From the NCBI GenBank assembly GCA_033030425.1, contig JAUFSD010000008.1, positions 1 to 64,000 of the forward strand: a stretch of DNA of 64,000 nt, written 5' to 3'. The notes beneath the pieces are model-generated. The model made no database searches and was not told where the DNA came from. It saw only the letters and a program-made list of their open reading frames with translations. This DNA comes from Verpa conica (lineage: Eukaryota; Ascomycota; Pezizomycetes; Pezizales; Morchellaceae). Within the stretch, counting starts at the first letter, position 1. Every line of letters starts with the position of its first letter. The position numbers were made by a program, and so were the translations under genes. Positions 1 to 64,000 of the stretch are shown here, one piece after another.

Positions 1-810
1 CGCCCACGAAATACACACAGGAAATACACTTAAAAAATACACCTATTCAATAAACACAGTGAATACACACAGAGAGCAGACTCACGTATTAAACCCACCC
101 AATACACATAGAGAATACTCTTATAGAATACACCCACTCAACACACTCACTCAACACACTCACAAAATATACGCAGATAATACACATATAGGAAACACCC
201 ACCCGGTACTTACAAGAAATACACAAAGAGAATACACCTACCCAATACACACAGAGAACACACTCACTCAATATATACGGAGAATACACTAAAAGAATAC
301 ACACTGGGAATACACACTGGGAATACACTCACAAAATACGTCAATACAACACACGGAGAATACACTTAAATAATACACCTACCCAATACACGCAGGGAAT
401 ACACTTATAAAATAGTCCCACCAAATAAATGCAAGAAATACACTAAGAGAATACATTCAGGTTATACACCCACTCAATACATACTGAAAATACACGTAAG
501 GAATACACCTACTCAATATGTACGGAGAATACACGAAGGAATATACCGACTCAATACACACAGAAAATACACTCAAAAAATACACCCACTCAATACACGC
601 AGGGAATACACTCAAGTAATACACCCACCGAATACATGTTGGAAATACACTCATATAATACATCTATTCAAAACATACAGAAAATACACTCAAAGAATAC
701 ACTTACCCAATACACACACGGAATATACTCATAGAATACACCTACCCAGTATACACATAAAATACACTAAAAGAATACAGTCACGAAATAAACCCACTCA
801 GTATACACAG
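1..810. repeat. Degenerate AATACAC minisatellite
   Basis: The stretch is a tandem array of roughly 38-base units. Each unit is built from three related 12-13 base sub-motifs containing AATACAC, with spacers such as CACTCA, CCCACTCA and ACACAG. Units differ by many substitutions, so the array is old or rapidly drifting. Open frames inside it (Thr/His/Asn-rich on plus, Tyr/Val/Cys-rich on minus) follow from the repeat and are not genes. It runs off the left edge of the window. Confidence 0.9.
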
Positions 811-2447
811 AAAGCTCAGAGTACTATAGACATTGACCAGTCACTCCTACCATACAGGGAGAAAGACTTGCTTCGAGGAGTCTCCTCTGGCTGTCGTGCA
901 GTGGGATCATGTGATCTATATGATACTTTCACCTAACTGTTATACTATAGCAACAAGGGCAATATATGGAACCTTTGTTGAGTTGTCATACAGCGAGAAA
1001 AGACGGATATGTTACATGAGAGTTGTGGTTATACAGCAACCGGAAACAGATAGGACCAGGTCTAAAGCCTGTTGTACAGGCAAAAAGTCCTCCTACACAG
1101 CTATCTAAAGACTACTGTGAGCCAGAGACTGCCCGGCATTATTTTCCTCAAAGGTTTCCAAATCCATTTCTTCAAAATATGGTGGAAACTAGAACACTGA
1201 TATTGCACGGGCTGTACCGCGTACACGGGATTTCCCACGGATTTCTGAAGAGAACCAGGATCACCGCTTACTGCTGCTCTGTCCATTCATAATGTTTATA
1301 TGGGATTTTGTCTATACGTTTCAACGAAACCCAAGCTTTACGGAGGTGTGTTTTAAAGGGTCTTTTTGGCTGATTTCGGTGCGGGCAACGTTGATGGGAT
1401 GCTGGATTTTGGGGGTTAAGCTTTTTTTAGGCCTATTGACATTCCGGTCAAGTCGGATTTTCCGTACCACGTCTCAAACGTCTTAAAACTAACGAAGTAT
1501 CTTTTGTACTATCTCCTAGTAGTAAAAATACTTCTTCATTGAAGTTGATATATCCAAAGGAAAAAAAATAATAAGCATGTTAGGGTGGAGCTATATTTAG
1601 TTATAATGACTTACAGGACGGTATCTATAGGACAGGTGCCTATATTATTTATGCCAGTTTTTTAATATTTAATTGAGGGACGAGAGACAAGGGACTTTGT
1701 GTGGCTATTATAGATGATCCGAGGGGCAGGCGGGTACTGTGTGGCTCTATAATATGTAGACTGTGACTCCCATGAAGCGCCAGCCCACTGCAAAATCCAA
1801 GGGAAATAATCAATTCAGTATAATTTCTAATTCTATAGGAAATATCTAATGTAACGTTTCAGCGCATATAATGCTCTGTACTTAGCGTGTGATGTTGATG
1901 GGACGTTGTATCTCTGAACTGTGTGCGAATATTATCTGACGTTTAAGGGGGGCAGGCGGGCACTGTGTGGCTGTGGTGGAGATAGGGTCACGGTATTGTT
2001 CAAGTATAATCAATATCTTTGGGACTTGTACTATAGACAGTATGGGGTTACACTAAAAGGAAAATTTATATATAAGAAGGCACCACCCCCCTCCACCTCC
2101 GGTGGTTTTTTCTATTAAAAGCACCAAGTACAGGTACGTGGATTTTCCTTCCTTATGATTTTATGACTTTGTGTTGGATATATTATATTCAACAAATATT
2201 TCGATGAAAATTAAAAAGCGTGGAGATATTGCCAATTTTACTTACATGGAATTAAAAACAGTCAAAAACCTAAATCTGAAAATCTTCATTTACCCTATAC
2301 ACTGACCGATCGCAACAAAAAAGTTGAGTGTAAGTATACTATACCATACTTAAACCCGTTCCGTGATTATGGTTACTCTGATTCCGTTGTTATAGGGCTT
2401 ACTAACTAGTGGTTGCCCGTTTAAGCTACGACTGTACAGCCAAAAGA
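811..2447. other. Gene-free stretch with one copy of a TACAG-rich repeat
   Basis: I see no credible gene here. About 840-1130 matches, with divergence, the sequence at about 13140-13460: both contain CATACAGxGAGAAAAGAC, GTTGTACAGGCAAAA and a GGCTGTCGTxCAxTGGG motif in the same order, so this is a dispersed repeat. The rest is AT-rich. The 5' untranslated region of the LINE at 2448 probably lies in the last few hundred bases, but its exact start is not visible. Confidence 0.6.
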
Positions 2448-4381
2448 ATGAGTAGGGGACAACTTCACTCTGCACGCTTGGAGGACGGCCACCTACTCCT
2501 TGCCGATAATCTTTTTGACCGGTATAATGCCTATCTTTCATGCCCACAATGCCACCAAAAGGCACCGAACAAGGTTGGGACTTTTCGAAAAAGTAATGCC
2601 GGTAATGCCAATGATAAAGGGGAGAGATACCGCCGCTATATATGTTGTGCAGGTGGTATGGTCTCTCTTAAGAGCATTAGAGCCTCCAAGGGGTCCGAGC
2701 AGAAGCGGTGCACAAAAACACTAAGCACCACTGATTTTATAGCTCTTTGTTTGGAGGACGTCGGAATTGGAAAAGAGAAGGTTGATAGAATTAAAGATGG
2801 GCTACAATATGCCCCAGCATTGAATGGTAACTTGCCGCTATCAATCTATCCATTTGGTATCTTTATATTTAATTGTTTCTTTAGTTATAGTATCAACAAA
2901 CCCCCCCACCAAAAAGCGAAAACTTAGTTTCAGTGGCTTTAACAATACTGGCGTTGGTATGTCTACAAAGTACCAGCGATCGAATGCTGCGAGTCTTTCC
3001 AGAAATATCCCTTCAGCTTCTACCACACCTCTTCCTCCCAGTCATGCAAGTCATGATTGTACTGAGCCGGAACCATACAATGGGCTGCAACTAGAGTCCA
3101 TAAGAAATGATATCCTTACGGCGCAGAAACTACTTGCTACCGCGTTGTCATCTTTAGAAAGCCTGCAATCCTCTACTGCAGGCCGGGTAGCTACTGGTAC
3201 TAGGAGTAATGGTGGAAACATGACAGCAGCTGCCAGTGGAAGTGAATCTCCGGATACCTATTTAAGCCCACCTCGCTGGTTAAGAGAAAGTAAAGGGAAG
3301 GGGAAGGAGAAAGATGCCAACAGGCCATCAACTACTACAGGCTCACTTATAGATGGTAGGAACATTTCCGGTAAAGCCAAAGTGGTACCTGAAGCACATG
3401 TATCCCACCTATCCGCCCGAGCCGCCAGCTTCTCACCAATACTACAGCATCAACCTGGTAAGTCCTGCCAGATGAAGCCTGTTAATATAATTATATCCGT
3501 TGATAATTTCATTTAGACTCAAACGACAACGATCCACCGATTGACGCTCTAAAATCTCTACCAGCATCAAAAGCATCGAAAGGAATGGATAGCTCCAAAG
3601 CGGTACCTGTCTGTCGGCATCTCTATGTCAAAGGCTTCAAACGGCAAAACCTAAGTAGTCTCAAACAAGTATTTCATGATACTTTAGGCTTGAAGCTACG
3701 ACAGGTTCTGAATCTGAGTTGGATTGATGATTCAATTCTGGAAATGATTGTAATGGAGAAGCATGTGGCTGGCGTGACCACAAAGCTTAGCAAGGACCCA
3801 AGCTTTACTTTACTGGAGTCCTTCGACCCTTTGAATCCAGACTGTTATAAATGGGGTGATGGTAAAGTGGCCGGTGGAAGGAAGGGACAGGAGCAGGCTC
3901 TGAGAAGAGCACTTATCAAACGGCTGGCTCAGTCTTCTTCCACCACAAGTAACAGTAAAACAAAGCTGTACCTGTCACATTGGATAGAGAGACGGGGCTG
4001 GAGTAAGGAGTTCACCAAGTACTCCAAGGGAAATGATATGGGGCTTCGAAGTAAAGTATCGAGTCAACCGGATAATGGTAAGCTGAACAATTCTGTTCCC
4101 TTTCACTATAAGAAGATAAGAGTTCTGACTACTCTGTACCACTAGATGACTCCGACAACGACTGTGTCATGGATGGTTTGCTACAACGTCCTCCACCCAT
4201 TGAAGTTCCTACCGACGACGATGATGGTGGTGGGAATAGAACTCCACCTTCTGGTCAACCTGGTGGTAGTGGTACCAATATCTGGTCCCGCCGCTCTGTT
4301 CCCCTCTCCCAAGCCACTACTACTTCCCTATCCTCATCCTCATCTAGTCATGACTCGGATTACTCCATTGAAGAATGTTGA
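2448..4381 (+). CDS. LINE ORF1 protein (zinc ribbon, NLS, RNA-binding-like region), spliced
   Basis: This is the likely RNA-binding/nucleocapsid-type protein of the element. ATG 2448 is the first in-frame ATG. Three GT-AG introns are proposed: 2827-2884 (GTAACT...TTTAG, acceptor 2890 also fits), 3458-3516 (GTAAGT...TTTAG) and 4078-4145 (GTAAGC, branch TTCTGAC, CACTAG). All junctions are phase 1 and rejoin one frame of 582 codons. The N-terminus has a CPQC...YICC zinc-ribbon-like motif (residues about 34-68), unlike the C-terminal CCHC knuckles usual in LINE ORF1. Exon 2 begins with the NLS-like PTKKRKL. Exon 3 holds a compact alpha/beta-like region (HLYVKGFK...). Exon 4 is a Ser/Asp/Gly-rich tail. 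The stop TGA at 4379-4381 overlaps the ORF2 ATG at 4381. Assignment as ORF1 rests on position; I do not recognise the family. Confidence 0.75.
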
Positions 4382-7300
4382 TGGACCTTCGAATCGGATA
4401 TGTGAATGTGCACTCCCTGCAGGACGGGAAGTTTTATCACATTCTGGGGATGTTGGAGAAGAAGTTTGATTTCATTTTTGTTGCGGAACACTGGTACACA
4501 AAGCATGCTAGCAGGCTGGCAAATACGGCGGTGATTGGGACGACGGTCCTACCTCGAGGCTACGCTCAACGACATCTTAAAGGGAGGTTTAGTGGTGGAA
4601 TTTATTTGTTGGCATCAGACAGGTGGAAGGGGCAGGTTCTGGGTGTGGTGGGTGATCAGTATGGGATAGCGGCGAGGTTGAAAGGTTTTTCTTTTGCTGG
4701 TGTCTATTATCCTCCGACCTCTATGACTACGGTGGCTATGGAACAACATCTCCTCAACCTGACAGGAATTGATCTGGTACTTGGAGATATTAATGTCAGG
4801 TTTCCAGGTCAACAGCCTGTTGGTCCTATGGATAGAGTACAAGCCTTTCAACGTTGGCAAGCAGGAGGGAATTTTACTAGAATGGCACCTAGTTTTGGTG
4901 GTGGTAGTGGTGGTAGTGGTAGTGGTAGTGGTAGTCGTGGGATCCCATTGACGACAGATCATGCTTTCATCTCGAATGCCCCGGTGATGGTGAACAGTAC
5001 TCTCACTCTCCATTCATGTCAGGAGTTGAAAATATATACCGATCATAAGTACATGATGGAGGTTGATATTGATGCTGTTGGGATCTTAAACGGTGGTAAT
5101 GCTGGTGGTGGTGGTGGGGTAGATAGTGAAAATGATGGGGTTTTGAGGTTTCGGATTAATAGATTGAGGGGTGGTGAGGGTTTGGCTGCTGGGAATGGGG
5201 TAAAGAGAGGGAAGAAAAAAGATTATGGGAAATTGTTTCGGGAGTCTTGGAGCTTGATGCAGGATATGTGTAATTGGAAAGAGGGGTCGGAAGAGTATGA
5301 TGTGGATATGTTGGACATGTTGCTGGTGGGGAAGTTGCAGTCAATATCGGAGGAGGTTTTGGGAATTGTTAGGCCAACAGTGGAACGGAAAGGTCCGGAT
5401 AGAGTGGTGGGTGGGCTTTCAACCTCGACTGATATCGACGCAGCTATTGGACTATTCAAAAGAATCCAGAGATCTTCCACTGCTGGTAAAACTATCATAT
5501 CCGAACTGGACAGCAGTACACCCATGGAAGAGTGCGAGGCCAAGTATGAGAATGTCTACAACAGCTCCACATCTTCTTCCACGTCTACCACCAATGTGAG
5601 CGGTACTTCCAAGTCTAGCTCCAGTGTTCCATATGGTGAACCTCTGATGGATGATGTGGAGATTACCAGCGTGCTGCTAGATATGGTCTCTGAGAAGCGA
5701 GTCAAGAAGTTCATCTCTAGGTTTCCAGGTAGCAAATCTTGTGGCGAGGATGGTATTCATGCACTACAAATGAAGGCTCTGCTGGATACTTCATTTGTCA
5801 CCGATCTCTCACTCCTCTTCCAGGCCTGCATACTTACTGGCTCTACACCTGAGCGGTGGAACAGATCGATTCTTTACCCTATTCGAAAGGACCCCAGTCT
5901 TCCATACACGGCAGCCAACACAAGGCCTATCTCCATACTGGTAATGTTCAGGAGGGTATTTGAGAGCCTTATACTTCCTGCCTTTGAAGATTCCTCCCTT
6001 CCCTTCAACACGGTTGATGCTGGGCAGGGTGGCTTCCGGAAAGGCTACTCCACTCTTACACATGCTCTCACTCTCCACCATTCTCTGGCGACAAAAGCTC
6101 TCCCCATCGCAGTGTTCCTTGATTTTGAGGCAGCGTTTGATATGGTCAGCAGAGATAGACTGGTGGAGGAGTTGCGTGCTCAGGGTATGCCGGCTCTGCT
6201 GGTACAACTGGTGGTCCAACTCATGTTCACCTCCATGTCCTACAGCCTGATTGTCAATGGTGCCTCTTCTGGTTCCCATCGAAGGGTTGTTGGTATTCCA
6301 CAAGGCTCCCCTCTATCTCCTGTCATGTTCAACAAGTTCGTCAACTCCCTAGTGGTGGCTCTCAATGCTACGGTGTGTGATGCCAGTGGACTGCCCTCTA
6401 GTCTCTTCTTTGCGGATGATGGGGTTCTTATGTGTCGGGATTGGGTGAAAGCTACGGTGCTGCTCGACATATGTGAGCGTTGGGCTGTGGACCATGAGAT
6501 GCGCTTCAAGGTGCCCAAGTGTGGTGTTGTTACTACCAAGACTATGCACAACAGATGGCATACCCCTCTCTCCCTCTATGGAAGTCCTCTGCCTGTGGTC
6601 GATACCTACCGCTACCTTGGCTTCCCTGTCACCTGTGATGGTATAGACTTTGACGCCCATCGGGACAGGATTGTCGAGAAGACCCTTAAGCTCAAAGGTT
6701 TCCTCCAGCTGAGCTCAGACTCTTGGACTCCTCGTGTCAGGCTCAATCTCTTCAAGGTCTACCTACGACCGATCATGGAGTATGGGCTGCCTCTCTTCGA
6801 TGCTTGGGTCAAGTCCGGTGCCTTGGTCAAGTCTCTCAAACCTTTGGAGCTGGCATGGAATGAATGCATGGTGTGGGTAGCTGGTGGTACCTCCAAGCGT
6901 CCCAAGCTCTTTGGCAATCTCTGTGGAGTCCTGGAGATCAGGCCTCGAATGGAACACCTACGCTGTAGCTTCCAACACCATCTCTATACCATGGATGCCA
7001 GCAACCCGCTTCGCAATATTATTGGCTCCCTCCCTGCCAGAAGGCCTAAAACTTTACTGGTTGGCCACCTGGCTTATGATAAGCTGTATGCGAGATTTAG
7101 GGAGGAGACGGTGGGGCTTGTTGGACTTGACGCTGGTAAGGTTAAGGGAAAGTTGGTGGAGTTTCTGGCAGTGGAGAAGAGTTTGGTGGTAGGAAAGAGA
7201 GATGACAAGACTGGGACTATGTTGGCTATAGTGGAGCCAGAAGCTAGACTGGTGGGTCTTGATATGGTGGCCGTACTGGGTATGTTTAATTTCTTATTAT

Positions 7301-7751
7301 TCTATTTTATTTTTTATATTTTTTATTTTTTATTTATTTAATTTATATTGTCCAGCTTGTTTGACTTGGAGGCGAAGTGGAACTGACACTGGGGGGCTTT
7401 AATCATTTAGGTATTCCAAATGGCAAGCAGCAAACTACTTTGTGGGATTGGAGACGGGGACTGTACGGGTTCGGTAGAGTTTGTTTGTGTGGGGTGAGGT
7501 GGGATAGAGGACATGTTCGGTGCATGGCTATGAGTGGTATTCTGACTGGGGTATTGACTGAGGAGGAGGAGGAGCTGATGGAACTCGACAAGGTGTTACA
7601 CCCGCCTGACACCAAATACACCGTGATTGATTATCTTCTCAATATTCGGGCTCATGATAGGGCGTATGATATATTGGCTGAGTGGAGTAAGAGAATGGCT
7701 GATATGTTTGTTGCTGGTCGTGTGGCTGCTGCTAATAACGGGAGTGATTGA
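4381..7751 (+). CDS. LINE ORF2: APE-type endonuclease and reverse transcriptase, with one intron
   Basis: ORF2 is the enzyme of target-primed reverse transcription. An in-frame ATG at 4375 precedes ATG 4381, which overlaps the ORF1 stop as TGATG. The N-terminal APE-like endonuclease (about 1-225) shows VNVHSL, the catalytic Glu in VAEHW, LGDINVRF, TTDHAFIS and the terminal TDHKYM. A Gly/Ser linker is encoded by GGT/AGT repeats. The reverse transcriptase has LDFEAAFD (about 579), GIPQGSPLSP (about 637) and the catalytic FADD (about 676). An intron at 7280-7410 (GTATGT...CTGAC...TTTAG, 131 bases) joins in phase 1 to a C-terminal exon holding a CxC...HxxC knuckle (VCLCGVRWDRGHVRC, about 990). 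Spliced length is 1,079 residues. Without splicing, translation stops at 7341 inside the intron and the knuckle is lost. Confidence 0.85.
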
Positions 7752-8206
7752 TCTTTTTATTCGATTAGTGCTTGTGTCGTCTTTGTGTTTTTTTGTTACT
7801 ATGGATGCTTCTATTTATTTTCTCTATTTCTTTTATTTCTTTATTTCTTTTATTTTGCTGGTCTCTTATGAGTTTTGTTCTCTTTTACTTTGACGACACT
7901 AGTATTGATGGGGTGGTGTGGAGGACTGGGGCCGCATGGTGCTTGGTACTGGGTATTCTGTACTTGGTACCTTGCCCTTAGTGGAGGGGAGGACTGGTGA
8001 CTTGGTGGTGGTAGCTTGAGTTGGTAGCGTATCGCTAAGCTTGCCCCTCTTTGTGGATTGCAGCTGGCCGTACTACTCTCCTGTCTTACTGCTTCTCTTA
8101 TTACTTGTCTCTTCTCTCTGCGCAATCGCAAGGGTGATACTTAGTTTATACTTTGTACTTATCCTATTAGCTGGAGTTAATAAAATTCTTAATCACTAAC
8201 CCTAAC
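7752..8206 (+). other. LINE copy 1 3' untranslated region
   Basis: It follows the ORF2 stop and is T-rich at first. It ends with GGAGTTAATAAAATTCTTAA and then CACTAACCCTAACT. The corresponding region of copy 2 (11030-11488) looks almost identical over about 470 bases. Both copies stop at the same base, so this is the true 3' end. There is no poly(A) tail; the end is telomere-like instead. Confidence 0.75.
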
Positions 8207-11200
8207 TAAACCGATCATACATATATGATGGAAGTGGATATTGATGCTGTTGGGATTTTAAGCGCTGGTAATACTGGTGGACAAGTGGATGATAGGAATG
8301 ATGGGGTTTTGAGATTTCAGATAAATAGATTGAGGGGCAGTGCTGGATTGGCTGCTGAGAATCGGTTAAAGAGACGGAAGAAAAAAGACTATGGGAAATT
8401 GTTTCGGGATTCTTGGGACTTGTTGCAGGATGTGTGCAATTGGAAGGAAGGGTCAGAGGAATATGATGTGGACATGTTGGACATGTTACTGGTGGGGAAG
8501 ATGCAATCGATATCGGAGGAGGTTTTGGGAGTTGTCAAGCCAACAGTGGAACGGAGGGGTCCGGATAAGGTGGTCGGCAAGCTTTCAACATCGACGGATG
8601 TTGACTCGGCTATTGGACTGTTCAAAAGAGTCCAGAGATCCTCCACCATTGGGAAAACTATGCTATCTGAAATGGACAACAGTACACCCATGGAAGAGTG
8701 CGAGTCCAAGTATGAGAAAGTCTACAATAGCTCTACTCCCTCTTTCACATCCACGACTGATATAAACAGTGCCTCTGGGTCTGATTCCAGCATTCCATGT
8801 GGTGAACCTCTGATGGATGATGCAGAGATTACCAGCATACTACTAGGTATGGTGTCTGAGAAGCGGGTCAAAAAGTTCATTTCTAGGTTTCCAGGAAGCA
8901 AATCCTGTGGCGAGGATGGTATTCACGCGCTGCAGATGAAAGCCTTACTGGATACCTCTTTCATCACTGATCTCTCACTTCTATTCCAAGCCTGTATACT
9001 TACAGGCTCCACACCTGAACGGTGGAATAGGTCTATTCTCTATCCTATCCGAAAAGACTCCAGTCTCCCGTACACAGCCGCCAACACAAGACCTATCTCC
9101 ATACTGATAATGTTCAGAAGGGTTTTTGAGAGTCTGATAATACCGGCCTTTGAGGATCCCTCCCTTCCCTTCAACACGGTTGATGCTGGACAGGGTGGCT
9201 TCCGGAAAGGCTACTCCACTCTCACACATGCCTTGACTCTCCACCATTCCCTGGCAACCAAAGCTCTTCCAATAGCTGTGTTTCTTGATCTTGAGGCAGC
9301 ATACGATATGGTTGGTAAGGATAAACTGGTGGAGGAATTGCGTGCTCAAGGGATGCCAGCTTTGCTGGTGCGGCTGGTGGTCCAAATTTCATGTTCACTT
9401 CCATGTCTTACAGCCTGATTGTCAATGGTGCCTCTTCAGGTTCCCATAGACGGGTTGTTGGTATTCCACAAGGCTCTCCTCTATCTCCTGTCATGTTCAA
9501 CAAGTTTGTCAACTCCCTTGTGGTGGCGCTCAATGCTACGGTACAGGATGCCAGTGGACTTCCTTCTAGCCTCTTCTTTGCAGATGATGGGGTTCTCATG
9601 TGTCGGGATTGGGTGAAAGCCACGGTGCTGCTTAACATATGTGAGCGGTGGGCTGTCGACCATGACATGCGCTTCAAAGTGCCAAAATGTGGTGTTGTCA
9701 CTACCAAGACGATGCACAACAGGTGGCATACTCCTCTCTCTCTCTATGGAAGTCCTTTGCCAGTTGTTGATACCTACTGCTACCTTGGCTTCCCTGTCAC
9801 CTGTGATGGTATAGACTTTGACGCCCATCGGGACAGGATTGTTGAGAAGACCCTTAAGCTCAAAGGTTTCCTCCAGCTGAGCTCAGACTCTTGGACTCCT
9901 CGAGTCAGGCTCAATCTCTTCAAGGTCTACCTACGACCGATCATGGAGTATGGGCTGCCTCTCTTTGATGCTTGGGTCAAAGCTGGTGCCTGTTTCAAGT
10001 TCCTCAAGCCCTTGGAGCTGGCGTGGAATGAATGCATGGTGTGGGTGGCTGGTGGTACCTCCAAGCGTCCCAAGCTTATAGGCAACCTCTGTGGAGTCCT
10101 GGAGATCAGGCCTCGTATGGAACATCTACGCTGTAGCTTTCAACACCACCTTTATACTATGGATGCTGGCAACCCGCTTAGGAATATTGTTGGCTCCCTC
10201 CCTGCTAGAAAGTCCAAGAAATTGCTGGTTGGCTACTTGGCTTATGATAAGCTGTATGGGAGGTTCAGGGAGGAGACGGTGGGGCTTGTTGGACTCGACG
10301 CTGGTAAAGTGAAGGAAAAGCTGGTAGGATTTTTGGCGGTAGAGAAGAGTTTAGTGGTGGGGAAGAGAGATGATAAGACGGGTACTATGGTGGCTATAGT
10401 GGAGCCGGAGGGTAGGCTGGAGGGCCTTGACATGGTTGCCGTTCTGGGTATGTTTAATATCTTATTTACTTTTTATTTTTTTATTTTTTTATTCATTTTT
10501 TTATTTTTTAATACTGTTTTTGAGACCTTTTTTTATTTTTTATTTTTTTATTTTTTTATTTTATTTTTTTATTTTTTAATACTGTTTTTGAGACCATTTT
10601 TTATTTTTTATTTTTTATTTATTTTTTATTTTTGCTGTTTGACTGGGAGTGGAGATGGGGCTGACCGTAGGGTGCTTTTTTGGTTTAGGCATTTTGAACA
10701 GTAAGCAGCAAACTACTTTGTGGGATTGGAGGCGAGGACTCTACGGGTTTGGAAGAGTTTGTCTGTGTGGGGTTCGGTGGGATAGGGGACATGTTCGTTG
10801 TATGGCTATGAGTGGTATCTTGACTGGGGTTTTGACGGAGAAAGAAAAGGAGCTGATGGAACTCGACAAGGTGTTACACCCGCCTGACACCAAATACACC
10901 GTGATTGATTATCTTCTCAATATCCGGGCACATGACAGGGCGTATGATATATTGGCTGAGTGGAGTAAGAGAATGGCTGATATGTTTGTTGCTGGTCGTG
11001 TGGCTGCTGCTAATAACGGGAGTGATTGATCTTTTTATTCGATTAGTGCTTGTGTCGTCTTTGTGTTTTTTTGTTACTATGGATGCTTCTATTTATTTTC
11101 TCTATTTCTTTTATTTCTTTATTTCTTTTATTTTGCTGGTCTCTTATAAGTTTTGTTCTCTTTTACTTTGACGACACTAGTATTGATGGGGTGGTGTGGA

Positions 11201-11488
11201 GGACTGGGGCCGCATGGTGCTTGGTACTGGGTATTCTGTACTTGGTACCTTGCCCTTAGTGGAGGGGAGGACTGGTGACTTGGTGGTGGTAGCTTGAGTT
11301 GGTAGCGTATCGCTAAGCTTGCCCCTCTTTGTGGATTGCAGCTGGCCGTACTACTCTCCTGTCTTACTGCTTCTCTTATTACTTGTCTCTTCTCTCTGCG
11401 CAATCGCAAGGGTGATACTTAGTTTATACTTTGTACTTATCCTATTAGCTGGAGTTAATAAAATTCTTAATCACTAACCCTAACTCTA
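8207..11488 (+). mobile_element. LINE copy 2, 5'-truncated and frameshifted
   Basis: Homology to copy 1 begins at about 8208 (ACCGATCAT), corresponding to copy 1 position about 5038, so ORF1 and the endonuclease domain are missing. This is the classic product of incomplete target-primed reverse transcription. It ends at the same CTAACCCTAACT as copy 1. If that motif is counted as a target duplication, it flanks copy 2 on both sides. The copy retains the ORF2 intron, enlarged by T-rich runs and two copies of an ACTGTTTTTGAGACC motif. Confidence 0.85.
8225..11029 (+). pseudogene. LINE ORF2 remnant (reverse transcriptase and C-terminal knuckle)
   Basis: The remnant matches copy 1 ORF2 from the MMEVDIDAVGIL segment onward. 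It keeps the RT motifs LDLEAAYD, GIPQGSPLSP and FADD, but two extra bases at about 9383-9388 (CCAAATTTCATG against CCAACTCATG in copy 1) shift the frame between RT motifs A and B. The second frame runs to the intron, whose donor GTATGT is at about 10448 and acceptor GTTTAG at about 10688. The C-terminal exon ends at 11029 with the same AANNGSD terminus. Truncation plus frameshift make it non-autonomous. Confidence 0.85.
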
Positions 11489-12520
11489 CTCTATATACTA
11501 CTAATTGTGCAAATGAGTATGAATAGTACAGTTTACCCTCGTGTGGCGAACATATGGCGAACAGGGAGGTCTATATGGCCCAGATCTCAAACCCTAACTC
11601 GCTTTTCTGCCGTAGCTTCCTTTACGGGTTAAGTGCTTTGCCACTTCTTATTTCAACCTCCTAGCATGATTCTCGATCTCGCTAAATTTTACGATACCTA
11701 TTTAGACCCCCTGTTCGCGGTACGGGAGTGAACGACTTATGGTTTTCTGCCTCCAAATATCACGTGATGAGTAGAGGGTTAGGTTAAAATGATTTCCTTC
11801 GATCAAAGGAATCAATGGGTAGGTGGGTGGGTGGATCAATAATTCTCTCTATTGGTCAGATTTGTGCATGCGTCTATAGAGTCGCTTTTAATTATGGCGC
11901 CATCTATAAAGTTGCTTTTAATTATGGCGTGCTTGGTGGCGCTACCAGATAAGGCAGGTGCTGCTGGTCTCGGCAGCGCTTGGCGCTCCCCCACGGAAAA
12001 TGACCACCCCTTCTACTGGATATATGGATGTAAAAACCATGGATTTTAGCGATTCTAAATGTATGGGTCGATTTGCCTTCCTTTTCTCTATCGATCCCTG
12101 CTTTCAGCGCTCGGAAAACCTCAGGGTATATAAGGACTAACTGTGACTTTTCCGCCATTATAGAGGTATAGAGGGTGCACAGTCCCGTCTTAGGTGTCGC
12201 ACACAGGTATGTGACGTTAGAATCATACGGAACCAGGTTCCCATGCAGTCCCCCAGTAGTTTTAGTAGTTCTGCCTACTAACGAAAAGGTGTTACACAGG
12301 TTGTGACGCATCGGAGTCGGCCCAACGGGGTTCCGACCGGATCTACTCAGATCCGTGCTCTCTCTGGTATGTTGTATATATACCCCCCTTCGCTGACTGA
12401 AGAGTATAGAAATTATACGAAAACGCCTTTCTTGTAACACTACAAGAAGCTTTATCAGCGCAAGTACTCTATACTCCTTCCCCCATCCAATACATAGAAG
12501 ATAGAATCTTCTCCCTACTT
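11489..12520. other. Gene-free stretch with a dispersed repeat and telobox-like motifs
   Basis: I see no credible gene. AAACCCTAAC at about 11588 and AGGGTTAGGTTA at about 11777 are telomere-like (telobox) motifs. The segment about 11610-11700 recurs in reverse orientation at about 39030-39110: both contain GAAATAAGAAGTGGCAAAGC, followed by related GTAAAG and CGAGAATxxxGCTAGG motifs. This marks a dispersed, unclassified repeat. Confidence 0.5.
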
Positions 12521-13470
12521 TAACAGCTTATGACCGCCAAGACATTGTCTGATTGTCCCTCTCCAGAAATAAAGATACACAGGGGACTACAAAAGTTGCC
12601 AAAATCTCGCTCCCAGCCGAAAACCGCCATGGATCGGGTAGGTCCCACGGCTGCGCAGAAGCAACGCCACAGTGACGTCTGCAGCAGGCAGGTATGGGTA
12701 GGGCTGCAGCGCAGGGGAGTCTATATAGGGGGTTAATATGGGAGTGCAGCGCCAGCGTGCAGGCAGACAGGTGGTGTACAGCTGCAGCGCAGTCGATATG
12801 GGGGTTTATATGAGCCTGGAGAAACGTCAGCGCTGATACAAGACAGCCCCACGGCTCCACAAATATTGTTCTGGTACCTCTGTACAGCCCTTAGATCTCG
12901 AGTCTTTGAGAGCCCCCACCTATTGTATAGCAGAGACTGCTCGAGCCAAGGACAGCCCCCCACCTGTCGTACAGGGTATACCTCACATGTTCTGGACCAA
13001 TCTACAGCTGTCATATAGCCAGAGGTGCTCAAGATCTGGACTGAGCTTTATTCCCTGTACAGGAGCTTTGTGACAATTGGGGATGAGTCTTAGGAGTACT
13101 GTACAGGCCCAGAGAACCATAAGCATAGATAAGTCCCTCTCCCTATACAGGGAAAATGCCTCGCTTGGGGGTGTCCCTTTTGGCTGTCGTACAATGGGGT
13201 GTGACAGATATGGTACTCTCGCCTAGTTGTCATACAGCGAGAATAGACAGATATGGGACTTAGGTGTTTTGGTTATACAGCGAGAAAAGACATATATGGG
13301 GGGCTTCAGCAAGCGCAGTACAGCTGCAACCGCCACAGGAAAGAACCCCCACTTGCTCCTGTACAGCAGCTTGGACCGCACAAGGACATGTGCAAAAATA
13401 GTTGTACAGGCAAAATAACTTCCTGCGCAACCGTCTAAAGCCTGCTGTGGGCCAAGAACTGTCTCCTACA
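12521..13470. repeat. Degenerate TACAG-containing repeat array
   Basis: Roughly every 40-60 bases a variant of TGTACAG, TCGTACAG or TATACAGCGAGA appears, along with CCCCAC and GAGACTGC motifs. The stretch therefore looks like an old tandem array. Its right part (13140-13460) is the counterpart of 840-1130, and a short related piece lies at about 53640-53760. Short open frames here look repeat-driven, and I call no gene. Confidence 0.5.
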
Positions 13471-14480
13471 ATAGATCAGGCAAAAAGAGGGCGAGAATCA
13501 ACCCCTAACCCTCTTCTCACACCACGAGAAACCCATTAAATGGCCGGGTAACAAGATCCCAGAGACGTCCAGATCCACTACAGACAGTCCCCGAGACAAG
13601 CGCAGGCAGTTTTTGGGACTACCAGGAACTGCAGGGGGTCCATGGGACCGGCAAGATACCAGGTATTCCCAAGGACTTTGCTGTGGGTCCCAGAGACAAT
13701 TGACCTTTTGCTGATGTATATGAATAGGAATAAGGGAAATTTTTTACTATTTATATTTTTATTGAGGTAGACTTTGTTGCTTGTAGCAAACCGAACAGAC
13801 TTTATTTTTGCACTAGTAGTATATAGACGTAACCGGGGAGCAACCCTCTGAATGAATCATCATTAAACTCATCTATATACTACCTACACATATGATTGAA
13901 ACTTTGATTTCTTTTAGGTGTTGTGGGAAAAAAATATATCTTAAGCGGGTTTTTGGGTGTTGCTTACTAAAATGTTGAATCACTTTCCTGCACCCTATGT
14001 ACATGTAGAATGATGACTATGAGGGAAATCATGTAAAGAAACTGGGAAACATTCCGTAAGTAATACCTAAATGTCTAAATAAATAAGTGAAGTTAGTTAA
14101 ATCTCACATTTGACGTTGTCTTGTGGGTAAATTTGTTGTGGTGAATACCGGTACATAATCGATCACCAGACTTTATTTTCCGGTGAGGAGTTAGCCATAG
14201 TTGATTGACTAGGCAGCATCTTCTACTGGACTATGTGATAAGCCCATAGGCATACTCGCCAAATGGTGCGGTAACCCAAAAACCCGGGTTCTATGGGATT
14301 ATGTAAGCCGTATACTTAGGAGAGCCGGTATTTACGCGGCCATGTCGGTAGACCCCACAGCGTTACCCCTACATACTTTACCCCACTTGAATATAGAATT
14401 GAGCGCCCACATCACTCCCCCAACATCTGACACGAAGACTCGCCGCACTTCTATAGTCCCACCGAGAGAATCAACAAGCT
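13471..14480. other. Gene-free stretch upstream of the MFS remnant
   Basis: CCCTAACCCT at about 13505 is telomere-like. The remainder is AT-rich intergenic sequence with no supported gene or RNA. Any promoter for the transporter at 14481 would lie in its last part, but no clear TATA element stands out. Confidence 0.5.
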
Positions 14481-16228
14481 ATGCGCTATTTTTCTAGAGT
14501 TCAACTGAGAGGTACCCAACCTGAGGGAAACGGTGGCTTCTTCCTATATGGGGCTTACATATGTGGATTTGTGCTATTGGTGACGTCTTTGGGGAGGACC
14601 CTCTGCGAAGTACCTCTCCTTCGGCTGCTTGAGCTTACGGTTTGTCGTACCTACTATCTGGCGCAAAACCCGACTGTTATCGGTCCTGGTGGAGAAGTTG
14701 CAGAGGAGCTTTGCAAGATAGATCAAGTCCAGGCCGAGTTAGCGAATCTAAACGGCTGGGACTCTTTTTTTGTGGGAATAACTGGTCTGGACCCCCTCCT
14801 TTCTCTTTCCCACTAGGGTGTCTGCACTAGTTGTCTCTTTAGTCTAAAGACAGTACATATTACTTAGGCTTCCTGACTGCATTTCCATACACATACTTAA
14901 GCGAGCACATCGATCGAAGGGTTATATTGGCGATTAACCTCGTTAGCTATGCCTGTGGGATGGTCTATATCTACACTATTTGTCAGTTAGCTAAAATCTT
15001 GTCCAAGTTCCTATAACTATTTGGAGTTGACTAACTTTAAAATAATTCCCAATCTAGGCTATTTTTACAAGGTCTTCAACGTTAAGATGATATGGCTGTC
15101 CAGTGCTTTCAACTTTTTCGGCGGTGGTGGGAGTATTATGGTTTCTCTACTACATGCCATAATAGCAGAAACTATCCACCCATCTTTACTGTTCGTGACC
15201 CATGGTCCCAGTAAACATTACATTTTACCATCCAGATAGTTGACCATTATGAAAACCGTAGGAGTACTGCCTACTATTATCTTGGGGCTTTGACACTAGT
15301 CACACATGCCCTCGCTCAAGGTGGAGGAGCATTTATGATGTAGTAGGATCTCTGGCTCCCTACTCAAGTTGGCCTTCTTATCTTCTGCTCAGCGATTACT
15401 ATGCTCCCATTTATACCTGAACCCCGGATCGGGGAACCAGGAGGTAAGGGGAGCAGCACCGATAACTCCTCAGCATCAGTTGAACCGCTACTTGGAGTGC
15501 CTTCGTCGACTACCAGCTATAGACGGATAGAGGACCCCATAGAAAAAGAAGGATTTGTTGCTAGCATTTTATCAGCTTGTGTTGGAACATACCTGGTTGT
15601 GTTAGAGCTCTTCTGCGACCCTCAGTCATCTCTCTGTCTAGCTGTTTTTTTCCTATATAAGATGGGTTATGGCTTCCTTACGATCCTACAGCAATGGGCA
15701 AGCAAGAGATTTGATTGGACCCTAGCTGAGATCAGCTATGTCCTCTCCTTTCAGTCTCTAGTTAGTGTGATGATGTTCGTCCTTCTTTCTATCTTCGCAA
15801 AGTTGATGCGGAAGAGAAACATACCTGCTGCTATAACAGATCTCTACGTGGCGAAATTTAGTCTAGCCACTGCGACCCTTGGAGTATTCTTTATCGGCCT
15901 TTCCACTAACCGTGCTTACTTTATCCTTGCATTAACCGTCTATAACCTGGAATCTGGATTTCATCCTGCCTTGAAGTCATTCGTAACAGCGATTTCGGAT
16001 ACAAGGAAAATTAATCGGCTATATATCGGAATATCTGTGGTGGAGAGGGCTGGATCACTCATTGGAGGACCATTGTGGGCACAGATCTTTCATTTTGGGA
16101 TGAAGCTTGGGGTTGTTGGTAATAGTATCCCAATTTGGTTCTCGAGTATCTTTTTGGTGGGAGCTGGTGTCATTCTTTATGTTATCGCGTCGCGACATTC
16201 CCGGGCATTAGCTATTGGAGTGGACTAG
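14481..16228 (+). pseudogene. MFS transporter, probably inactive
   Basis: This resembles fungal major facilitator superfamily transporters, 12-helix plasma-membrane carriers. Exon 1 encodes RLLELTVCRTYYL and VIGPGGEVAEELCKIDQVQ, an N-terminal signature I recall from ascomycete MFS proteins. An intron at 14785-14867 leads in frame to LTAFPYTYLSEHIDRRVIL. One at 14982-15057 leads to YFYKVFNVKMIWLSSAFNF and GGGGSIM. A short one at about 15195-15235 leads to YYYLGALTLVTHALAQGG. The next exon has two adjacent in-frame stops (TAG TAG, 15341-15346) inside clearly homologous sequence, before the long C-terminal half (open to 16228, with several hydrophobic segments). I found no splice option that removes the stops and keeps the frame. 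The substrate is unknown. Confidence 0.7.
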
Positions 16229-16990
16229 GGGCCTTTCAAGACTACTATACGTGTGTTTTCTTGGTCATATAACCCTCGTGATACGGAGCTGTTCTGGTGC
16301 GATTTCCTTATTTGATTGCAGGTAGAGAAGTCCACTTAGTCCGCATTTCTTTGGGGGTGGTCGATCCATATCTCTACTGTAAAGCAGTTATTTCTGCCTC
16401 GCTATCTCTGAGCTATGGGCATTCCAAAGTTTGAGGGTACATAGGTACTCTATTATGAATTGTTATAGCTAAGGCGCAAGCATGGACAGCATCTTCATGT
16501 CCCCCTTGACTACCTCACTGTATGCCAGCCTTGACTATTTGTCTTGCCTCTGAGACTCCTTTCCCGACTGCTGTATCTCACCCTTAGCTGCCCTACTATG
16601 GTCTCTAACAGCCTTACCTTTTCATATCGTGTTGTGGCTTTCTTTCATCCTCCATTCCCTGCTGCAGTCTCACTCTTGCTGAGCCATCCGCCAAACACTC
16701 CGCCAAATCATGCAATTTCTCCAGGTCCCTCGCACAAACTTTTCTCCCCTCCCCAATACCACCATTCTATCGCACCCTGTAACCCTAACTCGATATCTCA
16801 ACTACTAGGATCTGTTGGAATAAGCAATACTCTGAAACTTGAGTAAAGTTATTGTACTTAGCATACAAAGGCATTGTTATACAGTGGAGGAATAGTATCC
16901 CAGTACGGATAGTTTTTCTATGTAACAGAGGAATAGTATCCCGGCGCGGATGGTCTTGGCTTTTCTATGTTGCAATAGATGAATTGTATC
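16229..16990. other. Gene-free stretch after the MFS remnant
   Basis: Pyrimidine-rich sequence without a supported gene. A telobox-like AACCCTAACTC lies at about 16780. GGAATAGTATCCC(A/G)G occurs twice (about 16890 and 16926) as a short direct repeat with a related third unit near 16980, suggesting a small tandem repeat. Confidence 0.45.
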
Positions 16991-17226
16991 TAGTGTTCGT
17001 CTTGGGGCGGTTCGGGGCCTGATTTTCGGTGAAGGAACCGCCCCAATGGGGGGATAACTGGTGGGGCCCCGTTGGGGCCACTGGAGTTAATTAGGTTAAA
17101 TTTCGGTTAATGGGGGATTTTTGAAGGGCAAACCCGACCCGGCCGGGGAATGGGGCGGTTCGGGGCGGTTTCTTGGCGCGGTTCCCCGAAGAGTTTGGGG
17201 GACCGAATTCCCCGTGACGAACACTA
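16991..17226. mobile_element. MITE, GTGTTCGTC family, copy A
   Basis: The ends are inverted repeats, GTGTTCGTC...GACGAACAC, flanked on both sides by TA. Such TA duplications are typical of Tc1/mariner-type insertion. The interior (about 230 bases) is very GC-rich with GGGGCGGTTCGGGGC motifs on both arms and has no coding capacity. A shorter relative lies at 37936-38018. The parent transposase is not in the window. Confidence 0.7.
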
Positions 17227-17749
17227 ACCAAAGCTTTCATCAGGATCCCCAGGACGCTGAGGAGAGATCTGACAATAGGTTTCATTTGCTAGTCTTCTGA
17301 CGCAGCACATATATCTCAGGATACAAGTACAAGTTTGCTTATGAACCGGCTTGTGTCCCGTCACTAAAGGACCACGATTTAATACTATGCTTAGTGAGAA
17401 TACTCCCCACTATATGAGTTCCCACTTTTTCCAGTAAGTGGACATGTCATGAATGATTAGTCATGAGGATACTTGGCATCATCTCTAGTACACAAAAGTT
17501 TCGTTTTTTCCTTTGTTCTAGCATCATTCATAATAAAACTCTTTTTCACGTCTTCCATGACTAAACCGTCCTTGGTGACATGATCACCAAAAAGTGATCC
17601 TAACAGGACAGTTGGTTATCATAAGATAATATTCTATATCCCGCTAAAATCTATTCCACTGCAAAACTTCTATATAATTCGAAATCTCCCCAAATCTATA
17701 AAACTGTATAACATGAGATAGTCTAAATAAAAACTCAACCAGTAGAAAA
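17227..17749. other. Intergenic, no feature seen
   Basis: AT-rich sequence between the MITE and the 3' end of the minus-strand secreted-protein gene. It presumably contains that gene's 3' untranslated region. I see no gene, RNA or clear repeat. Confidence 0.5.
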
Positions 17750-18646
17750 TTATTTCATATCCGATGACATACGAGCTACTAGTCTTGAAGGACCCGATCT
17801 TCTTTGCTTTCGACCCTTGGCCTGTTTAGGAGGTTTTGCGACTTTAGCATTGTTCGCCGGGGGACGGGCTGGTGCTGCTTTCCCGGGGTTGACTGCAGGT
17901 TTTGTTGCAGGTTTGGGTGCAGGCTTGAGTGCAGGTTTTGTTGCAGGTTTGGGCGCAGGTTTGGGTGCAGGTTTGGTTGCAGGTTTTGTAGCCTTTCCAT
18001 CTGTCTTTGCAGGAGTCTTGGGCTTTGTTGGCGTACTTGTCTTGCGACCGGCCGGCATTGGACAAGCGGCACCAAGTCCTCTCCTCCTGAGTGCTGTGCA
18101 TCCAGCGGTAGGGACATCGAAGATCTCTTTTGGTGTAGTATCTTCGTCCGCCCCACCCTTTCCCCAATGTTTACCTCCCTTTGTCCAAACTACTCTTTCT
18201 ATATCAGGATCTGCAGCGTTGATAGAAACGATTTCGGTTACTTCTGACCCGGGCTTTGTGAGCTCGGGAAGTTCATCGGTATAGAAAACAGTCGTTTTAT
18301 AGGATCGCCCGGCGGCCAGGGGGCCTTGGATGATACGGACTTTACCACTAGCTTGACTGGCGAATACCCGCGATACCTCGTTCCAGAAAGTAGCATGGAA
18401 CCCAACGGGTATCTTGACATCAGTCTTAGCAAGCATTGTTCCGAGGCTGACCCCGCCCTTATCTCTGATGTATTTGTTATCAAGAAAATCATTCATATCC
18501 TTGTAGCTGTCTGGCGCCTTGCCAAACCATAATAGGCACTCGTCTTTTGCTGGTGCTATTGCCGCTTTTTGTACAGCCGTCAACGTTGCTAGGGCAAGCT
18601 GAAGCAGAACAAAGAAAAGAACTGATGAGAGAAAAAAATGCTTCAT
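17750..18646 (-). CDS. Secreted basic protein with Lys-Pro-Ala repeats, function unknown
   Basis: A single 298-residue open frame from an ATG. Residues 1-20 form a strong signal peptide (hydrophobic FFLSSVLFFVLLQLALATL), so the protein is probably secreted. Residues about 22-190 form a globular domain I do not recognise, with WFGKAPDSYKDMN, VIIQGPLAAGRS-like and WTKGGKHWGKGGA segments and only two or three cysteines. Residues about 200-255 are tandem KPAPKPATKPA-type repeats. The C-terminus is strongly basic (KGRKQRRSGPSR). Such a tail could bind cell wall, nucleic acid or acidic surfaces, but that is inference. A TATA-like element lies about 240 bases upstream. Composition and uninterrupted length support a real gene. 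Confidence 0.8.
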   Translation of the reverse strand: MKHFFLSSVLFFVLLQLALATLTAVQKAAIAPAKDECLLWFGKAPDSYKDMNDFLDNKYIRDKGGVSLGTMLAKTDVKIPVGFHATFWNEVSRVFASQASGKVRIIQGPLAAGRSYKTTVFYTDELPELTKPGSEVTEIVSINAADPDIERVVWTKGGKHWGKGGADEDTTPKEIFDVPTAGCTALRRRGLGAACPMPAGRKTSTPTKPKTPAKTDGKATKPATKPAPKPAPKPATKPALKPAPKPATKPAVNPGKAAPARPPANNAKVAKPPKQAKGRKQRRSGPSRLVARMSSDMK

Positions 18647-18883
18647 TGTTTAAAGTTGTATTGTTGTATGGTTGCTGGACCAGCCTATAGCAGAATCAGG
18701 TCTTCGAGATATCGTAGGTTCGTGAATTAGAAAGTCAAGTAAAACGAAAGAATAGAATAATGATGGTATAAAGGGAGCGTTTGAGGGAAATTGGCGTAAA
18801 GGAATGGAGTTGTATGAAGGAATGTATGAAGATACCAGATCTTCCCGTGTTGTTTGTATGATATGTGCTCTGGTAGGGTGCCT

Positions 18884-18894
18884 TTTATACCATA
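18884..18894 (-). promoter_or_regulatory. TATA-like element upstream of the secreted-protein gene
   Basis: GGTATAAAAGG on the minus strand lies about 240 bases before the ATG at 18646. The spacing is long for a direct core promoter, but a long 5' untranslated region would fit. Confidence 0.35.
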
Positions 18895-21177
18895 AATTTG
18901 ATATTTTGGCAGAAGGATAATTAAGTCTAGCTGAGAATCCTCAAGGGTTCGCCTTGTCACTGGAGCTGAAGAAGCCCTGTACTCTTCGGTGAGCCACGAG
19001 GCCTTCTGTGGCAAAGGAATTACAGAATATCGTTTACCGGTTCCTAGAAAGGTCATAATTAGTAGTGGAACTATGGTGATATTTGGGAAGATACGACTCT
19101 ATCTAATCTAATACCGCAGGATCCGTGATTACACTCTATTTATATTGAAGCACGAACCTTTCAAAATAGATTTACCACCATAATTGTTATTCAAGGTTAC
19201 TAGGGTAGAATAAGGGCCTGAACCACCTATCCTAGATGTTATTACTAGTACACAAATTGACCAGTGCTAGCCCAGCAGAGAGAATATATCATGGCTTAGT
19301 ACACAAATACACCATTCACTATTAGTACTACAGTTCCCTCATAGAAATATATTCTATGTGCTTGGCTTCTTTCAAACCTTCCATGTATCGTGAAAAATTG
19401 CCGCTAGCATAGAGGGTAAATTTAAATTAGGAACGGGTTCCGTTCGGGAATATAGCAATGGCATGTTCTTTTCTATTAGATGTAATTGATAGGTAAGTTT
19501 ACCTCAATTCACCACCGGTGAAGGGCCATGATATTATGAAAGACAGGCATAGATTTTTATATAGCCATTCCAGTATTAATTATGAATTCACCACCGGTAG
19601 TCAATTCACATTTAATGTACTAGCTACCTCAACTGGGGGTAAGTATTTTGGGATATTATCCTATATTGTATACCATGCCCTTCCGCATTTTAAACCTTAT
19701 TGTCACGCCGTACAAAGTATACTTTGCCGGAGCACATGTATATGCACATATAGTAGCCAATCGTATAAGTTTTGTATGTAGGCAAGCCCTGCATGGCTTC
19801 TGTTTTATTTTGACCCATTGGGGAGTTTTAGGCCTTCAGCTGTGATATAACAATTTTAGTCTGACATTATAATTAGTAAGGACAAAACTATGAGTTTTTC
19901 TAAAGATATATTATAGCATTCTTTGTGTAAGATAGTTCAGCAGATATTGGACCCTGCAAGAGTATATGATCCCTACATAATAAGCGACGCTAAATCAAGG
20001 TGAGTAAGCCAGCAGCCATGTAGATTTCTTGTACCACCCAAAGCTTAATGTAAGCTGCAAGGGTCTAGTACAATTAAGCTTCAGCCCTCAATCGGAATTT
20101 TATCGTATGCAAGGCAAAGCCAGCTGCTGCCAGATGCGACACCTAATTCATATCACGTTGCGGATGGTGTGTATTCTTAGTCTGAGTTGATCATACAAAA
20201 TCCCCTCCTAATCTATTAATAGCCGAGAGCAACGGGATCCGCCTTTTATCACATATCGCCAGTTGTTCCTCAGGTTGAGGTTTCGCGTATTTTGAAGGAT
20301 TATGCATAGAGAAAGCATTTAGCCGGAGCTATTATACTCGGGATAGATCCTAAGTGTTACATTCACCAGGACAGATTTCTGGGCACCAAAACTCTACGTT
20401 TATCAAACTAGTGAATTAGTTCTAGATATACTGCATGTACTTATGATTAATTTACTCATTCAGTTCTAGATATAACCAAACTGAAGTGTCAGAAGAATTG
20501 CTCTACGTTGAGTAGACCTCAGTTACGACAGTTTATACTGGGCATCGGTAGTATCCGAACAGCGGTTGACGCCCAGAACCGATCAAGCAACAGATATAAG
20601 TGGTACTACAGGGGTTCACATCAAGGTTTTCTTACCCGCTGCCAACAATTCTTCAGGGCTTTACCGAGCGTAACTCGCCTAAGCTGAATTGACCTACGGT
20701 AAAGGCCTGAATTCCAGTCCTAGTTAGGATCCTGTCACCACGTAACTCCGGGTGATACTGAAACAATCTATAGGACAAAATAAACACTTATCCGGGAGAA
20801 AGCATTGCTTAGCCGTACTTAAGCTTCTCTGGAGACTTGCCGATGATATTTACGGTTCTTTAATTATAGAATATTTGTAAAGCGTGGCTTTACACCGATG
20901 GCGACAGTCCTGAACTTCTTGCCCATAGATTAGAGAGCCGAATTGTTGTACAACGATTTCCCAATCAAGCAGCTACATGTATTTATGAGATGATATCTAC
21001 CCCGCATCCTACATCAGTGACCTTTTTCAGGGGATAGTTTGATAAACCTTGTAACCTGTGGTTAATGCAAGAGCCCCTCTACTGAGCCACCATAGAGTAT
21101 AAGTACTTCCTAACTCGGCAGCATACTGGCCCAATACACCGCTTGAAATATACACAATCATTTACTTACCGTATAGA
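18895..21177. other. Long gene-free stretch
   Basis: AT-rich sequence with no supported gene. AATTCACCACCGGT occurs twice (about 19506 and 19584). The motif GCATGTACTTATGATTAATT near 20430 recurs near 63254 as GCATGTACTTATGATAAATT before a TTCA-type microsatellite, suggesting the 3' tail of an old SINE-like element. Short frames at 19518-19845 lack any recognisable domain. Confidence 0.45.
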
Positions 21178-23078
21178 ATGTCCCCCCCGCTATCAGCAGA
21201 GATAATTGCGGAGATTATCCATCATGTATGCCTTTTTATCCTTGTTTTATGTATCAGTGCTAATCCTTCTAGGCCGCCTTCCGCCCGGCCAGCCCCGCTC
21301 TCTCATACGACCATCCGTACCATACCCACCTCCTCGCAAACTTCTGTTCTGTCTCACGTAGCTTTTACACTCTCGCTGGCTCGCTTCTCTATCGCAATGT
21401 CACTGTTCTCAAAGACTGTACTACCTCCCACCTCACCCATAAGCTACTTCCCCTACTCTCGAAAACACAGCGCATCCAACTACTCCAAGAAACAAACACT
21501 GAGGATCCAATAGACCATGAACTCTACTACATGGATCGCATAGCCAACCCTTGTTGGGTTCATAGTCTCATAGTACTTAGTGTTCGTCCTTCTCGCCCGG
21601 GTGAGGAACATATTCCATGGCGGTACCTAGAGGAGGCTGTCTTGGGAATGCAGAACCTACGTTCTATGAGGCTAGAAGCTGCTGGAGGAACACCAAAGCT
21701 CATAGAAACCATCTCTCAGCTCCAAAAACTGAAACACATATCCTGCATCTCGAGCAGTCTCCTGTGCACAACAACCCAGTTCCATCAGTTAAATGGAACC
21801 AGGCTTACTTCCCTCGCTGTCAATCTATGCCCTACCGATACTGAAAATACCGGCGGTCTCCGGAACCTCGTGAAATCTTCGAGCGAGAGTCTAAAAACCT
21901 TACATCTTTACTACTGGCAGCTTTCACCTGCCGTGGCCAACAAACATCTATTTGGAATGCTCCAGGGTGTTGCCTCATTACCCAACCTACGGAACCTCCG
22001 GTTATGCATTGGTGACCTTTCCTCAATCACGCAACTTGGAAAGGCTATTGATTTTAACACATTAACATCCCTACAACTAATACGAAAAGAGACGGCTACA
22101 AGTAATAGCTTCTCAGCTATCCTAGGCAAACTATCAGCCCTTAATAAGTTGAGTGTAGCTTTAACCAGCAACGAAGCTATTGATGTCTTGAACATTTGTA
22201 AAGGACTCCGGGAGATCCATGTGGCGTTCATCAGGCATTGCCGCGGCAATGTTACTTCATTAAATACACCCGAGCAGCTCGTCGAGGCTATTATAAAACA
22301 CAAGAGAACTTTGAAAGCGCTGACTCTGTGCATGCGGTCTAGTGGCTATGAGCGGGCAGAGGTAATAGTACTTAGAGAAAAGGAATTAGAGAGATTGGTA
22401 AAGGAGTGTTCAGGTATAGAAGACCTCAGAATTAATATTGAAGTTGATGATTTTGTAAGTTTCCTATTTATTTCGACAGGAAAACACTAACCCTTATAGA
22501 TTCAAATATGCAATATGCTTCCACGCCTACACCTTCGCAACCTCGCACTCGACCTCATAATCTATGATGGCAGCCCTCTTTCTCTCCCTATCACCTCAAC
22601 TATCACTCCTCTTTCCAAGCAGTGGTACCACCCCAGTCAATCCTACAACAACACCTATGAAGACATTCCGCCAAGTCAGGTCTCTCCCATTGAAAACGCT
22701 CTCTCTTACCTCATATCGGCCTTCATAGTGTATTACCCCAACTCATGGAGGCAGAACACACCACAGTTCATATGCATATCTTCACCAGGTATCAAACCTG
22801 ATATCCTATCTGATCGCTACTCGCAGGCATACATCCTCTACGACCCATCGGAGTCCCCCAAAGTCGATGATGTCAAGAGGTGGTACCAAGGTATCCGTTA
22901 TACTGCACCCTCTGGACAGCGGTTCGAGTGGGAAAACAGTGGGACCAAGGTACATATACAAGTGGTGGATACGATCCCCAGCAGGAAGGATGATTGGAGT
23001 GGAAAGTTGGCGGCATGGAATACGGCCTTCAAATCAGCGAACAGTGCAACAGATATAAAAGAACACGTCATCCGGTAG
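21178..23078 (+). CDS. F-box protein with leucine-rich-repeat-like body
   Basis: F-box proteins recruit targets to SCF ubiquitin ligases through Skp1. Three exons are proposed: 21178-21225, 21273-22454 and 22500-23078. Introns 21226-21272 (GTATGC...GCTAAT...CTAG) and 22455-22499 (GTAAGT...CACTAAC...ATAG) are both phase 0, giving 602 residues. The N-terminal F-box reads LSAEIIAEIIHH, then after the first intron LLANFCSVSRSFYTLAG and LLYRNVTVLKD, the usual F-box pattern. Residues about 130-410 contain irregular Leu-rich segments (LPNLRNLRLCIGDLSSI, LKTLHLYYWQL) that suggest a divergent LRR-like substrate-binding domain. The C-terminal exon has no domain I recognise. Targets are unknown; fungal genomes carry many such rapidly evolving genes. 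Confidence 0.85.
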
Positions 23079-24714
23079 TTAGGATTATTACTGTATCAAA
23101 TATACCAACGATGGATATAGAACCAGCATATACGAGACATATCATACCTGCTATGTTGAATAGTCCTTGTAATAAGTAAGGCGCCAAGTAAACTGCCTTC
23201 CCGCTTAGTAGCAGGTAGTGCTGGAGCGAGATGGAAGTGCGATCGGCAGATTTATGTGATTTAACTAGGGCGCTACATTTCTAAATTGTATAGAGTCAAA
23301 TTGATTGCAAGCTACTGAGATATAACATGATGAATTATGATGATCTAAGCTACGAGCTACATGAGGCTCTTATAACACATGCCAAGACATAGATTGATAA
23401 CACGTTCCATAACAGATTGAGGTGAGCTACAGCAGTAGGGATAGGTAGGAATGTAAAATTAAAAATATTACTAGACTTGAAAGGGTTCCCTTTATTTATG
23501 CTTAATTACGCCCCAAGTCTGCGTAGCCCAACCGGATAAATTATGTTACAGTGGCGTGGTAGGATCGAGTAGTCAACAAGGGTTGTACCCCACACACCCC
23601 GGCCTATACCCGCATGTTCCAACCTTGCCTTCCTAATGCATCCCCCGCGGCGCTTTAGTCGATTACAGGGGTAATTAGTAGCAATCGAGTCCCAGCTCCC
23701 TGCGTGCCATATATTATTATAGGGTAGCGATAAACAAGCATCTCTAACGCTATTAGACATAAGATAGATGGGCCTGGTGTGTACCAGAGTAGAAAGAGTG
23801 CATCACTAACAAACAGTTTACTTTTATACGTCGAGAATTCGGGCTTCTTACCAGCCCTTGGTAGATAGTTGAATAATAGTAGATCTACATAAGTACTGCT
23901 ATGGGGAGTAAGGGTCACGTAATATTTCCTCCCCAATAGTGTTTGCTGGTTGGGGTTTCCCCTCTCTAAGGCTCAAGCTCTTAGAACGCAAGAGGAAAGC
24001 GAGGCATAAAGCCCACAGAATAAAGACCACAGTCTTGAAAACACGAAATTCCCCTAAAATGGAAATCAAATCACTTGAGACCAAAGACGTTCGGCGTCTC
24101 GTTTCATTTCGTCCAAGGGTAAAGAAAGTAGGTGCTATACTTGACCACTGTTACAAGCCCATAAACCCGCAACATTAGCTGTATGTCGACCCCCTGGTTA
24201 GAATATCCTAGAAATACTTAACTGTAAAGTAAAGTACAGATCAAAATCAAACGAGGAACTAACCTAGATATCCTTTTAGATGACAAGGTTATCTGTATAT
24301 CGACTGAAGTAAATACTTCATGTTATATCCCAGGTATTACCGAGATAATTACGTAGTCCTATACGTGAGCCAAATGCCCTTTGAGGAGATTAAAAGATCT
24401 CTCTTAGCAGATACTAAGACTCAAGTTCTAGTCGAAGCTTATATTATGGACATAAGATAGGGAGTCCCTAAGGTATATAATCAACAACCCTAACCCACGA
24501 CTTCGGCGCTGATCGGCCGACTCGTGCGTACTATTTACATCATGCTGCATCTCACATTCATACCCACCATTCACATCACCTACCACGCACACCAGATATA
24601 TACTGTCTGGGGGGCCTGAACAACCCGGTTATCTACGAAGTTCGCGGAACATGCACTTTTAAACACATTCAGCATACTATCCACGCACCAGAGCAACTAT
24701 ACTGTAGAGAAAAT
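23079..24714. other. Intergenic stretch upstream of the GTPase-patatin gene
   Basis: Minus-strand open frames at 23655-24084 contain hydrophobic segments (VVFILWALCLAFLL; LFLLWYTPGPSILCLIALEML) and could be exons of a small membrane protein, but no consistent gene model emerged. A telobox-like AACCCTAACCC lies at about 24486, some 230 bases before the start of the next gene. Otherwise nothing is seen. Confidence 0.4.
24484..24495. promoter_or_regulatory. Telobox-like motif upstream of the GTPase-patatin gene
   Basis: CAACCCTAACCC matches the fungal telomere repeat register. Such short interstitial motifs are known binding sites for Myb-type telomere-repeat factors in fungi and plants. Position about 230 bases before the ATG suits a promoter element, but the same motif is scattered widely in this window, so function is unproven. 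Confidence 0.3.
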
Positions 24715-27700
24715 ATGGTCAGTGAAATCAATCCAGCTGTGTGATATTTATCCTAATCTCCTTCCCAGAAAGCGCCATTGGAATGTCATGTCTGCGAGAA
24801 AGAGGCTTCGTTCATGTGTACGAAGCGGGGTTGCCTCAAACTCTTCTGCGATATATGCCCCATTTGCCCTACTGGATCATGCAACAATGAAGACCACCGC
24901 AACATGTGCTGGAAGTCTCACCTCCCTCCTCCGTGGTCGAAAGATACTAGGACTCACGAAAAGTGTGCTCTCGAGGACCAAAGATTCGTAAGCGAGATGT
25001 TGTATCGCGAGGAGGATCCGGAAAGACAGAAGATACTGCACCACGAGGATAGAAAGGCACTCTGGTTCATTGTCGAGCCGGGCGAGGAGGTCTTGGTAAG
25101 CTACGACACAGACGAGACGATCAACTGTAATGGGACTTTATACGTTACAAACCGCCTCAGCCGTATCCTGACGATGGATACTCTGCTGGGAGAGCACCAC
25201 CAGTCCCGATTCCCTACATTAGTTTCCTTTATTGGCGAAACAGGAGCTGGGAAATCTACCCTCATTCGAGCCCTACTCAAGGAGTCTTATGGGAGGATTG
25301 AGAACCTCACCAACCAGCAACCGGAGATTGAATGCCCAGTTGTACAAGCCAGTTCTACCGAAAGTCTCGCTCATCCTACAAGCTCAGGTGTTCATTTGTA
25401 CCAAGACCCTAGAACCTCCTCATCGTCACATCCGATTCTTTTTGCCGATTGCGAAGGATTTAACGCCGGCGGTATTAGTGCAGCATCGTTTCCTCAGGAC
25501 CTAGCAACCGACGAGAATGTCTTAGCGAAGTTCAAGATGACCGCACACTCGTACACTACTTCCGTCGATAACGAGGATCTTTACGCGAAATCTCTTTACA
25601 CGTTTAGTGACTGCGTATGTTTTGTCATCAAAAATGCACAGACGGTAGCAAAAAGCATGGAGAGACTTCTTGTTTGGGCAGCAAAGGGGTCTGGGACAGC
25701 AATCCACGTATTGCCTCAAAAGAGCTTGACCTTGATTTTAAATCCGCAATCGCAGCACAATAATGATATTATGGACCAGAAGACTCTCCGTGAGATCTTC
25801 TTGAGCGATCATATGACCTTCTGGAAGGATAATCAGTTGCTAAACAGGATCAAAAACGCGGCATTCAGGGACACCCCCGTCACCCCGGAAAGGTTCCTCC
25901 ATCTTTATTTCAGCACTGTCAACGTGTTCTACATTCCAGATGGGAGCCGGGCGGGGGTTGTACACCCTAGCGATATCCGGCTGCAGATTAGCAAACTATA
26001 TACGCAGATCAGCAATGACGTTGAGTCTATCGCGGATATCCGACAATTGACCTGGACACTGTACAGCGAAAAAGACTTTACGCGCCTATTCTACCTCTCT
26101 CTACAGCATTTTGCAACAACTGATGAGGTTTTCAACTTTTTTGAGGCTACAAAAAGTACGAGTTTGGACCACCGAGGCTTAGAGGGCCACATTCTTGCTT
26201 TGAGAAGACAATTTGCGTCCACCACAGATGCTAATCGTCAAAACCGGTTTCCACCCATCGTTGCATCTGCTCTAGTAAACAAAGTTCTTCGTGAGGATAT
26301 CGCTAGTGAGTAGTAAATTTATTCCTAGTACCACTACCCCCCGCAAACATAGCCCTGACATATTGGGAAAGATTTTAATAAAGAGCTGCAATGGAAGAAA
26401 TGTCACCAGGCGTGTGAAAAAGGAATCGATCGCTTCTACAAGCAATTCCGGACGTGTGAGTTTTCAGAGAAGGGCATAAAGTGCATACAGACATTCAATC
26501 TCCACGGGCCTAGCCACATAGCCAAAGACGGGCGTATAATCAAGAGCGGGGGTTTCCACCTACAACTCGAGGAGATAGAAAAAGTTGTTGCTCTGGAGAC
26601 GGCAGAGGTCGAAGCCCAGTTTATGAAGCAATATGTTGAGATATTCCAGAATGAACAAAACAAAGGTTATCCAGCCCTGGCTAGCATCGTTCGGCATAGA
26701 AAGAATATTCTTCGCCAGGCATATAATCGTGATAGTCCTCTCTATAGTTATAGGACGTGCTTTGCTTGCCTGCATGGAGTTCCTGATCATGTTCTGCCTT
26801 GTGGCCACGCCCTTTGTGAGACCTGTGCAACAGATTTCGGGAGCATAGTGGTTGGACAAGTGGGTGCTTATAGATTTAATAGCTGTATCTTTGATGGACA
26901 GCAATGGATAGGGAAGGAAGCTCAGATAATCAAAATTAAGCCTCTTACTGCGGGGGTGAGGGTTCTTACACTTGATGGAGGAGGAGTTCGCGGAATTCTC
27001 CAAGTGGCGATATTAGGTCTCTTATCGGAAATGATTGGACTTGACTTGCATATCAGTCACTTTTTCGATCTTATCGTCGGCACAAGCACAGGTGAGCAAG
27101 TAACCCCTATGTAAGCGAGATGCAAAATCCTTTCTAATCATAACTAGGTGGCCTAATTGCACTCGGTCTAGGCGTTAAACAGATGGGTCCACTTGATATG
27201 GAGGAAACATTTATCAGCCTGGCGACGAAAACATTCGGTGCGATGCGGGGAGGGGTTGCTTTGGGTATCGGGGTGCTGACCATTGCCGCAGCAGCAGCAG
27301 TTGAACTACCTATCTTAATATTGGCTGGGGGTATCATGCTCGTGACTGGCTGGGGTGCTAATGTGATATATAAACAAAGCCTATACAAAACCGAGCCACT
27401 GAGGAGTGGGATACAGGGACTCTTGGGCACCGAAACAAGTATTTTTGGGAATTCTATACGGCAGATGAAGCAACGCTCGACTAGAGTAGCGGTGATGTGT
27501 ATGAAGGACCCAACCAAAGTTAGCGTAATTACTAATTATAACCGCCCTTTCACTGGTAAATCCCCTACACTTTAGTCTACTCCGTTTTGCTATGATAGCT
27601 CATGCTAATATCCGTTTTTTATAGATTCATTAGCGGCGATTGACTCATTCCCCGATGACTTCGAGCGTGCTGAGAACGAAGAGGAAGAAATAAAGGCTTG

Positions 27701-28871
27701 GGAAGCGTACGTATATCTGATTCTCAAGGGAATTATTTGTGACTCTGACTTATCTTCGAGAAGAGCGCTAGCTACATCTGCGGCACCTCCTTATCTCAAA
27801 CCATTTATAAAGGCTTCTTCAAAGAAAATCTACTTCAATGGGGAGAGGGGACACAAAGATCCGGTTTTCTGGGCAACTAAGGAATTCCGGAAGATATGGG
27901 ACCGGCCAGAGTTAGAGGCAAAGCTGGATGCCATCGTTTCCATTGGGTCAGGAACATTTCCCCCAATAAGCCCCATAAACGGTGCCATTCTTCCGGAAGA
28001 AACCGATCCCAACCCGATGATGACCCTTCTAGTCAGTACTATTAACCAGCTTCAAGGGGAGAAAGCCTTGGACGATTCCATACTAAGTCGGATCCAGTAC
28101 TCGGAGGTTTCCCATCGTCTCAATGTCATTATGGATGGTATTCGATGCGACTTTAGCGACTGCCAAACCATACCCATCTTACTTCTTGCTTTCAATAAGA
28201 TCATCGTGCAGCAGGACCAGCAGCTTATTCCCATCACAAACCCCCCAGGGGTCAATCAATCCCTTCGGGATAAGATAAACCTTGTTGCACATCTCCTTGT
28301 GGCAAAGCTCTTCTTCTTCGAACCTATGGGTCCTGTCACATTGATAAAAGGCACACCTAACAGCACGACTATATTCCAGATCGAAGGGAAAATACTATGC
28401 CGTTTACCACAAGGGTCTAGCCATCTGAGAAGGCTAGTCACCCGTATCGTAGCCTTTTCTGCAATTGAAAGTGAGAATGAAAGAGAGCTCTACCAGATCG
28501 CGAAGACAGATAGAAGGGAACGAATGAGCAACATTGATATTAGAGGAGTCAAAGAAGCAGTAATGAGAGGAGGTGTCTTTGAAGTCAACCACAAAATCAC
28601 AACCTCTAACCCCGGAGAGAACTTTCAAGCCATTTGTGTCGAACTGAAACATGCGGCAGTGGTTCCACAGCTGAAAGTTGGCCATGAAGGCGAGGAATCA
28701 GAAAAGATAACTTTGGGATATATATCAGATAAACTGGCGATTAGTGGTTTCCCGCGCAAAATTTCTGGTAAGTGTACTGCATACTACTTGCGGTGTAAAG
28801 TGGCTGACATATCTCGTGATGTAGGGTTGACGAAGAGATCTCTGACAGCTGACAGGTCAGACTGGCTTTAA
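24715..28871 (+). CDS. Zinc finger - GTPase - RING - patatin-like phospholipase protein
   Basis: A large multidomain protein of about 1,267 residues. Seven exons are proposed, with introns at 24718-24768, 26306-26371, 27092-27147, 27556-27624, 27707-27760 and 28768-28824. All are GT-AG and frame-consistent. Exon 1 is only the ATG; splicing to 24769 gives MKAPLECHVC. Residues 7-50 are a B-box-like Cys/His cluster. A P-loop GETGAGKST (157-165) and DCEG (228-231) mark a GTPase of dynamin/GBP or septin-like type, though no clear NKxD is seen. A RING-like motif CFAC...CGHALCETC (643-668) precedes a patatin domain with oxyanion hole DGGGVRG (715-721) and nucleophile elbow GTSTG (750-754). The expected catalytic Asp (DGG/DGA) appears as Asn in FNGERG (about 943). 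Similar fungal proteins are annotated FabD/lysophospholipase-like. A role in stress or non-self response is plausible but inferred. Confidence 0.85.
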
Positions 28872-30202
28872 TTTTTTTTCCCCCTCATTAATTATATGAA
28901 TAGACTACCTTTGGTGGTTTGTAGGTAGGCAACATGACAGTGTATTTTAATAAAATTTCAGATAGTTTTTCCTGAACCCCAGGCCACCCCATCAGGTCTA
29001 GTTGATATACACAAAGAAATAAAATATTAAAATTTCTAATATTATAATAAAGAAAGAATGAATTAATCATAGATACATGAAACCCTAGAACTGAGGGATT
29101 CAAACCAAGGCACTCAAAAATAAAAATAAAAATAGAACAGCATAACCAGTACTCATCGCTCTCACTCTCGCTGCTGTCGCTGTCCATCTCGCGCGTGCTA
29201 TAATAAAATAAAGGACTGAGTTTATCCAAAACCCCTAACAAGAGAAATTAATTCAGAACTAGTAAATTAAGAATGAACCCTGGGTGTTTCTTCCGGCTCA
29301 TGTATTTCGGTATTTTCTAGAAACCGAAGTTAACAAAATTTCAAGAGATATTTACCACAAACACTAGTGTATGTGGACTGGTTGGCATGAGGCTCAACTA
29401 AGACATAGCCAAGAGTTAGGTTTGGCGCGTGAAGAGACATGTGAAGATTATGTCATATATTAGGTCCTCTATACGCGGGCCGTGCTTCTGGAATGATCAT
29501 TATCAATATACATCTCTTTACCTCTCATCTTTGATAGAGAATATATGTCGGGAAGTTAGCCCTCTAGCCAGTCAACATGTCTTAGGGACCATATCCAGGC
29601 ATTACAGGCTGACCTGGTTGCTACATAAATCTAGACTAAGGTAAAAATAACTAAATCCATACATACTAGAAAGATTTATCCTAGACTACTCAATAAGCTG
29701 GTTGTAAACGATTCACCGCTGAAATTAACCAGGACTCTTCCTGACCAAGTAATAATAAGTGATGGTAGCTTAAGTCGGTTGGGTCCGGACCGGTCTAAAA
29801 AATTAGCCTGGCCCAGACGGACCAAATCATTAAATAGACCGGACCTCTGGATAGTTAGGAGGCTGTGTTCGTCTTTGTGGCCCGGCAGCTTTTTTAGACT
29901 ATTAACCCTAATTATTAGGTGCAGCCTAATTTATTCATTGTCATGTAGATCTAGAAAGACTATCGCTTAGCTCTTATACCAAGCAAGCGTACCTACTAGA
30001 GCAGCTACGCTAATCCTTGTCATCCTAAAAGGGGCAAAGAGCATCTTAAAATTTGCGAGAAATAGTTATTCAATAAATTAATTCTAGGCTCTAAATACAT
30101 CTAACTTCTACACAAGTGACATACTGGGTTTGTCGATACTTATTTCTCACTACTTAGTAGTAGTTGTAACAATCACTAGGAGCCTAATGCCGCAAGTATC
30201 AC
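28872..30202. other. Gene-free stretch with SINE-like and telobox-like motifs
   Basis: On the minus strand near 29098, GGTTTGAATCC matches a tRNA-type RNA polymerase III B box at 10 of 11 positions. It is followed about 30 bases later by ATGATTAATTCATTCTTTC, a possible SINE tail, but I see no A box. TAACCCTAAT lies at about 29903. A GC-rich patch at 29775-29890 contains GGTCCGGACCGGTC, a mirrored AGACCGGACC and GTGTTCGTC, and may be a decayed inverted-repeat element. No gene is supported. Confidence 0.4.
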
Positions 30203-30336
30203 TTATGCTGCTTTGACTGTTTTTGTAAGTTTAAGTGCGGAAAGAAATAAGGAACAGATAACTTACCTGTCAAAGTGACGAAAGCCTTAGTTGTTGTAGT
30301 AGTAACTGTTGGCCCAGGTATAGTAACTGTTGTAGG

Positions 30337-30840
30337 TACTGTAGTTGTTACTAGCCTCGCCGTGTCCAGAAATTCTCTCCTACCCAACACTAGATCCCTT
30401 GACGAAATTTGGAGCTCTGAAGCCCTTTCGCTACTCGTCGGGACATTCGTTGTTCAAAACAAAATAAATTTTCCAAAAAAAGCGCTCCCGTCGCCAGCGC
30501 CGTCTTTTCTCACTACGTCCTCCCTCACCTCCATTACCTACTCCGAATCATAAGGAGCTATCGTACCTACCAAGTCCGTGTATAACGGCACCAAGACATG
30601 AAGTCAGAAGGAAAATAAGTGATGTTTGGATAGTACATTGGTTATGTCAAAATGTTTCTTTATTTCCTGTGTTAAAACTAGTTGCAATTTGGAATTTTGA
30701 AGGGGTCGTGTTTTATTTTTAGGAAGGGGAAGGGTTCTTTTTAGGTCATAGTTTATACTACATACCAGATTTTGTACCCAGAACAATAAAATCACTTGAA
30801 TAAAAAAAAAAAAAAAAAAAAAATACTGTAGTTGTTACTA
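30337..30840 (+). mobile_element. Retroposed poly(A)-tailed insertion with 17-base target-site duplication
   Basis: TACTGTAGTTGTTACTA occurs at 30337-30353 and again at 30824-30840. Between them is unrelated sequence that ends in AATAAAATCACTTGAAT followed by 22 A residues. This is the signature of LINE-mediated target-primed retroposition of a polyadenylated RNA. The 5' part has a short open frame ending about 110 bases in (KFGALKPFRYSSGHSLFKTK then stop). It may therefore be a 5'-truncated processed copy of a cellular mRNA with its 3' untranslated region; I cannot name the parent. It interrupts the repeat exon of the WSC gene. Confidence 0.85.
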
Positions 30841-31910
30841 TGTCACCCGGTATTGTGACAGTGGTTGGGACAGTGACGGACGTAACTATTCCGGGTAGAG
30901 TAACTGTTGTTGGTACTGTGATTGTCACGTCATCACCTGGGATCTCTTGAGTGGTTGTAACCGTTGCGGATGTGATTACTCCGGGCAAAGTAACTGTTGT
31001 CGGTACCGTAATTGTGGTAGCATCGCCTGGTAGTTCGACAGTGGTTTGAACCGTGACAGTCGTGATTTCTCCAGTTTCTGTGATAGTAGTAGTTTGAATA
31101 TCGCCTGAGATACTGACTGTGGTTGGGACTGTCACAGTAGTGATCTCGCCGGCACCGGGAATAGTGATAGTCGTGGCATCCCCTGGTGTGTTGACAGTAG
31201 TTGGAACTGTCACAGTAGTGACCTCACCAGCTCCAGAAATAGTGACTGTCGCAGAGGCTGTCACAGTAGTAACCTCCCCAGCACCGGGAATAGTGATAGT
31301 CGTGATATCACCTGGCATACTGACAGTAGTTGGGACTGTCACCGTAGTGATTTCCCCGGCACTAGGAATAGTGATAGTAGTGAGATCGCCTTGCGCACTG
31401 ATAGTAGTAGATACTGTTATAGTAGTTGGAGCTGTTACGGTAGTAATCTCACCAGCGCCAGGTATAGTGATAGTAGTGACATCCCCCGGTGTACTGACAG
31501 TGGTTGGGATAGTCACAGTAGTGACTTCGCCAGATCCGGGGATAGTGACGGTCGAGGCATCTCCCGATACGCTGACAGTAGTAGGGACTGTTACAGTAGT
31601 AACATCACCAACGCCGGGAAGAGTAATAGTGGTGGCATTGCCTAGCGCATTTATAACAGTCGGGACTGTCACTGTGGTGACAACGCCTGAAATGCTGACA
31701 GTAGTAGGGACTGTTATAGTTGTAACCTCGCCAGCACCAGGGATTGTGATGGTCGTGACATCCCCCGGTATACTGACAGTAGTAGGGACTGTCACTGTAG
31801 TTACCTCACCAGCGCCAGGGATAGAGATGGTCGTGACACCACCAGGAGTACTAACGGTAGTTGGGACTGTTACAGTGACTTCAGGCCCCGCAATCGTAAC
31901 CGTAGCTACA
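30824..31910 (-). repeat. 78-base coding minisatellite in the WSC gene
   Basis: About a dozen imperfect copies of a unit encoding VTTVTVPTTVS(x)PGD VTTITIPGAGE. The period is mostly 78 bases, with some half units and fusions. The opposite strand is also open (Val/Ser/Pro-rich), a consequence of the repeat composition and not a gene. Confidence 0.8.
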
Positions 31911-33132
31911 TAAACTATCATAAAAATAAAAAAGAGACTGAATAGACATACAGGGTATTCTTACTTGGCACAGTAACAGTCGACATATCTCTCACTCCAG
32001 AAACAGTTATAGTGGCTATAGACTATGTAAGTACACCACAACCACGGTATTGTAAGAATCACTTACTCGGAACAGTCACTGTAGTAACTTCACCTGCACC
32101 CGGAATTGTAACTGTAGCTAAGCCAATGTCAGAATATAATTCATGTAAATCTCAATATACCATGGCTTACTAGCAGCGGTGACTGTAGAGGTTTTTGGTT
32201 CTCCGGCGAGAGTTATAGTAGTCACCTTTCCAGCACCGGGAATGGTTACGGTTGTAACGCGACCTGGGACAGCGGTAACATCTCCCCGTTCTGTGACCGT
32301 GGCTGGACTGAAGTAAATATCAATACCACGGGTAGAGGTGATCGATGTTACCTACTTGATACGGTGACTGTCTTGGTTTTTTCTATAGTTCTACTAACTG
32401 TAGCTAAGAAAGGCAAAAGTGAGTGTGATTCCTCTCTTAATTTTATAGAGTCCTGGATTCTTACAATTCACCGTCACAGTTGTTGTGGGGCCGAGCTTTG
32501 TCGTGGTAGCTGTATGTGGAGTTAGGACATGCTAGAATAGTAGAGTATGTAAAAACACTAACTTGGGACCGTTATTGTTGTTAGGGGTCCTGTGACCGTG
32601 GCTGTCGCTTTGCAGGCGGATGTTACAGAAGCCAGGCTGCTCCTTTTGTACAAATTGCCGCTGCCGATTATTGTAGTTTAGCCAAGGAATTCCATACGCC
32701 ATGCTGCAGTCCATACCTAAGATCTCCACCACAAAGCTGATCCTCATTCCCGGAACAAGCCATGTCACATTTATCTGCTGAGGATTGTCTAACTTTAGAG
32801 TCGAGCTGATCTCCGCACCAACATTCACTACACCACCATAAGCACCTATTCACAGACTACAGGAGGTGTACCTACCGGCTGGATCCCACCAAAGCATACC
32901 GGCCATAGGACGGCGTGCAAAGGGCTAGACACCTCTCGACTGTCATGTCATCATCTACAAATTTCTTCCGCAGAAACCTAATTTTGTAGGGCTCAGTGTA
33001 GCAGCCCTGATACTCCCATTGATTGTTGCCCGGATATGGCGTGGGGTCCGATTTATGTCCCCTATTGGGGCTTGGGTGAGCGAGTGTCAGTGAGACGGAG
33101 CATAGCAGGATTGAAAGAGTGGACAGCAGCAT

Positions 33133-35075
33133 TGCTAGGAATGATATAACAGTAATGACAGGAATGGTACTGGTGTATGAGGTAAATAGAAGGTACCCAT
33201 TAGTATTTATATCTGGTCACAATAGCTATAACCATGTCTTTAAAATACCCCTTAGGGTGAGACATCCCAAAGATCTGGGTAGTATTCGCTTGGAAAACTC
33301 CGAGACAGTATCAACACCGCCTAAATAGATCGGATACACGGGAGACACTTGCTATGGCAGTACACAAGCCACATTACGTGTTCGCAATCTCCACATTGTG
33401 CTGTCTAGTGTAGAAAAAGGCTACTACCTACCAAAACCACTTGAATCTAGATTAAATCTGTAATATTACTAACCCCAAGCAGGTACGCGCCCATACGTCC
33501 CCCATAAGGTGGTAAAAAATGCTGCCCTTGTGTAACAGCCTTTAGCTTGAGTGGCGGTCCTGTCAGAGGGTTTTCTGGACTAGTTTCCCCTAATCCTTCC
33601 CCTAACCCAGGAAACCAGTCAGACCCTCATTGGTAGGAGGCTGAAAACCCATACCACCTTAGTCTATCCTGCTGACATAGTTAATAAAGCACGCTCAGGA
33701 AAAGTGTCATGCCATGATGTGGCGCTGAGGCGCAGGTGGCTTGCTTACATAGAATTGGCAAGCTAGTAGCTAGATATATCTTCTTTCTTGATGACGAGAG
33801 AAGATCATTATCTATATTTACATTCAATTCTCTCCTTTTTCAAAGAAGAAGTGCCTTTCGTGCCAACAGAGCTGAGTGTGATTTAATTCAACTGTAACCA
33901 ACTCAGTTCCATTAAGTGGTCCTCCACGCAGAACTATTCGTCACCTGTCTTGAATAGGCTTGGCACCCGTCAGTTAGGCGAAAAGTAGGGCTAGTGTTCT
34001 TAACCGGCACAATACTCGTACGCACGGGAGTGTCTCGGAACTACAGATTCACCTGAAATCTACAAATAAGCTAAATAACAAGCCATTATTCCCAATATTA
34101 AACAGGCTCAAGAAGACTCTATTACCAAGAACGGTATACAATTAAATAAATAATACCAAAGTCTATACCTCCGCCACTTACCCCCCTATTTTTTGGCTCT
34201 TACCCTGGAGAACGAGTACACTCATCCTCGCCTCTAAATCAACTTTGATACCTTCCTTCCAGTCCCCTACAGCCCCATCTTATAACCTCTGGGCCGTGAT
34301 AACATGAATATTGATTTATTTTCCAGTTCCTTTGATCCTTTTTCTTCCCGTACTTCTATCTCCGTACAGATCACTGACCGACCCGAAGGCCATTGACTAA
34401 GTGTGGCTTATGTCTGGGGAAAGGGCAACTCACCTTGTCCTTTTGTTACGCCACTTAAGGTGGCAGCATTTTCCAACACCGTATGGGATATGGTGCGCAC
34501 GGTCCTAAAACCTGACTAATGAAAATTGGGCGTGGAACACACCTACCGTGACCATACCCCCATCACCTTTAAATCGACCCCGATACCCACCTCAATCTTT
34601 TATAGCTCTATGTTACACAGCTTGGGCCTTACCAGCATGACCATAAATTGGTTTTTGGCCTTCTTAGTTCTTTTCTCCTAGCGCTTTTTTTAGGATAGTC
34701 ATCGTGTACGTTTTTTATAGTTTTACCTTAAGTTACCATAGTCTATTTCGAAATATTTATAGTCAATCATATTAATAGAATATCCGAGTACTTTTTGAAT
34801 GAATATGCAATTTTTCCCTTCACGCATTGCTAAGGCTACATGATGGCCTAGAGCCTTGACAAACAAACACCTATATAATGACAGAATAAAGTATGCTGAA
34901 GCCAAAAAAACCTTGAATGAAATACACCCCGGAAAAGCTACCTTGGTTATGCCCCGAGTATTCTTAGCTCAAGTTATCTATAATTCGAGGCTTCCAATGT
35001 TTAGTACTAGCTCAGCTGGTAATTCTTTAGGGATTGACTGACCAAGTGAGACATAGGACCGGTATTGCAGTGCCA
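33133..35075. other. Gene-free stretch
   Basis: No supported gene. Near 33565-33625, GGACTAGTTTCCCC is followed by AGGAAACCAGTCAG, a short imperfect inverted repeat. The remainder is AT-rich with scattered short frames lacking domains. The 5' flank of the WSC gene (33133-33300) shows no clear TATA element. Confidence 0.45.
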
Positions 35076-37288
35076 TTACTTCTTCTTTAACTCTTCTATT
35101 AGAAAGTCAAAGCATTGGGATGTTTCTGCAGTCCACTGAACTGTTAATTTATCTGAGATTATTCTCTCTGCTAGTTTAGTCTTTGCACTCTTCAACGCCT
35201 CTTCATGACCTGGTGTCTGAACGTTTACAGTAATGACCTCGGAATCGTTAGGGGCATTAGCCTTGGGTAACTTGATGATAAGGTCCCCCTTTGCGCCAAC
35301 ACTCGATTTCTTGAAGCACAAAAAAACTGATAGACCCCAGGTAGGTATATTATTATTTATTAGTCTAAGATTCTTGGTTAGGTTATTGCTTATATGTGAA
35401 ATGTTTAGCTGAGCAGTTACTAACCGTGATAGGAACACAGAAGCGTTCTGCCCGAGAGCATTCGTTTTCGCGAATTCGAGAGCCTGGGCTTCGGTAGTCT
35501 CTAACATCTCCTTATGGCCCTTCTGGCCTTTAATCTTGATAATGTCAGTACTAAACGCTCCCAAAAGATGGAATGTGGATGACTTACATAGTGGTTGGTG
35601 CCCCACTTACTCTTAGTTGTATCGTAGTTGAGGTCGTACATCGTCTGCTTGTTTTCAACTTTGTCATCGGGCTTGTTAATGGCATTTGGCGCGCCATCAA
35701 TAACTGAGAAGGATAACTCCTTTCTAGAAGTGACAGCGGGCATTTTGACGGGAGTATTGACTCCAGAGTCCACGGTATAGTACCTATCCTCGGTCTTGCT
35801 CTTTATGCTGATATTCCCATGGCCCTTATGGCACATGAGTCTACCTCCGGTCGTACTGGTACTCTTGCCAAAGACAATTGCAAAGTTGAAACAGTTTCCG
35901 CCGGGTATATTGAATGTCTTTCCTTTGCTGGTAGCGAAATACTTGAAGGTTGTGAATGGGGTGGTTGTCCATGTCTGCTTGAAATCAGCGACGACTGGGC
36001 CGTCTTTGGCATCTATGATATTTTTACTACTTTAGCAGCTAAACTTTGATCAATGGGCCAGCTTGAGTTGTACCTAAGGGTTCTAGAGGTGGAGGACTCG
36101 CCATATTGGAGGATTTGGCTGGGGGAACAAAGTGTGATCGTAAGAACAGATATGAATTAATCAGTTGGGATACTGGCTCTGACCCTGTGTCAACCAAAGG
36201 GCAGTTTAACTTCCTAGTCCCTCCGCGCGGTCAAGGGATATTAAATGTTATCCCCGGAGAAGGGCCACTTTTACAAAAAAGGGGACAAAACGAGCGATAG
36301 GAAATCATTGGGCTAAAGGTAGGGGGCGATACACAACCTCGTATGGACACGTGCGCTTTTTGTATCACAATTCAGCCCTTCGCTATAGATATCACAAAAT
36401 CTGCCGAGAGTTACTCCGGCGCTATTTCCATAAGCATCACTATGCAAAAGTAACATATATATCGATATTGCTTTTGGTTTATGTGGGCTAATGGTAGTAT
36501 TGGGTATATTTTAACGAATGTAATACAGCATCTCATACAGTCGCAGTAGTGTGTATGCATAATTTTGTGGATCCCTACTCATGATTACAAGACGTTTCCG
36601 GAATGGCCTGCTATTACATATCATACAAGAAGTGTGCCAAGTCTGCAACTTTGTATGGTATGCAATAGCAGGTTATTCCGGAAACGTCTTACAATTACGA
36701 GTAGGAAACCTTACATCGGGTTAGTTGCCCATAATAAAAACTGATCGACCTCTCAGCATTGACCACACCTCTGTTCCGCAAACAGTTGTTTTATAGTAAA
36801 CACATGACCCATGATCAATTAAGGTGTCTAACCAACCCTAGTAATTATGAATGCCAAATTTCTCTGGTTACACATAGAGTACCAAGTCTTTTCAAGCGAT
36901 CACTCATAATTTATAGCTACATGCAAAGGCCGGAGGCGAATCTGCACGCAAATTTTGATTTCTACGCATTACATGTTTGTTTCACAAGGTATTTCGTAGA
37001 AGAAAAAAACTACTCAACCAGCCGGCGCTGGGTCCCCCCCTTCGCTTTTGCTTTTCTCATCGAGTTGAACGATAATGTCGTCATAATTCTGGCGGCGTTC
37101 CGTAGTCGTATCTATACATTTGTTTAGAATGGTTTACCCCAACCGAAAATGACAGACGAAGGCAACCTACATGCTTCCAAGGATTTGTCAATTTCAGCTT
37201 TGAGCTGAGAATCTTTGTTGGATCCTTTATCGGCCTGTTTACGAGCGGCCTCGTCTATCAGCTGTTGCATAGACTTTGCGGTAGACAT
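35076..37288 (-). CDS. Five-exon orphan protein, 307 residues
   Basis: I do not recognise this protein. The model uses exons 37171-37288, 36074-36118, 35588-36012, 35425-35534 and 35076-35301 (924 bases, 307 codons plus stop), with phase-compatible GT-AG junctions and a TACTGAC branch site in the third intron. Exon 1 starts MSTAKSMQQLIDEAARKQAD, a Lys/Ala/Gln-rich helix without a signal peptide, so the protein is probably intracellular. The middle (WTTTPFTTFKYFATS, NIPGGNCFNFAIVFG) looks like a beta-rich domain. The C-terminal part (GHKEMLETTEAQALEFAKTN; GHEEALKSAKTKLAERI) contains two similar alpha-beta-alpha segments suggesting an internal duplication. The first intron is about 1.05 kb, long for a fungus, and contains a MITE. 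A TATA-like CTTATAAA lies about 70 bases upstream of the ATG. The assignment of the tiny exon 2 is the least certain part. Confidence 0.65.
36576..36703. mobile_element. Foldback MITE, CGTTTCCGGAA family, inside an intron
   Basis: A 128-base element that is almost one long hairpin. The arms CTATTACATATCATACAA and TTGTATGGTATGCAATAG pair, and the outer arms are AAGACGTTTCCGGAAT and ATTCCGGAAACGTCTT. Both ends are flanked by TA (TACTC...GAGTA). It lies in the long first intron of the orphan gene. Relatives are at 62671-62909, 63305-63769 and, eroded, near 62281. Confidence 0.75.
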
Positions 37289-37357
37289 CTTCAGATGTTG
37301 AAGAGTACGTGGTAGTTAGAGAGCTGGTAGGAGAGGTCCTAGGTCTGATGTCTACTG

Positions 37358-37365
37358 TTTATAAG
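37358..37365 (-). promoter_or_regulatory. TATA-like element of the orphan gene
   Basis: CTTATAAA on the minus strand lies about 70 bases upstream of the ATG at 37288, a usual distance for a fungal core promoter. It supports the chosen start. Confidence 0.4.
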
Positions 37366-40300
37366 GCGAGCGAACTGGGAGTAAGAGTGATATGAGATAT
37401 TCTGTATCAGGCTATTAGACCTAGGAGAGGAAGGGGTAGTGGGTGGAATGGATGAAGGTGGGTGATGAGGCAGTATATATACACTGAGATATCTCGCTTA
37501 GTAAGGTCCCCGTTGTGGCGCTAGCAACAGGTCCACGTAACAACATGACCTCTTTGTATGGTCTGCTAGAAGGCCTATTGGAGACAGGTTGCGGGGCGTC
37601 AGGAACAGGATGCTCGTCTCAACCAGCGTATGTTGTTCACTCTAACGAACGCTAGATAGGACCATATACGATTTGTGAAGGAATTGTAGGACCTTTCCGG
37701 TGGGATAAATGACGCTAGGTAGTACTGGGGAGGGGAGGGGAGAGGAGGCGACTAAAAGACGGTATAGAGTATACCCTCACGCTGCGCACCTTGAACCCCT
37801 CTCCCCTTAGTACCGCCCAACTATAGTCTGATATCTCGGCCTGACCTTTAGAGGTCTACCGATGCGACAGTAGCAGCCCATCCCCAGCTACAGGAACAGA
37901 ATATCTATTATATTTTTTTTTGTTTTCCTCAATTTGTGTTCGTCATGTCGGACCGGTCCCTCCGGAGGAATTAGGAACCACGCCAAAAAAACGCCCCAAA
38001 CCGCCCCAAGACGACAACGAGCCTTACCACTACCCAATAAAACTACAAGTGTATGTATTAATTCTACAGTTCTATGTCATATCATCCTACAAATCCGAAA
38101 ACCACACAAAAATGCCGTACTGTAACTACTTTTACCAGTACACCACTGAAGAGATTCCCATGTAATTCTGTATTATGAAACCTAATTGTATATAAAAAGA
38201 CTACGCAGTATATAATATGAGCTTAAGGGGTTCTTGTGGGATTGATCTCAAATGTACCAAGACCCGAAATTTGTAAAATGGGTCTTGGCATTTGTCGGTC
38301 AGATTCGGACCTAGTGCCTATGTTCGTGGTCCGGTTTTAGATGACGAAATTTTCCCCGGTAGCCTCCTCGATCCACCTTATTTAATCAAAACCTTATTAT
38401 AAGCTAACATAAAAAGATAAAAATCCTCTCCAAACTTTTAATAATTTTTTCATCTGTGTGCTCATTTTTTAGTGGCTTTTTTTAAAGCTTATAATTATGG
38501 AATGGTGCTTTGAACCCCGGCCCCTCTAGGTGGTGAAGAAATTAGTCTCGGCGGCAGAATTAGCATTTTTAGGCACAGTTCAGTAATTCTTTTGAAATGA
38601 GTACATGAGATAAGGTCTTGCACAAAATTCCAGAAGGTATTTTGTAATATGAAATATCTAAATACACCTTGAATATCGGATTTTTGCCCTCAATAGTTAC
38701 CCTTCAGTAGATTTTCAAAGTTACTTCCAAGAATGGCCTTGTTACGGTGTCCGATCCCGAACAAGAGACTCTTTAACGTTAGGCAGCCAATAGGTGTCAT
38801 TGCACGAATACACTAACTCGATGCAATAAGTAAAACTTTAGTTAGGAATGCACGTTTGAGATTAGGGCACTTTATGGGCGAGAGATGGAGGGATGCGGTG
38901 CTCTTTTGTTTAGAGGGGGGCGTCAAGGGTGGAAGAGGATTATGAGCAACAGACGAAGCTGACTACGGCTTTTAAGAAGAATAAACTTGATATTTGTGAA
39001 GGAGGAAAAAACCTACTTTGATATAGCCTGGATATACCGTAAAATCTGGCGAGACCGAGAATTGCGCTAGGGGGTTGAAATAAGAAGTGGCAAAGCACTT
39101 AACTCGTAAAGGAGGCTACTATCCTAAGTAAGCAAAGAAAAGCGAAGGAGGTATCTCTCTTGGTATAGTAAGTGGCGAATACAGCTGCTGCTAAACTCTT
39201 CTTAGGAAGATTCTCCAGCCACACTTTGTTTAGATGTCTTAGTGCGATTCTCAGTCTCGCCAGATTTTGCGGTAATGTCAGGAATGGCAAGACTAGTAAT
39301 GATAGCAATAAAAGATATAACCCATTAATTCGTCTCATATTCACGTATATCCACAGTATGGTCGGTTCTAATGTGGCTTGTTTATTATATACATAAAATA
39401 ACGGCACCTCTGAGCCATTGAATTCGCGAGCTAGTCCCTGGGATACAGTTGGTAGCTTGGCGTCGATTATTGATAACGTATACTCTAAAGCGACCTAGGT
39501 AACTATAGTTCGATACCCCAATGATAGTTAGTTTTTTTGTATTTAGACGGGGCGGTGTGGGTGAGAGAAAATGCATCCCAGCTGTAGTTGTGGAGATGAT
39601 CTCGTCCCATTACAGTCTGTATACTCTAGTGTCTAGTGTCTTTTTGCCGAGTGATCGGACTTCTAGCTCCACAACGGGGGTAGCGTAACCGATATATATG
39701 GGGGGGAGAATCCTTTACTAGCTATATATGGCAGGAAGTTGATGGACTAGTGGGGCGGTAGTGTTGGAGGTGGTGTAGTGCCGAGAGTCGGAGAGCGGCG
39801 GGGGGTGGGGGGTAGTGGGGTAGAGGGGTAGAGGGGGGGGGTAGGGGGTGTAGTACGCGGGAGTGCGGTGTAGTACCGGGAGTATTGAACGTGGTATTAT
39901 ACTGGCGCAATGGGATCTCTGGGAGAGCAGGCGGGGGAAAGAGTAGGCGTACGGGAGACTGGGAGTATCGGGAGTATCGAGAGTGGTATGTCTCATCCCA
40001 TCTGCTGACGTAACCCAATAACATAACAACAATAAGATGTGGCATAGTCATCTAACCCCTATAGGGGGTTTCTTCTCCCGAAACAGCAGTAAGATTGTGC
40101 TGTGTGGCAAAAAATCCAAGTGCCTGCCTTTAAAACTAATCGATTTACACTTCAAGGCCACACTTTATTTCAACCTCTTACCGCAAAATCGTTCCTCGCT
40201 AGTTAATACGGTAGGTCGGGAGTTCGCTCTAGATTTCTCTGCGCCACCAAGAGCTGATATATTGTGAGACATTGGGCAAGATACCGTATTGACTCGGTAA

Positions 40301-40900
40301 ATTAGCTATGCGGGCGATGCCGCTAGATCCTATTAAATGTAAACCTGCTATCTGATCGAAAGCGTTATTCTCATGAGCTAGCTTTAATAAGTTTAAAGGG
40401 AGCTCAAACGAGTTTAGAGAACACTATTAAGCATAAGTGGCGCTGACGCTCGCATAGCCAATTGACCGAGCCAATACGGTATTCAACCTGACCTATATGT
40501 CGAGACATCTACCTTAGCCAAATCTTGGCCCAGTGTTGCATTGGATGCGACACAAAGCTACGAGATCTCGTGAACCGTATACAAAGATCCCTGAACTTTG
40601 TGCTACTTGAGACGTAAGAAGTTTAATAATTCCCAGTATTATTTACCTTAAACAGAAAGATGACCGAGTCTATTCCTATGTGTGTGACTTTCCTAGAACA
40701 TAGGATCAACATATTGCCTGAAAAATCCCTTTCTTGAGAAACCCTCAAGATTAAGCTAACGATAATTTCTTTCATCTCCGAAGCCGAGACTTTTCTCGTA
40801 TTTCTTCCTACGCAGTATCTCGTATTTAGGCCCCGGCAGCTGAGCGATACGAGTCACGTCAGTGAGATCATCGTGGGAGAAGGCTTCCATTAGTCGTAAG
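37366..40900. other. Long gene-free stretch with MITE, G-rich tract and dispersed repeat
   Basis: No supported gene. It contains the small MITE at 37936-38018, a dispersed repeat copy at about 39030-39115 (inverse of 11610-11700, with a weaker relative near 40150-40180) and a G-rich tract at 39775-39860 with many runs of four or more G that could form quadruplexes. Short frames, including a Leu-rich minus-strand frame at 39099-39407, have no recognisable domain. Confidence 0.45.
37936..38018. mobile_element. MITE, GTGTTCGTC family, copy B (internally deleted)
   Basis: It starts GTGTTCGTC and ends CCGCCCCAAGACGAC. Read on the minus strand, its arm GGCGTGGTTCC...GACGAACAC matches the right arm of the copy at 16991-17226, and its other arm matches that copy's left end (GACTTGGGGCGG-like). 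It is a shortened member of the same family in opposite orientation. Flanking duplications are not clear. Confidence 0.55.
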
Positions 40901-40921
40901 TAAATAAAAACCCATCCTACG

Positions 40922-40932
40922 AATATAAAAAC
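40922..40932 (+). promoter_or_regulatory. TATA-like element upstream of the small secreted protein gene
   Basis: AATATAAAAAC lies about 100 bases before the ATG at 41031. A related AAATAAAAACCCA sits 20 bases earlier, giving a duplicated core-promoter-like motif followed by a CT/CA-rich leader typical of fungal promoters. Confidence 0.5.
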
Positions 40933-41030
40933 CCACCCCAATCTCCAGATATCAGTCGATCTCACATCCTCAGCTCACTACCGAACATCCCACTCAATTC
41001 ATACAAGTTCACCCACTCACATAATCTACG

Positions 41031-41348
41031 ATGAAATTGCTCTCTACCGCCCTTGCCTCCGGCCTAATAATGCTCTCCACCGCCAATGCCTGGAGCCTCA
41101 AGACCTATAAAAGTGCAAACTATGTCGGCGAGAACCCCACCTTGACGGGATCAATCCCTGGCGATAACTGCCATCCAGTCCCATATGCCCACAAGTCGTT
41201 CAAGTGGGACCGTGGTGCTTGGCCTTGCTTTTTTAATGCGTATAGCACCTCCAACTGCGCATCGAGCTCACATATTGGGTACTCGTCTACGGACTGGAAC
41301 AATCCATCGGCTAGTGGTAATATGAAGGGATTCAAGTTTATCTGCTAG
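41031..41348 (+). CDS. Small secreted cysteine-containing protein
   Basis: A 105-residue single-exon protein starting with a clear signal peptide (MKLLSTALASGLIMLSTANA, likely cleaved before WSLKTY). The mature part of about 85 residues is rich in Ser, Tyr, Trp and Asn and has four cysteines (DNCHP, AWPCFF, SNCAS and the terminal FIC), enough for two disulfide bonds. Size, secretion signal and Cys content are those of fungal small secreted proteins, a group that includes effectors and wall-associated proteins. I do not recognise the family. The TATA-like element about 100 bases upstream and the CA-rich leader support transcription from this start. Confidence 0.8.
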   Translation: MKLLSTALASGLIMLSTANAWSLKTYKSANYVGENPTLTGSIPGDNCHPVPYAHKSFKWDRGAWPCFFNAYSTSNCASSSHIGYSSTDWNNPSASGNMKGFKFIC

Positions 41349-42629
41349 TAAGTGGCTACCTTTTATAACGAGTGACTTCTGCTAACTATGAATGAAGGAG
41401 GAGATATCGAGCAATCGACTATGAAGGAAGTTTGTTAGAGGGTGGAGCATACCAGGTGGTTCTACTTGTAAACCCAGGAATATCTTTTTAAAGCTAGATC
41501 TGGAGATGTTTATAACTTAAATCTTGGTTGCTCTTGAATTAGTTAAATAGCTCAACAAATACTATATTCACTAAAACTTGAGAACTACGAAGATATAGGG
41601 GCATAAACCCATTGAGTCATGACATGCTTGACATATATAATGAGATTTTTTTTGAAAGGCCTGAGCTTAATCGTGATGCTAAAGACAGCTCCTCACTACC
41701 TTAATTATCATTGCGTACGGCACTGATATCTAGACAGCAGCAATTGAGCGAAGTACTTGGTTTGAAAGTCATCAATTAGACGAATTAAGGCTATTATATT
41801 ATCTATCTAGCAGTTTCTATATATCTTCTACCTGGTCTGTTGCGGCTCTACCTATATTCTTTCACCGTCCAGAGAGGTAGGCAAGTGTTGCAATTAGCAT
41901 ATTACGCCGGTGATATGATAGCTATTCTATTAATTAAAAGAAATACACCTAATAATGTTGCACAATTACAAGGTATGACACATCACTGTAGTAATACGGC
42001 TAGGATCGAGATTATTTCTACAAAAGAAATTAGAAAAACCCAAAGGCAAGGCTGGCTTGGTTGATTAGCTGAGGCTTCTCTGAATATACTTTCTATGACA
42101 ATAAACGGGATACTATGACACATAAGATATGAAGCGGGGGGCTTTTACATTTACCGCTACTTCAAAGCAGTGCTATGGTCGTGTATCTGTTCAACAGGAA
42201 TATTCTGGTGCATAAAATGTCATATGCACACGATGTCGAATTGGTTGTCTGACTAACAGAGGAAACACCTCTTATCTACAGCTCCACTAGCCTCATCCAC
42301 TAGCGCGCTCCGCAGTGCCAAGACAATCTCCTCATATTTGGTTGAGCGCAAGGAACTATTTATGTGTAAGAGTTAATGGACTGCCATAAATAAGTGGTCT
42401 CTATAGGTATAAAATCAAGCATGTAGTTTTAAACTATGACCTAAGCAATTAATTTCATACCAGGTGCGAATATATGAGACTTATAATAAGACTATTTTAA
42501 AGCCCTTTCCCATAAAACTCTCTGTAAACTCGGAACCGTTGCTATTGTATGAAACTCATCGCATGTACTTATAAGGGATACAAGTATATTTAGTTGACGG
42601 CATACAGAGCTTTGATCACCACATTGTCA
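41349..42629. other. Intergenic, no feature seen
   Basis: AT-rich sequence between the small secreted protein gene and the 3' end of the kinase gene. A short plus frame at 41840-42064 lacks recognisable features. GCATGTACTTATAAGG near 42552 resembles the motif near 20430 and 63254. CCCTAGCCCTAGA near 42672 lies inside the last kinase exon. Confidence 0.45.
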
Positions 42630-43587
42630 TTACTCTAAACTTGTATTTTTTGACCGAGAATCCACTGGAACCCTAGCCCTAGAGGACAACTTTTGGGCAG
42701 CAAGATGACGGTCAATGAAGTCCTGTGTTATTATCAGTCTCAGAGTCTATCATAAAAGGGATAAATCCCTCACCTCAACCACACGCTTTATTTCGGTGTA
42801 TCCGGTCTCTAATGGACCTTCACAGTCGATCTTCTAAAATTAGTAGAAGCACATTAAATATATCGGCATAGCCGTGGTGAAATCCATGGTGATAGTTACC
42901 GTCACTACTTGATTGATATCCTTCTTACGGAGGTAATCCAACACGGGCACGGTATCGGACTTATAGCCATTCCACCTCTTCCAAAACGCATCCTCATTAT
43001 CATCGATGCGCTGCGATGTCTTCCCCCTATCAAGAACCCGCTCCAGCATAACTTCAGGTGAACAATCGAAGAGTAATGTAACACCGCTATCACATATCTG
43101 CTCCCGGTTAGTTACACTCTTCAGCGCTGAAGTATAGGTTCCTATAGACCTCGCTTTCAAATAGCAATGCTTTCTCCATGCTCCTCGGAAACCCGTCAAT
43201 AATAAATATATTATGTCCCTTCTTCATCCCTTCTATCATTGTACGCTTTATCAACGTCAGCGCAATCTCTGCCGGTACAATCGTACATTGTCGCATATGT
43301 TGTTTGATCAGGCTACCGAAAGCAGCCCCTGGCCTGTTGCTTTCCTCCCGTAGAAGGTCACCGACTGAGAAGTGGGCGAAGCCGAAGTCTTCAACCAGTC
43401 TTTGGCACTGAAAACCTTTTCCAACACCGGGACCCCCTTTTTTGGTTTAGTATTCGTATGCTAGTTTATGAATAGAAGGAGAGATACCAAGGACATAGAT
43501 CACTAGGACTTTACCATCCCGGAATGGTGAATCTTGAGTTACGGCAATGTTATTTTTTGAGTCTTGGGCAGCTTGAGTTTCTGACAT
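42630..43587 (-). CDS. UMP/CMP kinase-type nucleoside monophosphate kinase (Ura6-like)
   Basis: Enzymes of this family transfer phosphate from ATP to UMP or CMP in pyrimidine nucleotide synthesis. Exons 43488-43587, 43150-43436, 42909-43097, 42774-42833 and 42630-42722 join in frame (242 residues; yeast Ura6 has about 204). Introns are 51-75 bases with GT-AG ends. Visible motifs are the P-loop GGPGVGKGFQC (split by intron 1), the NMP-binding GDLLREE, IVPAEIALTLIK, the LID-side DGFPRSMEKA, LLFDCSPEVMLERVLDRGKT, RIDDNEDAFWKR and the C-terminal KIDCEGPLETGYTEIKRVVE. The P-loop differs from the usual GGPGSGKGTQC (Ser to Val, Thr to Phe), and the protein has short N- and C-terminal extensions. It could be a diverged paralogue with altered activity. 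Family assignment is firm; exact substrate is inferred. Confidence 0.85.
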
Positions 43588-45370
43588 GGTTACTTTGTAG
43601 GGAGTTGTCTGTAATCTGGTAAGTAAAAAGAGACCCTCTACTCAGTTAATGGATGTAATGAAAATAGAAACCTTCTACTCTACCCATACTAGACAAGTTG
43701 AGGAGGCGGGGGGAACAAGGTTATAGCAAATACATACATCAGTCCCATCATTGGATCTCGTAATTAGACAGCCCACAGAACCTAAACTCAGACATTCAGC
43801 TCCCATGTGTCTAAGGCTGTAAACCGAGAATAGCTGAAGGATCGGCGCTGATTTTTGCAGCTCTACAACACTACTCTGGACAATCGCGCATAGGAGTCAG
43901 CCGCTCGGGAGGCAATTAATTGGTGGTTGGTTGCTGATATGTACTCGGGGCTGGGGTAAATCTGACGATAGGTGGCTGATTTTAGGTGGGGAATCCAGGC
44001 ACCAGCCGTATTCTTTGCACCGACTGTAAGGCTTCGGTCACGAAGACTCAGCAAAGCGCTGTCTGTCACTAGGAAACTGATTTTTATTTAAGAAAGAAGA
44101 TGATCGAATAATCAACATCGGGGGGGTTAAGTGCCCCCACCCTGACTAAGCACCCACAATTGCGCCTCATGACAGCAACCCCCGTAGTACAGCGTACGAC
44201 AAAAAATATCGAGAAGCCAAGATCTGCTACTAGGATATTGTGGCTAATCTAGTATCTTCGCTAAGGGTCGAAATGGGACTAAATCTCATTTCCCATTTTT
44301 CTCGCAGGCGGTGCATAATGCTTTTGAGCAGAGAACCCTAACCCACAGTACAGGTATCTTTGGCAGTGCTGCCTACCGTGGGCACTCAACAAACTCATCC
44401 CCTCCGTCTTGTAGCTTATTAACTCCGGTTCAGAGAGAGTAAGGCCCAGCTTCAAGGCTAAGGTTAATAAATCAATAATGTTGAGGGCCTACTGTCACGG
44501 GGATAGATCACGTGCTCTCTTGGCATTGGTCTTGGCACCAGTGCCATAAAAGAAACCACTCGAATATAACTAGTTCACTATCTTTAATCTAATCGTTACA
44601 TGTAATCTCACGCGTCACTTGTCGTTGAACATGCCTTGGCTTACACCTACCTTGAGTCAGCAATATGCAGCAAACTCACCATTGTGGGGGCACTCTTTCT
44701 TGTCTTGGAAGGCTGTTGTTCTATTTTACATGCCCGGAGGCTTTATATCTGGCGGGCTAGTCCCGCCAAGATGTTTATCTTATCCCCATCCTGTAGCGTG
44801 TTAATTCCGGACTAAATTGGGTCTCCTGTGGTGTGGTAGAGAGAGGGGAACTAAGGACAATGTATAATAAATATATCAAGTATCTACGGTATTCTACCAA
44901 CAGAAAATGCTTAATAGTTCAAGACCACTCTCCCCCTGGCTTAATTGCTACTCAAGTTCACGCTACACCTTTTCCCTTCTTTTTTAGCCCCCCCCAAGGG
45001 TGGGTAGAAATTTTCACTAGATTAAGGATTATAGTTATAGCGATTTTCTCACCGAATCTTTTACACAATTGTGATTATACATTCGCAGTACCCCGTTAAT
45101 TTTTCCCATTGACCACTTAATAAGATCATTACCCCCTATATATAGTTAATATCACGAGTAATTATCAACTTAAGATTATCACTAATAAAAGAATAAATAC
45201 ACGGAGAAATTGAGGCCACTTAAGCAGAAAATACAGTTTCATCAATTGCTAGTGATTAATATCTTCTTTTGGTTTGCAACCTTTCCCGCTTAGTACAATT
45301 TCTAAAGCTGTCTATTCAGGGCCCTTTCATTCAGAAATAAGAGTTCTATAAGTATATATACCCTCCGCAT
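43588..45370. other. Intergenic stretch upstream of the Copia element
   Basis: No supported gene. AACCCTAACCC at about 44335 is telobox-like. TCTTGTAGCTTATTAACTCC near 44408 and TCCTGTAGCGTGTTAATTCC near 44788 are a diverged direct repeat. Short frames have no domains. Confidence 0.45.
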
Positions 45371-45375
45371 ATTCC

Positions 45376-45988
45376 TGTTATTTTTTCGAGATTCTCAGTC
45401 TGTCTTTCCTTGTTTGTATAACATTTTATCTCCATTTGCTACATTTCATTACGATGACAGTTCTGATTGTTTTCTTGATACATTTTTACATTTATTACAT
45501 TTTTACATAACTACTAATGTTTATCGAAAGGTCGCATACCTTATTACTTACATGTATTGCGCCATTTGTTATGAGTCATATTTTGATGCGCTTATTTGTG
45601 TTTACTCAACACACCATTTTGCTTACAAGCATTGTATTACTCATTTTTGGTTACCTTTACTTTGTTACGGTTTTCAGGGTCAAACGGCGTTCCCACCTCG
45701 GTTTTACATAGTTATCTTGGTTGGAGGATAAAAGGACTTTTCTGTATAAATAGCGGGCCGTTCTCCCTCTTTCTGGGACTGTAATTCTCTAGACATAGAC
45801 ACCAATCTACTACGCTATCTTGTTTGGTATTACATGCTCAGAATCCTCGCTTGCCTGTTCTTTATAGTAATAGTCTACTCTGTTGCTACCACCCATTCAC
45901 TGGCTTTACGCTTCTTTCTGTGCATCGTACCTGTAGAGTTATACCATTAGGACTTGCGTCCTAAGCTGTTACTCCGCTATTCTTCACA
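45376..45988 (+). repeat. 5' LTR of the Copia element
   Basis: It starts TGTTATTTTTTCGAG and ends CTATTCTTCACA. It contains TATAAATA at 45745-45752, followed by a GC-rich patch, as expected for the start of R. Short open frames in the LTR are not genes. Confidence 0.95.
45745..45752 (+). promoter_or_regulatory. TATA box in the Copia 5' LTR
   Basis: TATAAATA sits about 240 bases before the LTR end, followed by GCGGGCCGTTCTCCC. It is repeated in the 3' LTR at the equivalent site (about 50948-50955). Confidence 0.6.
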
Positions 45989-46003
45989 GGTTATGAGCCC
46001 GGC
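45989..46003 (+). other. Primer-binding site matching the anticodon arm of initiator tRNA-Met
   Basis: GGTTATGAGCCCGGC directly follows the LTR. Its complement (GCCGGGCTCATAACC) contains GGGCTCATAACC, the 3' part of the anticodon stem-loop of initiator tRNA-Met. Drosophila copia is known to prime from an internal half-molecule of this tRNA. The usual TGG match to a tRNA CCA end is absent, which supports the half-tRNA mode. Confidence 0.7.
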
Positions 46004-46143
46004 TGCACACAACAGCTAACTCTAATCTCACAACAACACTGGCGTCTTCTGCTGTTACCTCTCCTGCTCGCTCAACCTCTCCAACCCTATCCGAACTAGA
46101 CCTCCTCACATACCCTGAGTTATCACTCAACCATCCCATCGAA

Positions 46144-49100
46144 ATGTCGAACAACGGCGAACCCTCTGGCACACAAGACCCGATTGAGGAGAAAGTTGAA
46201 GAACTAAACCTCTCCTTCTCGGAACGCGTCAGTAAGGACAAACCTATCACCATCAAACTCGACAATGTGCGCCCTCTCGAGGGTCAACACAACTACAACA
46301 CATGGGCAGCCGTGATGAAAATCATCCTGAAAGGGATGAAGGTCTACGAAATCGTGGTGGACGGAGCTGAACCACCAACCGGTTCAAGCGCAAAAGAGAA
46401 AGCAGCATATGAATCCCTATGCAACCAAGCCTCAGCGGTCTTCATTCAGGTTGTTTCAACCGATCTTTTGGAGAAAATCATCGAACTGGAACATCCCCAC
46501 AAAATGTGGACTTACCTGAGAGCAGAATTCTATCGTGACACTGCTTATGCCATGGTCTCTCAGATCATGAACCTCACAAACCTCTCAGTTACCTACGACC
46601 CTTCCCTACCTATTTCACAGTTTATCTCATCGTTCGAAACCGAGTGGCTAAGGCTCTATAAAATGGCCAAAAGCTCCAAAGACGACTATCGAGTACTGTT
46701 CGCAAAGTTCCTGGAACAAGACAAGGCAAAACGAGACTTCCTGCTTGGCTTTATTGTTAAGCATCATTCAAATGTCGTGGACAATTTGTCTACGAAAGAC
46801 GACCTCACTTTCTCGGATGTCAAACAACGCCTCCTCGAACTCAGCCATCAAGACACCTCCTCCCTTCCCGATCAGCAAGCCCTTTTTGCGGCAAAACAAA
46901 AACAAAAAACCTACAAAAAGCCTGTTATCACGGCTCCACCTCCCAAAACTGATGTTGAAACTTGTTCCTGGTGCAACGCACATCGTAAAGATGCGCCTCT
47001 AAAAGACAGACAACACAAATGGGAAGCCTGCGACAAGCTGAAGGCAATGCAAGCTGAAAGGAAGAAGAACAAGAAAGGGAAATCGGAAAAGGCACTGGTT
47101 ACAACGGGGAAAGACTCTGACTCGGTAAGAAGAAACTCCCTATTCTACTTTGACACTGGAGCAACCTCTCATATGTGCCCCCTCGCAGAACGGTTCGAGT
47201 CTCTCCAGACATGTTCCGGATTTGTGAAGTCCTCTTCAAAGGCTTCAATGGCGATAAAGGGAAAAGGCACTGTGATGATGGACTCTGTGTTAAATGATGG
47301 GACTATTTCTTCTTTTCGTGTTCATGATGTTTTATTTGTACCTGAACTAGAGCGACCGTTACTTTCTTGGAGGAAAATCAAGGAAAAGGGATATACCATG
47401 GTTGGTAAAGGGGATCTGATTTCAATTGTTAAGCATAATAAAATTCTTTTCGAAGCAGTTTTTGACGGAACACTCTTCAAAATACCCGAAGTAAACGACG
47501 CAGCATTCCTCACATTTGACTTTTGGCACTCTGCTCTAGGACACCTAGCCCCAAGCTCTATTGAAAAGGCTAAGGAACTTTACAGTGACGCCTCAGTCAT
47601 ACCACAGGCACCAACAAACTTTCACTGCCCCCAATGTTCACTCTCGAAGTCTACACACAGCAAACCAAAATCTTCCAATACACGAGCTACCCAGAAGTTG
47701 GAACTGATACACTCCGACCTATGTGGCCCCTTCCCAGTACCTAGCTACGGAAACTCCCTCTATTACATCACCTTTATCGATGACAAAACCAGAGTCTCCT
47801 GGGTTCGGTTCCTAAAGAAGAAGTCAGAAACGGCGAAAGCTATTGAAGATTTCGTCAAGGAAGTTGAACTTCAGTACAGTCTCCCTGTCAAAAGGTTTAG
47901 GACTGACAATGGAGGAGAGTATGTCAACAACACCCTGTTGACCTTCTTTGCAAACAAAGGGATCGTGCACGAACTAACACCACCATACTCCCCCGAGTCA
48001 AATGGTGTTGCTGAACGACTGAACAGAACCATTGGTGAAGCTGTGAGAGCCATGATACTCCCCCTCGGAGACAAACGATTATGGGCCGATGCTGTCGCCA
48101 CCTTCATTTACATCAAAAACCGTCAACCACACTCAAGTGTCAAGAATCAGACACCCTATGAGTGCTTCCACGATATAAAACCAACGATTCATCACCTCCA
48201 ACCCTTTGGCAGAGAATGCTATGTGCACATACCTGAAAATAAACGCTCAGCTGGCAGCAAACTCTCTCCTAGGGCAACTAGAGGAATCTTTACCGGATAC
48301 ACCAATGTCAACCATCACTACCGAGTGTTCCTACCAGAAGAAAAGAAGTCAGTCATAACAGGCGATGTCTTCTTTCCACCTCTGAAGCCAGAAGGGGCTC
48401 AGTTAACGAGCAAAACCCCCATCAAACATGTTGTACGGAAATCACCCAACACATCTATCTCCTACACAGAGACTGAAGGGTTTCCAACTGACGAGATGTG
48501 GTTCAACTGGATGGATCGCAACCCTGAGACTGCAAACACCTGGTTTCATCAAGGGCATCCTAAGGTCACTACTCTCTTTCAGCAAGCGTACGAAAACGGA
48601 AAACGTGACGGCTTCCTAGGACCTCAATTCTGGGAATTTCAAAACCCAACTCCTTCAATTCAATCTTCCAACAATGATGATCTATACGTTAACCCGAATA
48701 ACATTCCACCCTCACCTACACCCTCTGCAATGGACCTTGACTCGTTAGTCGGCTCACTTCGACTTTCACAAGCGGCACAGTCAGATCCTATGTCAGAAGC
48801 ATCACACCATCCACAGTTACCCCTCGATGAATCCCTACCTTCCTTCCACTCTTCATTTCAGGCTCCTAGAACTCGCTACGGCAGAGAGATACACCCTCCA
48901 AGAGAATGGTGGATAGTACCTCGAGTACCTACTCCTCCTCCTGCATCTTCGGAACATGGGTCCACTCTACCTGACGCTGAACCTCTCATGATTGAAGACA
49001 CACCATCGGAAGATACCATTCTGGTGTCAGTTCTCGAAGTCAATGAACCTAAGACCTACCGACAAGCAGTTAATTCAGCTGACTCGGATAAATGGACTCT

Positions 49101-50571
49101 GGCCATGAACGAAGAACTTGATTCACTTAAAGAGAATGAAGTATGGGATGTGGTTGATAAACCACCACAAAGAAATATCGTGGACTCTAAGTGGGTATTC
49201 AAGGTAAAAGGTGATGCCAACGGACAAGTTGAACGATACAAGGCTAGATTAGTCGCAAAAGGGTTTTCACAAGAACATGGCCTTGACTACGACGAAGTCT
49301 TCTCTCCCGTTGTTCGCTTCGACTCCCTACGGCTTCTACTTGCCATCACCGCCATAAAAGGCTGGCGAGTCCGTCAACTGGATGTTAAAACGGCGTTTCT
49401 TTACGGAATCTTGAACAAGGAAATCTACATGCAACTACCTGAAGGCAGCAGGTCAGACAACAAAGTTGCAAGACTAAAACGGTGTATTTATGGTTTGAAG
49501 CAATCCCCAAGGGAGTGGTACGGCAGGCTGGTTACCTACCTCCAACCTTACGGGTTCTCTTCTTCTGCTTTTGATCCATGTGTCCTAACCCACAGCTCTG
49601 GTGAAATATTCCTGGCCATCTATGTGGACGACATCACTCTTTTTGGACCTGATAACGACCTAGTCGAGCAGTCCGTACAACTTATGAAGTCGGAATTCAA
49701 AGTCAATGACATGGGCTCTCTAAACTATCTCCTCGGCATCCAAATCGAGTACAACAAGGACGGAATATCCCTATCGCAAACTGCATTTATCGATAAGATC
49801 CTATCACGCTTCTCAATGTCAGATTGCAACCCAGTCACCACGCCCATCGACCCTAACCATCGTCTGATGAAGGCTTGTGATAATGACGAACGGGTCAATG
49901 CAACTGAGTACAGACAGATAATAGGCTCTCTTATGTATCTCGTCACTGCGACTAGGCCCGACCTTGCCTACACAATAACTCACCTATCTCAATTCTGTTC
50001 GGACCCAACAAAAGTACATCTCAACGCTGCAAAGCGTGTACTCCGCTACCTTAAAGGCACAAAGAACCGGAAACTAATCTATCCTACCGGCACCTCTTTA
50101 CATCTATCCGCTTACACTGATGCATCTCACGGAAACTGTCTCGATACAAGAAGAAGCTTTTCTGGCTACCTCTTTCAACTAGGCCAATCAACCATATCCT
50201 GGTGTTCCCGAAAACAAAAATCAGTCGCCACCTCCACCTGCGAGGCTGAATACATGGCACTGGCTATGACGGCGAAACACTACCTATGGCTGACTCGTGC
50301 AATTAACGAGTTGTTAAAGACCCAGATTCCTCACGCTCTTCTCTGTGACAGCAACTCCGCTGACGATATTGCTCGCAACCCTAAGCTAAACGATAGATCC
50401 AAACACATAGACATCTCCTACCACTTCGTTCGAGAACTCGTCGAAAACGGAACGATCAATCTATTACATGTTGCCTCTGCGGATAACTTTGCAGACATTT
50501 GCACCAAGGGTTTACCACGACAGACACACGACCACTTATGTAGTTACATTTTTAACGAGACTACAAAGTGA
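46144..50571 (+). CDS. Copia gag-pol polyprotein
   Basis: A single 1,475-residue frame in the order gag, protease, integrase, reverse transcriptase, RNase H, diagnostic of Copia. Gag (about 1-300) has the retrotran_gag pattern (LEGQHNYNTWAAVMK) and a zinc knuckle-like CSWC...HKWEAC (about 273-295). The protease active site is FDTGATSH (about 336). Integrase shows the HHCC finger (HSALGH...CPQC), first Asp in DLCGPF (about 525), second in TDNGGEY (about 587) and Glu in GVAERLNR (about 623). Reverse transcriptase has LDVKTAFLYG (about 1078), IYGLKQSPREWY and YVDD (about 1159). RNase H has YTDASH (about 1322) and EAEYMAL (about 1367). No frameshift or stop separates gag and pol. All catalytic residues are present, so the element is probably active. 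Confidence 0.97.
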   Translation: MSNNGEPSGTQDPIEEKVEELNLSFSERVSKDKPITIKLDNVRPLEGQHNYNTWAAVMKIILKGMKVYEIVVDGAEPPTGSSAKEKAAYESLCNQASAVFIQVVSTDLLEKIIELEHPHKMWTYLRAEFYRDTAYAMVSQIMNLTNLSVTYDPSLPISQFISSFETEWLRLYKMAKSSKDDYRVLFAKFLEQDKAKRDFLLGFIVKHHSNVVDNLSTKDDLTFSDVKQRLLELSHQDTSSLPDQQALFAAKQKQKTYKKPVITAPPPKTDVETCSWCNAHRKDAPLKDRQHKWEACDKLKAMQAERKKNKKGKSEKALVTTGKDSDSVRRNSLFYFDTGATSHMCPLAERFESLQTCSGFVKSSSKASMAIKGKGTVMMDSVLNDGTISSFRVHDVLFVPELERPLLSWRKIKEKGYTMVGKGDLISIVKHNKILFEAVFDGTLFKIPEVNDAAFLTFDFWHSALGHLAPSSIEKAKELYSDASVIPQAPTNFHCPQCSLSKSTHSKPKSSNTRATQKLELIHSDLCGPFPVPSYGNSLYYITFIDDKTRVSWVRFLKKKSETAKAIEDFVKEVELQYSLPVKRFRTDNGGEYVNNTLLTFFANKGIVHELTPPYSPESNGVAERLNRTIGEAVRAMILPLGDKRLWADAVATFIYIKNRQPHSSVKNQTPYECFHDIKPTIHHLQPFGRECYVHIPENKRSAGSKLSPRATRGIFTGYTNVNHHYRVFLPEEKKSVITGDVFFPPLKPEGAQLTSKTPIKHVVRKSPNTSISYTETEGFPTDEMWFNWMDRNPETANTWFHQGHPKVTTLFQQAYENGKRDGFLGPQFWEFQNPTPSIQSSNNDDLYVNPNNIPPSPTPSAMDLDSLVGSLRLSQAAQSDPMSEASHHPQLPLDESLPSFHSSFQAPRTRYGREIHPPREWWIVPRVPTPPPASSEHGSTLPDAEPLMIEDTPSEDTILVSVLEVNEPKTYRQAVNSADSDKWTLAMNEELDSLKENEVWDVVDKPPQRNIVDSKWVFKVKGDANGQVERYKARLVAKGFSQEHGLDYDEVFSPVVRFDSLRLLLAITAIKGWRVRQLDVKTAFLYGILNKEIYMQLPEGSRSDNKVARLKRCIYGLKQSPREWYGRLVTYLQPYGFSSSAFDPCVLTHSSGEIFLAIYVDDITLFGPDNDLVEQSVQLMKSEFKVNDMGSLNYLLGIQIEYNKDGISLSQTAFIDKILSRFSMSDCNPVTTPIDPNHRLMKACDNDERVNATEYRQIIGSLMYLVTATRPDLAYTITHLSQFCSDPTKVHLNAAKRVLRYLKGTKNRKLIYPTGTSLHLSAYTDASHGNCLDTRRSFSGYLFQLGQSTISWCSRKQKSVATSTCEAEYMALAMTAKHYLWLTRAINELLKTQIPHALLCDSNSADDIARNPKLNDRSKHIDISYHFVRELVENGTINLLHVASADNFADICTKGLPRQTHDHLCSYIFNETTK

Positions 50572-50578
50572 GAAGGGG
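50570..50578 (+). other. Polypurine tract of the Copia element
   Basis: GAGAAGGGG immediately precedes the 3' LTR and overlaps the gag-pol stop codon by two bases. It would prime plus-strand synthesis. Confidence 0.7.
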
Positions 50579-51191
50579 TGTTATTTTTTCGAGATTCTCA
50601 GTCTGTCTTTCCTTGTTTGTATAACATTTTATCTCCATTTGCTACATTTCATTACGATGACAGTTCTGATTGTTTTCTTGATACATTTTTACATTTATTA
50701 CATTTTTACATAACTACTAATGTTTATCGAAAGGTCGCATACCTTATTACTTACATGTATTGCGCCATTTGTTATGAGTCATATTTTGATGCGCTTATTT
50801 GTGTTTACTCAACACACCATTTTGCTTACAAGCATTGTATTACTCATTTTTGGTTACCTTTACTTTGTTACGGTTTTCAGGGTCAAACGGCGTTCCCACC
50901 TCGGTTTTACATAGTTATCTTGGTTGGAGGATAAAAGGACTTTTCTGTATAAATAGCGGGCCGTTCTCCCTCTTTCTGGGACTGTAATTCTCTAGACATA
51001 GACACCAATCTACTACGCTATCTTGTTTGGTATTACATGCTCAGAATCCTCGCTTGCCTGTTCTTTATAGTAATAGTCTACTCTGTTGCTACCACCCATT
51101 CACTGGCTTTACGCTTCTTTCTGTGCATCGTACCTGTAGAGTTATACCATTAGGACTTGCGTCCTAAGCTGTTACTCCGCTATTCTTCACA
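50579..51191 (+). repeat. 3' LTR of the Copia element
   Basis: Same length and, by eye, same sequence as the 5' LTR, starting TGTTATTTTTTCG and ending TTCTTCACA, followed by the target duplication ATTCC. Confidence 0.95.
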
Positions 51192-51196
51192 ATTCC

Positions 51197-51714
51197 TGCC
51201 CTCATAGCGAGGTTCCGCTACAGACATTAGAGGAGGTGAAAATAATATTGTGAGATTTTGAGGGGAGTTTTCTAGAGTTCGGCTAAGGAGATTACGCCCA
51301 CTCATTCGGTATACAGCTACTAGATAAATATTTTTTGATGCGGCTTCATGGGAATCAGTATACGGCTCCTAGGGGAAAGTCAAATTTTCCTCAACTTTAA
51401 AACTAAACTACCTATAGGAAGAATACGAGGCTCAAGGTATAGATTGGTATTCTATAGCTGGTGTGAAACCCGTTAGATGATATTCTACAGTGATACCATC
51501 TCATACCCTAGAGGAAGCTTGACACTAGGACCGGATTAATTATAGCTTTTAGAGAGTGTAACACTGAGTTTGGGGATAGACGGACAGGTAGTCACTGTGG
51601 TGAGAATCATTAACCATCACTCGTATCTATATTGCCTTAAATATCACCTTAGGGGAATTCGGAGGGTGAATATCACGTAAGGTTTGGTCTTGAAGGTATA
51701 TATAGGACTTCACT
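51197..51714. other. Intergenic, no feature seen
   Basis: AT-rich sequence between the Copia element and the purine minisatellite. ATTCGGTATACAGCTACTAGAT and AATCAGTATACGGCTCCTAG-like motifs give a weak direct repeat. No gene is supported. Confidence 0.4.
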
Positions 51715-52290
51715 TTGAGGGGGATGAGGTAAGAGGAGAAGGCGGAAAAGGTGGAGATGACGGGGGAGGGAAGGGGAGAGGTAACGGAGGAGGGATAATG
51801 GAGGAGGGAATGGAGGAGGTAACGGAGGGATAATGGAGGAGGGAAGGGAGGAGGTAACGGAGGGATAATGGAGGAGGGAAGAGAGGAGGTAACGGAGGAA
51901 GGAAGGGAAGATGGAAGGAAGCGAGGAGGAGGGAAGGAAGAGGTTGATGATAGAGGAGAGAAGGAAGAAGGAAGAGGGAAGAGAGGAGGGAAGAGAGGAG
52001 GGAACGGAGGAGGGAAGAGAAGATGGAAGGAAGCGAGGAGGAGGAGGGAAGGAAGAGGTTAATAATGGAGGAGGGAAGGGAGGAGGGAAGGAAGAGGTTA
52101 ATGATGGAGGAAGGAAGGGAGGAGAGAAGGAAGAGGTTAATAACGGAGGAAGGAAGGGAGGAGAGAAGGAAGAGGTTAATAACGGAGGAGGGAAGGGAGG
52201 AGGGAATGAAGAGGTTAATAATGGAGGAAGGAAGGAAGAGGTTAATAACGGAGGAGGGAAGGAAGAGGTTAGTAATGGAGGAGAATCACA
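51715..52290 (+). repeat. Purine-only minisatellite
   Basis: Nearly 580 bases of almost pure A/G on the plus strand. The left part repeats GGAGGTAACGGAGG and GGAGGGATAATGGAGGA; the right part repeats units like GGAAGAGGTTAATAACGGAGG with 27-42 base spacing. Overlapping Glu/Gly/Lys/Arg-rich and Pro/Ser-rich frames on both strands follow from the repeat and are not genes. Such tracts can form triplex DNA. Confidence 0.85.
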
Positions 52291-53235
52291 CGAATCAATC
52301 AAGAAATCACATTTTCACCAGAGGTCACAAAGAACAAACCGTAACCAACAGAATATATTATATTTGTTGATTATGATACCAATATGCTGCAGACATATTG
52401 GCATCGGGAGGGGGAGGTAGCACAGCGCAGGCCGTCATCCTGCCAATGTCTATTAATCCGGATCCAGTGACATGTGGTGGTTATGACGGGATAGGAGACA
52501 GTCGCAAGGGAAGACACCTGGTAGCAAGCCAGGTGGACCACAATACGGAAAGCCTTCAGGTACCGAGCCTTTGCTGCCCTACAGTCCCCCAGAAGAGATC
52601 TAGAATTAAGCAACGCAAAAACAAAAAACAAATAAACAAATAAACACAAACACCACGGTATACCTGAAACCAAACCACAAAGTCAGTAAACATTCAAAGA
52701 AGAAATACAGGAAAGAAAGAAACTCACCTCCAACACGCGAACCAAAACTGAGCTCCAGATCGCATGGTGGAGCCCATCCATGCTGCCAGATTGCCAAAAA
52801 ACCAACATAGACACCGCACCCGGTACCAGGATTAGTGAATACATTGATTAATTGACAATACAGGCGTCAGCCGATATCCGACTCGGCCCAAAACCGGATC
52901 CGTTCCTGCACGGACCAACACACCGCCACTCCACACAACCGAGGCCCTGTCGCCCCCACCGACCCGCCGCTTCGCAGCGTTCGGCACACCATCCGCACCT
53001 CGAGTCCCCAGTGACTCCCCAACGGCACCTACATGGCCCGCCACCCCCTGCACACCCGTACCCGTACCAGTACCAGTACCAATCCAGATCCAGAGACGTC
53101 CATATGTCGATGGAGTCGTCCTGTTAGTGGAGGGGAACTATTATCACGTGATTAGCAAGTTATAAACATAAGGTTGGGGGGGGGTGGGAGGAGGGAGGAG
53201 GGGGAGGAGGGGGAGGAGGGGGAGAGAAGATAATC
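52291..53235. other. Mixed stretch, possible minus-strand exon and G-rich tract
   Basis: On the minus strand, MAIWQHGWAPPCDLELSFGS RVG at 52797-52729 is followed by the donor GTGAGT, so it could be a real exon, but no partner exon is identified. About 52890-53100 is GC-rich and contains ACCCGTACC/AGTACCAGTACC repeats. 53172-53228 is a (GGGGGA)-type G-rich tract with quadruplex potential. Confidence 0.35.
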
Positions 53236-54303
53236 TCAGTTTGACTCAGCGATATTTTTATAAACTCCATCCTTCAATTCCAAACCAGGTGAATCCGCCG
53301 CAAACGTATACGCGACTCCGCAAGAGGGAGGTTTCCGTTTGCGAATTACTGCAGTAACGAAAATATCTCCATTGCAGAGGCAAGGTATAGAGGGAAGGTG
53401 AAGAGGAAAGTCAAGAGGGAAGAGGGCTCTCAGGGGGCCTTTATACCAACTCTGTGTGGCCAAGGAATAATTGGCCGACGAGCTGCTAGCGCTGAAAAGA
53501 TTTGGCCGCCGGAGAACCACTAGATATCACTCGTTCTGACCGGCTTTCCTGCTCCAGGCGGCCTAGAAGTGGGTCGAACCGGAGGTATGTACAACGGTGC
53601 ATAGGTTGGGCTGATTATCTATGCTACTGTGAGCACTCTGAAGGAGCCATGATACAGGAATAGTCACAAGTACGGGTCATGATACAGCAGTTAGCATCAT
53701 GTACAGGGACTTGTATAAGAAATTCGCTGTATGAAGGGCGAGACTATAGAGTTGCTTCCAGAGCCCCCCATACAAATGATCAAGGCATTATTGTTGAACT
53801 ATCACTAGTCCCGTGCCCAGCCCTACGTTTTCTTTGTTCTGCAGCACCATAGAATCCAGAGCAGTGAAGTTGCGGGACGCCTCGGAGCCAGCTTGAAATC
53901 TCTGCAGCGTTCGGAGGCCCCTAGGGGGCTCAAGGGCACATTTTGAGCTACGAAATTACCACAAGGCTCAGAGAAAAATAATATACCCACAAAAGAACCG
54001 GCAAAGGCTCGGAGAGTAAGCATACTAGGCCCTACAGTACTATGTATATAGCCATTGTGTTATTCAGGAGGATTAAGTATATACTATGGGGTCTGGGTTA
54101 ATAAAGCCCCCGGAGTGCTTTAGAGAAGTACCAGAATTCCTTTGAGAGCCCCCGGGCTATAATATGCCCGAAAGATGCCGGGAGAAATAATCAGGCAACT
54201 CTGAGGGGTAAACACGCCATACCATATGGTGCTGCGCAGAAAATAATAATGGGGCTGGTCACGAGACTAAACTATCTCTATTGAGGAAAAAAGAATACTA
54301 ATA
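53236..54303. other. Gene-free stretch with a TACAG repeat fragment
   Basis: The minus-strand frame at 53236-53520 starts with GTG and lacks an ATG or a recognisable domain, so I do not call it. About 53640-53760 has ATGATACAG, GTACAGG and CGCTGTATG motifs like the arrays at 840 and 13140. No other feature is seen. Confidence 0.4.
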
Positions 54304-54995
54304 TACAGTACAATCACCCTATAAGGATATGGAAGACCCGGAGCCTCGTACCCTTATAGAATACATATCCTTATAGAAAATCCGAGTATTATTTAATAAT
54401 TTCGTATTATATATATGATTTTCTTATTCGTTTTATATATTTGTCCTTGGGTTGGCTTACCCTCTAGAAGTATCTTATAATACATGATTGTGGCTGTTCA
54501 GTGAGTAACTGAGGTTTAGACCCTTCAAATTCATGGGGTTTTTGGCAAAACAACCCTAACCCTACTTCTTTTATAAGGATACACATACAAAAAGTTCCAA
54601 GGGTTCAAGACTCATATCCTTATAGAGTCAATATCCTTATAAGACGAACTTATAGGGCGATTGTACTCTAGGTACCCCAGCCAATTAGCTACGAGCAATA
54701 CCACCCTCACTAAACCCATTGATATCCCCCTACTATCTCTACTAGATCTAATGGTAGTATACGTGGTTGGCTATGTTCCGGAAGTACCCGGAAAACAATA
54801 CATTACAATCGCTCTATAAGGATACACAGTTGGGCGGGGAATTAGGAAGCATATCCTTATAGAAAGGCTGATCTAACCTATTTAGGAAGGGCCAAGGCAG
54901 AGACACTACCAAATACCGCCTAGTGGGGCGTTTTCTAGGGCCTCCCACTAACGATATCCTTATAAGTAATATCTTTATAGGGTGATTGTACTGTA
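54304..54995. mobile_element. MITE complex, CAGTACAATC family (two nested or adjacent elements)
   Basis: The outer ends are inverted repeats: CAGTACAATCACCCTATAAG (54306) and TTATAGGGTGATTGTACTG (ends 54993), flanked by TA on both sides. Two further ends lie inside, GGCGATTGTACTC (ends about 54668) and CATTACAATCGCTCTATAAG (starts about 54801). The region therefore reads as two elements, about 363 and 193 bases, or one with an internal insertion. The motif ATATCCTTATA(A/G) recurs at least six times. The CAGT start and TA duplication are like Tc1/mariner/pogo-type elements. No transposase is present. Confidence 0.75.
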
Positions 54996-55430
54996 CCTGA
55001 TAATATCAATTAGAATATACGCCATTCCGTTTGGGTTTTCCCAGATCTTACCAAAAAAATCGAGTACAGTACTCTGGGAGCCTTTGTGCTTCGTGATGAA
55101 TCCGACAAGGACTAGCACAATAGTGATAATCCCAAAGAGCCCCATGCACGACCATCCAATAGCGTATCTGTACGGTTAGTATTACTTCCAAAAAAACTAA
55201 AAATAGATGAAATAGGCGAGGTAACTACCGGTAGTCTTTTGTTGGTTATCCTTAGAGCCAAAATACCTCCTTGGGCTTGATGACGCTCATTTATTTGTCT
55301 GAGGGCGGGTAAAGCGCTGTCTTTTTCAAGACCGAAAGTCTTCCCTGCATTATGGCATGTTATACCGACAACGGTAAGGTTTTCAAAAGTCCTAAGGAAG
55401 CTTGTGTCCTGGGACAACGCATTTTATATG
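54996..55430 (-). CDS. Possible exons of a membrane protein (low confidence)
   Basis: On the minus strand a frame from about 55412 to 55233 reads FLRTFENLTVVGITCHNAGK, LEKDSALPALRQINERHQ and GGILALRITNKRLP, which looks like real protein. It is followed by GTAGTT...ACTAACC...ACAG, a plausible intron (about 55171-55232), and then a frame with a hydrophobic segment GLFGIITIVLVLVGFITKH. No ATG is found in frame (a stop lies just upstream, and TTGTCCCAG could be a splice acceptor), so at least one 5' exon is missing from the model. The 3' part runs towards the MITE complex end at 54993. I do not recognise the family, and it may be a remnant. Confidence 0.3.
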
Positions 55431-56551
55431 GTTTTTTTGATAATGGTATCACTGAAATTTTTGCAAACAACTCCATAAGTATGAGGTGTCCCACGCACGA
55501 CTCATTATCAATATTTGTACTTGAGACTTAGGATCATGTGGTGGTGGTGGGGCGGCGGTGCTGGTTGCAACAAGGAAGACATACGTCTCACCGGGAGGTT
55601 TTAGGCCTTGCAACCCATATGAGATTCGAACTCATTTTGAGAGAAGGTGTTTATTTTCTCTAGAGTTAATGGAGCTCAGTTAAGCTTTATGGAACAGACC
55701 CAGAGAGTAGGGTGAAGGTAATCCGACGGATATGATGAGAGCTATTGAGATTAGTTCTGGCGTTACAGCAAATCAATATTCATTCTATGCACTCTTATGC
55801 CGTTTGCCATTATTAATAAATCAATCGGGATACGATAAAAAGCCGATTAATTCATAAATATTTACTATTGAGCTGACTACAGGATACAAGGTGAATTGGT
55901 ACAGAAATTACCTATAGAACTAGTTCTTGTAGATCATAAGTCATTGGTGGTGTAAACTACATGTAGGGAAGGACGCGGGTAGATTCACGGCCTGCTTGGT
56001 GCTTTGGGCACCAGTCTCTCGAGCCCTATATAAATGTCTCGATCGACATTTGGGCCTCCCCCTTTTCAAGCCTATTAAGTACTATTTATTATAGAAATCT
56101 GGGTGTGAAACAATGGGTGATATATCTTGATCTCAGGACAGGAGCTCACTCCTCAATTGGGGGTAGTTAACATCCGCGATCCGGTACATCCCAAAGGTCA
56201 CGAGTTTACATCCACTAAGACTCCTGGGTGGCTGACTAATCCCGTATTCCTCACATACCACGTGATTCATTATTTGCTAAACTAGGACACTAGAAGAATC
56301 TATAGCGATCTACTAGCCCGGATATAAAAACATACAGGAAGGGCAGTTCCCCACGATATGTGTGTACTGATGTAGAGAATACGTCATCATATCTTGTATA
56401 TAATCACCAGCGACAAGAACTCCTTTGCTCCATACCCCTTAACTGCGGCCGTCCTTGAATTGTTACTCCTAAAAATAACGCATTCATTGGAGTGCAAGGT
56501 TGTACAAGTATTGGCTAGTGTTACCCAGTACAAACAAATAAATAGAAAAAG
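55431..56551. other. Gene-free stretch with a tRNA-like B box
   Basis: On the minus strand near 55622-55640, ATGAGTTCGAATCTCAT forms a perfect five-base T-arm stem with a TTCGAAT loop, close to the RNA polymerase III B box. No matching acceptor, D or anticodon arm is found, so it is not a tRNA but could be part of a SINE. GGTTGCAA...TTGCAACC (about 55563 and 55607) is a short inverted repeat. No gene is supported. Confidence 0.4.
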
Positions 56552-56779
56552 ATGGATAGCATTGATAACGCCGCACTATCCTCTATCGATGAGGTTCCCC
56601 CATTCTCGGTCACAATCTATCTACAGCTCCGCTATAGAACTAATAAAATGGCATGGGAGTTTTGCCAATACGTCCCAGTAGAATACCAACTGGATTCGGC
56701 ACTATTATATTTCAACGTCGGTACAAGGGACCATTCATTCATAGATGCGATTGGTAGTATTGTCGGGTGTCAAATTTAA
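56552..56779 (+). CDS. Small hypothetical protein, 3' end replaced by a MITE
   Basis: A 75-residue frame from ATG 56552, of ordinary composition (MDSIDNAALSSIDEVPPFS..., FNVGTRDHSFIDAIGS). It ends within the left inverted repeat of the MITE that starts at 56760, so the last few residues and the stop are MITE-derived. In the empty site the frame would run on about a dozen codons past the TA. No domain is recognised, and it may not be a true gene. Confidence 0.3.
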   Translation: MDSIDNAALSSIDEVPPFSVTIYLQLRYRTNKMAWEFCQYVPVEYQLDSALLYFNVGTRDHSFIDAIGSIVGCQI

Positions 56780-57279
56780 GCGAACATTGCAACACCAGGA
56801 CAAAAGAGACATATAATACCAGTACCAACAAATATAGTATACTAGTAAAATCAAATGTTGAATAAAGTTCATAGGTGGCAATAGCTTATATAGAAGCATT
56901 TTTAAGCTTATGAATAAGGCAAATTGATGATATGCTTACCTACTAGGTGAGATCTCTAACAAAAATAACTATCACCCCTAGAGTTTAATTCTAGTGGTGA
57001 TAAGTAATAAAGTACTGATAGAATACCAAGGTATAATATAGAGAGATTCTGGGCAGAAACCATGGAGTGTTGAGGAATTGTAGTTTTCCGAGGTTTTTAG
57101 CCTTTAGTAAAAACCATGTTTTCTAGTGTAGATGGGGTAGTTTTGATAACTAAGGAGCACAGAGCCCTTTATATTTTTATTTTGAATTTATAGCATTTTT
57201 TGTGGTTATTATAGATCATCTAGAGTGATAGTATCAAAAGGAGATGTTGATATTCGCTTAAATTTGACACCCGACAATA
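56758..57279. mobile_element. MITE with 25-base inverted repeats (TTGTCGGGTG family)
   Basis: TTGTCGGGTGTCAAATTTAA (from 56760) and its exact reverse complement (ending 57277) bound 518 bases of AT-rich, non-coding DNA. TA duplications lie at 56758-56759 and 57278-57279. The repeats match over about 25 bases without a mismatch, so the insertion is probably young. Its transposase source is unknown; TA targeting is typical of Tc1/mariner-type transposases. Confidence 0.85.
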
Positions 57280-57960
57280 CGTATCCATATCTCCTCCGCC
57301 ATGCTTACCGCTTCTAACACGCTTGCCTCATAGTTCTAGTTGATGGAAAGGTCTACAGTGATGATGAACCTTTCTGGCGGAACCTCCTGGTAGAAGGAGA
57401 AACATACAAGGTTGTATACTGTATGTGAACCCACCAACACTAGAACTAGAATCTGAAGTATATTTATGTCGCGGGCAGCTCCGGGGGCCGACGACCTTCG
57501 CGAAAAAATGTGGCGTTCACCTCCACTTCTGTAAGAAGGTTGGACCGCCTTAGGGCGCAGGCTTAAACTTGGCAATGACGAGAAAGAAACCAGTTTCGGG
57601 TTGGTTAAGCTATTGCGTTACACGGGGGCACACATGGGGTGTTGGGGGTCGGGTAGGACGGAAGCCCGGGGAGTCTAGAAGCGGTAGGAGGAAACAGAGC
57701 GGGGCTAGCTTGATTAGCGGAGGGAATAGGAGGAAAGTAGCTTTAGTATAGGAATAGCATAGAAGAAGGACTTGCACGTCGAACGTGACATGTTCGACGG
57801 CATTTGTAACAAGAAAAGATAACAGGATGGGGTTCGGGTCGTACGAGGAGGGAAACGGGGGGTATTTTCACAGATCAATCAGGGGTGCCAGGGTGAGCCT
57901 CATCGTGACTCATGCAAGGAGGGAGGCAGGGTAACAGGTATCGAGGAAGGGAACAAAGGC
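57280..57960. other. Gene-free stretch with a perfect short palindrome
   Basis: CGTCGAAC (57777-57784) and GTTCGACG (57792-57799) form an eight-base perfect hairpin with a seven-base loop. Frames at 57336-57575 and 57569-57751 lack recognisable features. No gene is called. Confidence 0.4.
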
Positions 57961-58743
57961 ATTGTACAAATGGGAATTTTGGGTATAAATAGGGAGCGTT
58001 GCTCCCTCTTTGTAATAGTTTTTCTTTCTCTTTTCTTTACGCAACGTTTCTTCAGTTAGACTCAATACAAACTTCTTTCTTCGCTGCCTCTCCGCTGTTT
58101 CATCGCTTCGCAATCGCTGAACCCACTTCCTACTTCACAAACCTTTGGTATTTTGCTTGTAACGGATAGTTACCTTGCCATCGAGTTAGTTGTATCCTGT
58201 GGTTACGCTGCCCTCACGCTGTCCCCCTTGAAAGGTATATAAGAAGGGGGCTTCGCCCCCTCTCGGTGGAGTTTCTTTCGTTACGCAATCTCTTGTTCTC
58301 TAGTTTTATCAAAGAAATTTCCGTTTCTTAGATTTGTTATATCTAAGAATTTGACCGAAGAACCATTGTCCCCGCCCAAGCTCTCCACGTTTTCCAAAGT
58401 ACCCAAGTTTTCTGTCCGCGTCACCTAGACACACTTCCCCCGCCAAGACCCCCGTTACATATATCTAAGAGTATTACCAAAGAATCATTGTCCCCGCCCG
58501 AGTTCCCCACGCCTTCCGAAGTACTGTAGTTTTCTGCCCGCGTCACCTGGACACAGTCCCCTCGCCGAGGCCCCCGTTATAATTTACCAACCATTCAACT
58601 CACTAGTGCGGCGCCCGTTCTGGGAACAACATCCACTGGTGTGGGCATGGGATGATTACTATAACACACCACTTATTGATGCTGCGGATATACTGGCTCA
58701 CTCGCTACGCTATACGACTACAGAAGCCCACGCCCAACTAGTT
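57961..58743 (+). repeat. LTR-like promoter fragments and a 120-base tandem duplication
   Basis: GGTATAAATAGGGAGCGTTG CTCCC (from about 57981) and GGTATATAAGAAGGGGGCTT CGCCCCC (from about 58235) share one plan: a TATA element, then a short perfect hairpin, then TTTCTTTC and TTACGCAA motifs. A third relative is at about 60092. This looks like LTR U3/R sequence. TGTAACGG at about 58158 and CCGTTACA at about 58453 could be LTR ends. 58339-58460 and 58461-58580 are a tandem duplication (ATATCTAAGA...CCCCCGTTA, about 80% alike). GGCGCCCGTTCTGGGAAC near 58610 resembles a Gypsy-type primer-binding site. Element boundaries are not resolved. Confidence 0.45.
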
Positions 58744-59285
58744 GTTCTAGTCCATTCTGGGGACGCTGCTTATCCAGGAACGTTCTCTGGCAGACTGGTC
58801 CATTGAGGAACGTTCCTGGATAAACCAGTCCACCAGGGAACGGAATTGTATACCGGAAAAACCACCTCCACCAATATTTTATCAACGGGAGGAGTAGTGG
58901 TAGAGTACCTCAGAGATACAAGTACTATCCTATATCTCTATAATTAACTTGATATCATGCATGCTTACTCATATATGATCCTTATTAGGAGGGGCTACTG
59001 CATATGTAAATCTATGAAGAGGGTTTGAGGTAGCAGCAAAGCACTCTTAAAATAGACTAAATATAGGGATAAGCTCTCATGAATCATGGTGTATAGTCTC
59101 CAGCTTCCAGGGCCAAAATATACAGGTATAGATATATTTTTGTTGTGTAGACTGGCACTGTTCCTGAGTGAACTGGGGCGTTCCTGGGTGGACTGGCCCT
59201 TATACGGTATATGATTCCGTTCCCTGGTGGACCGGTCTATCCAGGAACGTTCCTGGATAAGCGGCGTTCCCGAATAGACTAGAAC
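58744..59285. mobile_element. Foldback element with long inverted repeats
   Basis: The left arm from GTTCTAGTCCATTC through GCTTATCCAGGAACGTT to CCACCAGGGAACGGAATTGTA is mirrored by the right arm (59165-59285), giving inverted repeats of roughly 100 bases with some mismatches. Smaller palindromes such as TCCAGGAACGTTCCTGGA lie within the arms. The central part is AT-rich without a credible gene. The structure fits a foldback or MITE-type element; flanking duplications are unclear. Confidence 0.65.
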
Positions 59286-61149
59286 ATAGTTAAACTTGGG
59301 GTTATTGCTGATTCTAGGATACAAGGTCCTCAGGCCTGTGAGCACCATTACGATGCGTGGAATTCTAGAGATGAGAATGATCTCAAGCAGGCTGAGAGAG
59401 GGTCGATTCATTGATTACGATCGAATGAAACTATTTCATAGGTCAAATTTGAAAGAAGACTAGTGTTGATTCAACTATCACTGTTGAACGTTGCTAGTTC
59501 GGGGTATAATCCACTTAGGAAGAGTCTAAAAAAAGAAAAAGGCAGACAGATTCCTCTCATAATATTAGAAATGATAGTAATAATTGATATACAGTACACA
59601 CTACTATTTTTCTAATAAGGATAGCTAATGAATATCACGGGATAGAGATCACGTACCCGTTGGGGGACTACATACTCGCGTCAGGGGTGAAGTATTGGGA
59701 CGGGCCAGGCTGTCACGGATCAGAGAGGTCACAGTTTTGCCCTGTTTCTACCACCTGCTTCACTGTTTTTTGCTGTGTTTTATTGCGTCACGTATCTGTG
59801 CAATCGTTATATTTCCCTTTTAATTTTAGGTGTGTCCCAATACTTCAACCCTGACGCAAGTATGTTTAAGGCCCAGGCGAATTAAGGGTTAGGGTATTTC
59901 TCTTTGGACTTTTCTAGCTTGATTCTCTCTCGCTTAGGCAATTAATAGTCTCCTTTATTTAATGATTAATTTATTCATTCGTTCACCTTGACTGAAGTAC
60001 GAGTGATAGTGTAGTATAGTTTCATTAATTTATCATTGTTGGAGTATGGCCGACAGCGGTCGATCCATATGAGGCCATAAACATGTAAGGTATATAAGAG
60101 GTCGGGCTTACCCCCCTCCCCCAGGAGTATTATTGAACTATCATTCTATTGCTCGCACCCGTATTCTCACAATCATACGTTTGTAGACAGACTACCCCCT
60201 AAACTATTAGGTTGATATAGGTAAAAGGTTGAGTTAATGCTTATGCATTTCAAATAAACAGACTAAATCCTATCCCAAACACTGATGCAGACCCAGTTAT
60301 CCCAGGAACCTCTTACAATTACGAAATACCCAGATCAGACTAGGCCGGAGAACTTAGCCTTGGACTAGTGCGTTCCATGAATTAGGTGAGGGTATAAATG
60401 CAAATAGCGTAGTAGCTGCTTCTCACTGTCAGAAAACTTCACAGGTACAGACACGCCAAGGTCAAGAAAGGCTTGGCACGATACTACAATTCAATACCGT
60501 AGATTATACATTCAAGAAGTCTTTATCCTAATATTTACTCTATTTATCCAAAGGGTTGTTACTTATAAACAAAGATTTGATACAATAAAGATATCTATAG
60601 GCTTAATGCTAACTACTTAGTACTAGAAAGTTTCTTGTGTGATCGGGAGCATTGGTAAAAGACCCATGAATTCGGCTACCTTTGGCGTGTTTTGGCGGTT
60701 GTCGCCTAATTTTACGTGATCGTGGCGTTAAGAAGTTGGGTGTGCCTAATAACATGTTTCTGTATGGAAACTACCTAGGTCTATGTTTGTCTTCCTAGTC
60801 CTAATCTTAACTTCTATAAGTGATCCTCAATCATCTGGATTTTTAAGCACTATAACATGTCTGAAGCATAGGTATTAATCATCTATCACCATAGTGCGTA
60901 TATAGTTCACGTTGAATATAACATTCTAGGGCTTATAGTTAATCATAATAAACCATGTAACGCATAAGTATAGTATACGAGAGGTAGGCCTCTCTGTGAA
61001 ACTCAAATAGCACATATTAAAGAATTTTTATCTTCATTCAAGTAATATTTGCCTACAAAGCCCGACAAGGTCCTCCCGTAAAAAACATCAAGATTGGAGC
61101 CTCTGACCCCCTACCATAAAACAAGAATAAGAATACCATAGTGTGGTAT
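59286..61149. other. Gene-free stretch
   Basis: TTAAGGGTTAGGGTATT at about 59884 is a telobox-like motif in reverse orientation. GGTATATAAGAGGTCGGGCTT at about 60089 is the third LTR-like promoter relative. CCAGTTATCCCAGGAACCTC followed by TTACAATTACGA near 60294 resembles a decayed end of the CGTTTCCGGAA MITE family. No gene is supported. Confidence 0.4.
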
Positions 61150-61770
61150 TTAAAAAAGATCCAAGACCGCCTGCCATCCCTTCACCACCCATTCCTTTGC
61201 TTTGATGAAAGCGGTCTGAACCCCCTCCCATACCTTTGCAACTAGCGCAACTACCGCATTCATGGCCTCGAAAAGTATCTTTTGCGCTTCTTTCCAAAAC
61301 TTCGTAAATGTGGTGACAACAAGCGTCCAAACTTCAACTCCTCGTTCAGCCTGTTCTATAGGTTGTGCATTCATGCGCTCCAGGGTTTTGACCCTATAGT
61401 CCTCCCAGCCCTGGGCTACTTCAGCCTTTGATTGGTCGACCTGTGCATTGATCTTTTTCTGCACCGCTGCTCTCCGTTCTTCTACGTTTTTGATGTGTTC
61501 GGTTTCCTTTTCGAACTTCTGTGTCTCGTCCGTAGCCCTCTTGGCGATAGCTTCGTGTCTCTTTTTGATATCGTCTGCATCGCTCTTGAAAGCGTTTGTG
61601 AGATCATCAGAAATTTCTTTACCGCTCTTAAGATTGATGGTTCGGTTAGGCGTCCAACGTGAAATGAACTTGGAAAGATCATCTTCATTCAAACATATAG
61701 TGTAGGATGTTGTTATCTCTTTCATCTGGGATTCCCACCCGCGTGGATTGGAGGATATATCGGTCGACAT
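61150..61770 (-). CDS. Helical 206-residue protein with amphipathic C-terminus, function unknown
   Basis: A single-exon frame from ATG 61770. Residues about 60-135 are highly charged (Lys, Glu, Asp, Gln, Ala) with heptad-like spacing, as in a coiled coil or helical bundle (KKRHEAIAKRATDETQKFE...). Residues about 140-206 form amphipathic helices with regularly spaced Trp and Val (VEVWTLVVTTFTKFWKEAQK, VVALVAKVWEGVQTAF, WVVKGWQAVLDLF), suggesting membrane contact or helix packing. There is no signal peptide. I do not recognise the family. Codon use and uninterrupted length support a real gene, which stands alone among repeats. Confidence 0.7.
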   Translation of the reverse strand: MSTDISSNPRGWESQMKEITTSYTICLNEDDLSKFISRWTPNRTINLKSGKEISDDLTNAFKSDADDIKKRHEAIAKRATDETQKFEKETEHIKNVEERRAAVQKKINAQVDQSKAEVAQGWEDYRVKTLERMNAQPIEQAERGVEVWTLVVTTFTKFWKEAQKILFEAMNAVVALVAKVWEGVQTAFIKAKEWVVKGWQAVLDLF

Positions 61771-62670
61771 TACGGTCTAGAATAGTCAGTCACTTGAAAT
61801 TGAAAGTGGTTATTTGCGTAGTGACATACATTCTATTAGGCTGGGTACGATGTTTAGATATCAAGGTGAGCTGGGAGTAAAAGTCTCCGGAGAGTTTAAG
61901 AGTGACGGGAATGTGAGGACTCCGGGGAATGAAGCTTTCGAGGATGGGAACTTAATCTTCTACAACGTGTTTACAGAAAGACCTGTTTATACCCAAAGGC
62001 CGGCCCACGCTATGGGGGTGTGGATGTGTAATGGCCTCAACATCCGAAAAGTATTACATCAATTGTGCGGTAATAGGAGAAATTGCTTATCTCTCGGCTG
62101 AGTAGACCCATACAGCGTGACGTAAACCTACATATGCAGAGTGATTTTATAAAGCCCAGAATGGGGTAGAATATCATGCTCTAGCACTTCTAATTGCTGG
62201 CGTTCGTGGAGTACTCTACCCGTAAACCGCTCAAATCCTGATATAACATCATACACTTGGCACCGCCCGAGAACGGACTACTATTACATACCATACAAAA
62301 GTATAAGCTTGGCGCAGTTTTCTATGGTATGTAATAGCTCAATTCTCAAAATGCCATAAGAAGAGATACATTGCATAATGCGTAGGTGATATGGATGTGT
62401 GGCCCCCGGGGCAACCTTGAATATCGAGGAACCTTGGCCGTGCAGCGGCCTCTCCCGTGAGAGACGAGGGATCTGATGCCGTGTAGTTCCTATTACGAGC
62501 TGCTTACTAGAGCAATTGGTACTGAAGGCTTCATTATGGCATGCGACCCAAAATGACAACAGCCTCCAACCCCAATAGCGATCCTAGATTGCAGTTTAAT
62601 CTCATGCATGCAAGTTTAGCCCCTTGGAGTAATAGACCTACGTGTGTAACTGTGGAGAAATCCCTCTACT
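61771..62670. other. Gene-free stretch with an eroded MITE hairpin
   Basis: CTATTACATACCATACAAAA (62281) and CTATGGTATGTAATAG (62322) form a hairpin homologous to the core of the MITE at 36576-36703; its outer ends are no longer recognisable. A plus frame at 61814-62101 lacks an initiating ATG. Nothing else is supported. Confidence 0.45.
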
Positions 62671-62909
62671 TACTTGTAGTTGTCAAGCGTTTCCGGAACA
62701 GGGTGACTGGGAACGCCATGTCGCCCACTGAGATCCATCAAGTGCACAAGGCTTGAGGCAGCAATAGGTTGAATTTTAAGGAACTGAGGACTAAAGTAAG
62801 ATAATCCTTAGTTTTAACCAATAATAAAATCACATAAGCTCACAATTTGAGCTTGTGAGGTAGGCATGCCCCATTACCATATTCCGGAAACGCTTGACGA
62901 CTACGAGTA
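62671..62909. mobile_element. MITE, CGTTTCCGGAA family, second copy
   Basis: The left end TACTTGTAGTTGTCAAGCGT TTCCGGAA and the right end TTCCGGAAACGCTTGACGAC TACGAGTA are inverted repeats of about 28 bases with few mismatches, bounded by TA. The interior of about 180 bases has no coding capacity and includes the short palindrome CTCACAATTTGAGCTTGTGAG. Confidence 0.75.
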
Positions 62910-63304
62910 TGCGTGAAGCTTTGTTTAGAGTGATAGATCTACAGGTGAGAGGGTTCCTGAGACAATTCTTGTAATACTTCTGAGATGAAGTGGGGAAATC
63001 TCTCCCACCGCTCGTGCTTTACCATAAAGATAAACCCCTAGGCCAAAAGGAACCCTGGTCCTTTCGCCTAGGATCTTTCGCCCATCTCGACATTACCTGC
63101 TGCTAAAGTATCCTAGAGATTGTGGCAAAATGCTTCAACGCCAAGAAAGCACGACATATGGATCAGCAGGATTTATGGAATTTAATGCCGTAGAAACTTG
63201 GAAAATTTGCTATGCGGGCGTCGCTGCCACTTGTACCATAGCCTTAGGGTTGCATGTACTTATGATAAATTCATTCATTCATTCATTCGTCGCTGCCACT
63301 TAGG
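62910..63304. other. Spacer between two MITEs
   Basis: No gene. GCATGTACTTATGATAAATT at about 63254 is followed by (CATT)n, resembling the motif near 20430; both could be 3' tails of an old SINE-like family. Confidence 0.35.
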
Positions 63305-63769
63305 TACTCGTTCTCGTCAGACGTTTCAGGGTACGGTAATGGAGAGTGCATGTCTTCCTACATCACCACACATTGTAATTAGCCACAAGGTGTTGTGACT
63401 TGATAGTACTCTAGCGATTTGTTATCCCATAGCCCGGCGGAAAATGCTGCCCCCCCAAAGTGGTGGTGCGATTGCTTATTCAATGGCAAATGGCCAATAA
63501 TAAAGTGTTCTTGAATAAAGTCTTTGTGATTTTTAGCCAGTCAGGGCCTACTATTTGCTAGTGATGACACTTTTGACCAATAGAAGAACCAGGACTTCTC
63601 TTTGGCCCCCATGAAAAGGTCAGCTTCACCGGGCTATGGGATACAGTCGAGGGCTAAAGAAGCTGATTGCTGGATTTTGGCCAATCGCTCATGCTCACAA
63701 TATGACCTCGAAGGATAGACATGGCGTACCCAGTTACCGGACCCCGGAAACGTCTGACGAGAGCGAGTA
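63305..63769. mobile_element. MITE, CGTTTCCGGAA family, third copy
   Basis: TACTCGTTCTCGTCAGACGT TTC at the left and GGAAACGTCTGACGAGAGCG AGTA at the right are inverted repeats bounded by TA, about 465 bases apart. The ends clearly belong to the same family as 62671-62909, while the interior differs, so several deletion derivatives or sub-families exist. Confidence 0.65.
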
Positions 63770-64000
63770 CTATTGAAAGTGTCTTCTAGACTCTTTTGGA
63801 TCCTCCCTAAACCTATTAAAAGCTAGCTGAAAATAATAGATAGTTCTTACGATCAGATAGCTACTATATGCTTGATTGGAAGTGGCGGCAGTGCCCGCAT
63901 AGCGAATTTCTCGAGTTTCTACGATAGTATATTAGAGTAGGTTTACGTTATTTAACCTTGATTTTTATTTCTTTAAGATGAAACCTTGATCACCGTGACA

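Follow-up and report, generated by a model that had tools for sequence, protein, structure and literature searches.

A family of proteins that is widespread in the Pezizomycotina combines, as read from sequence, an N-terminal finger, a P-loop NTPase, a CCHH knuckle, a RING, a CapV-type patatin domain and a C-terminal region. The member described here has lost the catalytic aspartate of its patatin domain and has kept its core NTPase motifs and zinc ligands, with Asp as the eighth RING ligand. In this large family outside the NLRs, a CapV-type patatin is joined to an NTPase and to zinc modules, and the lipase dyad has been lost repeatedly with the rest kept. We propose, with a probability of roughly 0.4, that these proteins are nucleotide-controlled regulators in which the lipase is the output of complete members, and that the copy studied here is probably a lipase-dead partner. 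The family-wide pattern of a kept switch and a lost lipase is a more interesting result than the reading of this single copy as an effector.

Gene structure and genomic context

The window, by which we mean the whole 64-kb stretch of DNA analyzed, opens a contig of 1.88 Mb, one of 25 contigs that make up the 45.8-Mb genome. The gene occupies 24715..28871 on the + strand, as do all of its features given below, and is modeled with six predicted coding exons (corrected CDS 24715-24717, 24769-26305, 26372-27091, 27148-27555, 27625-27706 and 27764-28871) that encode 1285 aa, with GT..AG introns, no stop and family homology along most of the length. The initial gene model joined open frames at GT..AG sites, and the acceptor at 26372 was picked by eye because the resulting length fits that of homologue P0001. 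Comparison with relatives added an easily missed in-frame intron of 57 bases (27707-27763), absent from the initial annotation; an intron lies at the identical WEA^ junction in the paralogue C18, and the metagenome protein P0179 seems, by eye, to read through the equivalent junction. The first exon, which consists of the ATG only, is tentative, and the C-terminus is uncertain, with an alternative end possible through a candidate donor at 28768.

The spliced model and the family alignment bear out the initial claim that a single gene spans 24715-28871 on this strand with its modules in the order finger, NTPase, RING and patatin. Collinear homologues and the same layout in C18 likewise uphold the view that the single protein is the family architecture and no fusion artefact. 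The module list itself was right about the finger, the P-loop, the RING-like finger and the patatin domain, but it overlooked both the knuckle at 26455-26517 and the loss of the catalytic Asp. Patatin is the only Pfam family to exceed its cut-off in the joined protein.

Several other features were recorded in the window. LINE-type reverse transcriptase-like ORFs were recognized by eye at 4372-7341 and 8210-10704 (+), the second split across two frames, as was a 1524-aa Ty1/copia polyprotein-like ORF at 45997-50571 (+). Near the contig start lies a minisatellite with 13- and 39-base units (218-813); no TTAGGG or CCCTAA runs of two or more were found within the 64-kb window. Upstream of the gene, the ORF at 21273-22490 (+) is F-box/LRR-like by eye and has only a weak LRR match (E 0.0043). 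A 299-aa ORF at 17750-18649 (-) begins, as judged by eye, like a signal peptide and matches ADP-ribosyl cyclase weakly and below the cut-off (PF02267, E 3.1e-4). The segment 30758-31960 (-) encodes a protein rich in Thr and Val whose tandem repeats recur in the DNA at periods of 78 to 174 bases.

A family across the Pezizomycotina

Among 7989 scored candidates, 269 homologues were found at E<=0.001, and the best 120 of these 269 were examined. Together with the window protein and C18 they make up a family alignment of 122 proteins; the sample is ranked by similarity to the window protein, a ranking that favours intact P-loops. The window protein is collinear with these best 120 of 269, two of which are without the P-loop part. 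The six homologues examined for their source come from Geoglossomycetes, Orbiliomycetes, Eurotiomycetes, Pezizomycetes, Dothideomycetes and Sordariomycetes, six classes of the Pezizomycotina.

The NTPase and zinc modules

Sequence and family alignment place a Walker A (G1) motif, GETGAGKST, at 25234..25260, a switch I-like HPTSSGVHLY, with a Thr invariant in the family, at 25372..25401, and a G3-like DCEG at 25447..25458. These marks of a TRAFAC-type GTPase (G1 GETGAGKST, the switch Thr of PTSSG and the DxxG-type DCEG) are all present in the window. The P-loop Lys accounts for 119 of 120 letters among the 122 aligned proteins (two are gapped and one has Ile), and the switch Thr, like each of D, E and G in DxEG, for 120 of 120. 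The G4 place (25735..25752), located in the same way, reads ILNPQS and has no NKxD. Where [NT]KxD would be expected, the family mostly has N-A-[TS]-[ED] (NAPN in C18, NPQS in the window). What was initially called a P-loop GTPase therefore keeps its P-loop, switch Thr and DxEG but is a GTPase only putatively, since this copy has no NKxD and the family mostly reads otherwise; as far as sequence indicates, the GTP specificity of this NTPase is doubtful, and with the G4 motif absent, GTP-switch behaviour is a proposal only.

The window copy departs from near-invariant sites of the NTPase region at 13 of 51 positions, compared with 5 of 51 in C18 and 8 of 48 in P0001, a level reached by only 6 of the 122 rows, the window included. 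The window NTPase is therefore itself divergent, its core motifs nonetheless kept. Matches of an NTPase profile to PDB chains were weak (E 0.0043 or worse) and fell chiefly around the P-loop. By the resemblance of its motifs the family NTPase might be taken for a GTPase of the GBP/atlastin type; an assignment to that class found no support in these weak PDB matches. At E 0.1, neither the window protein nor any of six homologues that were scanned matched NACHT or NB-ARC, which by domain rules out a fungal NLR among these proteins.

The family alignment defines an N-terminal Cys/His finger at 24784..24921. About a fifth of the family is gapped across it, and one of its Cys is found in 96 of 97 letters (25 gaps among the 122 aligned). 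The best that its profile yields among PDB chains is MID1 (E 0.024) and the CBP ZZ domain (E 0.091), so that of the B-box-like finger initially described the Cys/His finger stands, but its B-box/ZZ likeness is weak (E 0.024 or worse). In the interval between NTPase and RING, at 26455..26517, sequence and alignment reveal a C-x8-C-x6-H-x3-H knuckle. Both Cys are present in all 122 aligned proteins and the last His in 121; the strict C..C..H-x3-H pattern occurs in 60 of 122, and the remaining 62 have, by eye, two Cys and two His at other spacing.

The RING-like finger lies at 26758..26895 by family alignment, each of seven ligands being found in 121 or 122 of the 122 proteins. Compared with the C3HC4 pattern, the window copy keeps seven of eight ligands, and the eighth is Asp. 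Across the 122 proteins this position is His in 87, Cys in 22, Glu in 8, Asp in 2, Asn in 1 and a gap in 2; because the family varies here, we dropped a reading of the eighth ligand as broken. The RING falls under the Pfam cut-offs in the window copy, as the P-loop does under every one of them, yet both assignments are firm because these elements are near-invariant in the family alignment.

The patatin domain and its altered catalytic motif

The joined protein matches Patatin (PF01734) with 51.2 bits (E 2.3e-13, cut-off 27.7), so the patatin phospholipase domain claimed initially is real as a domain. Its sequence contains the anion-binding motif GGGVRG (26977..26994), and the family alignment supports a GxSxG nucleophile box, GTSTG (27079..27149), with its Ser present and split by the intron 27092-27147. 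The Pfam match extends to position 169 in a profile of 191 (residue 931) and falls short of Asn 942, the catalytic-Asp site. Here, by alignment with the family and with close relatives, FNGERGHKDP (27834..27863) replaces the DGG/DGA motif and the catalytic Asp has become Asn. The Asp of DG[A/G] is present in 110 of 122 family members, and also in 4 of 4 close metagenome relatives that cover the site, one of which reads DSG. The whole motif is altered in the window, from DGG..NNP to NGE..KDP, and the near-invariant Trp986 is replaced.

Over the patatin domain the window copy departs from near-invariant sites at 5 of 53 positions; the counts for C18 and P0001, whose lipase dyads are intact, are 4 of 53 and 7 of 50. 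Identity to the close metagenome relatives is 64-71% in exon 2 and 50-53% in exon 6. Genes of two of the relatives, compared on an inferred pairing of exons, are 72.5% identical in exon 2 versus 62.5% in exon 6; exon 6 thus diverges faster among relatives too, and its divergence alone is no sign of relaxed constraint. A hydrophobic insert, located by its 19-residue hydropathy maximum, lies within the domain at 27249..27371. Its value of 2.34 is the highest of the 122 proteins (the next is C18 at 1.64, and the median is 0.43), and the insert could be in contact with a membrane. The end of the patatin domain and a conserved C-terminal region follow at 27864..28754, ending near ISGFP, where PF28431 falls in relatives. 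This family, precomputed for many homologues, is C-terminal to patatin, and P0176, which starts past the patatin domain, carries it.

Recurrent loss of the lipase dyad

Loss of catalytic residues is not confined to the window copy. Across the 122 proteins the nucleophile Ser is kept in 97, the Asp in 110 and both in 95, and 27 have lost Ser, Asp or both. We built one tree with FastTree from 1186 columns, excluding the two catalytic sites, and a second with IQ-TREE from the NTPase-to-RING part alone, with no patatin column; two short rows (P0022 and P0098) were left out. On each tree the state of the dyad requires at least nine changes, and the starred branches force nine; these changes are undirected, come from quick tree methods and include flagged long branches. 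The FastTree phylogeny contains a clade of 17 members of which 16 are lipase-dead; none of the 17 has lost the P-loop, the switch Thr, DxEG or any of seven RING ligands. Such recurrent loss suggests that lipase activity is dispensable for some members. With another residue in place of its catalytic Asp, and in a family where the lipase is lost time and again, the window copy does not support the active membrane-attacking lipase envisaged initially.

Six species are represented by two named rows among the best 120 of 269 homologues, though in one case the rows may come from two strains. Live and dead forms occur together in two of them, Annulohypoxylon maeteangense (P0058, P0111) and Xylaria scruposa (P0053, P0118), and two live forms in the other four, a co-occurrence that lends weak support to a live/dead partnership.

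Paralogues in the same genome

Searches of the genome with the NTPase returned C8, C18 and C2; C10 and C12 came to light with the patatin and the RING as queries. C18 is complete in P-loop NTPase, RING and lipase dyad. In exon 2 the nearest paralogue is about 40% identical to the window copy. C2 has GETGHGKST, ADCEG, SAGG and DGG in its frames and is complete by motifs only, and the reading of its Ser spans a presumed intron. In the duplicated pair C10 and C12, 99.6% identical over 5.7 kb, the P-loop reads GGRFKTQ or GGRSKTQ, DYTP stands in place of DCEG, and GTSSG and DGG are kept. Single stops inside some of the C2, C10 and C12 matches were taken as introns; since they are only presumed to be so, these three genes could be broken. 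Judged by motifs, a single genome would hold complete, lipase-dead and switch-dead forms. The switch-dead paralogue is carried on two duplicated blocks (L027/L028), one of 5.75 kb at 99.6% identity and one of 1.79 kb at 99.3%, which run in opposite directions in the numbering of the contigs.

A proposed regulator and its alternatives

In the nucleotide-controlled regulator that we propose, the NTPase would be a switch whose state depends on nucleotide and on assembly, and the zinc modules would bind partners, perhaps E2/ubiquitin. In complete members the switch would gate the phospholipase, through which a response to intracellular stress or to non-self would act. The window copy can probably not give this output; most likely it would partner complete paralogues such as C18 as a lipase-dead damper, scaffold or sensor, an assembly that is itself a proposal. 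Observations in favour include these: the P-loop, DxEG and RING are near-invariant while 27 of 122 proteins are without Ser or Asp; the dyad changes at least nine times on two trees, with a 17-member clade in which 16 are lipase-dead and the switch is kept; Asp is kept in the 4 of 4 close relatives that cover the site; the same genome holds C18, which is complete, C2, complete by motifs only, and C10/C12, which by their motifs have the reverse defect; and the patatin is closest to CapV. Against it stand, among others, the absence of the G4 motif, the departure of the window NTPase from 13 of 51 near-invariant sites, the finding of live and dead forms together in only 2 of the 6 two-row species among the best 120 of 269, and the effect of the Asp change in CapV described below.

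The same NTPase divergence, matched by so few of the 122 rows, would be expected of a paralogue that is becoming a pseudogene, its lipase gone and the remainder decaying in a transposon-rich contig end. The change of the Asp and its neighbours at a site where Asp stands in each of the four close relatives that reach it, the replaced Trp986, a long end branch (1.31) and the LINE- and copia-like ORFs in the same 64 kb fit this account, which we nevertheless hold to be rather unlikely: 1285 codons run without a stop between GT..AG introns, exon 2 remains 64-71% identical to metagenome relatives, the patatin departures (5/53) lie between those of the dyad-intact C18 and P0001, and the core NTPase motifs and zinc ligands are kept. 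An ordinary protein of lipid metabolism or membrane remodelling, whose NTPase would serve for assembly in the manner of dynamin or septin and which would have no part in immunity, is likewise unlikely. Among solved structures iPLA2-beta, too, is close (6.5e-27), and the P-loop is weakly similar to septin, smg-9 and IRG chains and to the bacterial LeoA/LeoBC models, but repeated loss of catalysis fits a housekeeping enzyme poorly, as do opposite-defect paralogues in one genome, if those are intact genes.

It is quite improbable that the window copy is after all an active sensor-effector, an NTPase-gated membrane-attacking lipase in which Asn substitutes for Asp. The Ser box and oxyanion glycines are intact and the lineage is near CapV, but the entire Asp motif is altered, recurrent loss suggests that some members do without lipase activity, and in CapV, according to the portions of PMC9095652 available to us, the Asp is part of the catalytic dyad. 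The same portions report that the phenotype of CapV Q329R survives a change of the nucleophile Ser and is abolished by D197A, and that the Asp change, unlike the Ser change, also lowered ligand binding; Asp-dead copies of the present family could therefore be simply null. A bolder idea is that of complementary halves, in which a switch-kept, lipase-lost protein (the window copy) and lipase-kept, switch-lost proteins (C10/C12) split sensing from killing and must meet. We regard it as very improbable, in part because C10 and C12 are intact genes only by presumption; if true, it would parallel sensor/helper pairs outside the NLRs, with a lipase of the CBASS type at its base. That two adjacent genes were wrongly joined is hardly credible: nothing was found in its favour, and we reject such an artefact on the grounds that homologues annotated by others span NTPase, RING and patatin and that C18 has the same layout. 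The pattern in the family raises the questions of which function the switch and fingers serve in copies with a dead lipase and of whether lipase-dead and switch-dead paralogues act jointly.

Comparison with known systems

No description of the finger-NTPase-RING-patatin architecture was found among the matches listed from openly licensed PMC papers, as far as the text of these matches extends. In the passages at hand, the fungal-immunity literature treats patatin mainly as an NLR domain and in places also elsewhere (PMC4835503, PMC10197012); fungal NLR patatins are nearly always paired with NB-ARC (PMC4986451), and a patatin-TPR gene, of an architecture that differs from the present family, is carried in a fungal transposon (PMC6737239). 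Excerpts on Podospora anserina describe Pfam patatin genes as enriched among those up-regulated in incompatibility, 6 of 9 (PMC3689799), and non-NLR patatin genes, which may or may not belong to the present family, as apparently induced by bacterial non-self (PMC4835503).

A profile built from 61 sequences was compared with solved structures and found CapV first (2.8e-34), then other bacterial patatins, iPLA2-beta (PLA2G6, PDB 6aun; 6.5e-27) and patatin-17 (2.7e-13). The initial link to bacterial antiphage patatins is thus well founded, the closest solved relatives being CBASS effectors. For all four homologues tried in PADLOC, the best matches were 'Effector / Phospholipase' models (2.5e-27 to 1.4e-44), which we take to be CBASS models. 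iPLA2-beta shares the patatin domain with the window protein; it has ankyrin repeats and is not known to carry an NTPase or RING. The family RING profile matches RNF141 (1.2e-4), TRIM34 and TRIM5, and the N-terminal finger weakly resembles the MID1 B-box; unlike RING proteins of the RNF141 and TRIM kinds, the family has an NTPase that separates the fingers, and its E3 role is only putative.

CapV, the cGAMP-activated phospholipase of CBASS (PDB 8zr9), is alike in its patatin domain, both as the top-scoring solved structure and through the PADLOC models. CapV itself is short, with 364 residues in 8zr9, and a cyclic dinucleotide switches this effector on, whereas the window protein is eukaryotic, places its patatin behind an NTPase and zinc modules and has lost the Asp. 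NLRs of the PLP-1 and vic2 type likewise unite a patatin and a nucleotide-binding domain in one fungal protein, as parts of PMC12881547 and PMC3689799 describe, and cell death by PLP-1 requires both patatin activity and the nucleotide-binding motif (PMC12881547). In PLP-1, however, the patatin is N-terminal and is followed by NB-ARC and TPR, whereas the window protein has a C-terminal patatin, a P-loop without an NB-ARC or NACHT match, and zinc modules instead of repeats.
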